From NCBI GenBank assembly GCA_000252485.1, contig JH610998.1:1-46006 (forward strand): a DNA stretch of 46,006 nucleotides, written 5' to 3'. The notes beneath the pieces were generated by a model. The model was not told the DNA's origin and did not search any database. It saw only the letters and a program-made list of their open reading frames with translations. Positions 1 through 46,006 of this stretch are shown here, one piece after another. Position 1 is the stretch's first letter, and the number at the start of each line of letters is the position of its first letter. The translations under genes and the position numbers were made by a program. The DNA comes from Prochloron didemni P4-Papua_New_Guinea. Lineage in GTDB: Bacteria > Cyanobacteriota > Cyanobacteriia > Cyanobacteriales > Prochloraceae.

Positions 1-493
1 TGCACTTCGGCTACCCTTCGACTTCGCTCAGGGCGAGCGCTCAGTGGCCGCGAAGTCGAAGGGCAGGGCAAGTCTGGGCTGCCTAGTCTTCAGGGTAAGC
101 CGCGACTATCGAGAATATAAAATTCAACTGTTTTTGACCGCACCCCCTTCATACAGTCCTCTCACTATGCTCAATTTGCTAGCGAATCTTTCTGAGGCAT
201 TATCTCGCGTTTCTTTCGTCTTCAGATGGGCCATTACAATGAACAATTAACAATTAACAATGAACAATTAACAATGAACAATTAATATCAAATCTGAAAA
301 TGTTTCCTACAGATACAATAGTGAATGATTTCAGCCCAGAAACCCGGTTTCTCCTGTTATTTTAAGGATTAATGTAGAAACTTGGGAATATTCCCGGTTT
401 GGAAACCCACGGGATAATCTCAATCTATACTACGATGCAATAAATTATTTGTAGCAATCATTTTCGTATTTCATATAAGAGGTTGATATGAAA
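1..493. repeat. Intergenic repeat block, no gene
   Basis: No credible gene. It starts with a repeat containing CCCTTCGACTTCGCTCAGGG, also seen in related form at 10.67, 19.59 and 23.6 kb. About 72-145 is one end of the MITE-A element (terminus TTTTTGACCGCACCC at 131-145), whose complete copies lie at 21776-21900 and 40349-40483. Positions 241-288 are an AACAATTAACAATG tandem run, and 338-352 is the AGAAACCCGGTTTCT palindrome that recurs through the window. A 68-codon frame over 44-250 consists only of repeats. Confidence 0.75.
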
Positions 494-979
494 TTAGGCT
501 GCTCCGACAGATTCTAGTTTTTTGTACTTTCTCATGGTAATTGGTTGATTGGGGTCTACTTCAATCCAAAGCACAGCGCCACAAGGTAAAGGGTGTTTCG
601 GGCTATAAACCACTCTAGCTTTGGCAGGAATCTCTACTTCATGGCAGAGGCGAGTCTTGGAGCCAATGATGACGGAAATTGGGGGTTCGTTAACGCCGTT
701 GGCTTTGTTAGAGGCGAAAACCTTTCTGTGGATATGAATTCTGGTTTCAGCGGTGCGCCGCCTTTTACCCCAAGTGCCTTTGGGACCACGAGAACCAGGT
801 TTAATTTTGGGCATTCCTTTTATTAAGGGGATCACCCACCGTCGCCCTTGTTTGTAGGCTCCCACAACTCTTCCCTGCTGTAAGAGTTGGCGTAGCCTCA
901 CGGCACTGATGTTTAAGAGGAAGGCTGCTTCTGTGGTTCCAATTAGTTCTTCGGTTTGAGTTGCTTGGTTCTGGCTCAT
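494..979 (-). CDS. Small HTH (excisionase/MerR-like) DNA-binding protein
   Basis: A 161-aa protein. Residues about 12-52 (TTEAAFLLNISAVRLRQLL, then QQGRVVGAYKQGRRWVIP) match the usual layout of an excisionase-type or MerR-like helix-turn-helix with wing: a T-x-x-A-A-x-x-L first helix, a V-R-x-L recognition helix and a G-x-x-W-x-I-P strand. The rest, with a basic stretch GPKGTWGKRRRT and a C-terminal part ending MRKYKKLESVGAA, is not recognised. The gene stands alone; the opposite-strand frame over 593-826 is a shadow. Likely a DNA-binding regulator or mobile-element accessory protein. The fold call is moderate and the function unknown. Confidence 0.6.
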   Translation of the reverse strand: MSQNQATQTEELIGTTEAAFLLNISAVRLRQLLQQGRVVGAYKQGRRWVIPLIKGMPKIKPGSRGPKGTWGKRRRTAETRIHIHRKVFASNKANGVNEPPISVIIGSKTRLCHEVEIPAKARVVYSPKHPLPCGAVLWIEVDPNQPITMRKYKKLESVGAA

Positions 980-1095
980 GACTATTACTCTATCGCTATA
1001 GTTAAAGTCTAAATCAAAAAAACTCCTTTGTCAAGTCTTTTGGGAATTTTTTTTCAATTAATTATTTGGGAGAGTTGGCAGCTGTAGGATGCGGG

Positions 1096-1138
1096 CACTG
1101 AAACGGTGTGAAGCGGGGCGCAAGGCACCGTTTCAGTG
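1096..1138. repeat. 13-bp perfect inverted repeat
   Basis: CACTGAAACGGTG (1096-1108) pairs exactly with CACCGTTTCAGTG (1126-1138) around a GC-rich 17-nt loop. It lies upstream of the minus-strand HTH gene (start 979) and upstream of the plus-strand SHOCT gene. There is no T-run, so it is not a standard terminator. It could be an operator or a repeat-family hairpin. The rest of 980-1549 shows no gene. Confidence 0.6.
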
Positions 1139-1549
1139 TAGTGGCCTATAAGATATTATTCTACATCAAAATTGTTGAGCCTGCCAAAAATCAATCCTAT
1201 TACCCCTTTTGTCTTTCCTCTTACCTCTGTGTCCTTTGATAGACTGAGGAAAGCCGAAGTCTGTTTCTCTACGGTTATTTAAAACTTTGATTTATGAAGA
1301 AGAAGCGCACTTCTTTGTGATCGCCCCTGCATTAGATTAAGATTAATTTGGTTATACTACGAATTAGATGATTCTAGTTGTTGGGCACGATCAAATTGGT
1401 CACATAGGGCGATGATGAAATCGTTTCCATGCCGAATAATCAAGTCGTTAGAGCTGCGAATTGCGAGCTTGTCCTTAAGCAATAAAGATTTGGACCGCCG
1501 CTCAGCTCAGTCGTTAGTAGGGTCAATCAAGAATAGACGGGTTAAAGTT

Positions 1550-2032
1550 ATGAGTGATAAAATTGAGGGATTGAAGCAGCTTAAACAACTTTTAGATGAG
1601 GGTGTTATTTCCTCGGAAGAGTTTAATAAAATGAAACAAGATTTGATAGCTGGCCAATCTGAAAGTTCATTTTCCCCTAAACCCAAAGCTGATAGTAAAT
1701 CCCACAGGGCATTAATCTACATTGCGAAATCCCGAGCTTGGGCACATTGGTTGTTTTGGCTTGTAACTCCCTTTGGTGGAATAATTAGCTGTGCTAAAAC
1801 AAGGATATGGATTTTGGGGTGGGTATTTGGCACTGCTATATTTTTCGATATATCAGCAATTGCTTCACTTGGTGAACAAGATGAAGATGCATTTTATGGA
1901 GCCAGCCTTTTAAGTACTGTTGCAAATATTGTTGGTGGCGTCATAACCTCTCAAAAAATCACAAATGCTCGAAAGCAGTTAGGAATCGATGATCCTCTAG
2001 AAGCGGATCGGATGTTTGTATCAGGGAAATAA
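1550..2032 (+). CDS. SHOCT-domain small membrane protein
   Basis: A 160-aa protein from ATG 1550. The open frame extends upstream to 1412, but that part does not look like a protein N-terminus. Residues about 5-35 (LKQLKQLLDEGVISSEEFN, then KMKQDLI) form a SHOCT (short C-terminal-type) domain with its typical D-E-G-x-I-(S/T)-x-E-E-(F/Y) core. A polar linker follows, then hydrophobic segments at about 63-80, 86-103 and 115-130 that look like membrane helices, and a short cytoplasmic-looking tail. SHOCT domains are thought to mediate oligomerisation or docking and are often fused to membrane regions; no enzymatic role is implied. It stands alone. Confidence 0.6.
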   Translation: MSDKIEGLKQLKQLLDEGVISSEEFNKMKQDLIAGQSESSFSPKPKADSKSHRALIYIAKSRAWAHWLFWLVTPFGGIISCAKTRIWILGWVFGTAIFFDISAIASLGEQDEDAFYGASLLSTVANIVGGVITSQKITNARKQLGIDDPLEADRMFVSGK

Positions 2033-2821
2033 ATATGATCGAGTGGCTTCTTAGATTGGGTTGAGGCACGAGACCAAGCAAGTAGGGGTTTATATTCCTA
2101 ACTAGGGTGCTGCACCAGGCGGCTTGGTGATCGCTTAGTTCTAGCCAAAAACTCCTACCCGCCGCTGGACTTGGCCGTTAGGAGTTTCTGGGTTAGCAAA
2201 GGTTTTCTGTAGTTTTGGGTGTTTGTCTGCTTCGTTTGAACCCACAAAGAGCCGAATCGATGTGATGCAAATTACTGAAATGCTCGAACTCACTTTACGC
2301 ACATTAAATTGATGTTTGTTGTATTACATACTAAAAATTGAGTAATTGGAAGCTTTTTTCCGTATTATTCCTCTTCTGTCACTATTATTTAAAATTGCTC
2401 AAAAGTAGATTTATCAAGCAATACAAGGCAATAACTAGATATTTTCCTGATTTTTTGCCTCTTGTGAATTTCTATGAAGAAAAAACGCGGTGATCGCTTA
2501 CTATACAATAGCTTTAGAATCCAGAAATGGCAAAGGTTTTCGGAGAGTGACAGAAGAGGGTTACTCAGATCTTGCACCATCCTCAAAGCTCTATCTATCT
2601 CTGGCTCTGGGCTTATAATCTAGGATTTGTCTCACTTTGTGCTATAGCACGAAGTGCGGAATGTGGGATAAAAACGTGGGACTGAAGAAACTTCGTAGAG
2701 CGATCAGTTGGATCAGCAATTCCTCAGGTTAGTAGGATAGGCATCTCACCTGTCTGTACTGCTACCAGGACGGTCGAGACGGCCATCCCACCAACCTAGA
2801 AATTGCTGAAGTCAGGAAATA
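2033..2821. other. Gene-free interval
   Basis: I see no credible gene in this 0.8-kb AT-rich stretch; the 65-codon minus-strand frame at 2389-2586 has no family features. Structures present are a hairpin of AACTCCTA (2150-2157) with TAGGAGTT (2179-2186), and a 97-bp MITE-like element at 2713-2809. Confidence 0.55.
2713..2809. mobile_element. 97-bp MITE-like element with inverted ends
   Basis: The ends TCAGCAATTCCTCAGGTT (2713-2730) and AACCTAGAAATTGCTGA (2793-2809) are near-perfect inverted repeats. The interior contains GGATAGGCATCTCACCTGTC and GGACGGTCGAGACGGCCATC, a composition I associate with short interspersed repeats in cyanobacteria. No coding capacity. It sits just 3' of the DJ-1-like gene. 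Confidence 0.6.
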
Positions 2822-3571
2822 TTAGCTTGCAGCAATCTGCATATAAGTCCGGGTTGCTGCATCAATGATGTAATTGGTGTCTTTTCCACTCTTGGTGGTG
2901 ACGAGATTACGATCAATTACAACCTTACCCAGCTCGTCCACCAGGTTATCTGACAAGACAAAGGCACCTGCTGCCCGCACTTCGCCAGACATATCCCCGT
3001 TGGCGGCAACTTGGTAGCCATCCAAGGCTTTGACAGCTGGAGTAAAGGCATAGAGACCATGACAGTTAGCGGCAACTACCACGTTGGGATTGGCCAGGGC
3101 GCTTTGGAAGAATTGGGTCACCTCGTTGTTGCCAGGGTTAGTGGCATCTGTGGCATAGGTGGCTTGACCCATGGCATTAGAGGCTGGTGCAACTACGATC
3201 GAAACCTTCTGGTTGCTAAAATCTGCAAAGTTTTGGATGCTGGTTTTGACCACAAGTCTTTCTATAACTTGGGTGTTGTTGACACTGTCACTGTCAAAGG
3301 GTTGCTCTGGTTGCCCCCACATCCGAGTACCAAAGCGCACATCCGCACCATAAGCCTGGAAACGTTCAGCATAGGCTTTAAATTCATCAGCAATGTAGCC
3401 GTCACCAACCACGATAACCACTTTAGTACCCGCCAGAGGTTGTTGTTTCTGCAATTCAGCATCCAGTTCTTTGTTCTCAAGAAATCGCTCAACACCCTCC
3501 CAGTAAACAATATTTTGAGGACGACCTTCCTTATCTAAGATCAGACCTTGGTTGATCTGGTGGGCTGGCAT
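2822..3571 (-). CDS. DJ-1/PfpI-family (class I GATase-like) protein
   Basis: A 249-aa protein from ATG 3571; a GTG at 3583 would add four residues. The nucleophile-elbow sequence VVVAANCHGLYAF, with Cys170-His171, matches the A-x-C-H-G signature of the DJ-1/PfpI superfamily, and KVVIVVGDGYIADEF near residue 50 looks like the first beta-strand/loop of that Rossmann-like fold. An ordinary PfpI domain is about 170-190 aa, so there is an N-terminal extension of about 45 aa. It overlaps the end of the upstream AGE-like gene by 41 nt in another frame, which implies translational coupling and a shared process. Possible activities in this superfamily include glyoxalase, deglycase, protease or hydratase; I cannot choose among them. 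Confidence 0.65.
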   Translation of the reverse strand: MPAHQINQGLILDKEGRPQNIVYWEGVERFLENKELDAELQKQQPLAGTKVVIVVGDGYIADEFKAYAERFQAYGADVRFGTRMWGQPEQPFDSDSVNNTQVIERLVVKTSIQNFADFSNQKVSIVVAPASNAMGQATYATDATNPGNNEVTQFFQSALANPNVVVAANCHGLYAFTPAVKALDGYQVAANGDMSGEVRAAGAFVLSDNLVDELGKVVIDRNLVTTKSGKDTNYIIDAATRTYMQIAAS

Positions 3572-5855
3572 ACTTGGGGTCACACAACGCCGGAACTTGG
3601 GTGCTAACGGGGGTGATGTTGTGTTCTTGCCAATACTCTTCCCAGGACTTAGGCTGGAACCAGACGGTAAGCTTAGTTGCTTTTAGGTTGTTGGCACCAT
3701 CTAAACCCATTTGCTGGAGATTGATGATGGGTTCTTCGGGGTTGGGAACTAATTCATTTCCTTCCATGGGAATCTCAAAGGGAGTACCGTTTACTGCAAC
3801 CCGGATAACCCGCGCCAGTCCTAAGACCCAAGCATCACCAGCAACGGATACGTACTCATCCACTGTCCCTTCAATCACCCGATGGGCATCAAGATCGAAG
3901 GTCAAGCTAAAGGGTTTTTTGGTCAGGTACATCTTGGTCATAAAGTTTTGGAGCAAGGCATACTCAGACTCGTGATACCCTGCAATGTCAATTCCCCCAA
4001 TATGGTTGTAGCTCTGGGCAATGGGGGAGAATTGATCGTTGATGCGGAAGTGTACGGAGCGATTGACTTGATCCAGGAATTTTTCAGTCCAGACCAGGTT
4101 CAGCTTGCGCCAATACTCCAGAATTTTTTCGGCTTTCTGGACATTACCCAAGCGCATATGCCAGCCATATTGCTCCCCAAGGGCGTGGACCACCTGCTCA
4201 TGTTGCCAGAAATCTCCATGAGGTCTCCAAGACACCTGGAGTTCACCGGGAATCGTAGGCTGACGCTCCACACCATCATGGAGTAAGAAACTGACCGGAT
4301 CAATTCCCAGGCGCATCATGTCGTCGTTGAGCCTTTCTGCCAGCTGGGCTGCAGATTGGGCCCGCTCCCGATAGTCATCCGCCAACTCGCTATGGCCTGC
4401 ACGCTCTGCACGATCGCCCTGCGCATTGAAGTAATTGGCAGCCCGGGTCAAGTTCCAGACAATCTTAAAGTTGTGACCGACGATCGCCCGGTTTTCTTGC
4501 CAACCGTATCTGGAGTTGTAGACAAAGTTCCCCTCTTCATCCAGATTAAACCGCTCCCGAACTGTGGGATGATCCTCCCCAGGGAATTCCCGGACGATTA
4601 TCTCAACGGCCTCTTTGAGCATGTCTTCAGCCCGATCGCGCAATTCATTCAGGTCAGCGTCAGCATTGCTTTTTTTATATTTGGGTCCCAGGGCCGCCAA
4701 AAGGCTAAAGAGATAGGCCGGAATGTGGTCTCCCACAGAGTTCCAATTAATGGCACCCTTATTCCTGCCCAGGCGCTCTTCACAGGGTTGATGAGTGGTG
4801 ACATCAATATGGGACCACCAGCCCCGCCGTCCTTTAACTTTGAAGAACTGATCAAAGGCATTTATGGTCCGCACCACATTCACCAGCAAGGTTTTATTGC
4901 GGGTGACCAAAAAGGTTTGGGTCAAACCCGCAATGTCGTAAATCTGCTCATAGAGGGGAATATGGTCACGATCACCAACAGGAATACCATCCTTACCTGC
5001 AGGCTTAATCAGGGTAACACGTCCGTTTTCATCGCGACTTATACCATGAAGCCAGAGACGAATATTGCTGTCCCCGGTATTGTCCGCCAGCTCACGAATT
5101 TGGAACTCAGCTGCAGCTTTGGCCGCATCACGGGCTTGCTTATTATCATTCACCAGGGCAACTGAAGCAGCACCGTAAGTAAAACGGGCCAGGGTTGCTG
5201 TCTCAATAATGTCCCCCTTGGGTTCCCCCAGAGAGTTAATGTTGGTTCGCCAGTGTTTGCTAATATCTTCAACGTCAATAACCGAGATGTTATCAAACAA
5301 AATGGCTAGACGACTTTCCATCAGCTGATTTAGGTGTTGTGCCCAGTAGCTATGATCTTCCCAACGGTATAGGCCAGGGAGATAGGAGGCAACTGTCATT
5401 CGATTCAATTGAAACGTCTGAGTGCCGTCGGCATGGAGATATACCGTTCCTTCAGCCAGAGCCAAGGGGCGATAGTCTGTGTAGGCTGCTCGGCGCGTGA
5501 CACTTTCAATGCAGTCTCGAAAGAAAACGTTGTTATCAACCTTGGTGGCTATATCATCTGAAGCGGCAAGGGCGGCCATGCTTGGAACATCTCCAGGCCC
5601 CAGATTCCGGAGAGAAAAGGGATCTTCGTCTGGACTGGTGACTTTGCGAAAGACAATGGGGGTCTTTTCATCCACAGTCAGGGGAATTTCAACTTCTGCG
5701 TCTCCAACGTACAGGATCACTTGCCGGGTTTGTTCGTTATATTCCCCCAGTCGTCCCGTGACCACCATGTATTTGGGTGAGGGCATTCCCTGTTGAATGA
5801 ATAAGTTGCGAATAATATTTTCGCTAGGATTGGATCCGCTACTGGTGATAGACAT
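3531..5855 (-). CDS. Large AGE-like (alpha/alpha)6-barrel protein
   Basis: A 774-aa protein. Residues about 25-75 look like a beta-rich N-terminal domain (YMVVTGRLGEYNEQTRQVIL). The region from about 155 to 640 is helical with aromatic motifs reminiscent of the N-acylglucosamine 2-epimerase (AGE) fold: IVGHNFKIVWNLTRAANYF at about 458-476 resembles the AGE G-H-x-x-E/K-x-x-W block, WRPHGDFWQHEQVVHALGEQ resembles its W-x-H-x-E block, and WWSHIDVTTHQPCEE lies near 346-360. A C-terminal beta-like domain follows. AGE enzymes are near 400 aa, so this is an enlarged relative or another six-hairpin protein. A GAGGAAC ribosome-binding site precedes ATG 5855. It is followed by, and overlaps, the DJ-1-like gene. 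The substrate is unknown. Confidence 0.55.
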   Translation of the reverse strand: MSITSSGSNPSENIIRNLFIQQGMPSPKYMVVTGRLGEYNEQTRQVILYVGDAEVEIPLTVDEKTPIVFRKVTSPDEDPFSLRNLGPGDVPSMAALAASDDIATKVDNNVFFRDCIESVTRRAAYTDYRPLALAEGTVYLHADGTQTFQLNRMTVASYLPGLYRWEDHSYWAQHLNQLMESRLAILFDNISVIDVEDISKHWRTNINSLGEPKGDIIETATLARFTYGAASVALVNDNKQARDAAKAAAEFQIRELADNTGDSNIRLWLHGISRDENGRVTLIKPAGKDGIPVGDRDHIPLYEQIYDIAGLTQTFLVTRNKTLLVNVVRTINAFDQFFKVKGRRGWWSHIDVTTHQPCEERLGRNKGAINWNSVGDHIPAYLFSLLAALGPKYKKSNADADLNELRDRAEDMLKEAVEIIVREFPGEDHPTVRERFNLDEEGNFVYNSRYGWQENRAIVGHNFKIVWNLTRAANYFNAQGDRAERAGHSELADDYRERAQSAAQLAERLNDDMMRLGIDPVSFLLHDGVERQPTIPGELQVSWRPHGDFWQHEQVVHALGEQYGWHMRLGNVQKAEKILEYWRKLNLVWTEKFLDQVNRSVHFRINDQFSPIAQSYNHIGGIDIAGYHESEYALLQNFMTKMYLTKKPFSLTFDLDAHRVIEGTVDEYVSVAGDAWVLGLARVIRVAVNGTPFEIPMEGNELVPNPEEPIINLQQMGLDGANNLKATKLTVWFQPKSWEEYWQEHNITPVSTQVPALCDPKYASPPDQPRSDLR

Positions 5856-6348
5856 AGATTATGTTCCTCGTTTTAGCTTGTTTAGTTTGACTTATTTGTT
5901 TTTGAGGTGGGCGAGATCCCACAATTATACATGTTATGCTAAACAATCATCAATATTACCACCATCCTCACCAAACGATCTCAAAAAGACAAGTCTGTTA
6001 CCCGCATATAATGATTTTCAAGTACAGGTTTAATATAATATGGTCACGATTACTTATTTTTTTGCTTTCATAGCTATATAGCTATAAAACTTTATCAAAG
6101 TACTATTGTGTATATTAATACATTTGCCAAAAAGCGATGTGTAAATGTAACTGTTAAGTGAGTATTTGCTTCAGGCGATCGCCTGCTAACAACCAAATAA
6201 GAGCTTTGCCAAAACACTTAGGAGCATCCAACTCAACCAAAAGACACCGTTCTCTTTTTAGTTTTTTGGTTAAGATTAGGTTAAAGCTACTTTTTAATAG
6301 CCATTTTTTTATTCAAAAGCGATCGCTAGTAATTCGAGGCAAGATGAC
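5856..6348. other. Intergenic region, divergent promoters expected
   Basis: An AT-rich 0.5-kb interval between the minus-strand AGE-like gene and the plus-strand small conserved gene. It holds two GCGATCGC/GGCGATCGCC-type octamers and a run of TATAGCTATATAGCTATAAA near 6070. Open frames here have no protein-like composition. It presumably carries both promoters, but I cannot assign -35/-10 boxes with confidence. Confidence 0.45.
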
Positions 6349-6594
6349 ATGGATAGAAATCTGTATAACTTCTTATACCCCCATGGTCCTTATCACGGTA
6401 ACTTCCGGTCCCAAGACCTGGTCTTCAATGCCAATCTTCAGGAATTTTCCCAACGGGTTGGCTACATCTGTAACTTCCAAACAGCAGGGAAACTATCCAC
6501 AGAAGAGGCTTACGAACAAATTGAGTCGCTCTGGAACCAACTGAAGCGCAGCAAAAAAACCTTGGGAATCGGGCAGAGAGACTCAAAGGAATGA
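6349..6594 (+). CDS. Conserved small cyanobacterial protein (DUF7219-like)
   Basis: An 81-aa soluble protein, FLYPHGPYHGNFRSQDLVFN then ANLQEFSQRVGYICNFQTAG, ending with a helical GKLSTEEAYEQIESLWNQLK and a basic RSKKTLGIG. I recognise this layout as a small family widespread in cyanobacteria, probably DUF7219; the number is from memory. No catalytic motif is visible. ATG 6349 fits the family's usual start, and an overlapping frame at 6158-6544 is a shadow. It is monocistronic and its function is unknown. Confidence 0.65.
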   Translation: MDRNLYNFLYPHGPYHGNFRSQDLVFNANLQEFSQRVGYICNFQTAGKLSTEEAYEQIESLWNQLKRSKKTLGIGQRDSKE

Positions 6595-6888
6595 AAATTA
6601 CAGATATAGCGCTACGGGCAATTCAAAATTCAAAATTCAAAATTCAAAATTAGTGGATAGCGTTTGGTGGGCAGTGCCGCACCCTACAGTGGGACAGGCG
6701 AATTGCCTGTGAGTTCATCGTTCCACTGCATTTCAAGTCCACCCGGTGGCTGCCATAGCCAAAATCTCTGGTTGAGAAAATTAAATTTATATTTTTTTAA
6801 CTTTTGTAACTTTCCATGATATGATTGGTCCTGGAAGGTTTCGAGGGACTTCGGTTCGCCGAAGGACTGAGAGCCGAATTAAACCTGA
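6595..6888. repeat. Repeat-rich intergenic stretch
   Basis: Contains a partial MITE-B (TATAGCGCTACG near 6606, then AATTCAAAATTC runs to 6652), a GGTGGGCAGTGCCGCACCC palindrome near 6667-6685, and a short hairpin CTTCGG-TTCG-CCGAAG near 6850-6865 just before the orphan IscB-type element. The bases just 5' of 6889 would hold the guide if the downstream omega-RNA is transcribed. Confidence 0.6.
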
Positions 6889-7122
6889 GTCAGCACCCCG
6901 CGCTGAAGCAGCTGGGCTTCATGCCCTAAAGCTAAAGCTAGCTGACCAGTCTAAGTTCTCTTTATGGGGACTACGTTTTTCGAGTTATGACACCCACGAA
7001 TGCGTCGCTAGTTCATGGCTCTGTCGCTTGTTGTTAAACAGCTTTACGAGGGGTAAGGCAGTGCAGCAAACCTAACAAGCTCTTAAAACATTGATCTCCG
7101 CGAACTAACCCTAGAAATAGGA
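6889..7122 (+). ncRNA. Orphan IscB-type omega-RNA scaffold
   Basis: Nearly identical to the omega-RNA region in front of iscB at 16522-16752. Both begin GTCAGCACCCCGC, close a stem with GCTGACCAGTCTAAG (GTCAGC 6889-6894 pairs with GCTGAC 6941-6946), and share a long block with almost no changes through the stretch TGCGTCGCTAGTTCATGGCT and the CTTTACGAGGGGTAAGGC hairpin to AATAGGAG at about 7115-7122. Known IscB systems place a guide 5' of the scaffold, so the bases before 6889 would be the guide. No IscB gene follows here. Whether it is transcribed is inference. Confidence 0.7.
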
Positions 7123-7220
7123 GTTTATGGGGGATTTTATTTCCCCCATCCCCTGATGGGGACGGCTGAATTTATTAGCCTCCTCAACTTCATCCGCGAG
7201 TTAAAACTTCGCGGCTTCCG
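6889..7220 (+). mobile_element. Nuclease-less IscB-type element (internal deletion)
   Basis: Compared with the full element at 16522-18069 this copy keeps the left-end omega-RNA and the right end. A hairpin GGCTGAATTTATTAGCC is followed by TCAACTTCATCCGC (7184-7197), which equals 18056-18069 after the iscB stop. The whole iscB coding region is missing and replaced by about 45 bp with an ATGGGGGA/TCCCCCAT hairpin (7127-7149). It therefore behaves like a non-autonomous derivative. It ends within about 20-40 bp of the atp1 start, so it separates the ATP synthase operon from its ancestral upstream sequence. Confidence 0.65.
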
Positions 7221-7237
7221 TTTGCCCAAGAGGTCCC

Positions 7238-7657
7238 GTGAATCCATCTAACCAATCTCTCGAATCCACACTGCCAACCAAAGGATCTTCCAGATTGCCC
7301 ATGGAAGAATATTATCAACTTCAACAAAAATTGTTGTTGATAACTGTCGCCATGAGTGTAGGGATTTTTGCGTTGGTTTGGGGAATTTTATCTCTCAATC
7401 TTGCTTTAAATTATTTGCTTGGCGCTGTGGTGGGTGTGGTTTACTTGAGAATGTTAGCTAAGGATGTAGAGCAAATAGGTGTGGAAAACCAGAGTTCTGG
7501 TTCTGCCAAAAGGTTGGGGCTTTTTGTAGTCTTAATCCTGGCAGCCAGTCAATGGCAACAATTGTATATTTTGCCTGTATTTCTGGGATTCATGACCTTT
7601 AAAGTTACTTTCGTCATCTATACGTTGCTGACTCTAGCTTATGATGGAAAAATCTGA
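7238..7657 (+). CDS. atp1: ATP synthase subunit I (Atp1)
   Basis: A 139-aa membrane protein, first gene of the operon. Cytoplasmic N-terminus to about residue 30, then hydrophobic helices about 31-50, 53-68, 88-105 and 108-132, the four-helix layout of the AtpI/Atp1 family. In other bacteria AtpI helps assemble the c-ring or supplies Mg2+; it is not part of the mature enzyme. The start is GTG 7238, preceded by an AAGAGG site five bases upstream; the next in-frame ATG at 7301 would remove the N-terminal tail. The gene is 59 bp from subunit a. Confidence 0.85.
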
Positions 7658-7715
7658 AAGTAACTGCTTTGGACAGTTAAAATTTATTGCTTGATATTCG
7701 GGGAAATATCGCTGA

Positions 7716-8474
7716 ATGGAAATTCTCAATAGTTTAAGCGTTTTCAATTCTTTTCCCCTTGCTGAATTAGAAGTAGGTCAGCATTTTTACTGGGAAATTG
7801 GCAATTATAGCATTCACGGTCAGGTTTTTCTTACCTCCTGGTTTGTCATTGGCCTTTTAGTATTAGCATCCTTGGCGGCTATTATCAATGTTCAAAAAGT
7901 TCCTCGGGGCATGCAGAACATGATGGAGTATGCCCTAGAATTTATTCGGGACTTGGCTAAAAGCCAGTTGGGGGAGAAAGAATACCGTCCCTGGGTGCCT
8001 TTTATTGGTACGTTGTTCTTGTTTATCTTCGTGTCTAATTGGTCGGGGGCTTTGCTACCTTGGAAGATCATCAGCCTTCCAGAAGGGGAGCTAGCGGCTC
8101 CTACTAATGACATTAATACGACGGTAGCTTTGGCATTGCTTACCTCCATTGCCTACTTTTATGCAGGTTTTAAGAAGAAAGGTTTGGGCTACTTTGCTAA
8201 GTACATCGAACCCACTCCAGTTTTATTGCCCATCGCGATTTTAGAAGATTTCACTAAGCCCCTTTCCCTTAGTTTCCGTCTTTTTGGTAATATCCTGGCG
8301 GATGAACTGGTGGTAGCGGTATTGGTACTTCTAGTACCTCTGTTTGTACCTTTGCCTGTAATGGCTTTAGGTCTGTTCACAAGTGCGATTCAGGCTCTGG
8401 TGTTTGCAACCCTGGCGGGGGCATATATTCATGAGGCATTGGAAGGGCACGGTGATGAAGAACATGAGGAATAA
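7716..8474 (+). CDS. atpB: ATP synthase F0 subunit a
   Basis: A 252-aa integral membrane subunit of thylakoid/plasma-membrane F0 (cyanobacterial name atpI). It forms the proton half-channels against the c-ring. Diagnostic features are the late helix [20 protein letters not shown], containing the essential arginine, and the C-terminal helix [19 protein letters not shown]. The length is normal for cyanobacteria (about 250). ATG 7716. It is separated from subunit c by 136 bp without a gene. Confidence 0.96.
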
Positions 8475-8547
8475 AAAAACCTCGTCAATTGTTGTTGGTT
8501 TGTGATAATTTGTTAGGAATAGAAACGAACGGATTCGGAACCAATAA

Positions 8548-8859
<312 letters not shown>

Positions 8860-8874
8860 AACAAAAATTAAAGT

Positions 8875-8899
8875 AGAGACGTGCGACCCGCACGTCTCT
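8875..8899 (+). promoter_or_regulatory. Strong hairpin after atpE
   Basis: AGAGACGTGCG (8875-8885) and CGCACGTCTCT (8889-8899) form a perfect 11-bp stem with an ACC loop, 16 bases after the atpE stop. A short A-run rather than a T-run follows, so full termination is unlikely. It could act as a processing or stabilising element that raises subunit c output. AGAGACG hairpins are also a dispersed repeat type in cyanobacteria, so it may be just a repeat. Confidence 0.6.
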
Positions 8900-8956
8900 A
8901 GCTAATAAAAAAGGAGCGATTCGTTCTAATTTTAAGATTCAGATCTGGAAGATAAA

Positions 8957-9391
8957 ATGTTTGATTTCGACCTGACTTTGCCGTTAATGGCATTGCAGTT
9001 TCTCCTGTTAGTAGCACTGTTAAATGCTATTTTCTACAAACCATTGACGAAAGTGCTGGAAGATCGGGATGATTACATTCTGAAGAATGAAAAGGAAGCA
9101 CGGGAACGGTTGGCTAAAGCTGAAGAATTGGCAACAAAATACGAACAGCAATTAGCAGAAGCTCGCAAACAGTCTGTAGAAGTGATTGCCAAAGCTCAGG
9201 CTGAAGCGAAGAAAATTGCCGATGCAGAAATTGCTGGGGCTCAACAAGAAGCGATCGCACAACGAGAAAAGGCGACGGAAGAAATAGCTAGTCAAAAGCA
9301 AGCAGCAATGCAAGCACTAGAACAACAAGTAGATGCTCTCAGTCGTCAGATTTGGGAAAAACTTGTTGGGCCAGGGTTAATACGTTACTAG
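8957..9391 (+). CDS. atpF2: ATP synthase F0 subunit b'
   Basis: A 144-aa peripheral-stalk subunit (cyanobacterial atpG). The N-terminal membrane helix is [20 protein letters not shown], followed by the conserved [14 protein letters not shown] turn and a long Ala/Glu/Lys/Gln coiled coil (about 45-135). It pairs with subunit b to form the heterodimeric stator found in phototrophs. ATG 8957. Its C-terminus, [10 protein letters not shown], is slightly unusual but the length is normal. An HIP1-like GCGATCGC lies within the gene. Confidence 0.95.
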
Positions 9392-9501
9392 TCTAGTAAT
9401 GAACTATTAACTAAACAATTTTGTTATCAAAAGTAAGCACAATACAAGCGTCTAAATTTAGATTTGAGTAGAGTGTCTGGGGCATTTTAGATTAGGAGAT
9501 C

Positions 9502-10038
9502 ATGGATACTTTCTTCTTCTTAGCCAAGGAGGCTTACGAGAAAATGGGACAAGGTTTCGGTTTCAATTTTGATATTTTTGAAACTAATCTGATCAACTTG
9601 TCCATTTTATGTTTCGTCTTGATTTATTTCGGACGGAAATTGCTAGGAGAAACCCTCAGCGCCCGCAGCGAAAAAATTGCAGCAGCAATCAATGACGCTG
9701 AAGCACGCCAGAAGAAGGCGGCTGAAGCACTTGCAGATCAGCAGCAGAAGTTGGCTCAGGCTCAACAAGAGGCAGTCAACATTCGCAAGAAAGCGGAAGA
9801 AAATGCTGTGGCAGCGAAAGAGGCGATCGCAGCGAAAACAGCTCAGGATATCGAGCGGTTGAAAGAAACCGCTGCTGCTGACCTCAGTTCTCAACAGGAA
9901 CGGGCCATCGCCGAACTGAAACAGCGAGCTTGCGCTTTAGCTTTGGAGCGAGTTGAATCTCGTCTTCAGACTCGTCTAAACAAAAATGCGCAGAAAAAAT
10001 TAATTAACCGCAGCATTGCTCAGTTAGGAGGTAGCTAA
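9502..10038 (+). CDS. atpF: ATP synthase F0 subunit b
   Basis: A 178-aa peripheral-stalk subunit. After an amphipathic N-terminus ([20 protein letters not shown]), one membrane helix lies at about 30-50 ([20 protein letters not shown]), then a long helical region ending SIAQLGGS that contacts delta and F1. AGGAGA lies upstream of ATG 9502. Its TAA overlaps the ATG of the delta gene (TAATGA), typical of translational coupling. Confidence 0.95.
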
Positions 10039-10595
10039 TGAAAGCAGGAGTAGTCAGCGGTGAAATTGTTGAACCTTACGCACAAGCTTTAATGTCTCTG
10101 GCTCAAACCCATAACCTCACGGATGGGTTTGGTGAGCAGATTGGTTCTTTAGTTTCCTTGCTGGAAAATAGCGGAGATCTCAGGGATTTTATTGGCAATC
10201 CAGTCATTAAAGACGAGGATAAAAAGGCAGTGCTGCGGCAGATTGTTGGGGATGATGCTAATGCTTATCTGCTCAATTTTTTGCTACTGTTAGTTGATAA
10301 AAGACGCATTGTATTTCTCGAAGGAATTTGTCAAAAATACCTAGAACTATTGCGTCAGCTTAAGAAAACAGTTTTGGCGGAAGTTATTTCGGCAACGGAA
10401 CTAGATAAGTCCCAGCAGGATTCTGTAGCCAAAAAGGTTAAAGCTATGACCAAGGCTCAGGCAGTGGAACTGAAAACAAAAATTGACCCGGATTTAATTG
10501 GCGGGGTGATTGTGAAAGTCGGTTCTCAGGTACTGGATGCCAGTATCAGAGGGCAGCTACGGCGCATTAGCATTAGCTTAAATAGTGCGGCCTAG
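10038..10595 (+). CDS. atpH: ATP synthase F1 subunit delta
   Basis: A 185-aa OSCP/delta protein (cyanobacterial atpD) joining the stator stalk to the top of F1. The helical N-terminal domain begins [19 protein letters not shown], and the C-terminal signature is [20 protein letters not shown] followed by [12 protein letters not shown]. The start overlaps the b-subunit stop by one base. About 195 bp of repeats separate it from atpA. Confidence 0.95.
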
Positions 10596-10790
10596 TTATT
10601 TGTTGTTTGTTCTTTGTTCTTTGTTGTTTGTTCTTTGTTGTTTGTTTCTGGAGTCTTGTTCCTCTAACCAACACTTCGACTACGCTCAGTGCAGGCAACC
10701 AATAACCAACAACCAATAACCAACACTTCGACTACGCTCAGTGCAGGCAACCAATAACCAACAACCAATAACCAACAACCAATAACCAAA
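10596..10790 (+). repeat. Tandem-repeat spacer inside the atp operon
   Basis: A 195-bp insert of low-complexity sequence between delta and alpha: first TTGTTGTTTGTTCTTTG repeats (10605-10655), then two copies of a 52-bp unit beginning CAACACTTCGACTACGCTCA (10671 and 10723), then AACCAATAACC repeats ending at the base before ATG 10791. It forms the atpA leader and offers no Shine-Dalgarno-like sequence. No gene is present; a minus-strand frame here is only repeats. Confidence 0.75.
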
Positions 10791-12302
10791 ATGATTGCAA
10801 TCAAACCAGACGAAATTAGTAGCATTATTCGCCAGCAAATCGAAGCATACGACCAAAAGGTTCAGGTTTCTAACGTCGGTACGGTTCTTCAAGTAGGAGA
10901 CGGCATCGCTCGGATTTACGGCCTGGAACAAGCAATGGCTGGGGAGTTGCTGGAATTTGAAGACGGTACTGTAGGTATAGCACTGAATTTAGAAGAAGAT
11001 AACGTTGGTGCTGTACTGATGGGAGACGGTCGGGAAATTCAAGAGGGCAGCACCGTTAAGGCTACCGGGAAAATTGCCTCTATTCCTGTAGGTGAAGCAG
11101 CTATTGGTAGGGTAGTAGATGCTCTGGCTCGTCCTATTGACGGAAAAGGAGATATCAATACCAGCGAGACTCGCCTGTTAGAATCTATGGCTCCGGGAAT
11201 TATTGCCCGTCGCTCAGTTCACGAACCGATGCAAACCGGGATTACCGCTATTGACGCCATGATTCCTATCGGACGGGGTCAGCGGGAATTAATTATCGGC
11301 GATCGCCAAACTGGTAAGACTGCGGTGGCCATCGACACCATTATTAACCAGAAAGGGGAAGACGTAATTTGCGTCTACGTAGCCATCGGTCAGAAGGCTT
11401 CCAGTGTAGCTCAGGTTGTAGGTACTCTGGAGGAGAAAGGGGCAATGGACTACACCATTGTGGTGGCTGCTAATGCTAACGACCCAGCCACCCTGCAATA
11501 TTTGGCTCCTTACACCGGAGCAACTTTAGCTGAGTACTTCATGTACAAAGGCAAAGCTACCCTGGTAATTTACGACGACCTTTCCAAGCAAGCACAAGCA
11601 TATCGTCAGATGTCCTTGTTGCTCCGTCGTCCCCCGGGACGGGAAGCTTATCCTGGAGATGTATTCTACCTCCACTCCCGTTTATTAGAACGGGCAGCTA
11701 AGTTGAGCGACGAGTTGGGTGCTGGCAACATGACTGCTCTGCCCATCATCGAAACTCAGGCTGGTGACGTTTCTGCGTACATTCCCACCAACGTAATTTC
11801 CATTACTGACGGTCAGATTTTCCTTTCTTCCGACCTATTTAACGCTGGTTTCCGTCCGGCAATTAATGCGGGTATTTCCGTGTCTCGGGTAGGTTCTGCC
11901 GCTCAGACCAAGGCCATGAAGCAGGTTGCTGGTAAGCTGAAGTTGGAATTGGCTCAGTTTGCAGAATTAGAAGCTTTCGCTCAATTTGCCTCCGATTTGG
12001 ATCAGGCAACTCAGAATCAGTTGTCTCGCGGTCAGCGGTTGCGGGAACTGCTGAAACAGCCTCAGAATTCTCCCCTGTCAGTGCCAGAACAAGTGGCCCT
12101 GGTATATTCAGGTCTCAATGGCTATTTAGATGACATTGATTTGGAGAAAATCACTGAGTTTGCCGCAGGACTGCGAGAATACATCGGTACCAGCAAGCCC
12201 AAGTTTGGGGAAATTATCTCTACGGAGAAGAAACTGACTGAGGAAGCTGAGAACCTGCTCAAGGAAGCTATTGCAGAGTACAAGCAGAGTTTTGGAGCAT
12301 AG
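10791..12302 (+). CDS. atpA: ATP synthase F1 subunit alpha
   Basis: A 503-aa regulatory nucleotide-binding subunit of the alpha3beta3 hexamer. The N-terminus [20 protein letters not shown] is the normal cyanobacterial one and fixes the start at ATG 10791. Walker A is GDRQTGKT (170-177), followed by the catalytic-interface block [20 protein letters not shown] and the C-terminal helical domain. Length is canonical. No good ribosome-binding site lies between the repeat spacer and the ATG, so initiation may rely on a leaderless-like or unstructured context. Confidence 0.97.
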
Positions 12303-12310
12303 AGTTGTTT

Positions 12311-12358
12311 GTAGGGGGGACAGACAGTAAAAACTAACAACTTTACTGCGCCCCCTAC
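12311..12358 (+). repeat. Hairpin between atpA and the gamma gene
   Basis: GTAGGGGG (12311-12318) pairs with CCCCCTAC (12351-12358), with an inner CAGTAAA/TTTACTG pairing. It occupies most of the 86-bp gap. It may modulate the ratio of alpha to gamma or simply be a dispersed palindrome. Confidence 0.55.
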
Positions 12359-12388
12359 CGTTAAATTAGATAACTCACAGACAGAAAT

Positions 12389-13333
12389 ATGGCAAATCTA
12401 AAAGCGATTAGAGATCGCATTAAGTCGGTTAAGAATACGAAAAAGATTACCGAAGCAATGCGCCTGGTGGCAGCGGCTAAAGTACGTCGCGCCCAGGAAC
12501 AAGTAACTGCTACTCGCCCCTTTGCTGACAACTTAGCTAAGGTTCTCTACAGCTTGCAAAATCGCCTGCAGTTTGAAGACGTGAACCTGCCTTTGTTGAT
12601 GCAGCGAGAAGTTAAATGTGTTGGCTTGTTGGTTATTAGTGGCGATCGCGGTCTTTGCGGCGGCTACAACACCAATGTCATCCGTCGTGCGGAACAAAGG
12701 GCGAAGGAGTTAAAAGCAGAAGGAATAGATTATAAATTCGTCTTAGTGGGACGGAAAGCTACCCAGTACTTCGAGCGCAGAGACCAACCCATCGATAAGA
12801 GCTATATTGGTTTGGAGCAAATTCCTTCTTCCGCAGAAGCGGCGAGTATTGGGGACAAACTGCTGTCTTTGTTCTTATCGGAGACAGTAGACCGAGTGGA
12901 GTTAATCTACACTCGATTTGTCTCCTTGATTAGTTCTCGTCCAGTAATACAAACTTTACTCCCCCTCACACCTCAAGGGTTGGAAGTCAAGGACGACGAA
13001 ATCTTCCACTTAACTACTTCTGGTGGGGACTTCAAGGTTGAAAGGGAGAAAGTTACTTCTGAGGTGAAGAGTTTGCCCCAGGATATGATTTTCGAGCAAG
13101 ACCCAGTGCAAATTCTGGATGCTCTCTTGCCATTGTATTTGAACAATCAATTGTTGCGAGGGTTACAGGAGTCTGCGGCTAGCGAGTTAGCGGCGCGGAT
13201 GACTGCCATGAATAATGCTTCTGATAATGCTACCGAATTAATGGGTACTCTGACTTTGTCTTATAACAAAGCGCGACAAGCGTCCATTACTCAGGAACTG
13301 CTAGAAGTTGTTGCTGGTGCCAATGCGCTCTAA
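12389..13333 (+). CDS. atpG: ATP synthase F1 subunit gamma
   Basis: A 314-aa central-shaft subunit (cyanobacterial atpC). The N-terminal helix [20 protein letters not shown] and the C-terminal [20 protein letters not shown] are diagnostic. The length matches cyanobacterial gamma, which carries an inserted regulatory segment of about 35 residues relative to non-photosynthetic bacteria (here about 195-230). The paired cysteines of the plant redox switch are not seen, as expected in cyanobacteria. It is the last gene of the operon; beta and epsilon are normally elsewhere. Confidence 0.96.
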
Positions 13334-13410
13334 GGTTTGTAGGGTGGGCATTGCCCACCACATCAGAGCAGTAGCAGCCCAGAGGGCTACCCCACAAAGA
13401 TATTAGGCAA
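13334..13410. repeat. Palindromic repeats after the atp operon
   Basis: GTAGGGTGGGCATTGCCCACCAC (13340-13362) is one copy of a dispersed palindrome (others near 15998, 16156, 23455, 26200, 39413 and 42884). It is followed by AGCAGCCCAGAGGGCTACCCCACA, a fragment shared with the interior of MITE-A. It could serve as an operon terminator hairpin, but there is no T-run. Confidence 0.6.
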
Positions 13411-13795
13411 TGTCCCTAACAGCGGGCATAGTTTGCTACTATCGATTGATAATTGCCGGTACAATAATTGCCAAACTAGCAGCTATGATGAGGCTAAATG
13501 CCAAATTAACCACCTGTTGGGAGGCTTTCTGGTATATTTCCACCTTGTCATTAGTTCGCAGCATCTCGTTTTTGAGTTCTTCAACGTCTTGAGTAAGGTG
13601 TTCGAGTAAAGATTCGATTCGATCTAAGGGGTCTGGATTGAGTTGTGTCATTTTAGATTTAATTTTTGAACTATCTACCTAGTAGTATAACCGCTGCTGG
13701 GTAAATTTTTTTCGTGCGATGTTAAAATTTATCACTTTTTTTTAGCAGATCGCTACAGCAGCCAAGCTAAAATAAGCCAGAACGAGAAAGGCGAT
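13411..13795. repeat. Direct repeat, left copy (about 385 bp)
   Basis: Closely matches 15481-15838, from CCCTAACAGCGGG to GCCAGAACGAGAAAGGCG. Each copy contains a minus-strand gene for a small membrane protein plus about 150 bp of its upstream region. The two copies bracket the NB-ARC gene at 13822-15192. The left copy is longer because of a few extra codons in the small gene. Confidence 0.8.
13439..13651 (-). CDS. Small coiled-coil tail-anchored membrane protein (copy 1)
   Basis: A 70-aa protein. Residues 1-48 are polar and helical with heptad-like spacing (LDRIESLLEHLTQDVEELKN, then EMLRTNDKVEIYQKAS); residues 49-68 are a single C-terminal membrane helix (LAFSLIIAASLAIIVPAII). A paralogue lies at 15507-15698. 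The gene points away from the NB-ARC gene, whose start is 171 bp from this one, so both probably share a promoter region. Conservation in two copies with mostly conservative changes supports a real gene. It could be a membrane effector or anchor; the function is not established. Confidence 0.65.
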   Translation of the reverse strand: MTQLNPDPLDRIESLLEHLTQDVEELKNEMLRTNDKVEIYQKASQQVVNLAFSLIIAASLAIIVPAIINR

Positions 13796-13821
13796 CGCCA
13801 GCTAATGTGAATACTCAGTAG

Positions 13822-15192
13822 ATGTTTCAAATATCAATGATGCAAAAAATGTTAGAGATTGCAGATGAAATAGTTTTCGCCAAGACAGGTAAACACCTGG
13901 ACGATTTGCAACAGGCGATTATCCGGGGAACTCTTCAAGGCAAACGGTACATTGACATCGCAGCAGAAAACAACTTTGCTGAAAAACACGTCAAAGACGC
14001 TGGGAGAAAATTATGGAAAATCTTGTCAGATATTTTGGAAGAAAACATTAGTAAATCGAATCTCAAGGCTACTTTTGAGAAGATTTACACCTATAACAGT
14101 CCGGATTCGGATGTGATTCAAGCTAATTTTAATAGTAATTATTTTAATAGTATCAACTTCTGTACAACGCCGTATCCTGACGGTATTATTCGTCGCTCCC
14201 AGCATGAACAACAAGTTCAAGCAAGAGAGGATTTAAACGAAGCACCTCGACGAGAAAATATTTACGGACGTATGGATGAATTAGAGGCACTAGAAAAAGA
14301 GATTTTGAAAACAGAATCTCCTCTAGTTACTTTATTGGGTGCGGGCGGGATTGGAAAAACTACCCTTGCAGTTAAGTTAGTAGCTGCAATTAAAAGTAAA
14401 TTTGATTTTATCATTTGGCGCAGTCTCAGCACTTTACCTACCTTAGAAGAAACAATCACAAATATTGTTGATTTTATTTCCCACCCAGAAACTACCGACA
14501 GGAACAACTTGGATTTATTAAAACATTATTTACGCAAGTACCGTTGTTTGATAATAATAGATGACGTGCAAACAATTTTCATGGAGGGAAAACTACCGGG
14601 AACTTACAAAAGCGGATATGAAAACTACGGCTCTTGGTTTAAAAATTTAGGTGAAGTATCTCATCGTAGTTGTTTGTTATTGTTGAGTAGAGAGGAACCA
14701 AGAGAAACGGCTTTATTATCGAATTGCTTTTCTTCAAGATTAAGTGGATTGGGAGTTTGCGCAAGAAAAATACTTAAAGAAAAAGGTTTATCTGGACAAA
14801 AGCAATGGGATAGGTTGATTGAGATTTACAAAGGCAATCCGTTATACTTGAAAATAGTAGCGAAAGCTATAGAAGATTTATTTAGTGGTGAAGTAAATGA
14901 TTTTCTTAACTACTCTCAATCCTTTTTAATTCACGATATCTATCTTATCTTGAAAGAACAGTTGCAACGTCTTTCACCATCCGAAATTAATCTAATCCAA
15001 TTATTAGCGGAGCAAAATAAAACTGTTTCTTTGACGGAACTAAAAAAAGTAAAATCAGTGGATTTAGTCAGAGATGTTGAATCTTTGAAGAGGCGCTCGC
15101 TTCTCGAAACTCAATCTTTGAACGGTGAAATATGGTTTCACTTAGATCCCTTGGTTAAGGAATTTGCAAAAGTCCAAGAAAACGATGTATAA
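13822..15192 (+). CDS. NB-ARC STAND ATPase with N-terminal HTH, no repeat sensor
   Basis: A 456-aa protein. Residues about 8-85 (MLEIADEIVFAKTGKHLDDL, then QQAIIRGTLQGKRYIDIAAE) match the helix-turn-helix-like N-terminus common on cyanobacterial vWA-MoxR-associated and NB-ARC proteins. The ATPase core has Walker A GAGGIGKTT (173-181), an IIWRSLS strand, Walker B CLIIIDDV (242-249), a sensor LLLLSREEPRE and a winged-helix-like C-terminus. Relatives usually continue into WD40 or TPR repeats; this one stops after the winged helix, so the sensor is missing or separate. STAND proteins are signal-dependent switches, often in antiphage defence. ATG 13822; Met7 is an alternative start. Confidence 0.75.
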   Translation: MFQISMMQKMLEIADEIVFAKTGKHLDDLQQAIIRGTLQGKRYIDIAAENNFAEKHVKDAGRKLWKILSDILEENISKSNLKATFEKIYTYNSPDSDVIQANFNSNYFNSINFCTTPYPDGIIRRSQHEQQVQAREDLNEAPRRENIYGRMDELEALEKEILKTESPLVTLLGAGGIGKTTLAVKLVAAIKSKFDFIIWRSLSTLPTLEETITNIVDFISHPETTDRNNLDLLKHYLRKYRCLIIIDDVQTIFMEGKLPGTYKSGYENYGSWFKNLGEVSHRSCLLLLSREEPRETALLSNCFSSRLSGLGVCARKILKEKGLSGQKQWDRLIEIYKGNPLYLKIVAKAIEDLFSGEVNDFLNYSQSFLIHDIYLILKEQLQRLSPSEINLIQLLAEQNKTVSLTELKKVKSVDLVRDVESLKRRSLLETQSLNGEIWFHLDPLVKEFAKVQENDV

Positions 15193-15480
15193 CTGCGATT
15201 GCCTAACTAGCGATCGCCAGCCGTTTTTTCACTACACGACTCTAGGCAATTAGTTCTATTTAAAACCGAAATCAATCTAACCCGAGTTCACGAAAAGATT
15301 AAACCATGAATTGAGTTCGCGAAAAACTCCCTAGTTCACAAACCCGGTTCGCCGTTCGCGGATTACTCGGTTTTTTCTTATCTTGAAATCATATATTATG
15401 GTTCTAGGGAAACTAAAAAAATGTACCAGTTCGCGTAGAAACAGTAGAGGGAAACTGCTGTTTAGATGAGGATTTCGCCG
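15193..15480. repeat. Spacer with GAGTTCRCGAAAA motifs
   Basis: No gene. GAGTTCACGAAAA (15284-15296) and GAGTTCGCGAAAA (15313-15325) are 29 bp apart, with related AGTTCACAAA near 15333 and CAGTTCGCGTAG near 15425. These may be iterated protein-binding sites or decayed repeats. CGGTTCGCCGTTCGCGG near 15346 is a possible hairpin, followed by a T-run that could end the NB-ARC message. Confidence 0.4.
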
Positions 15481-15838
15481 TCCCTAACAGCGGGTATAGT
15501 TTGCTACTATCGATTGATAATTGCCGGTACAATAATTGCCAAACTGGCAGCTATGATGAGGCTAAATGCCAAATTAATCATCTGTTGGGAGGCTTTCTGG
15601 TATATTTCCACCTTGTCATTAGTTCGCAGCATCTCGTTTTTGAGTTCTTCGAGTAAAGATTCGATTCGATCTAAGCGCTCTGGATTGAGTTGTGTCATTT
15701 TAGATTTAATTTGTACACTACTACCTAGCACTATAACAGCTGCTGGGTAAATTTTTTTCGTGCGATGTTAAAATTTATCACTTTTTTTTAGCAGATCGCT
15801 ACAGCAGCCAAGCTAAAATAAGCCAGAACGAGAAAGGC
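15481..15838. repeat. Direct repeat, right copy (about 358 bp)
   Basis: Second copy of the repeat at 13411-13795, ending at the same GAGAAAGGCG boundary. After this point the left copy continues into the NB-ARC gene, while this one runs into a repeat (GCTGCGAAGCAGATCCCTGC) and a methyltransferase-tail remnant. The arrangement suggests duplication of a promoter plus small-gene module, with loss or replacement of a downstream gene. Confidence 0.8.
15507..15698 (-). CDS. Small coiled-coil tail-anchored membrane protein (copy 2)
   Basis: A 63-aa paralogue of the 13439-13651 protein. It has the same C-terminal membrane helix (LAFSLIIAASLAIIVPAII) and the same LRTNDKVEIYQKASQQ segment, but seven residues of the coiled coil (HLTQDVE) are missing and VVN has become MIN. 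The start at ATG 15698 aligns with copy 1; an upstream extension to 15731 is not conserved. It has no STAND ATPase on its divergent side, only remnants, so it may be a left-over copy. Confidence 0.6.
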   Translation of the reverse strand: MTQLNPERLDRIESLLEELKNEMLRTNDKVEIYQKASQQMINLAFSLIIAASLAIIVPAIINR

Positions 15839-15883
15839 GCGCTGCGAAGCAGATCCCTGCGGGATCGCCTTTGCTGACCTGCA

Positions 15884-15934
15884 AATTTCGATACAACGCC
15901 TAACCAACCTTTAACTAAAGAAAGCATTCAGTAG
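15884..15934 (+). pseudogene. Remnant of a C5-methyltransferase C-terminus
   Basis: Seventeen codons reading NFDTTPNQPLTKESIQ-stop closely match the last residues of the methyltransferase at 18139-19467 (NFGTTPNQPLTKKVFS-stop, 19417-19467). Within the 12 aligned leading codons four differences are synonymous (ACC/ACG, CTA/TTA, ACA/ACT, AAG/AAA) and two are not, which suggests coding history rather than a random repeat. The rest of the second gene is gone. It lies 3' of the right direct repeat and 5' of the iscB element. Confidence 0.55.
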
Positions 15935-15996
15935 GGTGCTACGCCGACACCACAGTATCCAGAGTGTGTTCAAAAGTAGTCGAAGAGAGTTTTTTC

Positions 15997-16521
15997 GTAG
16001 GGTGGGCATTGCCCACCACAGCATCTATCACTATTAGGACTTACGCAAATAGCTCTCTTATTCCGGGTTTCTGACCTGGATAAAATGGCTCAAATCAAGA
16101 TTTTTAGAGAAACCCGGTTTCTGCGTAAGTTCTAACTATAATCAAAAGTTTTTTCGTAGGGTGGGCATTGCCCACCACAACATCTATAGCGCTTCGCACT
16201 GGTGTCGTTACATGATACATTTTAATACAACAACACTACAGCTACTGTATCACCTTTGTACAAAGCGAAAGGGGCATTTTTCTGCTCTTCGTCTTAATTG
16301 TTCATTGTTAATTGTTCATTGCTCATTGCTATATCACTATAATCAAAAGTAGTCTCCTCAGTCTTCTGACTGACTCCCTACAGTTACAATATTCTGAAAA
16401 AACTAGATCTTAAACCCAACTGGTTTTGACCGCACCCCACTATCCATAGTGTCTTACACCAAATTTTGCGTAAGTCCTGAGAGTTTGAGGTTCTCGGTAA
16501 TTTTCTTAGGGATTTTTTGGG
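15997..16521. repeat. Cluster of dispersed repeats before iscB
   Basis: No gene. In order: a GTAGGGTGGGCATTGCCCACC palindrome (about 15998); MITE-D at 16036-16133, with AGGACTTACGCA and TGCGTAAGTTCT ends and an inner CCGGGTTTCT/AGAAACCCGG pair; another GTAGGGTGGGC palindrome (16156); MITE-C in reverse at 16185-16333 (TATAGCGCTTCGC to TTGCTATA); a MITE-A right half ending TTTTGACCGCACCC near 16437; and a stray TTGCGTAAGTCCT near 16475. Nested copies suggest repeated insertion. Confidence 0.65.
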
Positions 16522-16752
16522 GTCAGCACCCCGCTCTGAAGAGGCGGGGCTTCGTGCCTCCCTCCTAGGATAGCTGACCAGTCTAAGTCCATTAGTGGAC
16601 TACGTTTTTTGAGTCACGACACCCACGAATGCGTCGCTAGTTCATGGCTCTGTCGCTTGTTGTTAAACAGCTTTACGAGGGGTAAGGCAGTGCAGCAAGC
16701 CTAACAAGCTCTTAAAACATTGACGAAGCGAACCAACCCTAGCAATAGGAGT
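16522..16752 (+). ncRNA. omega-RNA scaffold of the IscB system
   Basis: In IscB systems the guide RNA is encoded immediately upstream of the nuclease, guide first and scaffold second. Here the conserved block begins GTCAGCACCCCGC (16522). GTCAGC (16522-16527) pairs with GCTGAC (16572-16577) around an inner CCCCGC...GCGGGG hairpin. A highly conserved segment follows, including TGTCGCTTGTTGTTAAACAG and the CTTTACGAGGGGTAAGG hairpin. It runs to the ribosome-binding site of iscB and is almost identical to the orphan copy at 6889. The guide would be roughly the 15-20 bases before 16522. Scaffold limits are approximate. Confidence 0.75.
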
Positions 16753-16761
16753 ATTCACATT

Positions 16762-18045
16762 ATGCGTGTATTTGTACTAGATAAAAACCGAAAACCACTA
16801 GACCCATGTCACCCCGCTAAAGCAAGAAAATTGCTGAAATCAGGAAGGGCTAAAGTGCTTAGAAGATATCCATTTACCATCATCATCAAAGACTTAGAGG
16901 TAGAAAATTGCTCCACTCATGACCACCAACTAAAAATAGACCCAGGTGCTAAGACAACAGGACTTGCAATCGTCCAAGGTGATAGAGTTATTTGGGGGGC
17001 GGAACTAACCCATAGAGGCTTTCAAATTAAGGAAGCTTTGACATCTAGGAGACAGCTTAGGCGCTCTCGTCGTAACCGTAAAACTCGGTATCGTAAGCCT
17101 AGATTTCTTAACAGGACTCGCCCCAAAGGTTGGTTGCCTCCTAGTCTAATGTCGCGGGTTCATAATATTTTGACTTGGGTCAAAAAACTAATTAAATTTT
17201 GTCCAGTAACTGGTATTTCCCAAGAGCTAGTGAGGTTTGATACCCAGAAGATGCTAAATCCTGAAATCTCTGGGATTGAATACCAACAAGGGACTTTATA
17301 TGGCTATGAACTGCGGGAATATCTTTTGGAAAAATGGAATAGAACTTGTGCCTATTGTGGGGCAAATAATACACGATTAGAGATTGAACATATTAAGCCA
17401 AAATCAAAGGGAGGTTCAGATAGAGTCTCTAATCTAGCGATTGCTTGTCATAATTGCAATCAAGCTAAAGGAAATCTTGAAATAGAAGAGTTTCTATCAA
17501 GTAAACCCAATATTCTCAAGCGTATTCTATCTCAAGCCAAAAAACCATTGGCAGATGCAGCAGCAGTCAATGCAACTCGATGGAAGTTGCACGACGAACT
17601 GAAATTAATTGGACTCCCAGTTGAAGTAGGTTCGGGTGGTCTAACTAAATACAATCGTTGCCGCCAAAATCTACCAAAAACCCATTGGCTGGATGCTGCA
17701 AATGTCGGCAAAGTTGAGACTTTATATATTGAAGATTATCAGCCCTTATTGATAACAGCTAAAGGGCATGGAACCAGACAAATTTGTAGAACAGACAAGT
17801 TTGGGTTCCCGAGGCTTCATTGCTCTCCAAAAAAGATTCACAAAGGTTTCCAGACAGGAGATATTGTAAGAGCTGTTGTGACTAAAGGCAAAAAAATCGG
17901 AACTTACATGGGTAGGATAGCAACGAGAAAAACTGGTTCTTTTGATATTACTACTGCAAAAGGCAGGGTTTCAGGAATTAGCTATAAATATTGCCAAGCT
18001 ATCCATCGCAAAGATGGATATAGTTATCAATTTTACGGCGGATAA
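16762..18045 (+). CDS. iscB: IscB RNA-guided HNH/RuvC endonuclease
   Basis: A 427-aa protein from ATG 16762 (AGGAG nine bases upstream), the canonical PLMP-type start MRVFVLDKNRKPLDP; the open frame extends 14 codons further but those lie in the omega-RNA. Domains: PLMP (1-40); RuvC-I KIDPGAKTTGLAIV with Asp60; Arg-rich bridge helix (96-118); RuvC-II SQELVRFD with Glu155; HNH with zinc-type CAYCG (197-201), LEIEHIKPKSKGGS (His210) and CHNCNQAKGN; RuvC-III THWLDAANVG with Asp311; then a C-terminal domain. All catalytic residues are present, so it looks active. IscB is the ancestor-like relative of Cas9 and cuts DNA using the omega-RNA. Confidence 0.93.
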   Translation: MRVFVLDKNRKPLDPCHPAKARKLLKSGRAKVLRRYPFTIIIKDLEVENCSTHDHQLKIDPGAKTTGLAIVQGDRVIWGAELTHRGFQIKEALTSRRQLRRSRRNRKTRYRKPRFLNRTRPKGWLPPSLMSRVHNILTWVKKLIKFCPVTGISQELVRFDTQKMLNPEISGIEYQQGTLYGYELREYLLEKWNRTCAYCGANNTRLEIEHIKPKSKGGSDRVSNLAIACHNCNQAKGNLEIEEFLSSKPNILKRILSQAKKPLADAAAVNATRWKLHDELKLIGLPVEVGSGGLTKYNRCRQNLPKTHWLDAANVGKVETLYIEDYQPLLITAKGHGTRQICRTDKFGFPRLHCSPKKIHKGFQTGDIVRAVVTKGKKIGTYMGRIATRKTGSFDITTAKGRVSGISYKYCQAIHRKDGYSYQFYGG

Positions 18046-18138
18046 ATCCGCCGAGTCAACTTCATCCGCTCCCCCCCTTTGGTCCCCCACACTGGGGGGG
18101 AAACAGGGGGGGCGGTTTCCGTTTTCCCGAGAAATGTC

Positions 18139-19467
18139 ATGATTCGATTTATCGATCTGTTTGCTGGTATAGGGGGCATACGTCTTGGCTTAGAGCAAGC
18201 GTGTCAGGAGTTAGGAATTGATTGCCGCTGTGTATTAAGTTCAGAAATTGATTCTAAGGCTTGTGAAACATATAATTTAAATTTCGGGGAGACTCCCCAA
18301 GGAGATATTACCAAAATCAAGCAAATTCCAGACTTTGAATTTCTCCTAGCCGGATTTCCCTGTCAGCCTTTTTCATACGCTGGGAAACAACAAGGCTTTG
18401 GGGACACTCGTGGAACATTATTCTTTGAAGTCGAGAGAATTATCAAAGAGCATCAGCCAACTGGTTTCTTGCTAGAAAATGTACGAGGTTTAACGAGTCA
18501 CGATGGAGGGAGAACTTTAAAAACAATTCTCCACGCCTTATCTGAATTAGGCTATGGGGTAAGCTATTTACTATTAAATAGCAGCAATTTTGACATTCCT
18601 CAGAATCGTGTCAGAATTTATATTCTTGGCTTAAAAGAGCAGACTCCGCAATTAACCCTACAATCGGATAAGGGAGCTATAGATTCACACGCCTTCAAAA
18701 AAGCAGGAATTCAGGGGGATTTATTTCATAATTTTCTCTCGTTTAAGACAGTAAAAGATATCTTAGAAAAAGAGGTCGATCATCAATATCTTTGCTCGCA
18801 AAAATTTACGCAAATGCTGACCAAAGCGGTAGGAAATAATTTAAACAAATTGCATGGGGTTAGGCTTATTGATTTCAGAGGAGGAAATTCTATTCACTCC
18901 TGGGATTTAGGGATTAAAGGTGAGTGCGATCGAGTGGAAAGAAATTTCATGAATTTACTTATTGCTAATCGAAGAAAAAAAATATTTGGCACACATCAAG
19001 ATGGAAAAAGTCTAACGTTAGAACAAATAAAAACTTTCTACTTTAACCCTGATTTAGTAGAAGTTATTGGCAGTCTTCTCGCCAAGGGATACCTCAAGGA
19101 AGAAAATGGTAAATATGGTCCCGTTTGTGGGAATATGTCATTTGAAGTTTTCAAATTTCTCGATCCTGAAAGCATCTCCATCACACTAACAAGTGCCGAT
19201 GCCCATAGACTTGGGGTTGTGGTAAATAACCAGCCTAGAAGAATAACCCCCAGAGAATGTGCAAGATTGCAAGGATTTCCCAACTGGTATCAACTACATC
19301 CAGATGAATATGCTGCTTATAGACAATTGGGAAATGCTGTTACTGTCCCTGTAATTAAAACAGTCATGTTAGATTATTTAAGTAATAATTTTAGTTTCTT
19401 TTCTAAAGAGACCACAAATTTCGGTACAACCCCTAACCAACCTCTAACAAAGAAAGTATTTAGTTAA
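18139..19467 (+). CDS. DNA (cytosine-5) methyltransferase, orphan
   Basis: A 442-aa protein from ATG 18139, which gives the standard MIRFIDLFAGIGGIRLGLEQ motif I; 20 upstream codons are polypurine/pyrimidine repeat. Further motifs: GFPCQPFSYAG with catalytic Cys75 (motif IV), GFLLENVRGL with Glu113 (motif VI), IPQNRVRIYILG (motif VIII), a target-recognition region about 195-370 that I cannot assign to a sequence, RRITPRECARLQGFPNWY (motif IX) and YRQLGNAVTVPV (motif X). All are intact. No restriction endonuclease is encoded within several kb, so it acts alone or with a distant partner. A decayed duplicate of its tail lies at 15884. Confidence 0.92.
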   Translation: MIRFIDLFAGIGGIRLGLEQACQELGIDCRCVLSSEIDSKACETYNLNFGETPQGDITKIKQIPDFEFLLAGFPCQPFSYAGKQQGFGDTRGTLFFEVERIIKEHQPTGFLLENVRGLTSHDGGRTLKTILHALSELGYGVSYLLLNSSNFDIPQNRVRIYILGLKEQTPQLTLQSDKGAIDSHAFKKAGIQGDLFHNFLSFKTVKDILEKEVDHQYLCSQKFTQMLTKAVGNNLNKLHGVRLIDFRGGNSIHSWDLGIKGECDRVERNFMNLLIANRRKKIFGTHQDGKSLTLEQIKTFYFNPDLVEVIGSLLAKGYLKEENGKYGPVCGNMSFEVFKFLDPESISITLTSADAHRLGVVVNNQPRRITPRECARLQGFPNWYQLHPDEYAAYRQLGNAVTVPVIKTVMLDYLSNNFSFFSKETTNFGTTPNQPLTKKVFS

Positions 19468-19892
19468 ATTTAATATCAAATCCGAAAATGTTTGCTAAAA
19501 ATATAATAGTATTACAAATAATTGTAGGTTGGGTTAAGCGATAGCTAAATCCAACACTAACTTGATGCTTTGTTGGGCGTTGCCCTGCCCTTCGACGACC
19601 CTCAGGGACCGCGTAGCCGAAGGGTTTCGTGACCTCAACCCAACCTACGATTTATAAACTTAAGAATTAAATAACCACAGAGACGCAGAGGACACAGAGA
19701 GAGAAGAGAAATAGAGATAAAACGTTTGCAAATAGTTCACCGCGAAGCGCTATACTTATTTTAATCACATTGGCTTATATCCCTCTTTTGCCAGTTTCGT
19801 AGTATTCGCAAATAATAAATCATCTACTAGGCCGTTATAAATTGTTAAACTCTTAATTGTTTATTGTTCATTGAAAAATTGTTAATTGAAAA
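19468..19892. repeat. Repeat-rich spacer before parA
   Basis: No gene. It contains GTAGGTTGGGTTAAGCGATAG (about 19526) facing CTCAACCCAACCTACGA (about 19634), a large inverted repeat also seen near 20904, 23573 and 43107, with the CCCTTCGACGACCCTCAGGG repeat nested inside. A CACAGAGACGCAGAGGACAC stretch (19674) recurs in reverse near 22545 and 23490. Confidence 0.6.
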
Positions 19893-20789
19893 ATGGGATT
19901 TGTCATCAGTACAGTAAATATGAAAGGGGGAGTGGGCAAAACAACACTCACCGTCAACCTGGCAAGTTGTTTGGCCAAAAATCACGGCAAAAGAGTCCTA
20001 GTTCTAGACCTAGACTCGCAAATTAGTGCTACTCTAAGTTTAATGTCTCCCCACGAATTCGCGAAAGTGAGGAAAGGACAATACACTTTAAGTTATCTGA
20101 TTAACGCTTTAATTAAACCAAATATTACAGAAACCCTCAAACTAGAAGAATTTATTTGTCAGGATGTTGCTGAAGTGAAAGGAATGGACCTATTACCTGG
20201 AGACTTGGAACTATACGACGACTATTTAATCTCCCAAACGCTTCACGAACAGGCCATGTTATCGAGAAAAAGCGATTTTAACGCTGTGTGGCAGCAATTT
20301 GAACAGGGATTAATTCGCACCATTTTATCCCCATTGCGCTCTGAGTACGATTTTATCATTATGGATTGCGCTCCCGGCTACAACTTATTAACTCGTAGCG
20401 GCATTGCGGCCAGTGATTTTTACTTATTGCCCGCTCGTCCGGAACCATTATCTATTGTGGGGATTCAATTACTACAAAGACGCATTGCTCAACTGAAAGC
20501 AAGCCATGCAGATACAGAAACAGCTAAACTGAAATTATTAGGCATAGTTTTCATTCTTTCCGGTGGCCTTCTTTTCAATCGTTATTACAACCAAGTAATG
20601 AAGCGAGTGACGGAAGATTTTCCCCCGGACATGCTTTTTATAAATTCCATTCCTATGGATGTTAATGTTGCTAAAGCGGTAGATATTTTTAAACCAGTAG
20701 TACTGTCTAAACCTAATTCATCTGGGGCAAAAGCTTTTTGCCAGTTGGCTCAAGAATTACTGGCTAAACTATATAGCAATGAGCAATGA
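19893..20789 (+). CDS. ParA/Soj-family ATPase, orphan
   Basis: A 298-aa deviant-Walker ATPase. Walker A is MKGGVGKTTLTVNLA (about 10-24), the second motif VLVLDLDSQISATLS, and Walker B DFIIMDCAPGYN. No ParB or parS-like gene is adjacent, so it may position another cargo (chromosome, carboxysome-like bodies, protein clusters) or be left from a plasmid. Start ATG 19893 follows a TTGTTAATTG repeat. The last residues (YSNEQ) and the stop are read from a MITE-C whose TATAGC end begins at 20772, so the native C-terminus was altered slightly. Confidence 0.88.
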   Translation: MGFVISTVNMKGGVGKTTLTVNLASCLAKNHGKRVLVLDLDSQISATLSLMSPHEFAKVRKGQYTLSYLINALIKPNITETLKLEEFICQDVAEVKGMDLLPGDLELYDDYLISQTLHEQAMLSRKSDFNAVWQQFEQGLIRTILSPLRSEYDFIIMDCAPGYNLLTRSGIAASDFYLLPARPEPLSIVGIQLLQRRIAQLKASHADTETAKLKLLGIVFILSGGLLFNRYYNQVMKRVTEDFPPDMLFINSIPMDVNVAKAVDIFKPVVLSKPNSSGAKAFCQLAQELLAKLYSNEQ

Positions 20790-21055
20790 ACAATAAACAA
20801 TGAACAATTAAGAGGTTGATAAAAAAATGTGTCTTTCGCTTTATATAAAGGTGATGCAGCCGATGCAGCACCTTTATATAAAAAATGTAGTTATAAATAA
20901 TTGTAGGTTGGGTTGAGCGATAGCGAAACCCAACACAACAACCCTTGCTGTTGGGTTTCGTTACCTCAACCCAACCTACGAGTTATAAACTATTATATCA
21001 GAGCAACCGCAGGTTGCAGTATAACTATCAACTGTCCACTATCAACTGTCAACTA
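20772..21055. repeat. MITE-C copy and GTAGGTTGGGTT palindrome
   Basis: MITE-C begins TATAGCAATGAGCAATGAAC at 20772 (overlapping the end of parA) and can be followed to about 20895, where the usual GCGCTATA end is missing. The inverted pair GTAGGTTGGGTTGAGCG (20904) and CTCAACCCAACCTACGA (20966) follows, then CAACTGTCAACTATTAAC repeats. No gene. Confidence 0.65.
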
Positions 21056-21583
21056 TTAACGACTCAGTCCATAAGCCCAGTGCATGAAATAAGCTGATAT
21101 TGATAGAAGGATAGCGATCGCCAACCATCCCCACACCGATATTTTCTTGGATTTACCAATTAAACAACAACAACTTAAAGGTATTAAAACTCCCATCTCA
21201 ATTCCCAGGTTGTAGTAAAAATAATAGTTAGTTAAACTGACCTTACCAGCGCTGGGGAGCAGACCGAAAGGAAGTTTAAAGACATGGTTACTGATAGGCC
21301 AAAAGATGGGTAAAACGGTCACTCCAACCAATAAATCCAATGTAATATGGGAAAAACTGGCCAAAATAAGCTGCAAACTGGAGTGTAAAAGTAATTTCCT
21401 ATTTGCTCCAGTAAGTCTCAGATAGATTAGGGTCAAAATTGGTAGGAGAGAGGAGAAAAAGAGGGAATGAGTAATTCGCAGACCCTGATTTGAACTGGGA
21501 TGAAGAAAAGGCACTAGGTAATCGAAGTCTGGGGCAATGGCAACTACTATAGCAATGAGCAATGAACAATTAACAATGAACAA
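21056..21583 (-). CDS. YdjM-like membrane metal-dependent hydrolase, 5' end replaced
   Basis: A 175-aa multi-helix membrane protein. APDFDYLVPFL near residue 17, RITHSLFFSSLLPIL and ILASFSHITLDLL carry the His/Asp motifs of the YdjM/LexA-regulated membrane-bound hydrolase family (DUF457-like). Relatives begin about 25-40 residues earlier. Here the first 12 residues (MFIVNCSLLIAI) and the start codon are read from the MITE-C whose end is at 21548, so the original 5' end was displaced. The frame is open, so it may still make a shortened protein; equally it may be a pseudogene. Confidence 0.65.
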   Translation of the reverse strand: MFIVNCSLLIAIVVAIAPDFDYLVPFLHPSSNQGLRITHSLFFSSLLPILTLIYLRLTGANRKLLLHSSLQLILASFSHITLDLLVGVTVLPIFWPISNHVFKLPFGLLPSAGKVSLTNYYFYYNLGIEMGVLIPLSCCCLIGKSKKISVWGWLAIAILLSISAYFMHWAYGLSR

Positions 21584-21698
21584 TTAAGAAGTTGATAAGA
21601 AAAATGCGCATGCACGCTTTATACAAAGGTGATCCAGCCGATGCAGTACCTTTGTATAAAGAATGTAGCATGTAAAGACACCAGCGCGAAGCGCTATA
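21548..21698. mobile_element. MITE-C, complete copy
   Basis: About 151 bp from TATAGCAATGAGCAATGAAC (21548) to CGCGAAGCGCTATA (ends 21698). The interior carries a TTTATACAAAGGTGAT...ACCTTTGTATAAA inverted pair. Other copies: 16185-16333 (reverse), 20772 (partial), 29112-29260, 40590-40698 (partial, reverse) and 42242-42414 (reverse, diverged). No coding capacity of its own. Confidence 0.75.
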
Positions 21699-21775
21699 TT
21701 AACCAACCTATCCACAACAATCTAGTGCGCCAGTCTGCAGCAAATTTAGGGGTGGGATTCGTGACACCCACTGTC

Positions 21776-21900
21776 GGGTGCGGTCAAAAACAGTTGAATT
21801 CTAAGTCGCGGCTTACCCTGAAGACTAGGCAGCCCAGAGGGCTACCCCACAATTAACTTTCTACATATTCAACCTCAAACAACTACTTTTGACCACACCC
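21776..21900. mobile_element. MITE-A with 9-bp target duplication
   Basis: A 125-bp element with ends GGGTGCGGTCAAAA and TTTTGACCACACCC (14-bp inverted repeats with one mismatch). It is flanked by perfect direct repeats CCCACTGTC at 21767-21775 and 21901-21909. The interior includes GCAGCCCAGAGGGCTACCCC. Together with the copy at 40349-40483 this defines a transposable family with 9-bp target-site duplications. Confidence 0.85.
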
Positions 21901-21983
21901 CCCACTGTCCAGCCCATCAAGGTATGGCCTATAAATGAAGACATCTTTTCAAGAAGATTGTGAAATTTAAGAGAATAGATTTC

Positions 21984-22056
21984 AGCACAGAAACCGGGTT
22001 TCTATTATTGCTTTACTATTAATACCGAAATTTTCCCAGAAACCCGGTTTCTCATC
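21984..22056. repeat. Paired AGAAACCGGGTTTCT palindromes
   Basis: AGAAACCGGGTTTCT and AGAAACCCGGTTTCT separated by about 40 bp of AT-rich sequence. The same pair occurs near 26391-26451, 29404-29473 and, inside MITE-D, at 16060-16125 and 37038-37104. Each half is a palindrome, so the unit can fold as two small hairpins or one long one. Confidence 0.7.
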
Positions 22057-22114
22057 CACGGGGTGCGCCTATCAGTTTCCTGTTAAAAAGATCTTTTCCC
22101 TTGGTTGCCATTAT

Positions 22115-22342
22115 TTAGATCCCGATAAATTCTGTTTCTAACTCATGGTCTTGGGTTAATACACCAACTATTTTATTTTGCTTGCGAGCCTCATGAACTT
22201 CTTCAGTAAGAGCCAAAGCCCTTCTTAAAACGTCGCTTTTCGTACTGCCAAGGTCATGGGCGATCGCCTCTAAACGAGCGTCCAGTTCTATAGGGATTTC
22301 CAGACTGAGTCTGACAACATCTCTTGCTAGTTTTTTCGTCAT
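22115..22342 (-). CDS. Ribbon-helix-helix (CopG-like) antitoxin/regulator
   Basis: A 75-aa protein. KLARDVVRLSLEIPIELDAR followed by LEAIAHDLGSTKSDVLRRAL has the pattern of a beta-strand that contacts DNA and two helices of the CopG/Arc fold, with G-S-T-K-S-D at the helix junction. The C-terminal tail (NKIVGVLTQDHELETEFIGI) is typical of small antitoxin-like regulators. No toxin gene overlaps or follows. It reads from ATG 22342. Confidence 0.65.
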   Translation of the reverse strand: MTKKLARDVVRLSLEIPIELDARLEAIAHDLGSTKSDVLRRALALTEEVHEARKQNKIVGVLTQDHELETEFIGI

Positions 22343-22708
22343 TGGTCAAGTGCCTCTATTTGTATTTAGTTGAGTTTTTTTAGACTATTCATCATTCCCG
22401 TAGATTGAGAACATGGCTATATAGCCACACCTTTTCCCACAATTAATTTATAACTCCTAATTTAGCTAATTGTCAAGGGGGTTGAGGTTGTAGGAATTTT
22501 AGAGAAACTTGTTTTGGTGGGCAGTGCCGCACCCTACATTCTCTCTCTTCCCTCTGTGTCCTCTGTGTCCTCTGCGGTTTAATTAAAAATACTTATTCAA
22601 GATAAGATTAGAGGAAGCGTGCTAGGATTGGTATCAGTGGTGGATTGCTAATTTTACTGAGTGAAATTTAGTCTAGCGATCGCTAATTATTAATTAAACT
22701 AAAAGACT

Positions 22709-22885
22709 GTGAAAGCCTACACTGCAATTATTGAAAAATGCCCGGATACAAACTTGTATATTGGCTACGTTCCTGGATTTCCTGGCGCTCATACTCAAGC
22801 TGAAACCCTAGATGAGCTAAATAGCAACCTCAAGGAAGTGATTGAGATGTTGCTAGAAGATGGAGAACCAGTTTATTTTTCGTAG
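22709..22885 (+). CDS. HicB-like antitoxin (solo)
   Basis: A 58-aa protein from GTG 22709. KAYTAIIEKCPDTNLYIGYV, PGFPGAHTQAETLDELNSNL and KEVIEMLLEDGEP match the HicB partial-RNase-H fold: a D/N-x-x-Y-I-G/A-x-V-P-G-F-P-G core and a T-x-D/E-E-L helix. It lacks the C-terminal DNA-binding extension that longer HicB proteins have. No HicA gene is adjacent; the only hicA-like sequence in the window is a pseudogene at 26625. It starts a row of three small antitoxin-like genes. Confidence 0.65.
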   Translation: MKAYTAIIEKCPDTNLYIGYVPGFPGAHTQAETLDELNSNLKEVIEMLLEDGEPVYFS

Positions 22886-22902
22886 AAACCCAACACCATG
22901 GG

Positions 22903-22930
22903 TTGTTTTTCTAGAAAATTATTGTATACT
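22903..22930 (+). promoter_or_regulatory. Predicted sigma-70 promoter (antitoxin-like gene 1)
   Basis: TTGTTT (22903-22908), a 16-bp spacer containing TTCTAGAAAATTA, and TATACT (22925-22930), 27 bp upstream of ATG 22957. The same layout is repeated before the next gene, so the promoter was duplicated with it. Confidence 0.5.
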
Positions 22931-22956
22931 GTAACTAACAGCTAAATTACAAAGCA

Positions 22957-23136
22957 ATGACTATTCTCATTAACAATCCTGAAACTGACAACAAAGATTC
23001 TCTCGAACAACTAGTACTTAATACTGCTTCCACCCAGTCTCCTTGGTGGCTAAAAGTAGCAGGAAGCATGGAGACAGATCCTACTTTTGATGAAGCAGTT
23101 AGATTAGGCCAAGAATGGAGAAAATCCCAACAATAG
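22957..23136 (+). CDS. VapB-like antitoxin (chimeric or short)
   Basis: A 59-aa protein. The N-terminus MTILINNPETDN resembles the Rv0623-type VapB start seen in the next gene (MSIIINNPETEK), but the following helix is missing. The C-terminus WWLKVAGSMETDPTFDEAVR, then LGQEWRKSQQ, matches the toxin-binding tail common on cyanobacterial antitoxins. It therefore looks like a fusion of the start of one antitoxin with the tail of another. No PIN toxin follows. Confidence 0.6.
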   Translation: MTILINNPETDNKDSLEQLVLNTASTQSPWWLKVAGSMETDPTFDEAVRLGQEWRKSQQ

Positions 23137-23141
23137 ATGGG

Positions 23142-23170
23142 TTGTTCTTTCTAGAAAATTACTGTATTCT
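23142..23170 (+). promoter_or_regulatory. Predicted sigma-70 promoter (antitoxin-like gene 2)
   Basis: TTGTTC (23142-23147), 17-bp spacer with TTCTAGAAAATTAC, TATTCT (23165-23170), 27 bp upstream of ATG 23198. Homologous to 22903-22930. Confidence 0.5.
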
Positions 23171-23197
23171 TTGAATTAACAGCAAAATCCCAGACCA

Positions 23198-23440
23198 ATG
23201 AGTATTATTATTAACAATCCTGAAACTGAGAAACTGATTTCGGAACTAACCCTTCTTACTGGAGAAACAGTAGACGAACTTCTCATCAAGGTTTTAAATG
23301 ATTTCAAAAAACAAAAAAGAAAAACCAAACGTCCCAATAAAGATAGATTGCTGGAAATAGCTAAACACTGTGCTTCTTTGTCTGTTTATGAGAATGGGAC
23401 TCCCGATGAAATTATGGACTATATAGAATCTGCTATATAA
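23198..23440 (+). CDS. Rv0623/VapB-type antitoxin
   Basis: An 80-aa protein. MSIIINNPETEKLISELTLL, then TGETVDELLIKVLNDF, matches the PSK/Rv0623 VapB family (I-x-N-P-E-x-x-x-L-x-x-L-(S/T)-x-x-T-G-E-(T/S)-V-x-E). The C-terminus GTPDEIMDYIESAI is the expected partner-binding segment. A VapC PIN-domain toxin normally overlaps or follows; here only repeats follow, so the toxin has been lost or is elsewhere. Confidence 0.75.
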   Translation: MSIIINNPETEKLISELTLLTGETVDELLIKVLNDFKKQKRKTKRPNKDRLLEIAKHCASLSVYENGTPDEIMDYIESAI

Positions 23441-23782
23441 AAAAATTTCTTACGGTGGGCGATGCCCACCCTACATTCTCTCTCTTCTCTTCCCTCTGTG
23501 TCCTCTGTGTCTCTGTGGTTTAATTAAAATCCAATCTGAAAATGGTTGCTACAAATAGTTGATTATATTGTAGGTTGGGTTGAGGTCACGAAACCCTTCG
23601 ACTTCGCGGTCCCTGAGCGCTTGCCCTGAGCGTAGTCGAAGGGTAGCCGAAGGGCAGGGCAGGCCCAACAAGCCAAAAGATTGGGTGTTGGGTTTCGCTA
23701 TCGCTCAACCCAACCTACAAATTCTATCCACTATCAACTATCCACTATCAACTATCCACTATCCACTATCCACTATCAACTG
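23441..23782. repeat. Repeat block before the recJ 3' end
   Basis: No gene. In order: a GGTGGGCGATGCCCACC palindrome (23454), TCCTCTGTGTCTCTGTGGTT (23502), GTAGGTTGGGTTGAGG (23572) facing CTCAACCCAACCTAC (about 23704) with CCCTTCGACTTCGCGGTCCC nested inside, and an ACTATCCACTATCAACT tandem run up to the recJ stop. Confidence 0.65.
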
Positions 23783-26152
23783 TCAACTGCGCAATAATCT
23801 TTCCATTGTCTTCAAGGGAATACGCCAAAAGTATTGACGTTGAAATTGCTCTTCTTCTAATGCTTCGAGAAAAAGAATAATACTTTCTTGCCCATTCTTG
23901 AACCTATCTTCTGTCCAACTCAATTGGATTAATTCTTCTGTTTCCTGCCAATCAAAACCCACGGCAGTTAAGGCTGCTAAACCTAAATCCAAAGCGCGAT
24001 CGCTCGCCCCCAGCTTCCCTTTCAACTGCTCTCTAGTTACCCTTTTCCCAGTCCTACTGAGATATTTAGCAATCCCTACTAACTGTTGCCAAGTTGCTGC
24101 GGAAGACTTGGACTGGGGAGGTGAATAAGTAAGAGCCAGTTTTGCTCCAGCGGCACAAGCCTTGTCATAACCCAACTGCACTTCTTGCCAACTTCGAGGA
24201 CATTCTGCTAAAGCAATAAATTCTTCTTTGCCAGACTCGTTACTAGACCGGTTCTTAGACCAATCTTCTCCTTTCCGCGGACGACAATCGAGAATTAATT
24301 CTTGAGAGGAAATATTCCCATCTCTGAGACTCCCAGCAATACTTTCATTCCTCTCTCTCACCGCAATTAACCGCACTTCATAACGCTTTCTATAAGCATT
24401 AAAATCTAATTCCACAATGGCATCGCATCTAGTTTGTTGAGGCAGTTCTTCCTTATAATGTCCCCACCAAACACCGGGAAAACTCTCTTGTGCCCCCTCA
24501 TCCCAAATTTGAAAAGTAGTTTTGATATATCTTACCTGTTTCCCTTTTAAGTCTTTAGCATTTTTATTCCAAACTCCGTCAAACCAACAGTTTTCAATCA
24601 ATAACTGAGGCACGGGATTGCCCATGCCATAAGGCTCTAATAATTTTAATTCTCGAAACAAGGCTTGGGATAATTCCGAGACAGTTACAGTTAAATCCGC
24701 TTTAACTATGGGTCTCATGGTACTCAAATCCGCAATTTGCTGTCGCAACTGTCTATCTATTCCTTCTCGAAATAAGGCCAGATTCTCTACTGGCAAACTC
24801 AAACCTGCGGCAAAAGGATGTCCCCCGAAACGATGCAATAAATTTGCTTGGGATAAAACTAATTGATATAAATCCAGATTATTAACGGAACGGGCCGAAC
24901 CTCTAGCTAACTGTTTCTGGGTTGTATCCTGTGTATCCTGGCCTGAACTAGAATTTTCTTCGGCCCCAGTAGTCAATAAAATCGTCGGTCTTCCCCATTG
25001 TTGGGCAATTTCTCCGGCTACCAATCCCAAGACTCCCACTTCCCATTGAGGGTCGTCTAAGACAATAACTCCAGTGGTAGATAAATCCATTTGGGCCAGC
25101 TTTTTTTTCGCCGACTCCACAACATCTTTTTGCAAAGACTTGCGCCGAGTATTGGCTAATTCCGCACTGTTGGCTAATTGTTCGCATTCCTTTTTATTTC
25201 TACTGGTAAGTAACCGAACGCAGAAACTAGCATCTCCGTGAATCCGACTCACAGCATTGATTCTCGGACCCAGACCGAAAGAAATATCCATGGGGCGATC
25301 GCCTGTTCTTTGACACAATTGCAATAAACAAGCCACTCCTGGACGCTTAGTTTGCTGCAACCTTTTAATTCCTTGGTGGGCTAAATAGCGACAGTCCCCA
25401 GTCAAACTAACTAAATCCGCCACCAAACCAATAGCCACCAAATCCAACAAATCTTCCACAGGTTGTTGGGGAATTTGGGGAAAACTTGAATATAAAGCTT
25501 CAATTAACTTATAAGCTACTGCCACCCCAGAAAGGTGAAACAAAGGATGAGTTTCGTGAAAATAGCGAGGATTAATTATAGAAACCACCTCTGGTCTTTC
25601 GGGAGGCAAACTGTGGTGGTCGGTAATAATAAGATCTAGACCCAATCCCTGGGCGTAATCAATTTCCCACAGATTGGTACTGCCAGTATCGCAAGTAACA
25701 ATTAGCTTAATTCCCGATGCAGCTAGCTGATCAATTCCCAGCTGATTTAAACCGTGGGATTCCTTGAAGCGATTGGGAATGTAATAAGTTAATTGTTCTT
25801 CCTGGGGAAAAAACTGTCCCAGACCCTCCCAGAGGACGCTAGTAGCCGTAATTCCATCTGCATCAAAGTCCCCCCAAATAGCCACCTTTTCTCCAGCTTC
25901 CCGAGCCGATGCCAAGCGGTTCACGGCCCATTTCATCTCCTGGCCAAAGGCAACAGGACTGGTAGGTTTATAGGCATCTGGGTTGAGAAAAATAGTTAAT
26001 TGTTCCCGAGTTCTAATGTCTCTTTGCCACAATAATTGAGCCAGATAACGGCCATCTGTTGCTGGGGTACAAGTACCAACAGCTTCCAAGAACCATGGGG
26101 GTAGATTTAAAGTGGGCTTTATTTGCCATTGGGAGGTTGAAAGGGCGGACAT
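23783..26152 (-). CDS. recJ: RecJ single-strand-specific 5'-3' exonuclease
   Basis: A 789-aa protein from ATG 26152. The frame continues 19 codons upstream, but that extension (MPTLQLSTVNYQLSTSLLL) is encoded by a CAACTATCAACT repeat. The DHH-family core has GDFDADG (94-100), a TCDTGSTN motif, DHH (178-180), and the DHHA1 motif RFGGHPFAAGLSL. A cyanobacteria-style C-terminal extension follows (about 560-789). Acts in recombination, mismatch and base-excision repair in the cytoplasm. Monocistronic. Confidence 0.95.
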   Translation of the reverse strand: MSALSTSQWQIKPTLNLPPWFLEAVGTCTPATDGRYLAQLLWQRDIRTREQLTIFLNPDAYKPTSPVAFGQEMKWAVNRLASAREAGEKVAIWGDFDADGITATSVLWEGLGQFFPQEEQLTYYIPNRFKESHGLNQLGIDQLAASGIKLIVTCDTGSTNLWEIDYAQGLGLDLIITDHHSLPPERPEVVSIINPRYFHETHPLFHLSGVAVAYKLIEALYSSFPQIPQQPVEDLLDLVAIGLVADLVSLTGDCRYLAHQGIKRLQQTKRPGVACLLQLCQRTGDRPMDISFGLGPRINAVSRIHGDASFCVRLLTSRNKKECEQLANSAELANTRRKSLQKDVVESAKKKLAQMDLSTTGVIVLDDPQWEVGVLGLVAGEIAQQWGRPTILLTTGAEENSSSGQDTQDTTQKQLARGSARSVNNLDLYQLVLSQANLLHRFGGHPFAAGLSLPVENLALFREGIDRQLRQQIADLSTMRPIVKADLTVTVSELSQALFRELKLLEPYGMGNPVPQLLIENCWFDGVWNKNAKDLKGKQVRYIKTTFQIWDEGAQESFPGVWWGHYKEELPQQTRCDAIVELDFNAYRKRYEVRLIAVRERNESIAGSLRDGNISSQELILDCRPRKGEDWSKNRSSNESGKEEFIALAECPRSWQEVQLGYDKACAAGAKLALTYSPPQSKSSAATWQQLVGIAKYLSRTGKRVTREQLKGKLGASDRALDLGLAALTAVGFDWQETEELIQLSWTEDRFKNGQESIILFLEALEEEQFQRQYFWRIPLKTMERLLRS

Positions 26153-26624
26153 GAGCAATAAACTAGTTGATAGTTGATAGTTGACAGTTGACAGTTGTAG
26201 GGTGGGCATCGCCCACCATCGCTGTTTCTTAAAAAGCTAACAATTTAATTAATAACATTGATGTTTTCTTCTTGCCCTGCAAGGTAACGAGTCAAAATTA
26301 TATACAAATAATTTTACACGACTACTTAGTAACGGCTAAGTTTAGTGTCATTGTTAGAATTCTTAAAAATGTGGAATCTGAGCCAAGAAACCGGGTTTCT
26401 GCTATGATTTTAGGGATGAATACCGAAATTTTTGGAAGAAACCCGGTTTCTAACCCCAAACAATTACCTAAATCTATCTAACCATTTTAGCAACTGTAGG
26501 TTGGGTTGAGTTGACAGTTGTAGTTGTAGGGCGCGGCACTGCCCACCATCGCTGTTTCTTGAAAAGGTAAAAGTTAAATTAATAACATGGATGTTTTCTT
26601 ATTTACCTTCCTTCTATAACAAGC
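26153..26624. repeat. Repeat-rich spacer
   Basis: No gene. It contains TTGATAGTTGACAGTTG tandem sequence (26165), two GTAGGGTGGGC/GCCCACC-type palindromes (26199, 26527) followed each time by a related CGCTGTTTCTT...AATTAATAACAT segment, i.e. a local duplication, and the paired AGAAACC palindromes at about 26388-26451. Confidence 0.65.
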
Positions 26625-26810
26625 CTAGAAACCGGGTTTCTCGTCAGGACAAAATGTCAGCTCGTCTTTTGGATTGCGTACAATTGGAGAACGTTCATCA
26701 AAATATAGAGTAACATGGCGAACTTTACCACGCTTTTTGTCTACACGGACTTCAACCCCTCACTTTTTACCTATACGCTTCACTCGTTTAATGAATTCAT
26801 TCTCTCTCAT
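26625..26810 (-). pseudogene. hicA-like toxin pseudogene
   Basis: Read on the minus strand from ATG 26810: MRENEFIKRVKRIGKK, an in-frame TGA (26760-26762), then GVEVRVDKKRGKVRHVTLYF and DERSPIVRNPKDELTFCPDE. This matches the HicA mRNA-interferase fold as found in cyanobacteria (R-x-x-G-V-E-V-R-V-D-x-x-R-G-K-G-S-H-V-x-L-Y). The premature stop, GKVRHV in place of the usual GKGSHV around the catalytic histidine, and replacement of the 3' end by an AGAAACCGGGTTTCT palindrome all indicate inactivation. No HicB gene is adjacent. Confidence 0.7.
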
Positions 26811-26878
26811 ACCAATAGTCTAAACTAAAGCTACAATAGCATAACAATGGAATAAAATTTATAAAAACCGAAAATGAA

Positions 26879-27370
26879 ATGAGCTATTGTTTCAATCCCA
26901 ACTGTCTTTACCAGAACCCTGACGGGAGCAACTTTTGTCAGCGCTGCGGATCTCAATTACTCCTAACAGAACGTTACCGCGCTGTGGAGTTGATTGGGCA
27001 AGGTGGTTTCGGTCGAACTTTTAAGGCGATCGACCAAAATAGGCTCAACACCACCTGCGTCATCAAGCAGTTTTTGCCTTTACCACAAGGTAGCCAAGCA
27101 CTCCAGAAGGCAACAGAAATGTTTCAACAAGAAGCAGTTCTTTTGAGAGATTTGGGGAAGCATGCTCAAATTCCAGATTTGTTAGCCTTTTTTGAAGAGG
27201 AAGGACGACTTTATCTGATTCAAGAATTTGTTGATGGTCAAGATTTGCGCAAGGAACTGACTCTCAGGGGAATATTCTCGGAAGAACAAGTGCGACAAGT
27301 GCTGAAGAGTTTGCTGCCAGTACTTCTCAAATTTGTGTTTACCCAAAGTTTTAAAAAATATGTCGGCTAA
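26879..27370 (+). pseudogene. Ser/Thr protein kinase, 5' fragment
   Basis: From ATG 26879: a zinc-ribbon-like N-terminus CFNPNCLYQNPDGSNFCQRC (4-23), then a Hanks-type kinase N-lobe with glycine loop IGQGGFGRTFKA, catalytic lysine in TCVIKQFLP and hinge LYLIQEFVDGQDLRKEL. Homology ends at KSLLPVL (about 27330), just where the H-R-D catalytic loop should follow; the last 14 residues are read through into the next locus. Without the C-lobe it cannot be an active kinase. The break coincides with the start of xisH-xisI. Confidence 0.75.
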
Positions 27371-27776
27371 AGATCGTTTTCACGAAGCTGTTAAAATAGG
27401 ACTAATTAAAGATGGATGGACTATAACTCACGATCCCCTATCCCTGGATTTTGATAATACTCGAGTTCAAATAGATTTAGCGGGAGAAAAACTGATTGCC
27501 GCAGAGCTAGGATCTGAAAAAATTGCTGTTGAGGTGAAGAGTTTTCTCGCTGCTTCTACCATTTATGAATTTCATTTAGCAGTTGGGCAATGTTTTAGCT
27601 ATAGAATTGCATTGCGAGCGCAAGAAGCAGAACGTAAATTATATCTAGCAGTACCTATTTATATCTACGATAATTTTTTTCGTCGCCCGTTCGCACAACA
27701 AACCATTGAAGAATCGCAAATGAATATATTAGTCTACGATCCTAATGAGGAGGTTATATTGCAGTGGATAAGTTAA
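27360..27776 (+). CDS. xisH: XisH-family protein (PD-(D/E)xK-like)
   Basis: A 138-aa protein from ATG 27360, giving the family start MSAKDRFHEAVKIGLIKDGW. QIDLAGEKLIAAELGSEKIA and VEVKSFL fit a D...E-x-K nuclease-like core. XisH was first described as a factor controlling excision of the Anabaena fdxN element together with XisI; the pair is common in cyanobacteria far from any excision element. Its last codons overlap xisI by 13 nt. The start lies inside the truncated kinase frame. Confidence 0.9.
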   Translation: MSAKDRFHEAVKIGLIKDGWTITHDPLSLDFDNTRVQIDLAGEKLIAAELGSEKIAVEVKSFLAASTIYEFHLAVGQCFSYRIALRAQEAERKLYLAVPIYIYDNFFRRPFAQQTIEESQMNILVYDPNEEVILQWIS

Positions 27777-28096
27777 CTCAATATCGTTGTTGGATTAAGG
27801 AAATCTTGGAAAAGCACAGTCTAGTTAAGCCAGCGGGAAATATAGAAGTTTATAAATTCTTCGATCCTCAGCAAGATCATTATCAAGTTTTTCATGCCGG
27901 ATGGAATAAATATCACCGTATTTTTGGCCCTCTGATTCACATTGATATTATTGACAGTAAAGTGGTAATTCAGTATGATGGAACGGAGGTTGGCGTTGCT
28001 AATGAGTTAGTAGAATTGGGAATACCGAAGCAGGATATTGTCTTAGGGTATCATGCCCCATTTATGCGTCAATATGATGGATTTGGTGTGGGATGA
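27764..28096 (+). CDS. xisI: XisI-family protein
   Basis: A 110-aa protein from GTG 27764, overlapping the end of xisH. MDKLTQYRCWIKEILEKHSL, YQVFHAGWNKYHRIFGPLIH, then IQYDGTEVGVANELVELGIP and KQDIVLGYHAPFMRQYDGFG is the full-length XisI signature. It is the partner of XisH; the overlapping pair looks like a two-component module, possibly toxin-antitoxin-like, but that role is not established. Confidence 0.92.
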   Translation: MDKLTQYRCWIKEILEKHSLVKPAGNIEVYKFFDPQQDHYQVFHAGWNKYHRIFGPLIHIDIIDSKVVIQYDGTEVGVANELVELGIPKQDIVLGYHAPFMRQYDGFGVG

Positions 28097-28300
28097 ACCA
28101 ACAACAAACTATAGCAGTTGACAGTTGATAGTTGACAGTTGATAGTTAATACAATAACCGGTTGGTTGCTAATCCGTGTAGCAATCGTTCTAATATTGCT
28201 ATATAGGGCTTCGCGCTCGTCTATTTACAGATTTTTCTGAGACTCCAAATGTATCAAAGGCTTCAAAATTTAATTGTAACAATACCTTAAGAAGCGCTAT
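28097..28300. repeat. Short-repeat spacer
   Basis: TTGACAGTTGATAGTTGACAG tandem repeats (28118-28145), then AT-rich sequence ending in a GCGCTATAT MITE-type terminus at about 28293-28301. No gene. Confidence 0.5.
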
Positions 28301-28551
28301 ATGATTGAATGAATACTATGATTGAAAACAGCAGCCAACATTTATAAACAACAAACCACCAACGACAAACAACAAACAACAAACTATGATATCATGAATA
28401 CTATGATTGAAAACAGCAGCCAAAATTCATCAACAACAAACCACCAACGACAAACAACAAACAACAAACTATGATATCATGAATACTATGATTGAAAACA
28501 GCAGCCAAAATTCATCAACAACAAACAACAAACAACAAACAACAAACAACC
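28301..28551 (+). repeat. 85-bp tandem repeat leader before a Uma2 gene
   Basis: Units begin at 28301, 28386 and 28471 (period exactly 85 bp). Each contains ATGAATACTATGATTGAAAA, CAGCAGCC and an ACAACAAACAACAAAC tail. The last unit is truncated and runs directly into ATG 28552. A related 71-bp unit precedes ycf54 at 41519. Each unit contains start codons of a short frame (MNTMIENSSQN...). Confidence 0.8.
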
Positions 28552-29103
28552 ATGTCTAGTTTAACTATTCAAGATTTAGATAAATTGCAAACAACTCATC
28601 CCGAGTTACCGATGGAGTTAGTAAGAGGAGAAATTATTGTAATGAGTCCTTCCGGATTAGAATCGGATGAAGTAGCGGCAGAAATTGTGGCTCAATTGCG
28701 CAATTGGGTGAGACCTCGTAAACTAGGTAGAGTAATAGCTTCTAGTGGAGGTTTTCGCTTACCAAATGCTGATGGAGATGTTCGCGCACCAGATGCTTCT
28801 TTTATCCTGGCAGAAAAATTACCTCGCCCTACAGAAGAATATGCTAGTTTAGTCCCAGATTTAATGTTTGAAGTTAAATCTAAGAACGACAGTTTAAAGA
28901 AACTGCGTCAGAAGATAGAAGAATTTATCCAGTTGGGAACTCAAGTTGGAGTATTGGTAGATCCGAGAACTCTAACAATGGAAGTTTATCGTCCTAATGG
29001 AGAGAAAATTGTATTGGGGAATGAAGATGTTCTGGAAGTCCCGGAGTTGCTTCCGGGGTGGCAATTATTTGTTGCTGATGTGTGGGCTCCAGAATTTGAA
29101 TAG
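28552..29103 (+). CDS. Uma2-family (DUF820) putative endonuclease
   Basis: A 183-aa protein from ATG 28552; a 20-codon upstream extension is repeat-encoded. MSSLTIQDLDKLQTTHPELP, then MELVRGEIIVMSPSG and SSGGFRLPNADGDVRAPDAS (Asp81), LMFEVKSKND (Glu107-x-Lys109), and a C-terminal YRPNGEKIVLGNEDVLEVPE are the standard Uma2 layout, a PD-(D/E)xK nuclease fold. The family is hugely expanded in cyanobacteria; its biological role is unclear. Catalytic residues appear intact. Confidence 0.88.
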   Translation: MSSLTIQDLDKLQTTHPELPMELVRGEIIVMSPSGLESDEVAAEIVAQLRNWVRPRKLGRVIASSGGFRLPNADGDVRAPDASFILAEKLPRPTEEYASLVPDLMFEVKSKNDSLKKLRQKIEEFIQLGTQVGVLVDPRTLTMEVYRPNGEKIVLGNEDVLEVPELLPGWQLFVADVWAPEFE

Positions 29104-29111
29104 GATGGATT

Positions 29112-29260
29112 TATAGCAATGAGCAATGAACAATTAACAATGAACAATTAAGAGGTTGATAAGAAAAATGCGCCTTTCGCTTTATACAAAGGTGATACAG
29201 CTAATGTAGTATTTCTATATAGAAGTGTATTATATAAAGACACCAGCGCGAAGCGCTATA
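29112..29260. mobile_element. MITE-C, complete copy
   Basis: 149 bp, TATAGCAATGAGCAATGAAC (29112) to CGCGAAGCGCTATA (29260), in the same orientation as 21548-21698. It lies 8 bp after the Uma2 stop codon. Confidence 0.75.
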
Positions 29261-29403
29261 ATTTAGAAATATTTGATTGAGAAAAAACAATGTTATATTA
29301 TCGGTATCTTGAAATGTTAGATTAATCAGCAAAAGCGATCGCTTCCTAATGCGTGGAAGAATTTTCTTTATCCCACATCCATAGTTCGTACTAAAGGCTG
29401 GGG

Positions 29404-29473
29404 TTAGAAACCGGGTTTCTTTGACAAATTTAATTATGAGTAACGAATATAATAGTAGAAACCCGGTTTCTTG
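29404..29473. repeat. Paired AGAAACCGGGTTTCT palindromes
   Basis: AGAAACCGGGTTTCT (about 29406-29420) and AGAAACCCGGTTTCT (about 29457-29471), the same unit as at 21984 and 26388. Confidence 0.65.
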
Positions 29474-29606
29474 GCTACAATTTATTCAATTCTCTCTTAG
29501 CTAAGACTATCTTCATTACGATGGTTTCGATTCAGTAGATAAATGAGTATTGCAGCAATAGTAATTGCGATCGCATATTAGATAACGGATTTAGATAAAC
29601 TCTGAA

Positions 29607-29750
29607 ATGGTACTTAAACACAAGGCATTTGTATTTGACTACTCCAGTTTCCAAGATGAGCTAATGGATATTTTGGTTAGCTCGTTAAAAACAGAAACAA
29701 CAGATAGGCTCAAGCAGTTCATTTTAGAGAATCTTTCCTCAACAATTTAG
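29607..29750 (+). CDS. Short ORF, probable gene fragment
   Basis: 47 codons from ATG 29607: MVLKHKAFVFDYSSFQDELM, then DILVSSLKTETTDRLKQFIL and ENLSSTI. The composition is protein-like, helical and hydrophilic. It recalls the N-terminus of longer cyanobacterial hypothetical proteins, so this may be a 5' fragment. I do not recognise a function. Confidence 0.35.
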   Translation: MVLKHKAFVFDYSSFQDELMDILVSSLKTETTDRLKQFILENLSSTI

Positions 29751-29794
29751 AGATTATCAAAACTTTAGCCATGAACCACCAGCAAAGGTGAGTT

Positions 29795-30817
29795 CTAAGT
29801 TTTAGTGCCCACTCTCACAACTTCACCACTTTCGGCAGACTGACGAGCAGCATCGGCAACTTTGAGAGCATAGAAACTATCATGAGGAGAAACATAGAGA
29901 GGTTTTCCCTCAAGCAAACAATCTAAAACCATCTTGGTATCTTGATGGAATAACCCCTTTCTACTACCAACTTCCAAAGGTATTTTTTCCTCTCCTCGCA
30001 CCAACATCCCCTCATCCCCCTGGAAAATCAAACTGCCTTTATCTCCATGCAGCTCAAAAGTTCGCTCTCGATGCCAAAAAGTTTCTCCTTTTCCATAGGT
30101 AATTTCCCCTATAACTCCATTGCCGAACCGCAACTGAGCGTGACAGAAACAGGCGCGATAATAATCGGTTTCTGGAATATCCCAATAACGAGACTGACAG
30201 TTAACAGAAACTACAGCACCGAATAAATCTGTAAACCGATGAATGCGAGACAGGGCTCCAGTGAGAGGAAAACCGTATAAAGAGCGATGGTAAGTCCAAC
30301 GACGGGGTGCGGGATGTTGGGGATTAACTGTAATGTAGCGAGCGAAGAAAACATTGCCAATCTCTGGTAAAAATTGACCAATGGCTCGATGCAGTCCCCC
30401 CAGGAGTTCGATATGTTCCACATGTAGGAGCAGATTGGACTTTTCGGCTAAAGCAATCAGCTCTTCAGCTTCTGTGGGGTCCAGAGCGAGAGGATACTCC
30501 ACAATAACGTGCTTACCAGCTTCTAAGGCTCCACGGGCGATCGCCCCATGATTTTTGTTAATGGTGCAAACGATTAATAAATCTATTTGGGGGGACTGAA
30601 CCAACTGAGTCCAGTCTTCAAAAGAAGAGATGGAATAGGTCTGGCAGAATCCTGCTGTTTTTTCCACCGTATTGCCGGTGACGGCGAATAACTCAGCTCG
30701 AGGGTCAGATTGCAAAGCTTTGGCCCTGGAGGAGGCTGCATAGCCAGTGCCAACTAAACCCACCTTCAAAGGCAAGGAACCTGCCCAATTAATACCATTA
30801 CCTTTTATGCTATCCAT
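29795..30817 (-). CDS. Gfo/Idh/MocA-family oxidoreductase
   Basis: A 340-aa protein from ATG 30817 (a six-residue extension to 30835 is less likely). The Rossmann motif KVGLVGTGYAASSRAKAL (about 18-35) binds NAD(P); the nucleotide-domain signature HVIVEYPLALDPTEAEELI corresponds to the E-K-P-L motif, with Y in place of K (EYP). The C-terminal alpha/beta domain begins near VEHIELLGGL. The EKP lysine is normally catalytic, so the E-Y-P variant may indicate altered chemistry, as in biliverdin reductase-like members of the family; that assignment (BvdR) is only a suggestion. Confidence 0.75.
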   Translation of the reverse strand: MDSIKGNGINWAGSLPLKVGLVGTGYAASSRAKALQSDPRAELFAVTGNTVEKTAGFCQTYSISSFEDWTQLVQSPQIDLLIVCTINKNHGAIARGALEAGKHVIVEYPLALDPTEAEELIALAEKSNLLLHVEHIELLGGLHRAIGQFLPEIGNVFFARYITVNPQHPAPRRWTYHRSLYGFPLTGALSRIHRFTDLFGAVVSVNCQSRYWDIPETDYYRACFCHAQLRFGNGVIGEITYGKGETFWHRERTFELHGDKGSLIFQGDEGMLVRGEEKIPLEVGSRKGLFHQDTKMVLDCLLEGKPLYVSPHDSFYALKVADAARQSAESGEVVRVGTKT

Positions 30818-30880
30818 TTTAAACCAAAAATGCAACTAACTAAATTATTTAAATCAATTATTCTACAATAATCGGCAAAA

Positions 30881-30985
30881 TATAGCACTACGCATTTAGG
30901 TTAGGACATTAATAAAGCCTGAAACCTAGTCATAGCCTCTGAATGAATTTTGAATTTTGAATTTTGAATTGCGCGTAGCGCTATA
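30881..30985. mobile_element. MITE-B copy
   Basis: 105 bp from TATAGCACTACGCATTTAGG to GCGCGTAGCGCTATA, with inverted ends TATAGCRCTACGC and an inner TTTTGAATTTTGAATT run. Nearly identical to 39621-39725; a partial copy lies near 6606. The ends resemble those of MITE-C (TATAGC), so the two may use the same transposase. Confidence 0.75.
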
Positions 30986-31173
30986 TAAGCAAAATATATG
31001 TAACAATTCGCTAATCATTAATTTTACTTATCATATAAGCAAAAATTATATTAAATTTGATTAAGCATTTCATTACTAATGCTCTTCAAATAATTGACAT
31101 TTATCCCCTAGTATCAGAAATGGAACACATGAAAAATAGCTTTGCGGTCGGTAGCGACTGCCGTTTTACTTGA

Positions 31174-31482
<309 letters not shown>

Positions 31483-31509
31483 ACCAGGGAGCCGTGCAAA
31501 TCCCCCCAA

Positions 31510-31528
31510 CCCCCCTTAATAAGGGGGG
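31510..31528. terminator. GC-rich hairpin between convergent genes
   Basis: CCCCCC (31510-31515) and GGGGGG (31523-31528) around TTAATAA, 28 bp after the ferredoxin stop and upstream of the end of the convergent DUF790 gene. It could end transcription from both sides, but it also belongs to a dispersed CCCCCTTAATAAGGGGG repeat type (34647, 37200, 42996). Confidence 0.4.
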
Positions 31529-31597
31529 AGCAATCCAAATGATTTTGGGGAAGATTATCTGCACCGCCATGAAAGGGCGCACTAACCTGCGCCTCTA

Positions 31598-32818
31598 CTA
31601 GTTCTCTGCCAAAATCTCCAATACTGTCTTGGGTAGCAATTTCTCTTTAAACCAGACAATCTTCACTGACAGGTTCTGAAAGTTGACTCCTGCTTTTTCC
31701 AGATTGAGACGTTCTGAAATTGCTAGAATTAAATTCGAGCCTTCAGCCCGACTGGCTTGAGCAAATTTCTTTCTTAAATATTCCGGTCGCCAATAACCGA
31801 CAATTTCCAGCAAAAATTCCCGACCGTCGGGATGAATGAGGCGAAAATCGGGAATAATGACACTACCGGGAATGGGAATCAATTCTACTTCTCTTTCTAA
31901 GATCCAATCCGTTTTGGTTTTCGACCAGCGTTGAGCAAAAGATTTCTCCAGCATGCTGTCATAGGGTTTCCCTGGAGGATAGTGACTGTTCAAACCGCAT
32001 TTATGGTTGAGGCTAAACCGTCCGGTTTTCAGATTGCCGCTATAAGAGTCCCGAGTTTGCAATTTTGCTTTCAGACTCCATTTACTCACATGAAGTAGAG
32101 CAGGTAAAAGTTTGGCAATAGCTAAACCGTAACGAGTGCTGGGTTTAAATAAGCTGGTAGGTCCATCGATAGTGATGGTAAAACCGGTATCAGCATCTCC
32201 TTCAATATAACTCATCAATTGAAAGAGCTTGAGATAGCGAAAGAGTAATTTATACTGTCCGGGAACGTTACGATGAGCATTGATAATAATCTCGGTGGCC
32301 CGGTAAAAGACACCTTGCACTTGAGAGAGATTGTAGCGATGAATGAGTGCTTCTGGTGTTGGTGGGTCGAACTGAGTGAGAATGCGATTTTCTTGCAAGT
32401 CGGCGTACAGTCCGGTTTCAATGTGTGTGGGTAAAACTTCCCGATTTAATTCCTTGCTGAGAGTGCTAGCTAAAGTTTCCAGAGTGCCATGGCGCTGTTG
32501 GGGAGTAGCCGCACTGTTGGCAGCGAGGGCAAAAATCCTGCGTCTGAGTAATGGGGGTTCTAGGGGACTGATGATTTCAAAGGTAGAAAAGCTATTTTTG
32601 AGCAAATGAGCCAGTCCTCTTTTAACTCGGTAGTCAGGACTATCCCCTTCTAATTCTTGCAGTTTTTTTAACAGCTCTCCTTGGGTTTTACCTTGATAAT
32701 CTTGGAAACATTCAATGTGGTCAGTTGAAAGGGCGATCGCCCTTTCATCCAAATACAACTTTTTCGGTACTACTGTCTCCCCGTTATAACGGTAAATCAG
32801 CAACTCACTAGGCAACAT
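31598..32818 (-). CDS. DUF790 family, Bax1-like nuclease
   Basis: A 406-aa protein from ATG 32818; 23 further upstream codons ([14 protein letters not shown]...) are read from an AACAACCAAC repeat and rejected. MLPSELLIYRYNGETVVPKK is the typical DUF790 start. The C-terminal half has a PD-(D/E)xK-like core: VIIPDFRLIHPDGREFLLEI, then VGYWRPEYLRKK. DUF790 contains archaeal Bax1, a structure-specific nuclease working with the XPB helicase. No XPB gene is in the window. Likely a DNA-repair nuclease; recJ and uvrB lie within 10 kb but not in one operon. Confidence 0.8.
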   Translation of the reverse strand: MLPSELLIYRYNGETVVPKKLYLDERAIALSTDHIECFQDYQGKTQGELLKKLQELEGDSPDYRVKRGLAHLLKNSFSTFEIISPLEPPLLRRRIFALAANSAATPQQRHGTLETLASTLSKELNREVLPTHIETGLYADLQENRILTQFDPPTPEALIHRYNLSQVQGVFYRATEIIINAHRNVPGQYKLLFRYLKLFQLMSYIEGDADTGFTITIDGPTSLFKPSTRYGLAIAKLLPALLHVSKWSLKAKLQTRDSYSGNLKTGRFSLNHKCGLNSHYPPGKPYDSMLEKSFAQRWSKTKTDWILEREVELIPIPGSVIIPDFRLIHPDGREFLLEIVGYWRPEYLRKKFAQASRAEGSNLILAISERLNLEKAGVNFQNLSVKIVWFKEKLLPKTVLEILAEN

Positions 32819-32905
32819 TAATTGGTTGTTGGTTGTTGGTTGTTGGTTGTTGGTTGTTGGTTGTTTGTTGTTGGTTGTTTGTGGCACAGGCTTCTAGCCT
32901 GTGGT
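32819..32905. repeat. TTGGTTGTTGG tandem repeat
   Basis: About 60 bp of TTGGTTGTTGGTTG units abutting the DUF790 start codon, followed by a GCACAGGCTTCTAGCCTGTG palindrome (32883-32902). Confidence 0.7.
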
Positions 32906-34174
32906 TTATTGAAAATAATTCCTATTTAAAATGGAGATTGCCTGAGCGTAATAAGGATCATCAGTAGTGGCGGATAACTCGGGATTTTGCGCGAGGCGAA
33001 GTCTCTCATTCCTTGTCAGTTTAACTTCAATATCAGGGGCGATTCCCCGTCGATTAATGTCCATGCCGCTGGGAGGATAATAGCGGGAAATAGTCACCGC
33101 CAAGCCAGAACCATCAGAAAGAGAATGAACTGCCTGCACTGTTCCCTTGCCAAAAGTATTCCTGCCCACAATAGTCGCCCTGCCATTATCCTTAAAAGCA
33201 CCAGCTAAAATCTCACTGGCACTAGCAGAGTTGCGGTCTACCAATACTACCAGAGGAAGATTGGTTAAAGCAGTGTTATTAGCGGACAATTGGCGATCGC
33301 CTCCTCGCCTATCTACAGTTTTGACAATGTCTCCATCCGCCATCCACATGCGAGCAATATCCACGCTGGCAAATAGCAATCCCCCTGGGTTTCCTCGCAA
33401 GTCCAGGACGAAACCCTCTGCTCCCTGAGTTTCCAAATCTTGGATGGCCTCTTCCATTTGTTCCGCAGCGTGGGAGCTAAATTCATCTAACTTAATATAG
33501 CCCACCTTAAGTTGTTCTTCCTGCTTGAGGTCGTAACTCACTGAAGGCAACTCAATAATAGCCCGAGTTACGGTCACGACTAAGGATTCTTGTCCTTGGC
33601 GAGACAACTCCAAAGTCACTTCAGTTCCCTCTTCGCCCCTAATTGCCTCTGAAGCTTGTTCCAGGGACATCAAGTCAGTTTGTTGATTGCCAATTTTGAG
33701 AATTTGGTCTCCAGCCATAATACCTGCCTTCATGGCCGGAGAATTCTCCAAAGATTTTACTACTGTAAGAATCTGAGTTTGTTCGTTAATTTCGATGGTA
33801 ATGCCGATACCCGTCAGTTCCCCAGAAGTTTGATTGGTCAAAGCCTCGAACTCGCTGGGGGCGAGAAAGCGAGTATAGGGGTCTCCCAGTTTTTTTAAAG
33901 CTTTGCGAATTGATTCGTAAGCTTCCTTGTTGTCGCTATAACGGCGAGTCAGGAGGTCATTGCGAGTATCTTGCCACTCAGCGCGATCGAATTTTGGGTT
34001 GACAAATTCCGTATTGACGATTTGCCACACTTCATCCACTACTACTTTGGGACTATCTTCTAAAGTAGCCTCCACGGAAGGAGTCCAACTGGGAGTCAAA
34101 CTAGAAAGGGCCGCGATCGCTCCTCCCAATAACAGGCTGCGAGGGAAGGAAAGTGGTTGTCCGGACTTATTCAT
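32906..34174 (-). CDS. Carboxyl-terminal processing protease (S41, CtpA/B type)
   Basis: A 422-aa protein from ATG 34174. A TTG at 34192 would add six residues and overlap the Nudix stop (ATTGA), so coupling is possible. An N-terminal hydrophobic segment SLLLGGAIAALSSLTPSW followed by VEA suggests a signal peptide for export to the lumen or periplasm. A PDZ domain lies about 125-205 (ELTGIGITIEIN...), then the S41 protease domain with GYIKLDEFSS, VLDLRGNPGGLL, the serine motif NSASASEILAGAF and the lysine motif TFGKGTVQ. In cyanobacteria CtpA matures the D1 protein C-terminus; which paralogue this is cannot be settled by eye. Confidence 0.9.
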   Translation of the reverse strand: MNKSGQPLSFPRSLLLGGAIAALSSLTPSWTPSVEATLEDSPKVVVDEVWQIVNTEFVNPKFDRAEWQDTRNDLLTRRYSDNKEAYESIRKALKKLGDPYTRFLAPSEFEALTNQTSGELTGIGITIEINEQTQILTVVKSLENSPAMKAGIMAGDQILKIGNQQTDLMSLEQASEAIRGEEGTEVTLELSRQGQESLVVTVTRAIIELPSVSYDLKQEEQLKVGYIKLDEFSSHAAEQMEEAIQDLETQGAEGFVLDLRGNPGGLLFASVDIARMWMADGDIVKTVDRRGGDRQLSANNTALTNLPLVVLVDRNSASASEILAGAFKDNGRATIVGRNTFGKGTVQAVHSLSDGSGLAVTISRYYPPSGMDINRRGIAPDIEVKLTRNERLRLAQNPELSATTDDPYYAQAISILNRNYFQ

Positions 34175-34188
34175 ATAACAATCTTGTT

Positions 34189-34635
34189 TCAATCTATCCT
34201 AGCAGATAAAAAATCCAAGAGAATTTTTTGATGAGGCTTACCTATGGGTCTGACTTCACCTGCTTTCTCAGAATAACAACTGCCTTGGTAAATTGCTTCT
34301 GGGGAAACTAAATCGAAATCCCAACCTTCTCCCAAGACCAATTGTTCCACAGGTACGGTGAGTTCGGCATGATAAACGTGGCGAATTAGATCTCGGTCTT
34401 CATTTTTGCTAGTATAACAGCGAAACTGTTGCGGTGCGGTCGGAATGTAATTAATTTCCTCATCCAACTCTCGAACTAATGCCTCATCCGGGGTTTCTCC
34501 CGGCTCCAAATGACCGCCAAACAGACCCCAAGAACCGGGATAAATAATATTGGGAATGTTATCCCTTAATTGGAGCAAAAATTTTCCCTCCCGGTAGAGA
34601 ATGGCGATGGCTACAATAACTGCTTGCTTATTCAT
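34189..34635 (-). CDS. Nudix hydrolase
   Basis: A 148-aa protein. The Nudix box GGHLEPGETPDEALVRELDE, then EINY (about 40-63), fits G-x5-E-x7-R-E-x-x-E-E-x-G/N. It hydrolyses a nucleoside diphosphate linked to some group; the substrate is not deducible. Start ATG 34635. It is followed by, and nearly touches, the CtpA-type protease gene on the same strand, so the two are probably cotranscribed. Confidence 0.9.
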   Translation of the reverse strand: MNKQAVIVAIAILYREGKFLLQLRDNIPNIIYPGSWGLFGGHLEPGETPDEALVRELDEEINYIPTAPQQFRCYTSKNEDRDLIRHVYHAELTVPVEQLVLGEGWDFDLVSPEAIYQGSCYSEKAGEVRPIGKPHQKILLDFLSARID

Positions 34636-34643
34636 GTTGTATC

Positions 34644-34680
34644 ATCCCCCTAAATCCCCCTTACGAAGGGGGACTTTTAA
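34644..34680. repeat. CCCCCTTACGAAGGGGG palindrome
   Basis: TCCCCCTAAATCCCCCTTACGAAGGGGGACTTTTAA-type dispersed repeat; related copies near 31510, 37200 and 42992. At this place it truncates the 3' end of the relic NACHT gene. Confidence 0.7.
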
Positions 34681-35077
34681 CATAGAACATTGTATCTTCT
34701 ATTTCTTGGCGAACCTCACGACTTACATAGCAATCTTTATTCAGACACTCAAGTAATAATAGATTAGCATTATAATAATGTGGTCCAAGCTAAAAGAGAA
34801 CCATTTTTCAGCAAAAGTTAGATTGTCTATACGTTTGCACCAGGAAATCATACAGTTTGTGAGATTTACCTGGTCCTTTTCCCTCAATCCCAAACTTTTT
34901 ATACACTCCTGTCATGTGAGTGCGGAAAGCAGTATGAGAGATATTTAGATCTGCTGCAAGTAACTGTTCGCTCTGATTAATAAAACTAAAGCGTTGAATA
35001 AAAACATCTGTTTGTTTTTCTGAAAGGTGGTACTCAGCAGCTATGTCAGCCAAAAATTGTTGGGGAAGAGGTTCCAT
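34681..35077 (-). pseudogene. Relic NACHT ATPase: HTH domain kept, core deleted
   Basis: Minus strand. From ATG 35077 an 89-aa frame (MEPLPQQFLADIAAEYHLSE... to YRQSNFC) aligns with the first 88 residues of the NACHT protein at 43266-45641 (MEPFPQDFLGNVATEYHLSE... to YKQSNF). After its stop, 34681-34780 reads in another frame HYYNANLLLLECLNKDCYVS, then REVRQEIEDT, matching the far C-terminus of the same protein (QYYNANMLLVDCLNKDCYVS). About 660 internal codons have been lost. The N-terminal domain frame is clean, so it may still be made as a free DNA-binding protein. Confidence 0.8.
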
Positions 35078-35192
35078 GGGGTAATCGGTAGTAAATGGCT
35101 AGCGGGTCGTTGGGTGAGATGGAAAGATCGGCTTCAAGTCAGCTGAAAACCTTGTCTCATCTACGTTTCTTGATGTTTGACGGATAATCGTC

Positions 35193-35229
35193 ATGTTAGT
35201 TCATGTCAGCACATGTCAGTATATGTTAG
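35193..35229. promoter_or_regulatory. Four ATGTYAG repeats, 10-bp period (candidate operator)
   Basis: ATGTTAG 35193-35199, ATGTCAG 35203-35209, ATGTCAG 35213-35219 and ATGTTAG 35223-35229, exactly one helical turn apart; a weaker ATGTTTG is at 35173, again in phase. It lies between the relic NACHT gene (start 35077) and the ribbon-helix-helix gene at 35410. The same array, in the same orientation, is at 45683-45719 upstream of the intact NACHT gene. Confidence 0.65.
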
Positions 35230-35409
35230 AGTAGTAAGCACCTGGGCAGAATTAGTTTCCTATTGGCTTTTCTGGAAAGTGCGCCAGTACGGCGATATCT
35301 AGGGAAATATGTGAAATTCATTTTGCCTACCTGCTTATAAGACTAGTTTGAGATCTAGACTCAAATTTTTCAATTATACTCGATAAAGAAGATAACAAGG
35401 AGATTATAT

Positions 35410-35592
35410 ATGAAAACAGATCTTGTAGAGGTGAATATGCCTAAAGATATCCTTAGAGGTTTGCAATGGCTGGCAGAAAAACAAGGAATCACTGCTACTG
35501 AGGCTTTAAAGAAAGCCATATCCAATGAAACCTATCTCTTGGAGGAATTAGAAAAGAAAAAAACAATTACAATCAAAGTGAAGAGAAAATGA
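35410..35592 (+). CDS. Small ribbon-helix-helix-like protein (RHH-1)
   Basis: A 60-aa protein from ATG 35410, with AAGGAG eight bases upstream. DLVEVNMPKDILRGLQWLAE followed by KQGITATEALKKAISNETYL has the beta-helix-helix pattern of CopG/Arc proteins: V-x-V-N-M-P strand, amphipathic helix, G-x-T-A-T-E-A-L second helix. Paralogues are at 36157 and 36368. It is followed by a 59-nt hairpin and a membrane-protein gene, and this arrangement is duplicated downstream. A TTTGAG/CTCAAA inverted pair at 35347-35365 precedes it. Likely a DNA-binding repressor of the cassette. Confidence 0.65.
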   Translation: MKTDLVEVNMPKDILRGLQWLAEKQGITATEALKKAISNETYLLEELEKKKTITIKVKRK

Positions 35593-35604
35593 AGTTATCC
35601 TTAT

Positions 35605-35663
35605 AGCAATCCTCTTTGAATTATTGTTAGCTAAGTTTTTTAAGCTAATTAGCTAGGATTGCT
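35605..35663 (+). promoter_or_regulatory. Conserved 59-nt stem-loop between RHH and membrane genes (copy 1)
   Basis: The ends AGCAATCCT (35605-35613) and AGGATTGCT (35655-35663) pair perfectly, with an inner TTAGCT...AGCTAA stem. The same 59-nt structure occurs at 36571-36629 at the equivalent place in the second cassette. It may be an attenuator, operator or partial terminator separating the two genes. Confidence 0.6.
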
Positions 35664-35684
35664 GGATATCTCACTTAGTTGAAG

Positions 35685-36092
35685 ATGGAAATAAATTTGA
35701 TGACAGATGAAACTTCCGAACAAAACTTAGATCGAAAAGCTAAAGAAGAATCTGGTTTTGCACAACCATTTAAAGAAAAAGAAGAAGGTATTAAAGAAGA
35801 AAAAATTAAGTATGACTATTTACTAGTAGAACAAGAACAAACAAGATCTACCCTGGCCATAGCCCTCTTAATATGCTTTGGCGTGACTATTTTGTTAATT
35901 TTTGTGATGATTGGGTACTATCAGCATCGTATTATAGATATTATTAAAGATTCAACGAATAAAGAGCTTAATTTTACTAGCCTAGAAAAGTCTTTTGAGC
36001 TATCTAAAGAAATAATTACCATTGTTTGGACTTCACAAGCAGCTTTATTAGGGAGCGCTTTGGGATTTTATTTTGGCAACCGCAATAATTAA
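35685..36092 (+). CDS. Two-helix membrane protein of the RHH cassette (copy 1)
   Basis: A 135-aa protein from ATG 35685 (ATG 35700 is also possible). Charged N-terminus to about 45, hydrophobic helix about 51-72 (TLAIALLICFGVTILLIFVM), a loop, then a conserved SFELSKEIITIVWTSQAALL followed by GSALGFYFGNRNN at the C-terminus, which is a second helix. The C-terminal 40 residues are nearly identical in the paralogue at 36651, while the N-terminus and loop diverge. I do not recognise the family. A small membrane protein next to an RHH regulator and a STAND relic fits an effector or anchor role, which is inference. Confidence 0.6.
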   Translation: MEINLMTDETSEQNLDRKAKEESGFAQPFKEKEEGIKEEKIKYDYLLVEQEQTRSTLAIALLICFGVTILLIFVMIGYYQHRIIDIIKDSTNKELNFTSLEKSFELSKEIITIVWTSQAALLGSALGFYFGNRNN

Positions 36093-36118
36093 TTAGAAAT
36101 TTACTAACAAAATGCGAC

Positions 36119-36124
36119 TATAAT
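36119..36124 (+). promoter_or_regulatory. Possible -10 box before the second cassette
   Basis: TATAAT 33 bp upstream of ATG 36157. No good -35 is seen at 16-18 bp distance. Confidence 0.3.
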
Positions 36125-36156
36125 GGAGATACAACTAAACTATTAAGGAGTTAGCA

Positions 36157-36357
36157 ATGGGGGAGAAAGAACTAGAATCAGTCCCTGTAAACATGCCCAA
36201 AGATATTCTCAGAGGTTTGCAATGGCTTGCAGAGCAAGAAGGAACAACTGCCACCGAAGCTTTACGAGATGCCATCGCTACTCAAACCTATCTGATCAAG
36301 GAATTCAGAAAAAAAGAAATAATTACCATCAGAAAGAAAAATAAAGTTGTATATTAA
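36157..36357 (+). CDS. Small ribbon-helix-helix-like protein (RHH-2)
   Basis: A 66-aa paralogue of RHH-1: ESVPVNMPKDILRGLQWLAE then QEGTTATEALRDAIATQTYL. AAGGAG lies 13 bases upstream of ATG 36157. The following gene repeats the same leader and first 30 codons almost exactly (offset 211 bp), so this is a recent tandem duplication. The C-terminal tail (IKEFRKKEIITIRKKNKVVY) differs. Confidence 0.65.
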   Translation: MGEKELESVPVNMPKDILRGLQWLAEQEGTTATEALRDAIATQTYLIKEFRKKEIITIRKKNKVVY

Positions 36358-36367
36358 GGAGTTAGCA

Positions 36368-36547
36368 ATGGGTGAGAAAGAACTAGAATCAGTCCCTGTA
36401 AACATGCCCAAAGATATTCTCAGAGGTTTGCAATGGCTTGCAGAAAAACAAGGAATAACTGCTACTGAGGCTTTAGCAAAAGCCATATCCAATCAAAGCT
36501 ATATCTTGGAGGAATTAGAAAAGAAAAAACAATTACAATCAAAATGA
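36368..36547 (+). CDS. Small ribbon-helix-helix-like protein (RHH-3)
   Basis: A 59-aa paralogue from ATG 36368, with AAGGAG at 36356-36361 overlapping the end of RHH-2. Residues 1-29 equal RHH-2 (GEKELESVPVNMPKDILRGL), but residues 30-55 (QGITATEALAKAISNQSYIL) are closer to RHH-1, so it is a mosaic of the two. The next feature is the second 59-nt stem-loop and the second membrane protein. Confidence 0.65.
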   Translation: MGEKELESVPVNMPKDILRGLQWLAEKQGITATEALAKAISNQSYILEELEKKKQLQSK

Positions 36548-36570
36548 AGAAAAAGTGAAGTTCCTATTAT

Positions 36571-36629
36571 AGCAATCCTCTTTGAATGATTGTTAGCTAA
36601 ATTGTTGTAGCTAATCAGCTAGGATTGCT
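36571..36629 (+). promoter_or_regulatory. Conserved 59-nt stem-loop (copy 2)
   Basis: AGCAATCCT (36571-36579) and AGGATTGCT (36621-36629), same length and inner TTAGCT/AGCTAA stem as copy 1. Confidence 0.6.
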
Positions 36630-36650
36630 GGATATCTCACTTAATTGAAG

Positions 36651-37007
36651 ATGGAAATAAATGTGATGACAGATGAACCTTTAACACCAAACTCAGGACA
36701 AAATATAGATAGAGTAGCAGAAGAATCTGGTTCGGAAGAGTTACAAAACATTAGTGTTATAGAAACAATAGAATACAAGCAAGAGGAAACAAGAGCTTTA
36801 CTAGCTAAAAGACTGGTAGGAATCTTTTTTTGGACTATTATTTTGACTTTTAGTTTCATAGTAATAGACCAAGTGCTGATTGTGGTTTTTCACGATACTT
36901 TACAAAAATCTTTCGAGCTATCTAAAGAAATAATTACGATTATTTGGACTTCTGAAGCAGCTTTGCTAGGTAGCGCTTTGGGGTTTTACTTCAGCAATCG
37001 CAGTTAA
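36651..37007 (+). CDS. Two-helix membrane protein of the RHH cassette (copy 2)
   Basis: A 118-aa paralogue of 35685-36092 from ATG 36651. It begins with the same MEIN(L/V)MTDE start, then a diverged acidic region, a hydrophobic helix about 57-80 (FFWTIILTFSFIVIDQVLIV), a shorter loop, and the nearly identical LQKSFELSKEIITIIWTSEA, then ALLGSALGFYFSNRS. The strong conservation of the C-terminal helix against a variable N-terminus suggests that the last helix carries the common function and the N-terminus the specificity. Confidence 0.6.
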   Translation: MEINVMTDEPLTPNSGQNIDRVAEESGSEELQNISVIETIEYKQEETRALLAKRLVGIFFWTIILTFSFIVIDQVLIVVFHDTLQKSFELSKEIITIIWTSEAALLGSALGFYFSNRS

Positions 37008-37014
37008 CAATTAC

Positions 37015-37114
37015 AGGACTTACGCAAACAAACCTAGAAACCGGGTTTCTCGCCAGGATAAAACGGCTAAAATCCAGAGTTTTAGTTCAGAAACCCGGTT
37101 TCTGCGTAAGTCCT
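37015..37114. mobile_element. MITE-D, complete copy
   Basis: 100 bp with 12-bp inverted ends AGGACTTACGCA (37015) and TGCGTAAGTCCT (ends 37114), enclosing the AGAAACCGGGTTTCT/AGAAACCCGGTTTCT pair. Other copies: 16036-16133 and a truncated one from about 40513. The paired palindromes elsewhere may be inner parts of old copies. Confidence 0.75.
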
Positions 37115-37123
37115 AAATCAATT

Positions 37124-37240
37124 ATTAATTCCCAATAACTTATCCCGCAAATGCTGAATGCGATCGCGATACTTAGCCGCCTCTTCAAATAGGGTTTATC
37201 CCCCTAAATCCCCCTTATCAAAGGGGGACTTTCAATTTTG
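37124..37240. repeat. 66-bp duplication of the uvrB 3' end with repeat insert
   Basis: 37124-37189 is an exact copy of 37241-37306, which encodes the last 22 or so codons of uvrB. Between them is a TCCCCCTAAATCCCCCTTATCAAAGGGGGAC-type repeat (about 37199-37230). The outer copy is not part of the gene. Confidence 0.85.
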
Positions 37241-39238
37241 ATTAATTCCCAATAACTTATCCCGCAAATGCTGAATGCGATCGCGATACTTAGCCGCCTC
37301 TTCAAACTCCAATTTCTCCGCCGCTTCTTTCATCTGTTCTTCTAACTGTTGGATTAACTGAGGTATTTGTTCCAAAGACAAATCCTCTAGCTGATGAGAT
37401 ACTTCTTCTAATTGCTCCCGATTTAACTTCCGAGAAAGGTCTAAAAAGGATAAAATCTCGTTCCTAGACTGCTTCATAATCGGCTGAGGAGTAATGCCAT
37501 TTATGCGATTGTAGGCCATTTGAATCCCTCGCCTTCTCTGAGTTTCATCTATAGCTTTTGTCATGCTATCAGTTAAATTATCTCCATAGAGAATGGCCTG
37601 TCCTCGCACGTGACGGGCTGCTCGCCCGATAGTTTGAATTAAAGAACGCTCCGCCCGTAAAAATCCTTCCTTATCCGCATCTAAAATAGCCACTAAAGAG
37701 ACTTCCGGCAAATCCAATCCTTCCCGCAATAAATTAACCCCAATTAACACATCAAATTTACCTTCTCTCAATCCCTGTAATATTTCAATTCTCTCGATAG
37801 CTTGAATCTCGGAATGTAAATATTGCACTCGCACTTCTCGCTCCTGGAAGTAGTCCGTTAAATCCTCCGCCATTCTTTTAGTTAAAGTAGTAATTAAAAC
37901 TCTTTCTTCCCGCTGTACTCTGATTCTAATTTCCCCTAATAAGTCATCCACTTGCCCTTTCGTAGGACGGACGAAGATTTCCGGGTCTACCACTCCCGTA
38001 GGCCGGATTACCTGTTCTACTATTTGCTCTCCACACTGCTCTATTTCCCAATTTCCCGGAGTAGCAGAAACAAAAATACATTGCTTCACTTTACCCCAAA
38101 ATTCCTCAGCCTTGAGAGGACGATTATCCGCTGCAGAAGGTAAGCGAAAACCATGTTCGATTAAGACCAGCTTCCGAGAGCGATCGCCGTTATACATCCC
38201 TCGAATTTGAGGTACTGTAACGTGAGATTCATCCACCACCAACAGCCAATCTTCAGGGAAATAATCCACCAAACATTCCGGCGGTTCCCCCGCATTTCTC
38301 CCTGCTAAATAACGGGAATAGTTCTCTACTCCGTTGCAATAACCTATTTCTTGTAATAGCTCTAAATCGTAGCGCGTGCGCTGTTCCAATCGCTGGGCTT
38401 CTACTAATTTCCCTTTGCCATCTAACTCCTCTACTCTCACTTCTAACTCTGTTTTAATAGCTTCAAAAGCCCTTTCCCGTTGTTCCTCCGGGATGATAAA
38501 GTGAGTTCCCGGATAAATATAAGCCTGTTCTAAATCCTCCAATATTTCCCCCGTAAGAGGATTAACATAGCTAATCCCTTCTATTTCATCTCCAAAGAAT
38601 TCTACTCTGAGAATGCGGTCTTCGTAAGCCGGAACCATCTCAAACACGTCGCCTTTCACCCGAAAGCATCCCCGTTTTAAATCCAGGTCGTTGCGAGAAT
38701 ATTGGACTCGAGCTAAATGTCGCAATAACTCTCGTTGGTCCATTTCCCCACCTACTTCCAGGGAGATGGCCGCTTTGAGATATTCCGAGGGAATCCCCAA
38801 ACCGTAAATACAGCTGATGGAAGCCACAATAATTACGTCCTTTCTTTCAAAGAGTGATCGCGTTGCGGAGTGACGCAACATATCGATTTCGTCGTTAATC
38901 TTCGCCGTCTTCTCTATATAAGTATCACTGACAGGAATATAGGCTTCTGGTTGGTAATAGTCGTAATAGCTGATGAAGTACTCTACCGCATTATAAGGAA
39001 AAAACTGCCGCAGTTCGTTACAAAGTTGAGCAGCCAGAGTCTTATTGTGAGCTAGAACCAAAGTAGGTTTTTGGATTTCAGCGATAGTACTGGCAATAGT
39101 AAAGGTTTTCCCAGTTCCCGTCGCACCCAGGAGAGTTTGCAATCTATGACCGGTTTTGAGTCCTTCTACCAGTTGGGCGATGGCTGCAGGCTGATCGCCA
39201 GTAGGTTTAAAAGGGGCTTCGAGAATAAATTTTGTCAT
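37232..39238 (-). CDS. uvrB: Excinuclease ABC subunit B (UvrB)
   Basis: A 668-aa DNA-damage-recognition helicase subunit of nucleotide excision repair. Walker [12 protein letters not shown] (38-45 core), the beta-hairpin region [20 protein letters not shown], the DEAD-like motif [16 protein letters not shown], helicase motif [15 protein letters not shown], and a C-terminal UVR motif that binds UvrC ([20 protein letters not shown]). Length is canonical. ATG 39238 directly follows a TTGTTGGTTG repeat array, so the native upstream region is displaced. The extreme 3' end was duplicated (see 37124). Confidence 0.97.
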
Positions 39239-39620
39239 TTTGTTGTTGGTTGTTGGTTGTTGGTTGTTTGTTATTTGTTGTTTGTTGTTGGTTGTTGGTT
39301 ATTTGTTGTTTGTTGTTGGTTGTTTGTTGTTTGTTGTTGGCTTGGGGTGTGGTCAAAAGTAGTTGTTTTCGGCTGAATATGTAGAAAGTCAATCGTGGGG
39401 TAGTTTTTTAGTAGGGTGGGCACTGCCCACCACAGCTTGCAGAGAGGGTCGTCGAACTGCATCTATCACTGTAGTCAAAAGCAGTATCAATAGTCTCCTG
39501 ACGGACTGCAGTTACAATATTCTGAAAAAACTAGATCTTAAACCCAACTGGTTTTGACCACACCTCTTCAACCCTTTCCCCAGCTCTCCCTTCAGCCTTT
39601 TTTCCAATTATAAAGTTTTG
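39239..39620. repeat. Tandem repeat and composite MITE-A
   Basis: TTGTTGGTTGTTGGTTG units fill 39239-39340. A MITE-A starts GGGTGTGGTCAAAA at 39345 and ends TTTTGACCACACC near 39564; it is longer than complete copies because it contains a GTAGGGTGGGCACTGCCCACC palindrome and a second inner part (TCAAAAGCAGTATC...). The right half matches 16343-16437. No gene. Confidence 0.65.
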
Positions 39621-39725
39621 TATAGCACTACGCATTTAGGTTAGGACATTAATAAAGCCTGAAACCTAGTCATAGCGTAATTTTGAATTTTGAATTTTGA
39701 ATTTTGAATTGCGCGTAGCGCTATA
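39621..39725. mobile_element. MITE-B copy
   Basis: 105 bp from TATAGCACTACGCATTTAGG to GCGCGTAGCGCTATA; nearly identical to 30881-30985. Confidence 0.75.
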
Positions 39726-39860
39726 TCTCTTTCTTAAATATAGTTTTGGCTTTATAATTAAAGTTAAATCTAAACAAAACATAAAGACCCATAGACAAAA
39801 TCCTACGCAAAACCTGACTGCAGTAGGTCAAGCCAGTGTTGTATATAAGAGGTAAAAATA

Positions 39861-40262
39861 ATGACTGTAGAAGCACCAACCAAGGAAAATCCAACTCAGG
39901 AAGCAGAAACAGCTACTGAAGGCAAAAAGGAAATGGTAGCCTTGTCCCTCAAGCAAGAATCGGAAACCAAAGGAGAAACTGCTAGTTTAGTCCACCAGCC
40001 TACAGTGGCCAGTACTTTACCCGGAGGTCGTCCCATAGAGCAAAGCCATCTCCAAGTAGTCAGCACCTATACTTCCGTAGGGGGCGATCGCCCGGTAGTT
40101 GCCAGCGGCATGAAAATCAGCAGCACTCTTGCAGTTTCTGGGAATCGACCCATTTCAGCCGGTTTGCTGAAAATCGACGAAACTTATATGATTATGGGCA
40201 ATCGTCCTATCGCTTCCAATGCAATTGACGATCCTGCTCTATTAATGGGTTATTTAGATTAA
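39861..40262 (+). CDS. GNRPI-repeat protein of unknown function
   Basis: A 133-aa protein from ATG 39861. After a Glu/Lys/Thr-rich, probably disordered N-terminus (1-45), four imperfect units of about 20-22 residues follow: STLPGGRPIEQSHLQVV, STYTSVGGDRPVVASGMKI, SSTLAVSGNRPISAGLLKI and ETYMIMGNRPIASNAI. The shared core is G-(G/D/N)-R-P-(I/V)-x-x-(S/A)-x-(L/M)-x-(I/V). There is no signal peptide or membrane helix. I have seen similar G-N-R-P-I repeats in cyanobacterial hypothetical proteins but know no function. It is monocistronic. Confidence 0.7.
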   Translation: MTVEAPTKENPTQEAETATEGKKEMVALSLKQESETKGETASLVHQPTVASTLPGGRPIEQSHLQVVSTYTSVGGDRPVVASGMKISSTLAVSGNRPISAGLLKIDETYMIMGNRPIASNAIDDPALLMGYLD

Positions 40263-40735
40263 TCTGAGTGGCATAACCCACATTCGGTACTCATTATTTA
40301 ATATAAAATGAAGTGCCGAATGTCAGTTAGACAATAACAGGTATTGTTGGGTGCGGTCACAAACAGTTGAATTGTATATTCTCAATAGTCACGGCTTACC
40401 CGCGATTGTTAGGCAGCCCAGAGGGCTACCCCACAATTGATAAATAGATATTTAGTCCCAAACAACTACTTTTGACCACACCCGGTATTGTTTTTTCCAG
40501 TTTAACCAAGATAGGACTTACGCAAATAGCTCTCTTGTACCGGGTTTCTGACTTGGATAAAACGGCTCAAATTAAGATTTTTCCTATTTATACAAAAATA
40601 CTTCATCGGCTGGCTCACTTTTATGTAAAGCGTGCATGCACATTTTTCTTATCAACCTCTTAATTGTTCATTGTTAATTGTTCATTGTTCATTGCTATAC
40701 TTCTGAATGAAACCTCGCAATGGGAGAACATAGGC
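40263..40735. repeat. MITE cluster upstream of pdxJ
   Basis: No gene. Contains the MITE-A at 40349-40483 (separate entry), a truncated MITE-D from AGGACTTACGCA (40513) to about 40582, and a reversed MITE-C fragment (about 40590-40698) ending TTGCTATA, whose CATTGTTAATTGTTCATTG run provides an in-frame upstream ATG for pdxJ. Confidence 0.65.
40349..40483. mobile_element. MITE-A with 9-bp target duplication
   Basis: A 135-bp element with ends GGGTGCGGTCACAA and TTTTGACCACACCC, flanked by perfect GGTATTGTT repeats at 40340-40348 and 40484-40492. Second independent example (with 21776-21900) of a 9-bp duplication for this family. Confidence 0.85.
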
Positions 40736-41458
40736 GTGCTTACCCTGGGGGTCAATATAGACCACGTTGCCACAATTCGGCAGGCGCGACGAACGGTAGA
40801 ACCGGATCCTATCCCTGCAGCAGTCTTGGCAGAACTGGGCGGTGCTGATGGCATTACCGTTCATCTGCGGGAAGATCGCCGTCACATTCAAGACCGAGAC
40901 GTGCGCTTGCTGCGTGAAACAGTGCGAAGTCATTTAAACTTAGAAATGGCGAGTACTGATGAAATGGTGGCGATCGCCCTGGACATCAAACCAGACTACG
41001 TCACCTTAGTACCGGAAAAACGAGAAGAAGTAACTACAGAAGGCGGGTTAAATCTAACCGGGGATTTAGAACGCTTTACGAAAATAGTAGAGCAGTTACA
41101 AGGAGCAGGGATTCCGGTCAGCTGGTTTATAGATCCAGCTCCCGAACAAATCGAAGCAGCAGCAGAGACTAAAGCCAAGTTCATCGAACTGCACACGGGA
41201 TCCTATGCTAATGCTACCGATGAAGAAAAACGGCAAGAAGAATTATTACTCTTGCATCAAGCATGTCAACAAGCCATGACATCTGGGTTGCGAGTCAATG
41301 CCGGTCATGGTTTAACCTATGGGAACGTTTACCCTGTTGCTTCCATCCCCGGTATGGAAGAATTAAACATTGGTCATAGCATTATCAGTCGTGCCGTTCT
41401 AGTAGGGATGGAACGAGCCGTGGGAGAAATGAAGCTTGCCATGTACGGTAATAGGTGA
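40736..41458 (+). CDS. pdxJ: Pyridoxine 5'-phosphate synthase
   Basis: A 240-aa TIM-barrel enzyme that condenses 3-amino-2-oxopropyl phosphate with 1-deoxyxylulose 5-phosphate to make pyridoxine 5'-phosphate (DXP-dependent vitamin B6 route). Start GTG 40736 gives the canonical [19 protein letters not shown], preceded by GGGAG; 24 upstream codons from 40664 ([13 protein letters not shown]...) are read from a MITE-C. Signature blocks: [49 protein letters not shown] and [12 protein letters not shown]. Length is normal. Confidence 0.95.
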
Positions 41459-41489
41459 GACAATATTTCTGATCTCCCTCTATCTACAG

Positions 41490-41751
41490 TTCTAACAACA
41501 AACAACAAACAACAAACTATGATTGAATGAATACTATGATGGAAAACAGCAACCAAAATTCATAAACAACAAACAACAAACAACAAACTATGATTGAATG
41601 AATACTATGATGGAAAACAGCAGGCAAAATTCATAAACAACAAACAACAAACAACAAACTATGATTGAATGAATACTATGATGGAAAACAGCAACCAAAA
41701 TTCATAAACAACAAACAACAAACAACAAACAACAAACAACAAACAACCAAC
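41490..41751 (+). repeat. 71-bp tandem repeat leader before ycf54
   Basis: Units start at 41519, 41590 and 41661 (period exactly 71 bp): ATGATTGAATGAATACTATG, ATGGAAAACAGCAACC, then an ACAACAAACAACAAAC tail. The array runs straight into ATG 41752. It is closely related to the 85-bp array before the Uma2 gene (28301-28551). Confidence 0.8.
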
Positions 41752-42084
41752 ATGACAACTTATTACTACGTTCTAGCTAGCAAACGTTTTCTCGTAGACG
41801 AAGAACCCTTAGAAGAAGTTCTCAGAGAACGGACCAAAAACTATGAGAGCAAAAACAAAGAAATTGACTTTTGGTTCGTAGAACAACCTGCTTTTTTAGA
41901 AGCCCCAGAACTAGCAGAAGTAAAAGCTAAATGTCCTAAAGAACCAACAGCAGCAATAATTTCTACCGACTCCCAGTTTATTACTTGGTTGAAGCTGCGC
42001 TTAGAATATGTAGCGAAAGGAGAGTTTCAAGCTCCTTCAGAAACCATTCCTGATGCTATTGCTTCCTTAGCTTCAGTTGCTTAA
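41752..42084 (+). CDS. ycf54: Ycf54, Mg-protoporphyrin IX monomethyl ester cyclase factor
   Basis: A 110-aa protein. MTTYYYVLASKRFLVDEEPL, KEIDFWFVEQPAFLEAPELA, and AAIISTDSQFITWLKLRLEY followed by GEFQAPSETIPD are diagnostic of Ycf54, which associates with and is needed for the aerobic cyclase AcsF that forms ring E of chlorophyll. ATG 41752 matches the family start; 29 upstream codons come from the repeat array. It is monocistronic, downstream of pdxJ in the same direction but with 293 bp of repeats between. Confidence 0.93.
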   Translation: MTTYYYVLASKRFLVDEEPLEEVLRERTKNYESKNKEIDFWFVEQPAFLEAPELAEVKAKCPKEPTAAIISTDSQFITWLKLRLEYVAKGEFQAPSETIPDAIASLASVA

Positions 42085-42407
42085 AATCAACTTGTACCTT
42101 ATAATTTGAGAAGGACAGATAAGTTTAATTTTTATAATGCTTCGCAAGTAATCATTAGGTTGAGTTGAGTGAAGTGGAAACCCAACACAAGTATTCTTGG
42201 TTGTTGGGTTTCTTCACCTACCATCTAATCAATTAACAAAATATAGCGCTTCGCGCTGGTGTCGTTACATGCTATATTTTTAAGACAAAAGTGCTGCATC
42301 TGCTGCATCACCTTTGTACAAAGCCAAAGGGTTATTTTTCTTATTAATCTCTTAATTGCCTGCACTGAGCGTAGCCGAAGTGTTCATTGTTAATTGTTAA
42401 TTGCTCA
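42085..42407. repeat. GTTGGGTTT inverted repeat and diverged MITE-C
   Basis: No gene. A GAAACCCAACAC/GTTGGGTTTC inverted pair near 42176-42212, then a MITE-C in reverse (TATAGCGCTTCGCGCTGGTG at 42242 to about 42414) with a GCACTGAGCGTAGCCGAAGTG repeat nested near 42362. Confidence 0.6.
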
Positions 42408-42647
42408 TTGTTATTTGAATCTTTACCTGACGAACAAATCTTAGCACTCTGCAATCTTCAAATGGACTCTCAAGAACAAGAGAATCTGAGGGATTTATTA
42501 GTTCGCAATCGGGAAGGACAACTTTCTGAAGTTGAGGTAAATCAACTTGATGCCCTCATGGAAGTCTATCGACAGGGTTTAGTTCGCAAGGCTAAAGCTT
42601 TGAAGGTTGCTGTCAGTCGCGGTTTAAAACCTGGTTTAGATCGGTAA
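42408..42647 (+). CDS. Antitoxin-like small protein upstream of HNH remnant
   Basis: 79 codons if begun at TTG 42408; the open frame reaches 42387 but there it is MITE-C sequence. FESLPDEQILALCNLQMDSQ, then EQENLRDLLVRNREGQLSEV and EVYRQGLVRKAKALKVAVSR, is a helical protein type common in cyanobacteria, usually placed immediately before a short HNH endonuclease gene. Its natural start appears to have been replaced by the MITE-C, so expression is uncertain. An HNH remnant follows 2 bp after the stop. Confidence 0.6.
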   Translation: MLFESLPDEQILALCNLQMDSQEQENLRDLLVRNREGQLSEVEVNQLDALMEVYRQGLVRKAKALKVAVSRGLKPGLDR

Positions 42648-42649
42648 TT

Positions 42650-42778
42650 ATGAGCAGTTATATTTCAGTAGAGTTACAAAAGCGAATTCGTTTTGCTGCT
42701 CGCGATCGCCATCCAGCAAGAGTTAGCTGTTGGTGTTGGGTTTCCTGCTTCGACCGAGTTGCTAAAATGGTTAGATAG
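42650..42778 (+). pseudogene. HNH endonuclease, 5' remnant
   Basis: From ATG 42650: MSSYISVELQKRIRFAARDR matches the N-terminus of small cyanobacterial HNH endonucleases (M-x-x-Y-I-S-x-x-L-x-x-x-V/I-R-x-R-A-x-x-R-C-x-Y-C), but at the point where the first zinc/HNH cysteines belong the sequence switches to HPARVSCWCWVSCF and stops at 42778. In another frame 42711-42780 reads IQQELAVGVGFPASTELLKW, which looks like a piece of a different gene. So the nuclease has been broken by recombination. Confidence 0.6.
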
Positions 42779-43265
42779 ATTTGCAAATTAAAATAATTAA
42801 TGCAAGAAAATATGAACAAAGAGCTTTTAAAGAGAACCCTTGGGCGGTGCGCACTTTATTTAGAAGTTTTGGAATATTTTTGTAGGGTGGGCATCGCCCA
42901 CCATTGGGTGTGGTCAAAAGTAGTTGTTTGGGGCTAAATATGTATTTGTTAATTGTGGGGTAGCCCTCTGGGCTGCTGACTTATATGTTAAAAGTCCCCC
43001 TTTGGTAAGGGGGATTTAGGGGGATAGTAGCAACCATTTTCAGATTTGATATAACATAAACAAAAATAATCTCTTGCGTAGGGTCGTGGCAAAAAATGGT
43101 CTTTTCGTAGGTTGGGTAGAGCGATAGCGAAACCCAACACAATTTGCTTGGTGGTGTTGGGTTTCGTTGCCTCAACCCAACCTACAATCTACTCATCAAC
43201 CTCTTAATTGTTAATTGTTAATTGTTAATTGTTAATTGTTAATTGTTCATTGCTCATTGTTCTAG
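42779..43265. repeat. Repeat block 3' of the NACHT gene
   Basis: No gene. In order: GTAGGGTGGGCATCGCCCACC palindrome (42882), one half of a MITE-A (GGGTGTGGTCAAAA at 42905 to the GTAGCCCTCTGGGCTGCTGA near 42981), the TCCCCCTTTGGTAAGGGGG palindrome (42995), GTAGGTTGGGTAGAGCGATA facing CTCAACCCAACCTAC (43107-43187), and an AATTGTTAATTGTT tandem run ending at the NACHT stop. Confidence 0.65.
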
Positions 43266-45641
43266 TTAGGATTTTGATTTTCTTTTCTCTATTTCAGCTA
43301 TAGGTAACAAGATGGTATCTTCTATTTCCTCACGAACTTGACGACTCACATAGCAATCTTTATTTAGACAATCAACTAATAACATGTTAGCATTATAATA
43401 CTGCCAAAGCAATTCTTGTTGTTGGTCGTTGAATTGCCAATCATGACCAATATTGCGATATTTAATCATTCCCATTCTTAATTCCTCGAGCCAAGTTTTC
43501 CCATTTAATTGCCACCATTCTGTAAATTTAGATAATTCCTCATCTAATTCATCTAATTCATCTAATTCAGGTAATTTCTCGTTGAGATGTTTTAACCATT
43601 GCTTTTGGCCATGGTCTAAATTATTCTCTAGCAAAGAGTTATTAAACATCTTGAAATCTATAATTGGACTAAAATCATTTATTGATAAAAAACTAAGCCA
43701 ACAATAAAAAATAAAGTTTATATCAATTTCAGACTTGTAATTGATATTCTTAGTTATTTTGCTCCACCCTTTTACAGTATATGATTGGCTTATAATTTCC
43801 CCATCACTAAAAGACATTCCTACTCCAATAGGCTCAAGTTGATTGGGAACAGATAAGAAAGACAATTGTAATATTTTTTCTTTAATTGTCAAACCAAAAT
43901 AACAATTTTTCATACACCATGTCAAAAACTCTTGTAACTTATCATCTTTAGCTATAATTGGCTCGATTTTCTCTTTCATCAACTTAAAGAAAAAATCTGC
44001 ACTATCCAACATCTCAACTACAAGAAAAAACACTTCTCTCCACCTTGTCTCCGTCAAACGACTCACCAAACTTCTTAAACCCTGTTCCAACTTCTGCGGT
44101 TCAGAAATACTCGCAATCTTTCTCGCAGCAAAATACTCTTGAAAAGTCAAATGAGAAAAAGAATAAATCCCCTTAGCTCTTTCCACCAACAATCCATGTT
44201 GGGACTCAATAGATTTCAAAATTGCCTCGCTATCCAATTGTAAAGCTTCTGGGTCAGTTTTCCCATCCGGTAAATTATAGATATAATCCCCAATATAACG
44301 CTCTACTCGCCTTTGTTTAAAGAAATAATCCCCAGCTTCAAAAGTAGTCCAAGCTATTTGACTGAGTAAATCTTCCTTGCGCTTTAAAGATAATCTCTGA
44401 TAAACTAGGTCTCGCTCTATATTTCTTTTTCCATCCCATTTTTTCAACAACACATCAATCCCTTCCTTATACAACTCGGAACGATTTTGAGGAAAATTGG
44501 CTGTTTCCCCAAACACCAAACACAACAAGGTCAATAACAGAGGATTGCTAGCTAACTCTAGAATGGGTTTATTTTCCTCTTGTTTCAACTTCTTAAGAAA
44601 AAGCTCCCCTTTTTTCTCATCTTGCAACTGAAACCATTTATTAGCAAAGGTCTCAACCTGTTGCTTATCAAAATCCGCAACTTCCACTTCAGTAAATCCT
44701 TCAAAGGTATACTCTTTAGCTGCAATGCGACAAGTAATGACAAAACAGTTGTTAGAATAAAAATCCGCTAAACTCTGAATTTGCTGAATGACTCCATGAC
44801 TGTCCTTTTGTCTTACTTCATCCAAACCATCCAGTAAAATTAATAGTCTTCCTCCTGCCAAGAGACTAGTTATTTCTGTCTCAGAGACTTGATAATGAGT
44901 TAAGAACTGCTGGATGAAAGTGAGTAAATTGGGTTGATGCTCAATTTCGGCAAAATCCTTGAGAGGAATAAAAATTGGTACTCTGTTTTCTGGGAACTTT
45001 CCCCCAATAGATTCCATGGCTAAATACTTCAAAAAAGTGGTCTTGCCCGAACCCGGTTTCCCCCAAATCATCAACTTAGAATATTGTTTTACTACTTCTA
45101 AACCCGGGACTCGCTGCTCGGCAATGCCAAACAGTCCGCAACGGTCCAAGTTTTTTTCCTGATTTAAACTTTCTTGTAATTGAGCTAATTCCAAGCGCCT
45201 GGTTGCCGTAATCTTTTCTAAGATGTTGACGTTGGTGTAAATTTCTCCCAGTTTAATAGCCTGTGTCATATCCAGCACTCGCATGGTTCCGCAACGCTGT
45301 TTAATGTCCTCGCCTACTTTATCTCTCACTTCTTGCACTAGGACATCAAGATTTTTATCTTCATCTTCATTAACAGGAAAGTTAGATTGTTTATACTTCT
45401 TCCAGAGAAAATCGTGCAGTTTGCGGGATTTATTCGGTCCCTTGCCCCCAATACTGAATTTCTTATATACTCCGCTCATGCGAGTGCGGAAAGCATTAGG
45501 AGTGATATGAAGTGTTTCTGCAACTGTTGCTTGGCTTTGATCCGGATTACTATAGCGTTCTAGAAAAGCTTCTCTTTGTTCTTCTGAAAGGTGGTACTCA
45601 GTCGCTACGTTACCGAGAAAATCTTGAGGAAAGGGTTCCAT
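43266..45641 (-). CDS. NACHT-domain STAND ATPase with N-terminal HTH-like domain
   Basis: A 791-aa protein. Residues 1-90 (EYHLSEEQREAFLERYSNPD, then QSQATVAETLHITPNAFRTR, MSGVYKKFSIGGKGPNKSRK) form a helix-turn-helix-like domain. The NACHT core has Walker A LMIWGKPGSGKTTFLKYLAM (194-202 core), Walker B LLILLDGLDEV (266-276), a sensor FVITCRIAAKEY and the LPLLLTLLCLVF-like SNPLLLTLLCLVFGE helix. The C-terminal half is helical without obvious LRR, TPR or WD40 repeats; SHLTFQEYFAARKI is the usual end of NACHT-associated helices. An acidic DELDELDELDEELSK run is near the end. NACHT proteins are ATP-dependent switches, many of them antiphage in bacteria. Confidence 0.85.
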   Translation of the reverse strand: MEPFPQDFLGNVATEYHLSEEQREAFLERYSNPDQSQATVAETLHITPNAFRTRMSGVYKKFSIGGKGPNKSRKLHDFLWKKYKQSNFPVNEDEDKNLDVLVQEVRDKVGEDIKQRCGTMRVLDMTQAIKLGEIYTNVNILEKITATRRLELAQLQESLNQEKNLDRCGLFGIAEQRVPGLEVVKQYSKLMIWGKPGSGKTTFLKYLAMESIGGKFPENRVPIFIPLKDFAEIEHQPNLLTFIQQFLTHYQVSETEITSLLAGGRLLILLDGLDEVRQKDSHGVIQQIQSLADFYSNNCFVITCRIAAKEYTFEGFTEVEVADFDKQQVETFANKWFQLQDEKKGELFLKKLKQEENKPILELASNPLLLTLLCLVFGETANFPQNRSELYKEGIDVLLKKWDGKRNIERDLVYQRLSLKRKEDLLSQIAWTTFEAGDYFFKQRRVERYIGDYIYNLPDGKTDPEALQLDSEAILKSIESQHGLLVERAKGIYSFSHLTFQEYFAARKIASISEPQKLEQGLRSLVSRLTETRWREVFFLVVEMLDSADFFFKLMKEKIEPIIAKDDKLQEFLTWCMKNCYFGLTIKEKILQLSFLSVPNQLEPIGVGMSFSDGEIISQSYTVKGWSKITKNINYKSEIDINFIFYCWLSFLSINDFSPIIDFKMFNNSLLENNLDHGQKQWLKHLNEKLPELDELDELDEELSKFTEWWQLNGKTWLEELRMGMIKYRNIGHDWQFNDQQQELLWQYYNANMLLVDCLNKDCYVSRQVREEIEDTILLPIAEIEKRKSKS

Positions 45642-45682
45642 TGGGTAATAACTAAATCCATAGGGAATTTGTTCTTGAGTCT

Positions 45683-45719
45683 ATGTTAGTCTATGTTAGT
45701 CTATGTTAGCCTATATTTG
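45683..45719. promoter_or_regulatory. Four ATGTTAG-type repeats, 10-bp period (candidate operator)
   Basis: ATGTTAG at 45683, 45693 and 45703 and a weaker ATATTTG at 45713, each one helical turn apart. It lies 42 bp upstream of the NACHT start (45641) and 61 bp upstream of the divergent small gene (45780), so it can control both. Same motif, period and orientation as 35193-35229 at the relic NACHT locus. Confidence 0.7.
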
Positions 45720-45779
45720 AGAGTTTTCGCGCCCATCTCCTTGTCACACTAAATATAGTTGAGCGAAAAGGAGGCGCTG

Positions 45780-45926
45780 ATGGAGGATATATTGATTCTC
45801 ATCAGAAATACTTTCATTAGTTGGTTAGTTGTGTTTGTGTTAAATTGGATTGTAGAGAAAATAAAGAACTATCTCAAAAAGATTCGCTCTGGGGTGCCCC
45901 CTTCCGAAAGTCCGGAAACACAATAG
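45780..45926 (+). CDS. 48-aa single-helix membrane protein, divergent from NACHT
   Basis: A short gene from ATG 45780 with a strong AAGGAGG site (45768-45774) six bases upstream. Sequence features: MEDILILIRNTFISW, a hydrophobic helix about 12-26 (FISWLVVFVLNWIV), a basic EKIKNYLKKIRS and a polar tail PPSESPETQ. It is divergently oriented from the NACHT gene with the 10-bp repeat array between them. The good ribosome-binding site and membrane-helix-plus-basic layout support a real gene. A partner or effector role is inferred only from position. Confidence 0.6.
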   Translation: MEDILILIRNTFISWLVVFVLNWIVEKIKNYLKKIRSGVPPSESPETQ

Positions 45927-46006
45927 AATATTTGGAAGTGCAACTGCACTTCCTAGCTGATTGATTAATTGAATAATGAATAGGTTGCTATCCCCCCTCC
46001 CCCCCC
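45927..46006. other. Window end, no gene seen
   Basis: Short interval with GAAGTGCAACTGCACTTC (45934-45951), a palindrome that could act as a terminator hairpin for the 48-aa gene although no T-run follows. It ends in CCCCCCTCCCCCCC, possibly a contig edge. Confidence 0.45.

Follow-up and report, generated by a model that had tools for sequence, protein, structure and literature searches.

The question raised by this locus is how an RNA element of a mobile family comes to stand immediately before atp1, the first gene of the ATP synthase operon, and whether it does anything there. The window analyzed is the whole stretch of 46,006 nucleotides that makes up positions 1-46,006 of the forward strand of Prochloron didemni P4-Papua_New_Guinea contig JH610998.1. 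A sequence-only reading of it had proposed an orphan omega-RNA element upstream of the operon, and taken as a whole this observation is borne out as far as the element is concerned and has to be corrected as to its placement. The features discussed are collected in Table 1.

Table 1. Features of the two HEARO/IscB elements in the window and of their flanking genes
Feature	Position	Strand	Basis or remark
Promoter-like block native to atp (TTAACT 17 bp upstream of extended -10 TGATATGAT)	6797-6825	+	Consensus scan, relatives
Leader native to atp (63 nt), flanking the element on its left	6826-6888	+	Between box and left end
Predicted guide (16 nt), the leader stretch just 5' of scaffold	6873-6888	+	Analogy with IscB omega-RNA
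omega-RNA scaffold (HEARO, RF02033)	6889-7109	+	6889 is left end of element; copies start GTCAGCACC here
iscB Shine-Dalgarno/start-region remnant (AATAGGAG)	7116-7156	+	Aligned to iscB-bearing copies
Palindrome, aligns with hairpin around iscB stop codon of iscB-bearing copies	7164-7180	+	Alignment
Right-end hairpin	7194-7214	+	Alignment with other copies, hairpin scan
Shine-Dalgarno-like AAGAGG in terminal tail (putative function)	7228-7233	+	Sequence, tail alignment
GTGA: insertion target, predicted TAM, atp1 start codon	7238-7241	+	Junctions, relatives' starts
atp1 (ATP synthase protein I), first atp operon gene	7238-7657	+	PF03899, PF24763; relatives
omega-RNA of iscB-bearing element	16522-16737	+	RF02033, 162.9 bits
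iscB, possible nuclease source in trans	16762-18045	+	PF14239, HNH families; PDB IscB chains
C5-cytosine methyltransferase gene	18139-19467	+	ATGA start abuts right end of iscB-bearing element

The scaffold recognized by the earlier reading at 6889 is matched by the covariance model RF02033 (HEARO, omega-RNA) with 134.6 bits against a gathering score of 83 (E 6.4e-28), and the alignment covers model positions 1-211 of 211. The element ends 128 bp past the scaffold, with the right-end hairpin retained as had been claimed and with a terminal tail that alignment shows to be common to other copies. Within 7110-7237 iscB is absent, and so the HNH gene expected downstream of a HEARO RNA is missing at 6889-7237; the RNA is placed in HEARO by its sequence and structure, and a complete iscB-bearing unit is not claimed. 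Where iscB would be, at 7116-7156, the remnant AATAGGAG is followed by a 9-codon frame over a G/C hairpin. Other short copies look alike, with the iscB Shine-Dalgarno sequence and ATG followed by a small frame over a G/C hairpin. As the element keeps the Shine-Dalgarno and start region of iscB, a palindrome aligning with the hairpin that surrounds the iscB stop codon in other copies, its own right-end hairpin, and the tail, it is read here as an internally deleted, non-autonomous element and not as a loose RNA.

That this element has lost iscB is correct in the sense that no iscB is found in it, but it is better described as one among many iscB-less copies. The genome holds 37 HEARO matches, 31 of them above the cut-off. 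By our reading, 10 of the 31 have iscB alongside (one of these broken) and 18 do not, one shows a start-to-end internal deletion of iscB, and two are ended by contig ends just past the RNA. RRXRR matches number 14, with nine in open frames of 412-448 amino acids, two of which (C451 and C213) run to the contig end; a further 10 matches are to Y1_Tnp, none linked to the window element. HEARO copies stand at contig ends in L006, L018, L022, L023, L028, L030, and others, so that these repeats are a probable cause of breaks in the assembly, which makes the copy numbers given lower bounds. In the order, HEARO was found in 129 of 243 genomes at E <= 0.001, under strict filters and with at most nine candidates scored per genome.

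The same fragmentation, with the assembly in 690 contigs and several HEARO copies at their ends, could suggest that a repeat copy was misjoined before atp1. The promoter-like block on the left and atp1 on the right are nevertheless colinear with relatives, and the copy carries private differences, its best match to another copy being 87.9%, so an assembly artefact is considered very improbable.

Two RNA lineages coexist in the genome, and the window copy groups with the iscB-bearing one. Its RNA is 79.7-87.9% identical to nine of the ten RNAs beside iscB and 72.0% identical to the tenth (L017), whereas identity to the iscB-less lineage is 61-70%. Since the RNA is 80-88% identical to nine of the ten RNAs beside iscB, action of IscB in trans is plausible. 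The proposal of a stand-alone omega-RNA with an IscB available in trans accordingly holds, given nine open-frame iscB genes and an RNA of the iscB-type lineage. The nearby intact iscB that had been pointed out is indeed present about 9.5 kb away, with RRXRR (PF14239) and HNH (PF01844) in one open frame that identifies it as IscB. Its own element (16522-18142) is, as judged from its junctions, a second start-codon insertion in the window: the Pfam match of the methyltransferase begins at residue 2 counted from the ATG at 18139. Elsewhere in the window, NB-ARC/NACHT-like NTPase matches lie in the protein encoded at 13822-15192, by the gene just 3' of the ATP synthase gamma gene.

The correction to placement concerns the right junction. 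The element had been thought to end 20-40 bp before atp1, but there is no gap: by alignment and by the ends of homology the right end is at 7237, abutting the GTGA. Own-genome copies with an intact right end mostly lose homology at or just past RTGA, and in 70 copies from 13 genomes with a resolved junction the right end lies directly 5' of ATGA or GTGA, although the resolution of junctions itself looked for RTGA, so that only the ends of homology are independent evidence for it. We take GTG 7238 as the start of atp1 because GTGA is the start in 41 of 47 relatives' loci, a count favored by a start-calling script that prefers RTGA among in-frame starts. These 47 loci combine the best 29 of 58 relatives with a match and 18 from a further search, and some may come from the same or near species.

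Upstream, the box TGATATGAT of the promoter-like block lies at 6816-6825, 63 nt from the left end of the element and 412 nt from the present start codon. In 36 of the 47 loci a box RTGNTATGAT, or one near to it, is found no more than 160 nt before atp1, and in 18 of these 36 it stands 53-54 nt before the gene. As a side observation, a conserved block (TATTGTTACC...GTGATATGAT) is found about 53-54 nt before a mostly GTG atp1 start in many genomes of the order (for example L039, L056, and L061-L078), and short tandem copies of AATTCAAA lie at about 6622-6655, upstream of the atp promoter region. An element-supplied promoter was considered and rejected, as the block common to relatives stands 5' of the element. 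Block and leader are kept, with the element lying between the leader and the start codon, and the insertion altered the leader and not the promoter. Of the earlier suggestion that the insertion provides or influences promoter or leader, the part on the leader stands, and the part on promoter supply does not, the promoter-like block having been kept upstream.

None of the 47 relatives' atp1 loci carries a HEARO at the Rfam gathering score (one, L050, has only 318 bases upstream of the match), so the element is not a decayed remnant fixed at the same place in all relatives. In its genus-mate G001 the region is empty and atp1 apparently starts with TTG, while in G002 (same genus, 71% complete) no atp1 match was found; given the TTG start in G001, no very near relative shows the exact empty site. 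The element probably inserted at atp1 within this lineage. The distribution also bears on the idea of a domesticated leader, in which the element would regulate atp, for example through IscB binding or processing the leader RNA. Its position in the leader of an essential operon and the presence of IscB genes would suit such a role. Among the genomes examined, however, the element stands at atp1 in this one only, so that nothing points to selection for a role in the host, and start-codon insertion (see below) is common in the family without a shared pathway; we regard domestication as improbable.

A further rival reading is an inert passenger, an old copy in decay that makes the atp leader longer but has no function as an RNA. 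The scaffold of the window copy differs at one base in the first hairpin and in a segment near the 3' end, and its score ranks 26th of the 31 above-cut-off copies in the genome, both of which would fit decay. So would the leader itself: terminator-like hairpins at 6954-6972 and 7194-7214 (two found against 1.3 expected) could reduce read-through, and predicted openness around the atp1 start falls from 0.63 in the empty to 0.46 in the filled state, with one fold each and an assumed transcript start. Against decay stand the full-length match at 134.6 bits where the cut-off is 83, the high identity to RNAs whose iscB is still in place, and the unbroken ends, and for these reasons an inert passenger is judged rather unlikely.

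We consider it on balance probable that a non-autonomous IscB-family element inserted at the atp1 GTGA in this lineage and that an omega-RNA in the leader, with IscB provided in trans, favors its retention through presumed expression and cleavage. The element is of the IscB family (HEARO, IS200/IS605-like), with the omega-RNA at its left end, a hairpin and tail at its right end, and iscB deleted inside, and it lies directly 5' of the GTGA that is the atp1 start codon. This anatomy and junction are shown by the sequences, as are the promoter-like block kept upstream, the empty sites in relatives, the iscB genes elsewhere in the genome, and the excess of start-codon insertions in the family (see below); the mechanism that follows is inferred. 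Lying between leader and start codon, the insertion would leave the operon translatable. Transcription from the native atp promoter would then produce the omega-RNA as part of the 5' leader of the ATP synthase mRNA, with the native leader as its guide and the start codon as its TAM. For OgeuIscB, a guide some 16-17 nt long at the 5' end is described, together with the need for a TAM (PMC9640706). The predicted guide consists of native leader sequence, and together with the adjoining GTGA it would specify the atp1 allele that lacks the element. The bases before 6889 were searched against the genome for a target, and the 18-mer occurs once; no second genomic target of the guide was found, the two other places at up to three mismatches comparing with four for the reversed control. 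An IscB made in trans could load this omega-RNA and cut atp1 alleles that lack the element, whether these are left by excision or carried on sister chromosomes where the cell is polyploid, and cutting of such element-free alleles would lead repair to copy the element back. Cyanobacteria often have several chromosome copies. Should this leader reading be true, the ATP synthase promoter drives a programmable nuclease guide aimed at the ATP synthase start region. Weighing against this account are the scaffold changes, the terminator-like hairpins, the drop in predicted openness, the TTG start in place of an exact empty site in G001, and the result that none of the 10 Y1 matches could be assigned to the element as its transposase.

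The position had also been called unusual, and on this point the wider family argues otherwise. Flanks of HEARO copies were joined, and a copy was scored at a start when the junction RTG fell in the reading frame of an ORF 80 codons or longer and no more than 75 nt from the first start of that ORF. The first set held 97 copies from 13 genomes (37 own-genome matches and 60 fetched loci). For the 70 resolved junctions, 22 (own genome and G002) and nine others were placed by eye, and 39 by tail patterns that had been written after the homology ends were inspected; a general hairpin rule for right ends agreed at 47 of the 70, missed 14, and differed at nine, and was not used. Classification was possible for 69, the right flank of G000_L002 being too short in the locus, though this copy was otherwise placed at a start, and G000_C163b was removed afterwards because its junction fell inside the RNA match, which left 68 copies.

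In this set, 27 of 68 copies stand at an ORF start, against 66 of 1777 control RTGA sites of the flanks; in the window, the corresponding control gives 22 of 590, its own two junctions included. Outside genes the figures are 27/59 and 66/517 (p = 9.8e-9). By source, starts account for 14 of the 39 pattern-only junctions, 7 of 17 in the own genome, none of three in G002, and six of the nine placed by eye, and the excess varies by genome (0/6 in G074, 0/3 in G002, 4/4 in G234). Of 28 ORFs initially counted as starts, a Pfam check covered 26, leaving out atp1, which was matched separately, and the dropped copy; 21 of the 26 have a match, the exceptions being L131, L137, L159, L173, and L125. Families at start junctions include SufBD, rubredoxin, 3-dehydroquinate synthase (aroB), folD (in Pfam, tetrahydrofolate dehydrogenase/cyclohydrolase), ferredoxin-thioredoxin reductase, the mnmA family, and TatA. 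Housekeeping start codons with a HEARO in other genomes are those of L174, L179, L163, L165, L180, L090 (SufBD), and L199, the genes concerned being aroB, folD, ferredoxin-thioredoxin reductase, mnmA, tatA, and SufBD by Pfam and argininosuccinate synthase by eye.

A second set of 40 fetched loci, of which four had no recognized left end and 17 no recognized right end, gave 19 classified copies; their junctions were assigned from patterns while the sequence downstream was still unseen, except for L187, whose downstream bases were already known as L097. Here 8 of 19 are at an ORF start against 26 of 409 control RTGA sites (p = 2.8e-5); with sites inside genes left out, the counts are 8 of 14 and 26 of 133 (p = 0.004). 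The start genes include argininosuccinate synthase (by eye), and the copies scored as intergenic because the gene is below 80 codons include, by eye, those at SecG and a small membrane protein. Both sets pooled give 35 of 87 at starts. The copies were not drawn at random, being the highest-scoring HEAROs of multi-copy genomes, and several belong to a common subfamily, so that the p-values can serve as a guide only. Within the family as covered here there is an excess of insertions at start codons, and the site at atp1 belongs to a class that is enriched among the family's insertion sites (27/68 and 8/19 against their controls). As to the earlier interpretation, the stand-alone RNA served in trans stands, while promoter supply and an unusual position fall away. 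A Shine-Dalgarno-like right end was also considered as the cause of start insertion; only some subfamilies have such tails, and judged by eye their presence does not distinguish copies at starts from the rest, subfamilies without them being found at starts too, so that the idea is unsupported.

The start-codon bias is the notable point worth following, the element itself being of a known type. The excess suggests a way in which such elements can stay numerous while leaving genes intact, and it offers a testable link of target choice, translation starts, and RNA-guided retention in multi-chromosome bacteria. It could be speculated that cyanobacterial HEARO/IscB elements are start-codon homing elements, for whose trans-acting guides housekeeping operons such as atp serve as both platforms and hostages; this wider proposal is tentative, and we hold it possible and not probable. 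If true, insertion at RTGA on the coding strand would put the omega-RNA in the host 5' leader, so that a host promoter is gained, the gene can still be translated, and careless loss of the element becomes costly.

Stand-alone omega-RNAs are already known, those of IscB systems reportedly from the work of Altae-Tran et al. in 2021, and ATGA or GTGA integration sites are said to have been noted for HEARO by Weinberg et al. in 2009. In the literature searched we recognized no description of start-codon insertion by HEARO/IscB, and an earlier one may exist in print. A study of Limnospira discounts the HEARO RNAs there as remnants of mobility and proposes to look into possible effects of their location on neighboring genes (PMC8400943).

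Comparison with known systems places the window element among them as follows. TnpB is a Cas12-type nuclease whose guide lies at the opposite end of its element. For TnpB of IS200/IS605, RNA-guided retention and gene drive are reported, with a nuclease-driven bias toward element-bearing copies on plasmids (PMC11870625); likeness lies in a guide taken from the insertion flank and, for the window element by analogy, in a nuclease favoring element-bearing DNA, and the difference is that the drive was shown on plasmids and not for the window element. With HEARO RF02033 and the IscB omega-RNA the element shares a full-model match in sequence and structure, a guide 5' of the scaffold, and iscB-bearing copies in the genome, but the window copy is without iscB and lies in the ATP synthase leader at a start codon. 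With stand-alone IscB omega-RNAs it has in common that no nuclease gene is adjacent and that a nuclease could act in trans; unlike them, the window case is a defined short element with both of its ends, placed at a start codon.

Follow-up and report, generated by a model that had tools for sequence, protein, structure and literature searches.

Results

Two HTH-NACHT Loci in the Window

The window, a stretch of 46,006 nucleotides from Prochloron didemni P4-Papua_New_Guinea (contig JH610998.1), holds an intact and a truncated locus of a protein that combines an N-terminal HTH domain with a NACHT ATPase, and each locus has an array of ATGTYAG-type units (Table 1). At the intact locus the array lies between two divergent genes, a position overlooked in the earlier note. 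The gene facing the NACHT gene is a short ORF; an SD-like aaggagg sits just 5' of its ATG at 45780, and its transcription is predicted to start near 45757.

Table 1. Coordinates of the features at the truncated and the intact locus
Feature	Positions	Strand	Description
Remnant of the NACHT protein C-terminus	34688..34780	-	Residues 747-777, 77% identical; residues 89-746 missing before it
Relic gene	34811..35077	-	Intact 89-aa ORF with the N-terminal HTH; identity to the intact copy 58%
Isolated in-phase ATGTTTG	35173..35179	+	Probably chance; relatives have their degenerate unit at the opposite, promoter-proximal end
Four-unit array ATGTYAG, period 10	35193..35229	+	Operator of the truncated locus, decayed; the match to profile R1 covers array positions 1-41 only, with no promoter
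First divergent ORF past the relic array	35410..35592	+	60 aa, weakly similar to RHH_1; 180 bp from the array, conserved promoter spacing absent
HTH-NACHT-NCH2 protein	43266..45641	-	791 aa; HTH about 1-89, NACHT 191-338, NCH2 683-780
Intact operator	45683..45719	+	ATGTTAG x3 and degenerate ATATTTG, period 10
Spacer, last unit to promoter box	45720..45740	+	21 nt, length conserved
TTGTCACACT, extended -10-like element of the divergent gene	45741..45750	+	Putative promoter; TG at 45742-45743, hexamer CACACT at 45745-45750
Divergent ORF	45780..45926	+	48 aa, one predicted membrane helix (MEDILILIRNTFISWLVVFVLNW...); putative effector

The array units begin exactly where the earlier note had placed them: ATGTTAG, ATGTCAG, ATGTCAG, and ATGTTAG at 35193, 35203, 35213, and 35223 in the truncated locus, and ATGTTAG at 45683, 45693, and 45703 followed by ATATTTG at 45713 in the intact one. 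The ATGTTTG proposed as a further unit does occur at 35173, but it stands alone, 20 bp separate it from the array, and it lies on the side opposite to that of the degenerate, promoter-proximal unit in relatives; it therefore probably arose by chance. Five two-unit arrays were seen in the window against 0.00 expected from 100 dinucleotide shuffles. In a scan of the whole genome (5,685,146 bases), as proposed in the earlier note, arrays of at least three units were found at these two loci only; the reversed-pattern control gave 0 matches, and the sole extra match on allowing three mismatches was an overlapping frame. The same two loci, and no others in the genome, encode the HTH domain (NACHT protein residues 1-89). 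The possibility that the array is frequent in this genome irrespective of the HTH domain is thus not borne out, and the view of the two window arrays as homologous elements tied to this domain is supported.

The protein encoded at the intact locus matches Pfam NACHT (63.7 bits, cut-off 26.7) and NCH2, a C-terminal helical domain (119.6 bits, cut-off 27); its Walker A (GKPGxGKTT) and Walker B (LLDGLDE) motifs are largely invariant among relatives. The Pfam GerE match for P0002 is below the cut-off, and the HTH profile A2 matches the GerE structure 1fse in the PDB with an E-value of 7.6e-5. The model of the HTH is all-helical (pLDDT 89.9), and the top Foldseek matches to it are sigma region 4, KorA, and GerE, with probabilities of about 0.95 or more and E-values that are not significant. 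An AlphaFold model of the whole protein was of low quality (pLDDT 59.8) and was left unused; the full-length protein had no match among PDB sequences, and no relative was found in a search of viral contigs. The main PADLOC match is PDC-S60, via the NTPase region. Since the HTH is N-terminal (residues about 1-89), the protein lacks the C-terminal LuxR HTH that marks MalT and the LAL proteins, and neither the OmpR-type winged HTH nor the BTA Pfam domain of SARP/AfsR was detected in P0001.

The description of the other locus as a NACHT relic proved right. A tblastn comparison of the intact protein with the window aligned residues 1-88 with 35077-34814 and residues 747-777 with 34780-34688, and no match fell between these two segments; the HTH thus runs straight into the C-terminal segment, and the NACHT core has been deleted. 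What is left of this HTH-NACHT gene after the internal deletion includes an open HTH ORF of 89 aa. Pairwise dN/dS between the relic and intact HTH copies is about 0.36-0.46, a value compatible with a solo HTH either in use or out of use. At the conserved spacing from the relic array there is no promoter box, and the locus at 35193-35229 is a decayed second copy. The flanks of the two arrays differ, as the earlier note had stated, because the relic lost the downstream promoter element. Membership of the 35410..35592 ORF in the module is doubtful. This ORF belongs to a gene pair in tandem repeat (35410-37007, with DNA identity among copies of up to 90%) that comprises three copies of a 59-66 aa RHH-like protein (35410, 36157, 36368) and two copies of a two-TM protein (35700-36092, 36666-37007). 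A similar solo HTH ORF of 88 aa, at 2988-3251 of L176 (G282:C1:953000-959000), adjoins an array and a small membrane-protein ORF. Elsewhere in the window, at 26879-28096, a 163-aa ORF overlaps other genes; from the translations, we take the ORF to encode a truncated protein kinase and the overlapped genes to be XisH/XisI-like.

Conservation of the Array and of Its Promoter Spacing

The HTH domain was found in 178 of 391 genomes in an order-wide search. When the regions upstream of 91 HTH loci were scanned for repeat lags, a period of 10 was detected in 26 loci versus none in shuffled sequences; the harmonic 20 appeared in seven loci, and the remaining lags in at most four. In most members the units, read in gene orientation, are CTRACAT or CTGACTT. 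About 40 intergenic regions can be aligned without gaps as units at 10-bp steps, 21 nt, TTGCGACAKT, about 40 nt, and a start codon, where TTGCGACAKT resembles an extended -10 box and would form a core promoter that looks weak and has no clear -35. If the hexamer spans -12 to -7, the unit centres fall near -71, -61, -51, and, for the last unit, -41, which would be a class-II activator position.

Box and effector start are tightly spaced, mostly 39-42 nt apart, whereas the array lies anywhere from 44 to 167 nt from the HTH-NACHT gene. The earlier note assigned the array to the NACHT gene alone, an incomplete view: among relatives the array keeps a fixed distance to the divergent gene's promoter. 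Most loci with an array have an ORF that begins on its other side, whereas the HTH relatives with no array mostly lack such an ORF. Some HTH-NACHT loci, for example L013, L083, and L084, show no array. Effector starts in the alignment were chosen by hand, and the spacing was re-tested with profiles built from the other effector families only; in this leave-one-effector-family-out test a spacing of 21+10k nt was kept at 31 of 44 loci versus 3.4% in shuffles.

A profile of units, spacer, and box (R1), trained on 18 loci with the window excluded, matched the intact window locus over its full length (E-value 9e-8) and the relic over the array only (3e-5). In the 391 genomes, 37 of the 38 best R1 matches adjoin HTH-NACHT genes; at the exception, G233:C277, the operator precedes a family-1 effector and no NACHT gene lies within the 6 kb examined. 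This locus (L173, G233:C277:30500-36500, at 2645-2978) could represent an orphan effector or one controlled in trans. Held-out genomes found by name (Cylindrospermum, Nostoc, Iningainema, Komarekiella, Dendronalium, Halomicronema) showed the layout next to the HTH in eight of eight cases. R1 was also run on 291 genomes of the class, with the promoter alone as a guide. Of nine places found outside the order, eight were examined, the ninth (G463) being a weaker match, and an HTH-NACHT gene was present across from all eight; a simple scan detected a small ORF at the expected distance in six of them.

The R1 and pattern searches yield essentially one operator per HTH-NACHT gene, which rules out a genome-wide regulon and points to control of the neighbour in cis. 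Weak R1 matches at L178-L180 were discarded as unrelated sequence with no HTH, NACHT, or effector matches. NB-ARC proteins of 450-540 aa with a related HTH (AVRKRL type) mostly have neither an array nor a conserved divergent ORF and were placed outside the module. Arrays of three to six CTGACAT units also occur in the genus g54 (L042, L044, L047, L128, L129), away from any HTH gene and with no promoter box; some of them lie at the ends of convergent genes and may be decoys or dead operators.

Putative Effector Genes behind the Promoter

The largest effector family (family 1) comprises 22 loci encoding proteins of 44-86 aa with conserved hydrophobic and amphipathic segments; its codon-position differences (1156/561/1489) indicate that it is coding. 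At other loci the same place is taken by unrelated small membrane proteins, by a nuclease of the PLD family (Pfam PLDc_2; PADLOC MkoB/MkoC), or by a PD-(D/E)XK-like protein with weak Pfam and Cas4 matches. The putative effector of the intact window locus falls in none of the recurrent families. That genes without homology follow one conserved promoter is an argument for assigning the operator to the regulator and not to the effector. At four loci (L082, L086, L090, and L105) a short inverted repeat, CTCAGTcaagctACTGAG, is located 5' of the effector start, its 3' arm overlapping the GAGG ribosome-binding site; the repeat could fold into a hairpin and thereby limit translation.

Joint Changes of the HTH Head and the Putative Operator

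Effectors of family 1 also adjoin NACHT proteins with a different, XRE-like N-terminal HTH (LTQQQLADALGVTRQPISKFF...). R1 found no operator match at these XRE-headed loci, one of which (L226) keeps the XRE head but has no NACHT core in the ORF examined. Among nine divergent loci with XRE-like or related heads, three had a period of 11 bp and three of 22 bp at the threshold used, and no other lag within 8-25 was detected at these nine loci. The pattern resembles a natural head swap, in which core and effector stay and head and operator change together; the XRE loci are few, and this is nevertheless the best comparative evidence that the head reads the array.

Further divergence is found among the LuxR-like heads. 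The array unit differs at L021 (GAGGGAGATA), and L071 and L113 have TATCTC-type repeats, the recognition helix being divergent in each; motif and helix diverge together at L021, L071, L113, and L070. A counter-example is L125, where a CTGACAT-type array is unchanged and the recognition helix is very different. One helix residue agrees with base 2 of the unit at 33 of 37 loci; this covariation, with just three independent pairs on supported branches, is lost after tree correction and is suggestive only. At L080, L116, L122, and L123 a related HTH (ACLKRMGQVYKKF; L116 is NB-ARC-like) is preceded by CCTCYGA-like motifs at about 10-bp steps, possibly another pair of head and operator. As the earlier note proposed, the HTH domain is the best candidate to bind the arrays, because the two co-occur across cyanobacteria, the operator changes with the XRE-like head, and the motif diverges with the recognition helix.

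Discussion

We consider it likely, from comparative sequence evidence, that the array is a phased operator read by the HTH of the NACHT protein, which as a STAND switch would control the promoter of the divergent effector gene. The module is best read as a MalT- or AfsR-like logic built on an NLR-like core with swappable effectors. In the resting state the NACHT ATPase would be held inactive. A trigger, probably derived from a phage, would lead to ATP binding and oligomerisation of the NACHT protein; the LuxR/GerE-like HTH heads of adjacent subunits would then fill three to five sites that follow each other by one helical turn along the same face of the DNA, and from the last site, centred near -41, RNA polymerase would be recruited to the weak extended -10 promoter. 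The output would be the switching on of a small membrane protein or a nuclease. Multimerization of MalT results in cooperative binding to MalT boxes and polymerase recruitment (PMC4381067), and AfsR uses an N-terminal head to recognise a pair of 11-bp direct repeats at a promoter whose -35 is poor (PMC10936776). The NACHT oligomer, once activated, would likewise place its heads in a row on the array and turn on the effector promoter. The NACHT core, together with effectors that resemble defence nucleases, suggests a role of the module in defence. Several observations count against this reading as a whole: the array of L125 is unchanged beside a very different recognition helix, the agreement of a helix residue with unit base 2 is lost after tree correction, some HTH-NACHT loci have no array, the operator and effector at G233:C277 adjoin no HTH-NACHT gene, some g54 arrays lie away from any HTH gene, and the intact window effector stands outside the recurrent families.

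The HTH-NACHT protein might instead repress the divergent effector, and perhaps its own gene, until a trigger releases it, in the manner of a toxin-antitoxin system. A divergent layout with an operator between the genes is common for repressors, several of the effectors may be toxic, and solo HTH ORFs persist both at the window relic and at L176. However, the sites stop about 25 nt short of the -10-like hexamer on its upstream side and leave it free, the core promoter looks weak and has no clear -35, and MalT and AfsR, the STAND proteins with a DNA-binding domain that have been studied to date, are activators (PMC4381067, PMC10936776). Activation is therefore favoured by the position of the sites and the weakness of the core promoter, and we regard repression as unlikely.

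It is still less probable that another host factor, such as a global regulator, binds the array, and that HTH-NACHT genes share a promoter type merely by descent. The promoter block could indeed be inherited as a unit, and both the unchanged array of L125 and the array-only copies in g54 would fit such a factor, but the operator differs under an XRE-like head despite homologous NACHT and effector parts, the motifs diverge together with the helix at the four loci named above, and strong full-length matches sit at HTH-NACHT loci and not throughout the genomes. Least credible of all is a neutral short tandem repeat, of a kind abundant in cyanobacteria, or a plasmid-type iteron. Some CTGACTT arrays with no HTH are exact 10-bp minisatellites; the units of the module, in contrast, are degenerate yet in register, their spacing is fixed to the promoter box and the start codon, and they recur across families of the class, and no replication gene was found among the ORFs around either window array. 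For the intact type, the fixed promoter spacing and the held-out searches rule out such an origin.

Bacterial NLR-like proteins have been studied as sensors that kill or arrest the cell via effector domains on the same protein. The module described here suggests that a bacterial immune-type receptor may act by switching on a gene; if so, the output of the sensor is a gene switch, and the immune-type NACHT branch of the STAND ATPases is linked to the transcription-factor branch of MalT and AfsR. Chances seem about even that these loci represent a widespread class of cyanobacterial NLR-like receptors with transcription as output, in which an exchangeable head (LuxR-like with 10-bp arrays, XRE-like with 11-bp arrays) and an exchangeable divergent effector (membrane protein, PLD, or PD-(D/E)XK-like) are joined to a conserved NACHT-NCH2 core. 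Neither the operator nor control of a divergent effector by an HTH-NACHT protein was found described in the literature searched, a body that most subscription papers fall outside. The R1 profile locates such loci from DNA alone and predicts an effector gene at each, so that the hypothesis is directly testable; it also provides a route to small membrane effectors, which annotation tends to skip. The exchange of head for operator offers a natural experiment on how an array is read by a DNA-binding head.

Comparison with Known Systems

The conflict systems of multicellular prokaryotes likewise combine cyanobacterial STAND/NACHT NTPases with variable effectors (PMC7159879, PMC8195603). In these surveys (Kaur 2020, 2021) HTH domains are listed among possible non-enzymatic effector modules, and the ECF-like HTH of TRADD-N proteins is taken as a hint of a transcriptional response (PMC7159879, PMC8195603). 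In contrast to the module proposed here, no account was found there of operator arrays, of promoter spacing, or of an HTH-NACHT protein that controls a divergent effector, and a word search of PMC7159879 returned neither 'promoter' nor 'direct repeat'.

The bNACHT antiphage proteins share with our protein a NACHT NTPase followed by a C-terminal helical domain (Pfam NCH2). To our knowledge, the known members act via their own effector domains. The output proposed here, unlike theirs, is transcription of a separate gene.

In MalT of E. coli the HTH is C-terminal, maltotriose is sensed via a repeat domain, and metabolic operons are controlled, whereas the module described here has an N-terminal HTH and a NACHT-NCH2 core, and its putative target is a neighbouring variable effector gene. 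The two are alike in a STAND-class ATPase switch and, as we propose for the module, in a multimer that binds cooperatively to repeated boxes upstream of target promoters, and the HTH of the module resembles the LuxR-type HTH of MalT (PMC4381067).

The AfsR/SARP regulators of Streptomyces resemble the module in the N-terminal DNA-binding domain on a NOD protein, in direct repeats one helical turn apart (11 bp), and in a promoter with a poor -35 and a suboptimal -10 (PMC10936776). AfsR differs in its OmpR-type winged HTH, BTA, and TPR domains and in its role in antibiotic regulation; its repeats are two in number and overlap the -35, whereas those of the module are three to five and end near -38. 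Phased direct repeats at a fixed distance to the target promoter are a feature of STAND activators generally, and one that the loci described here also show.
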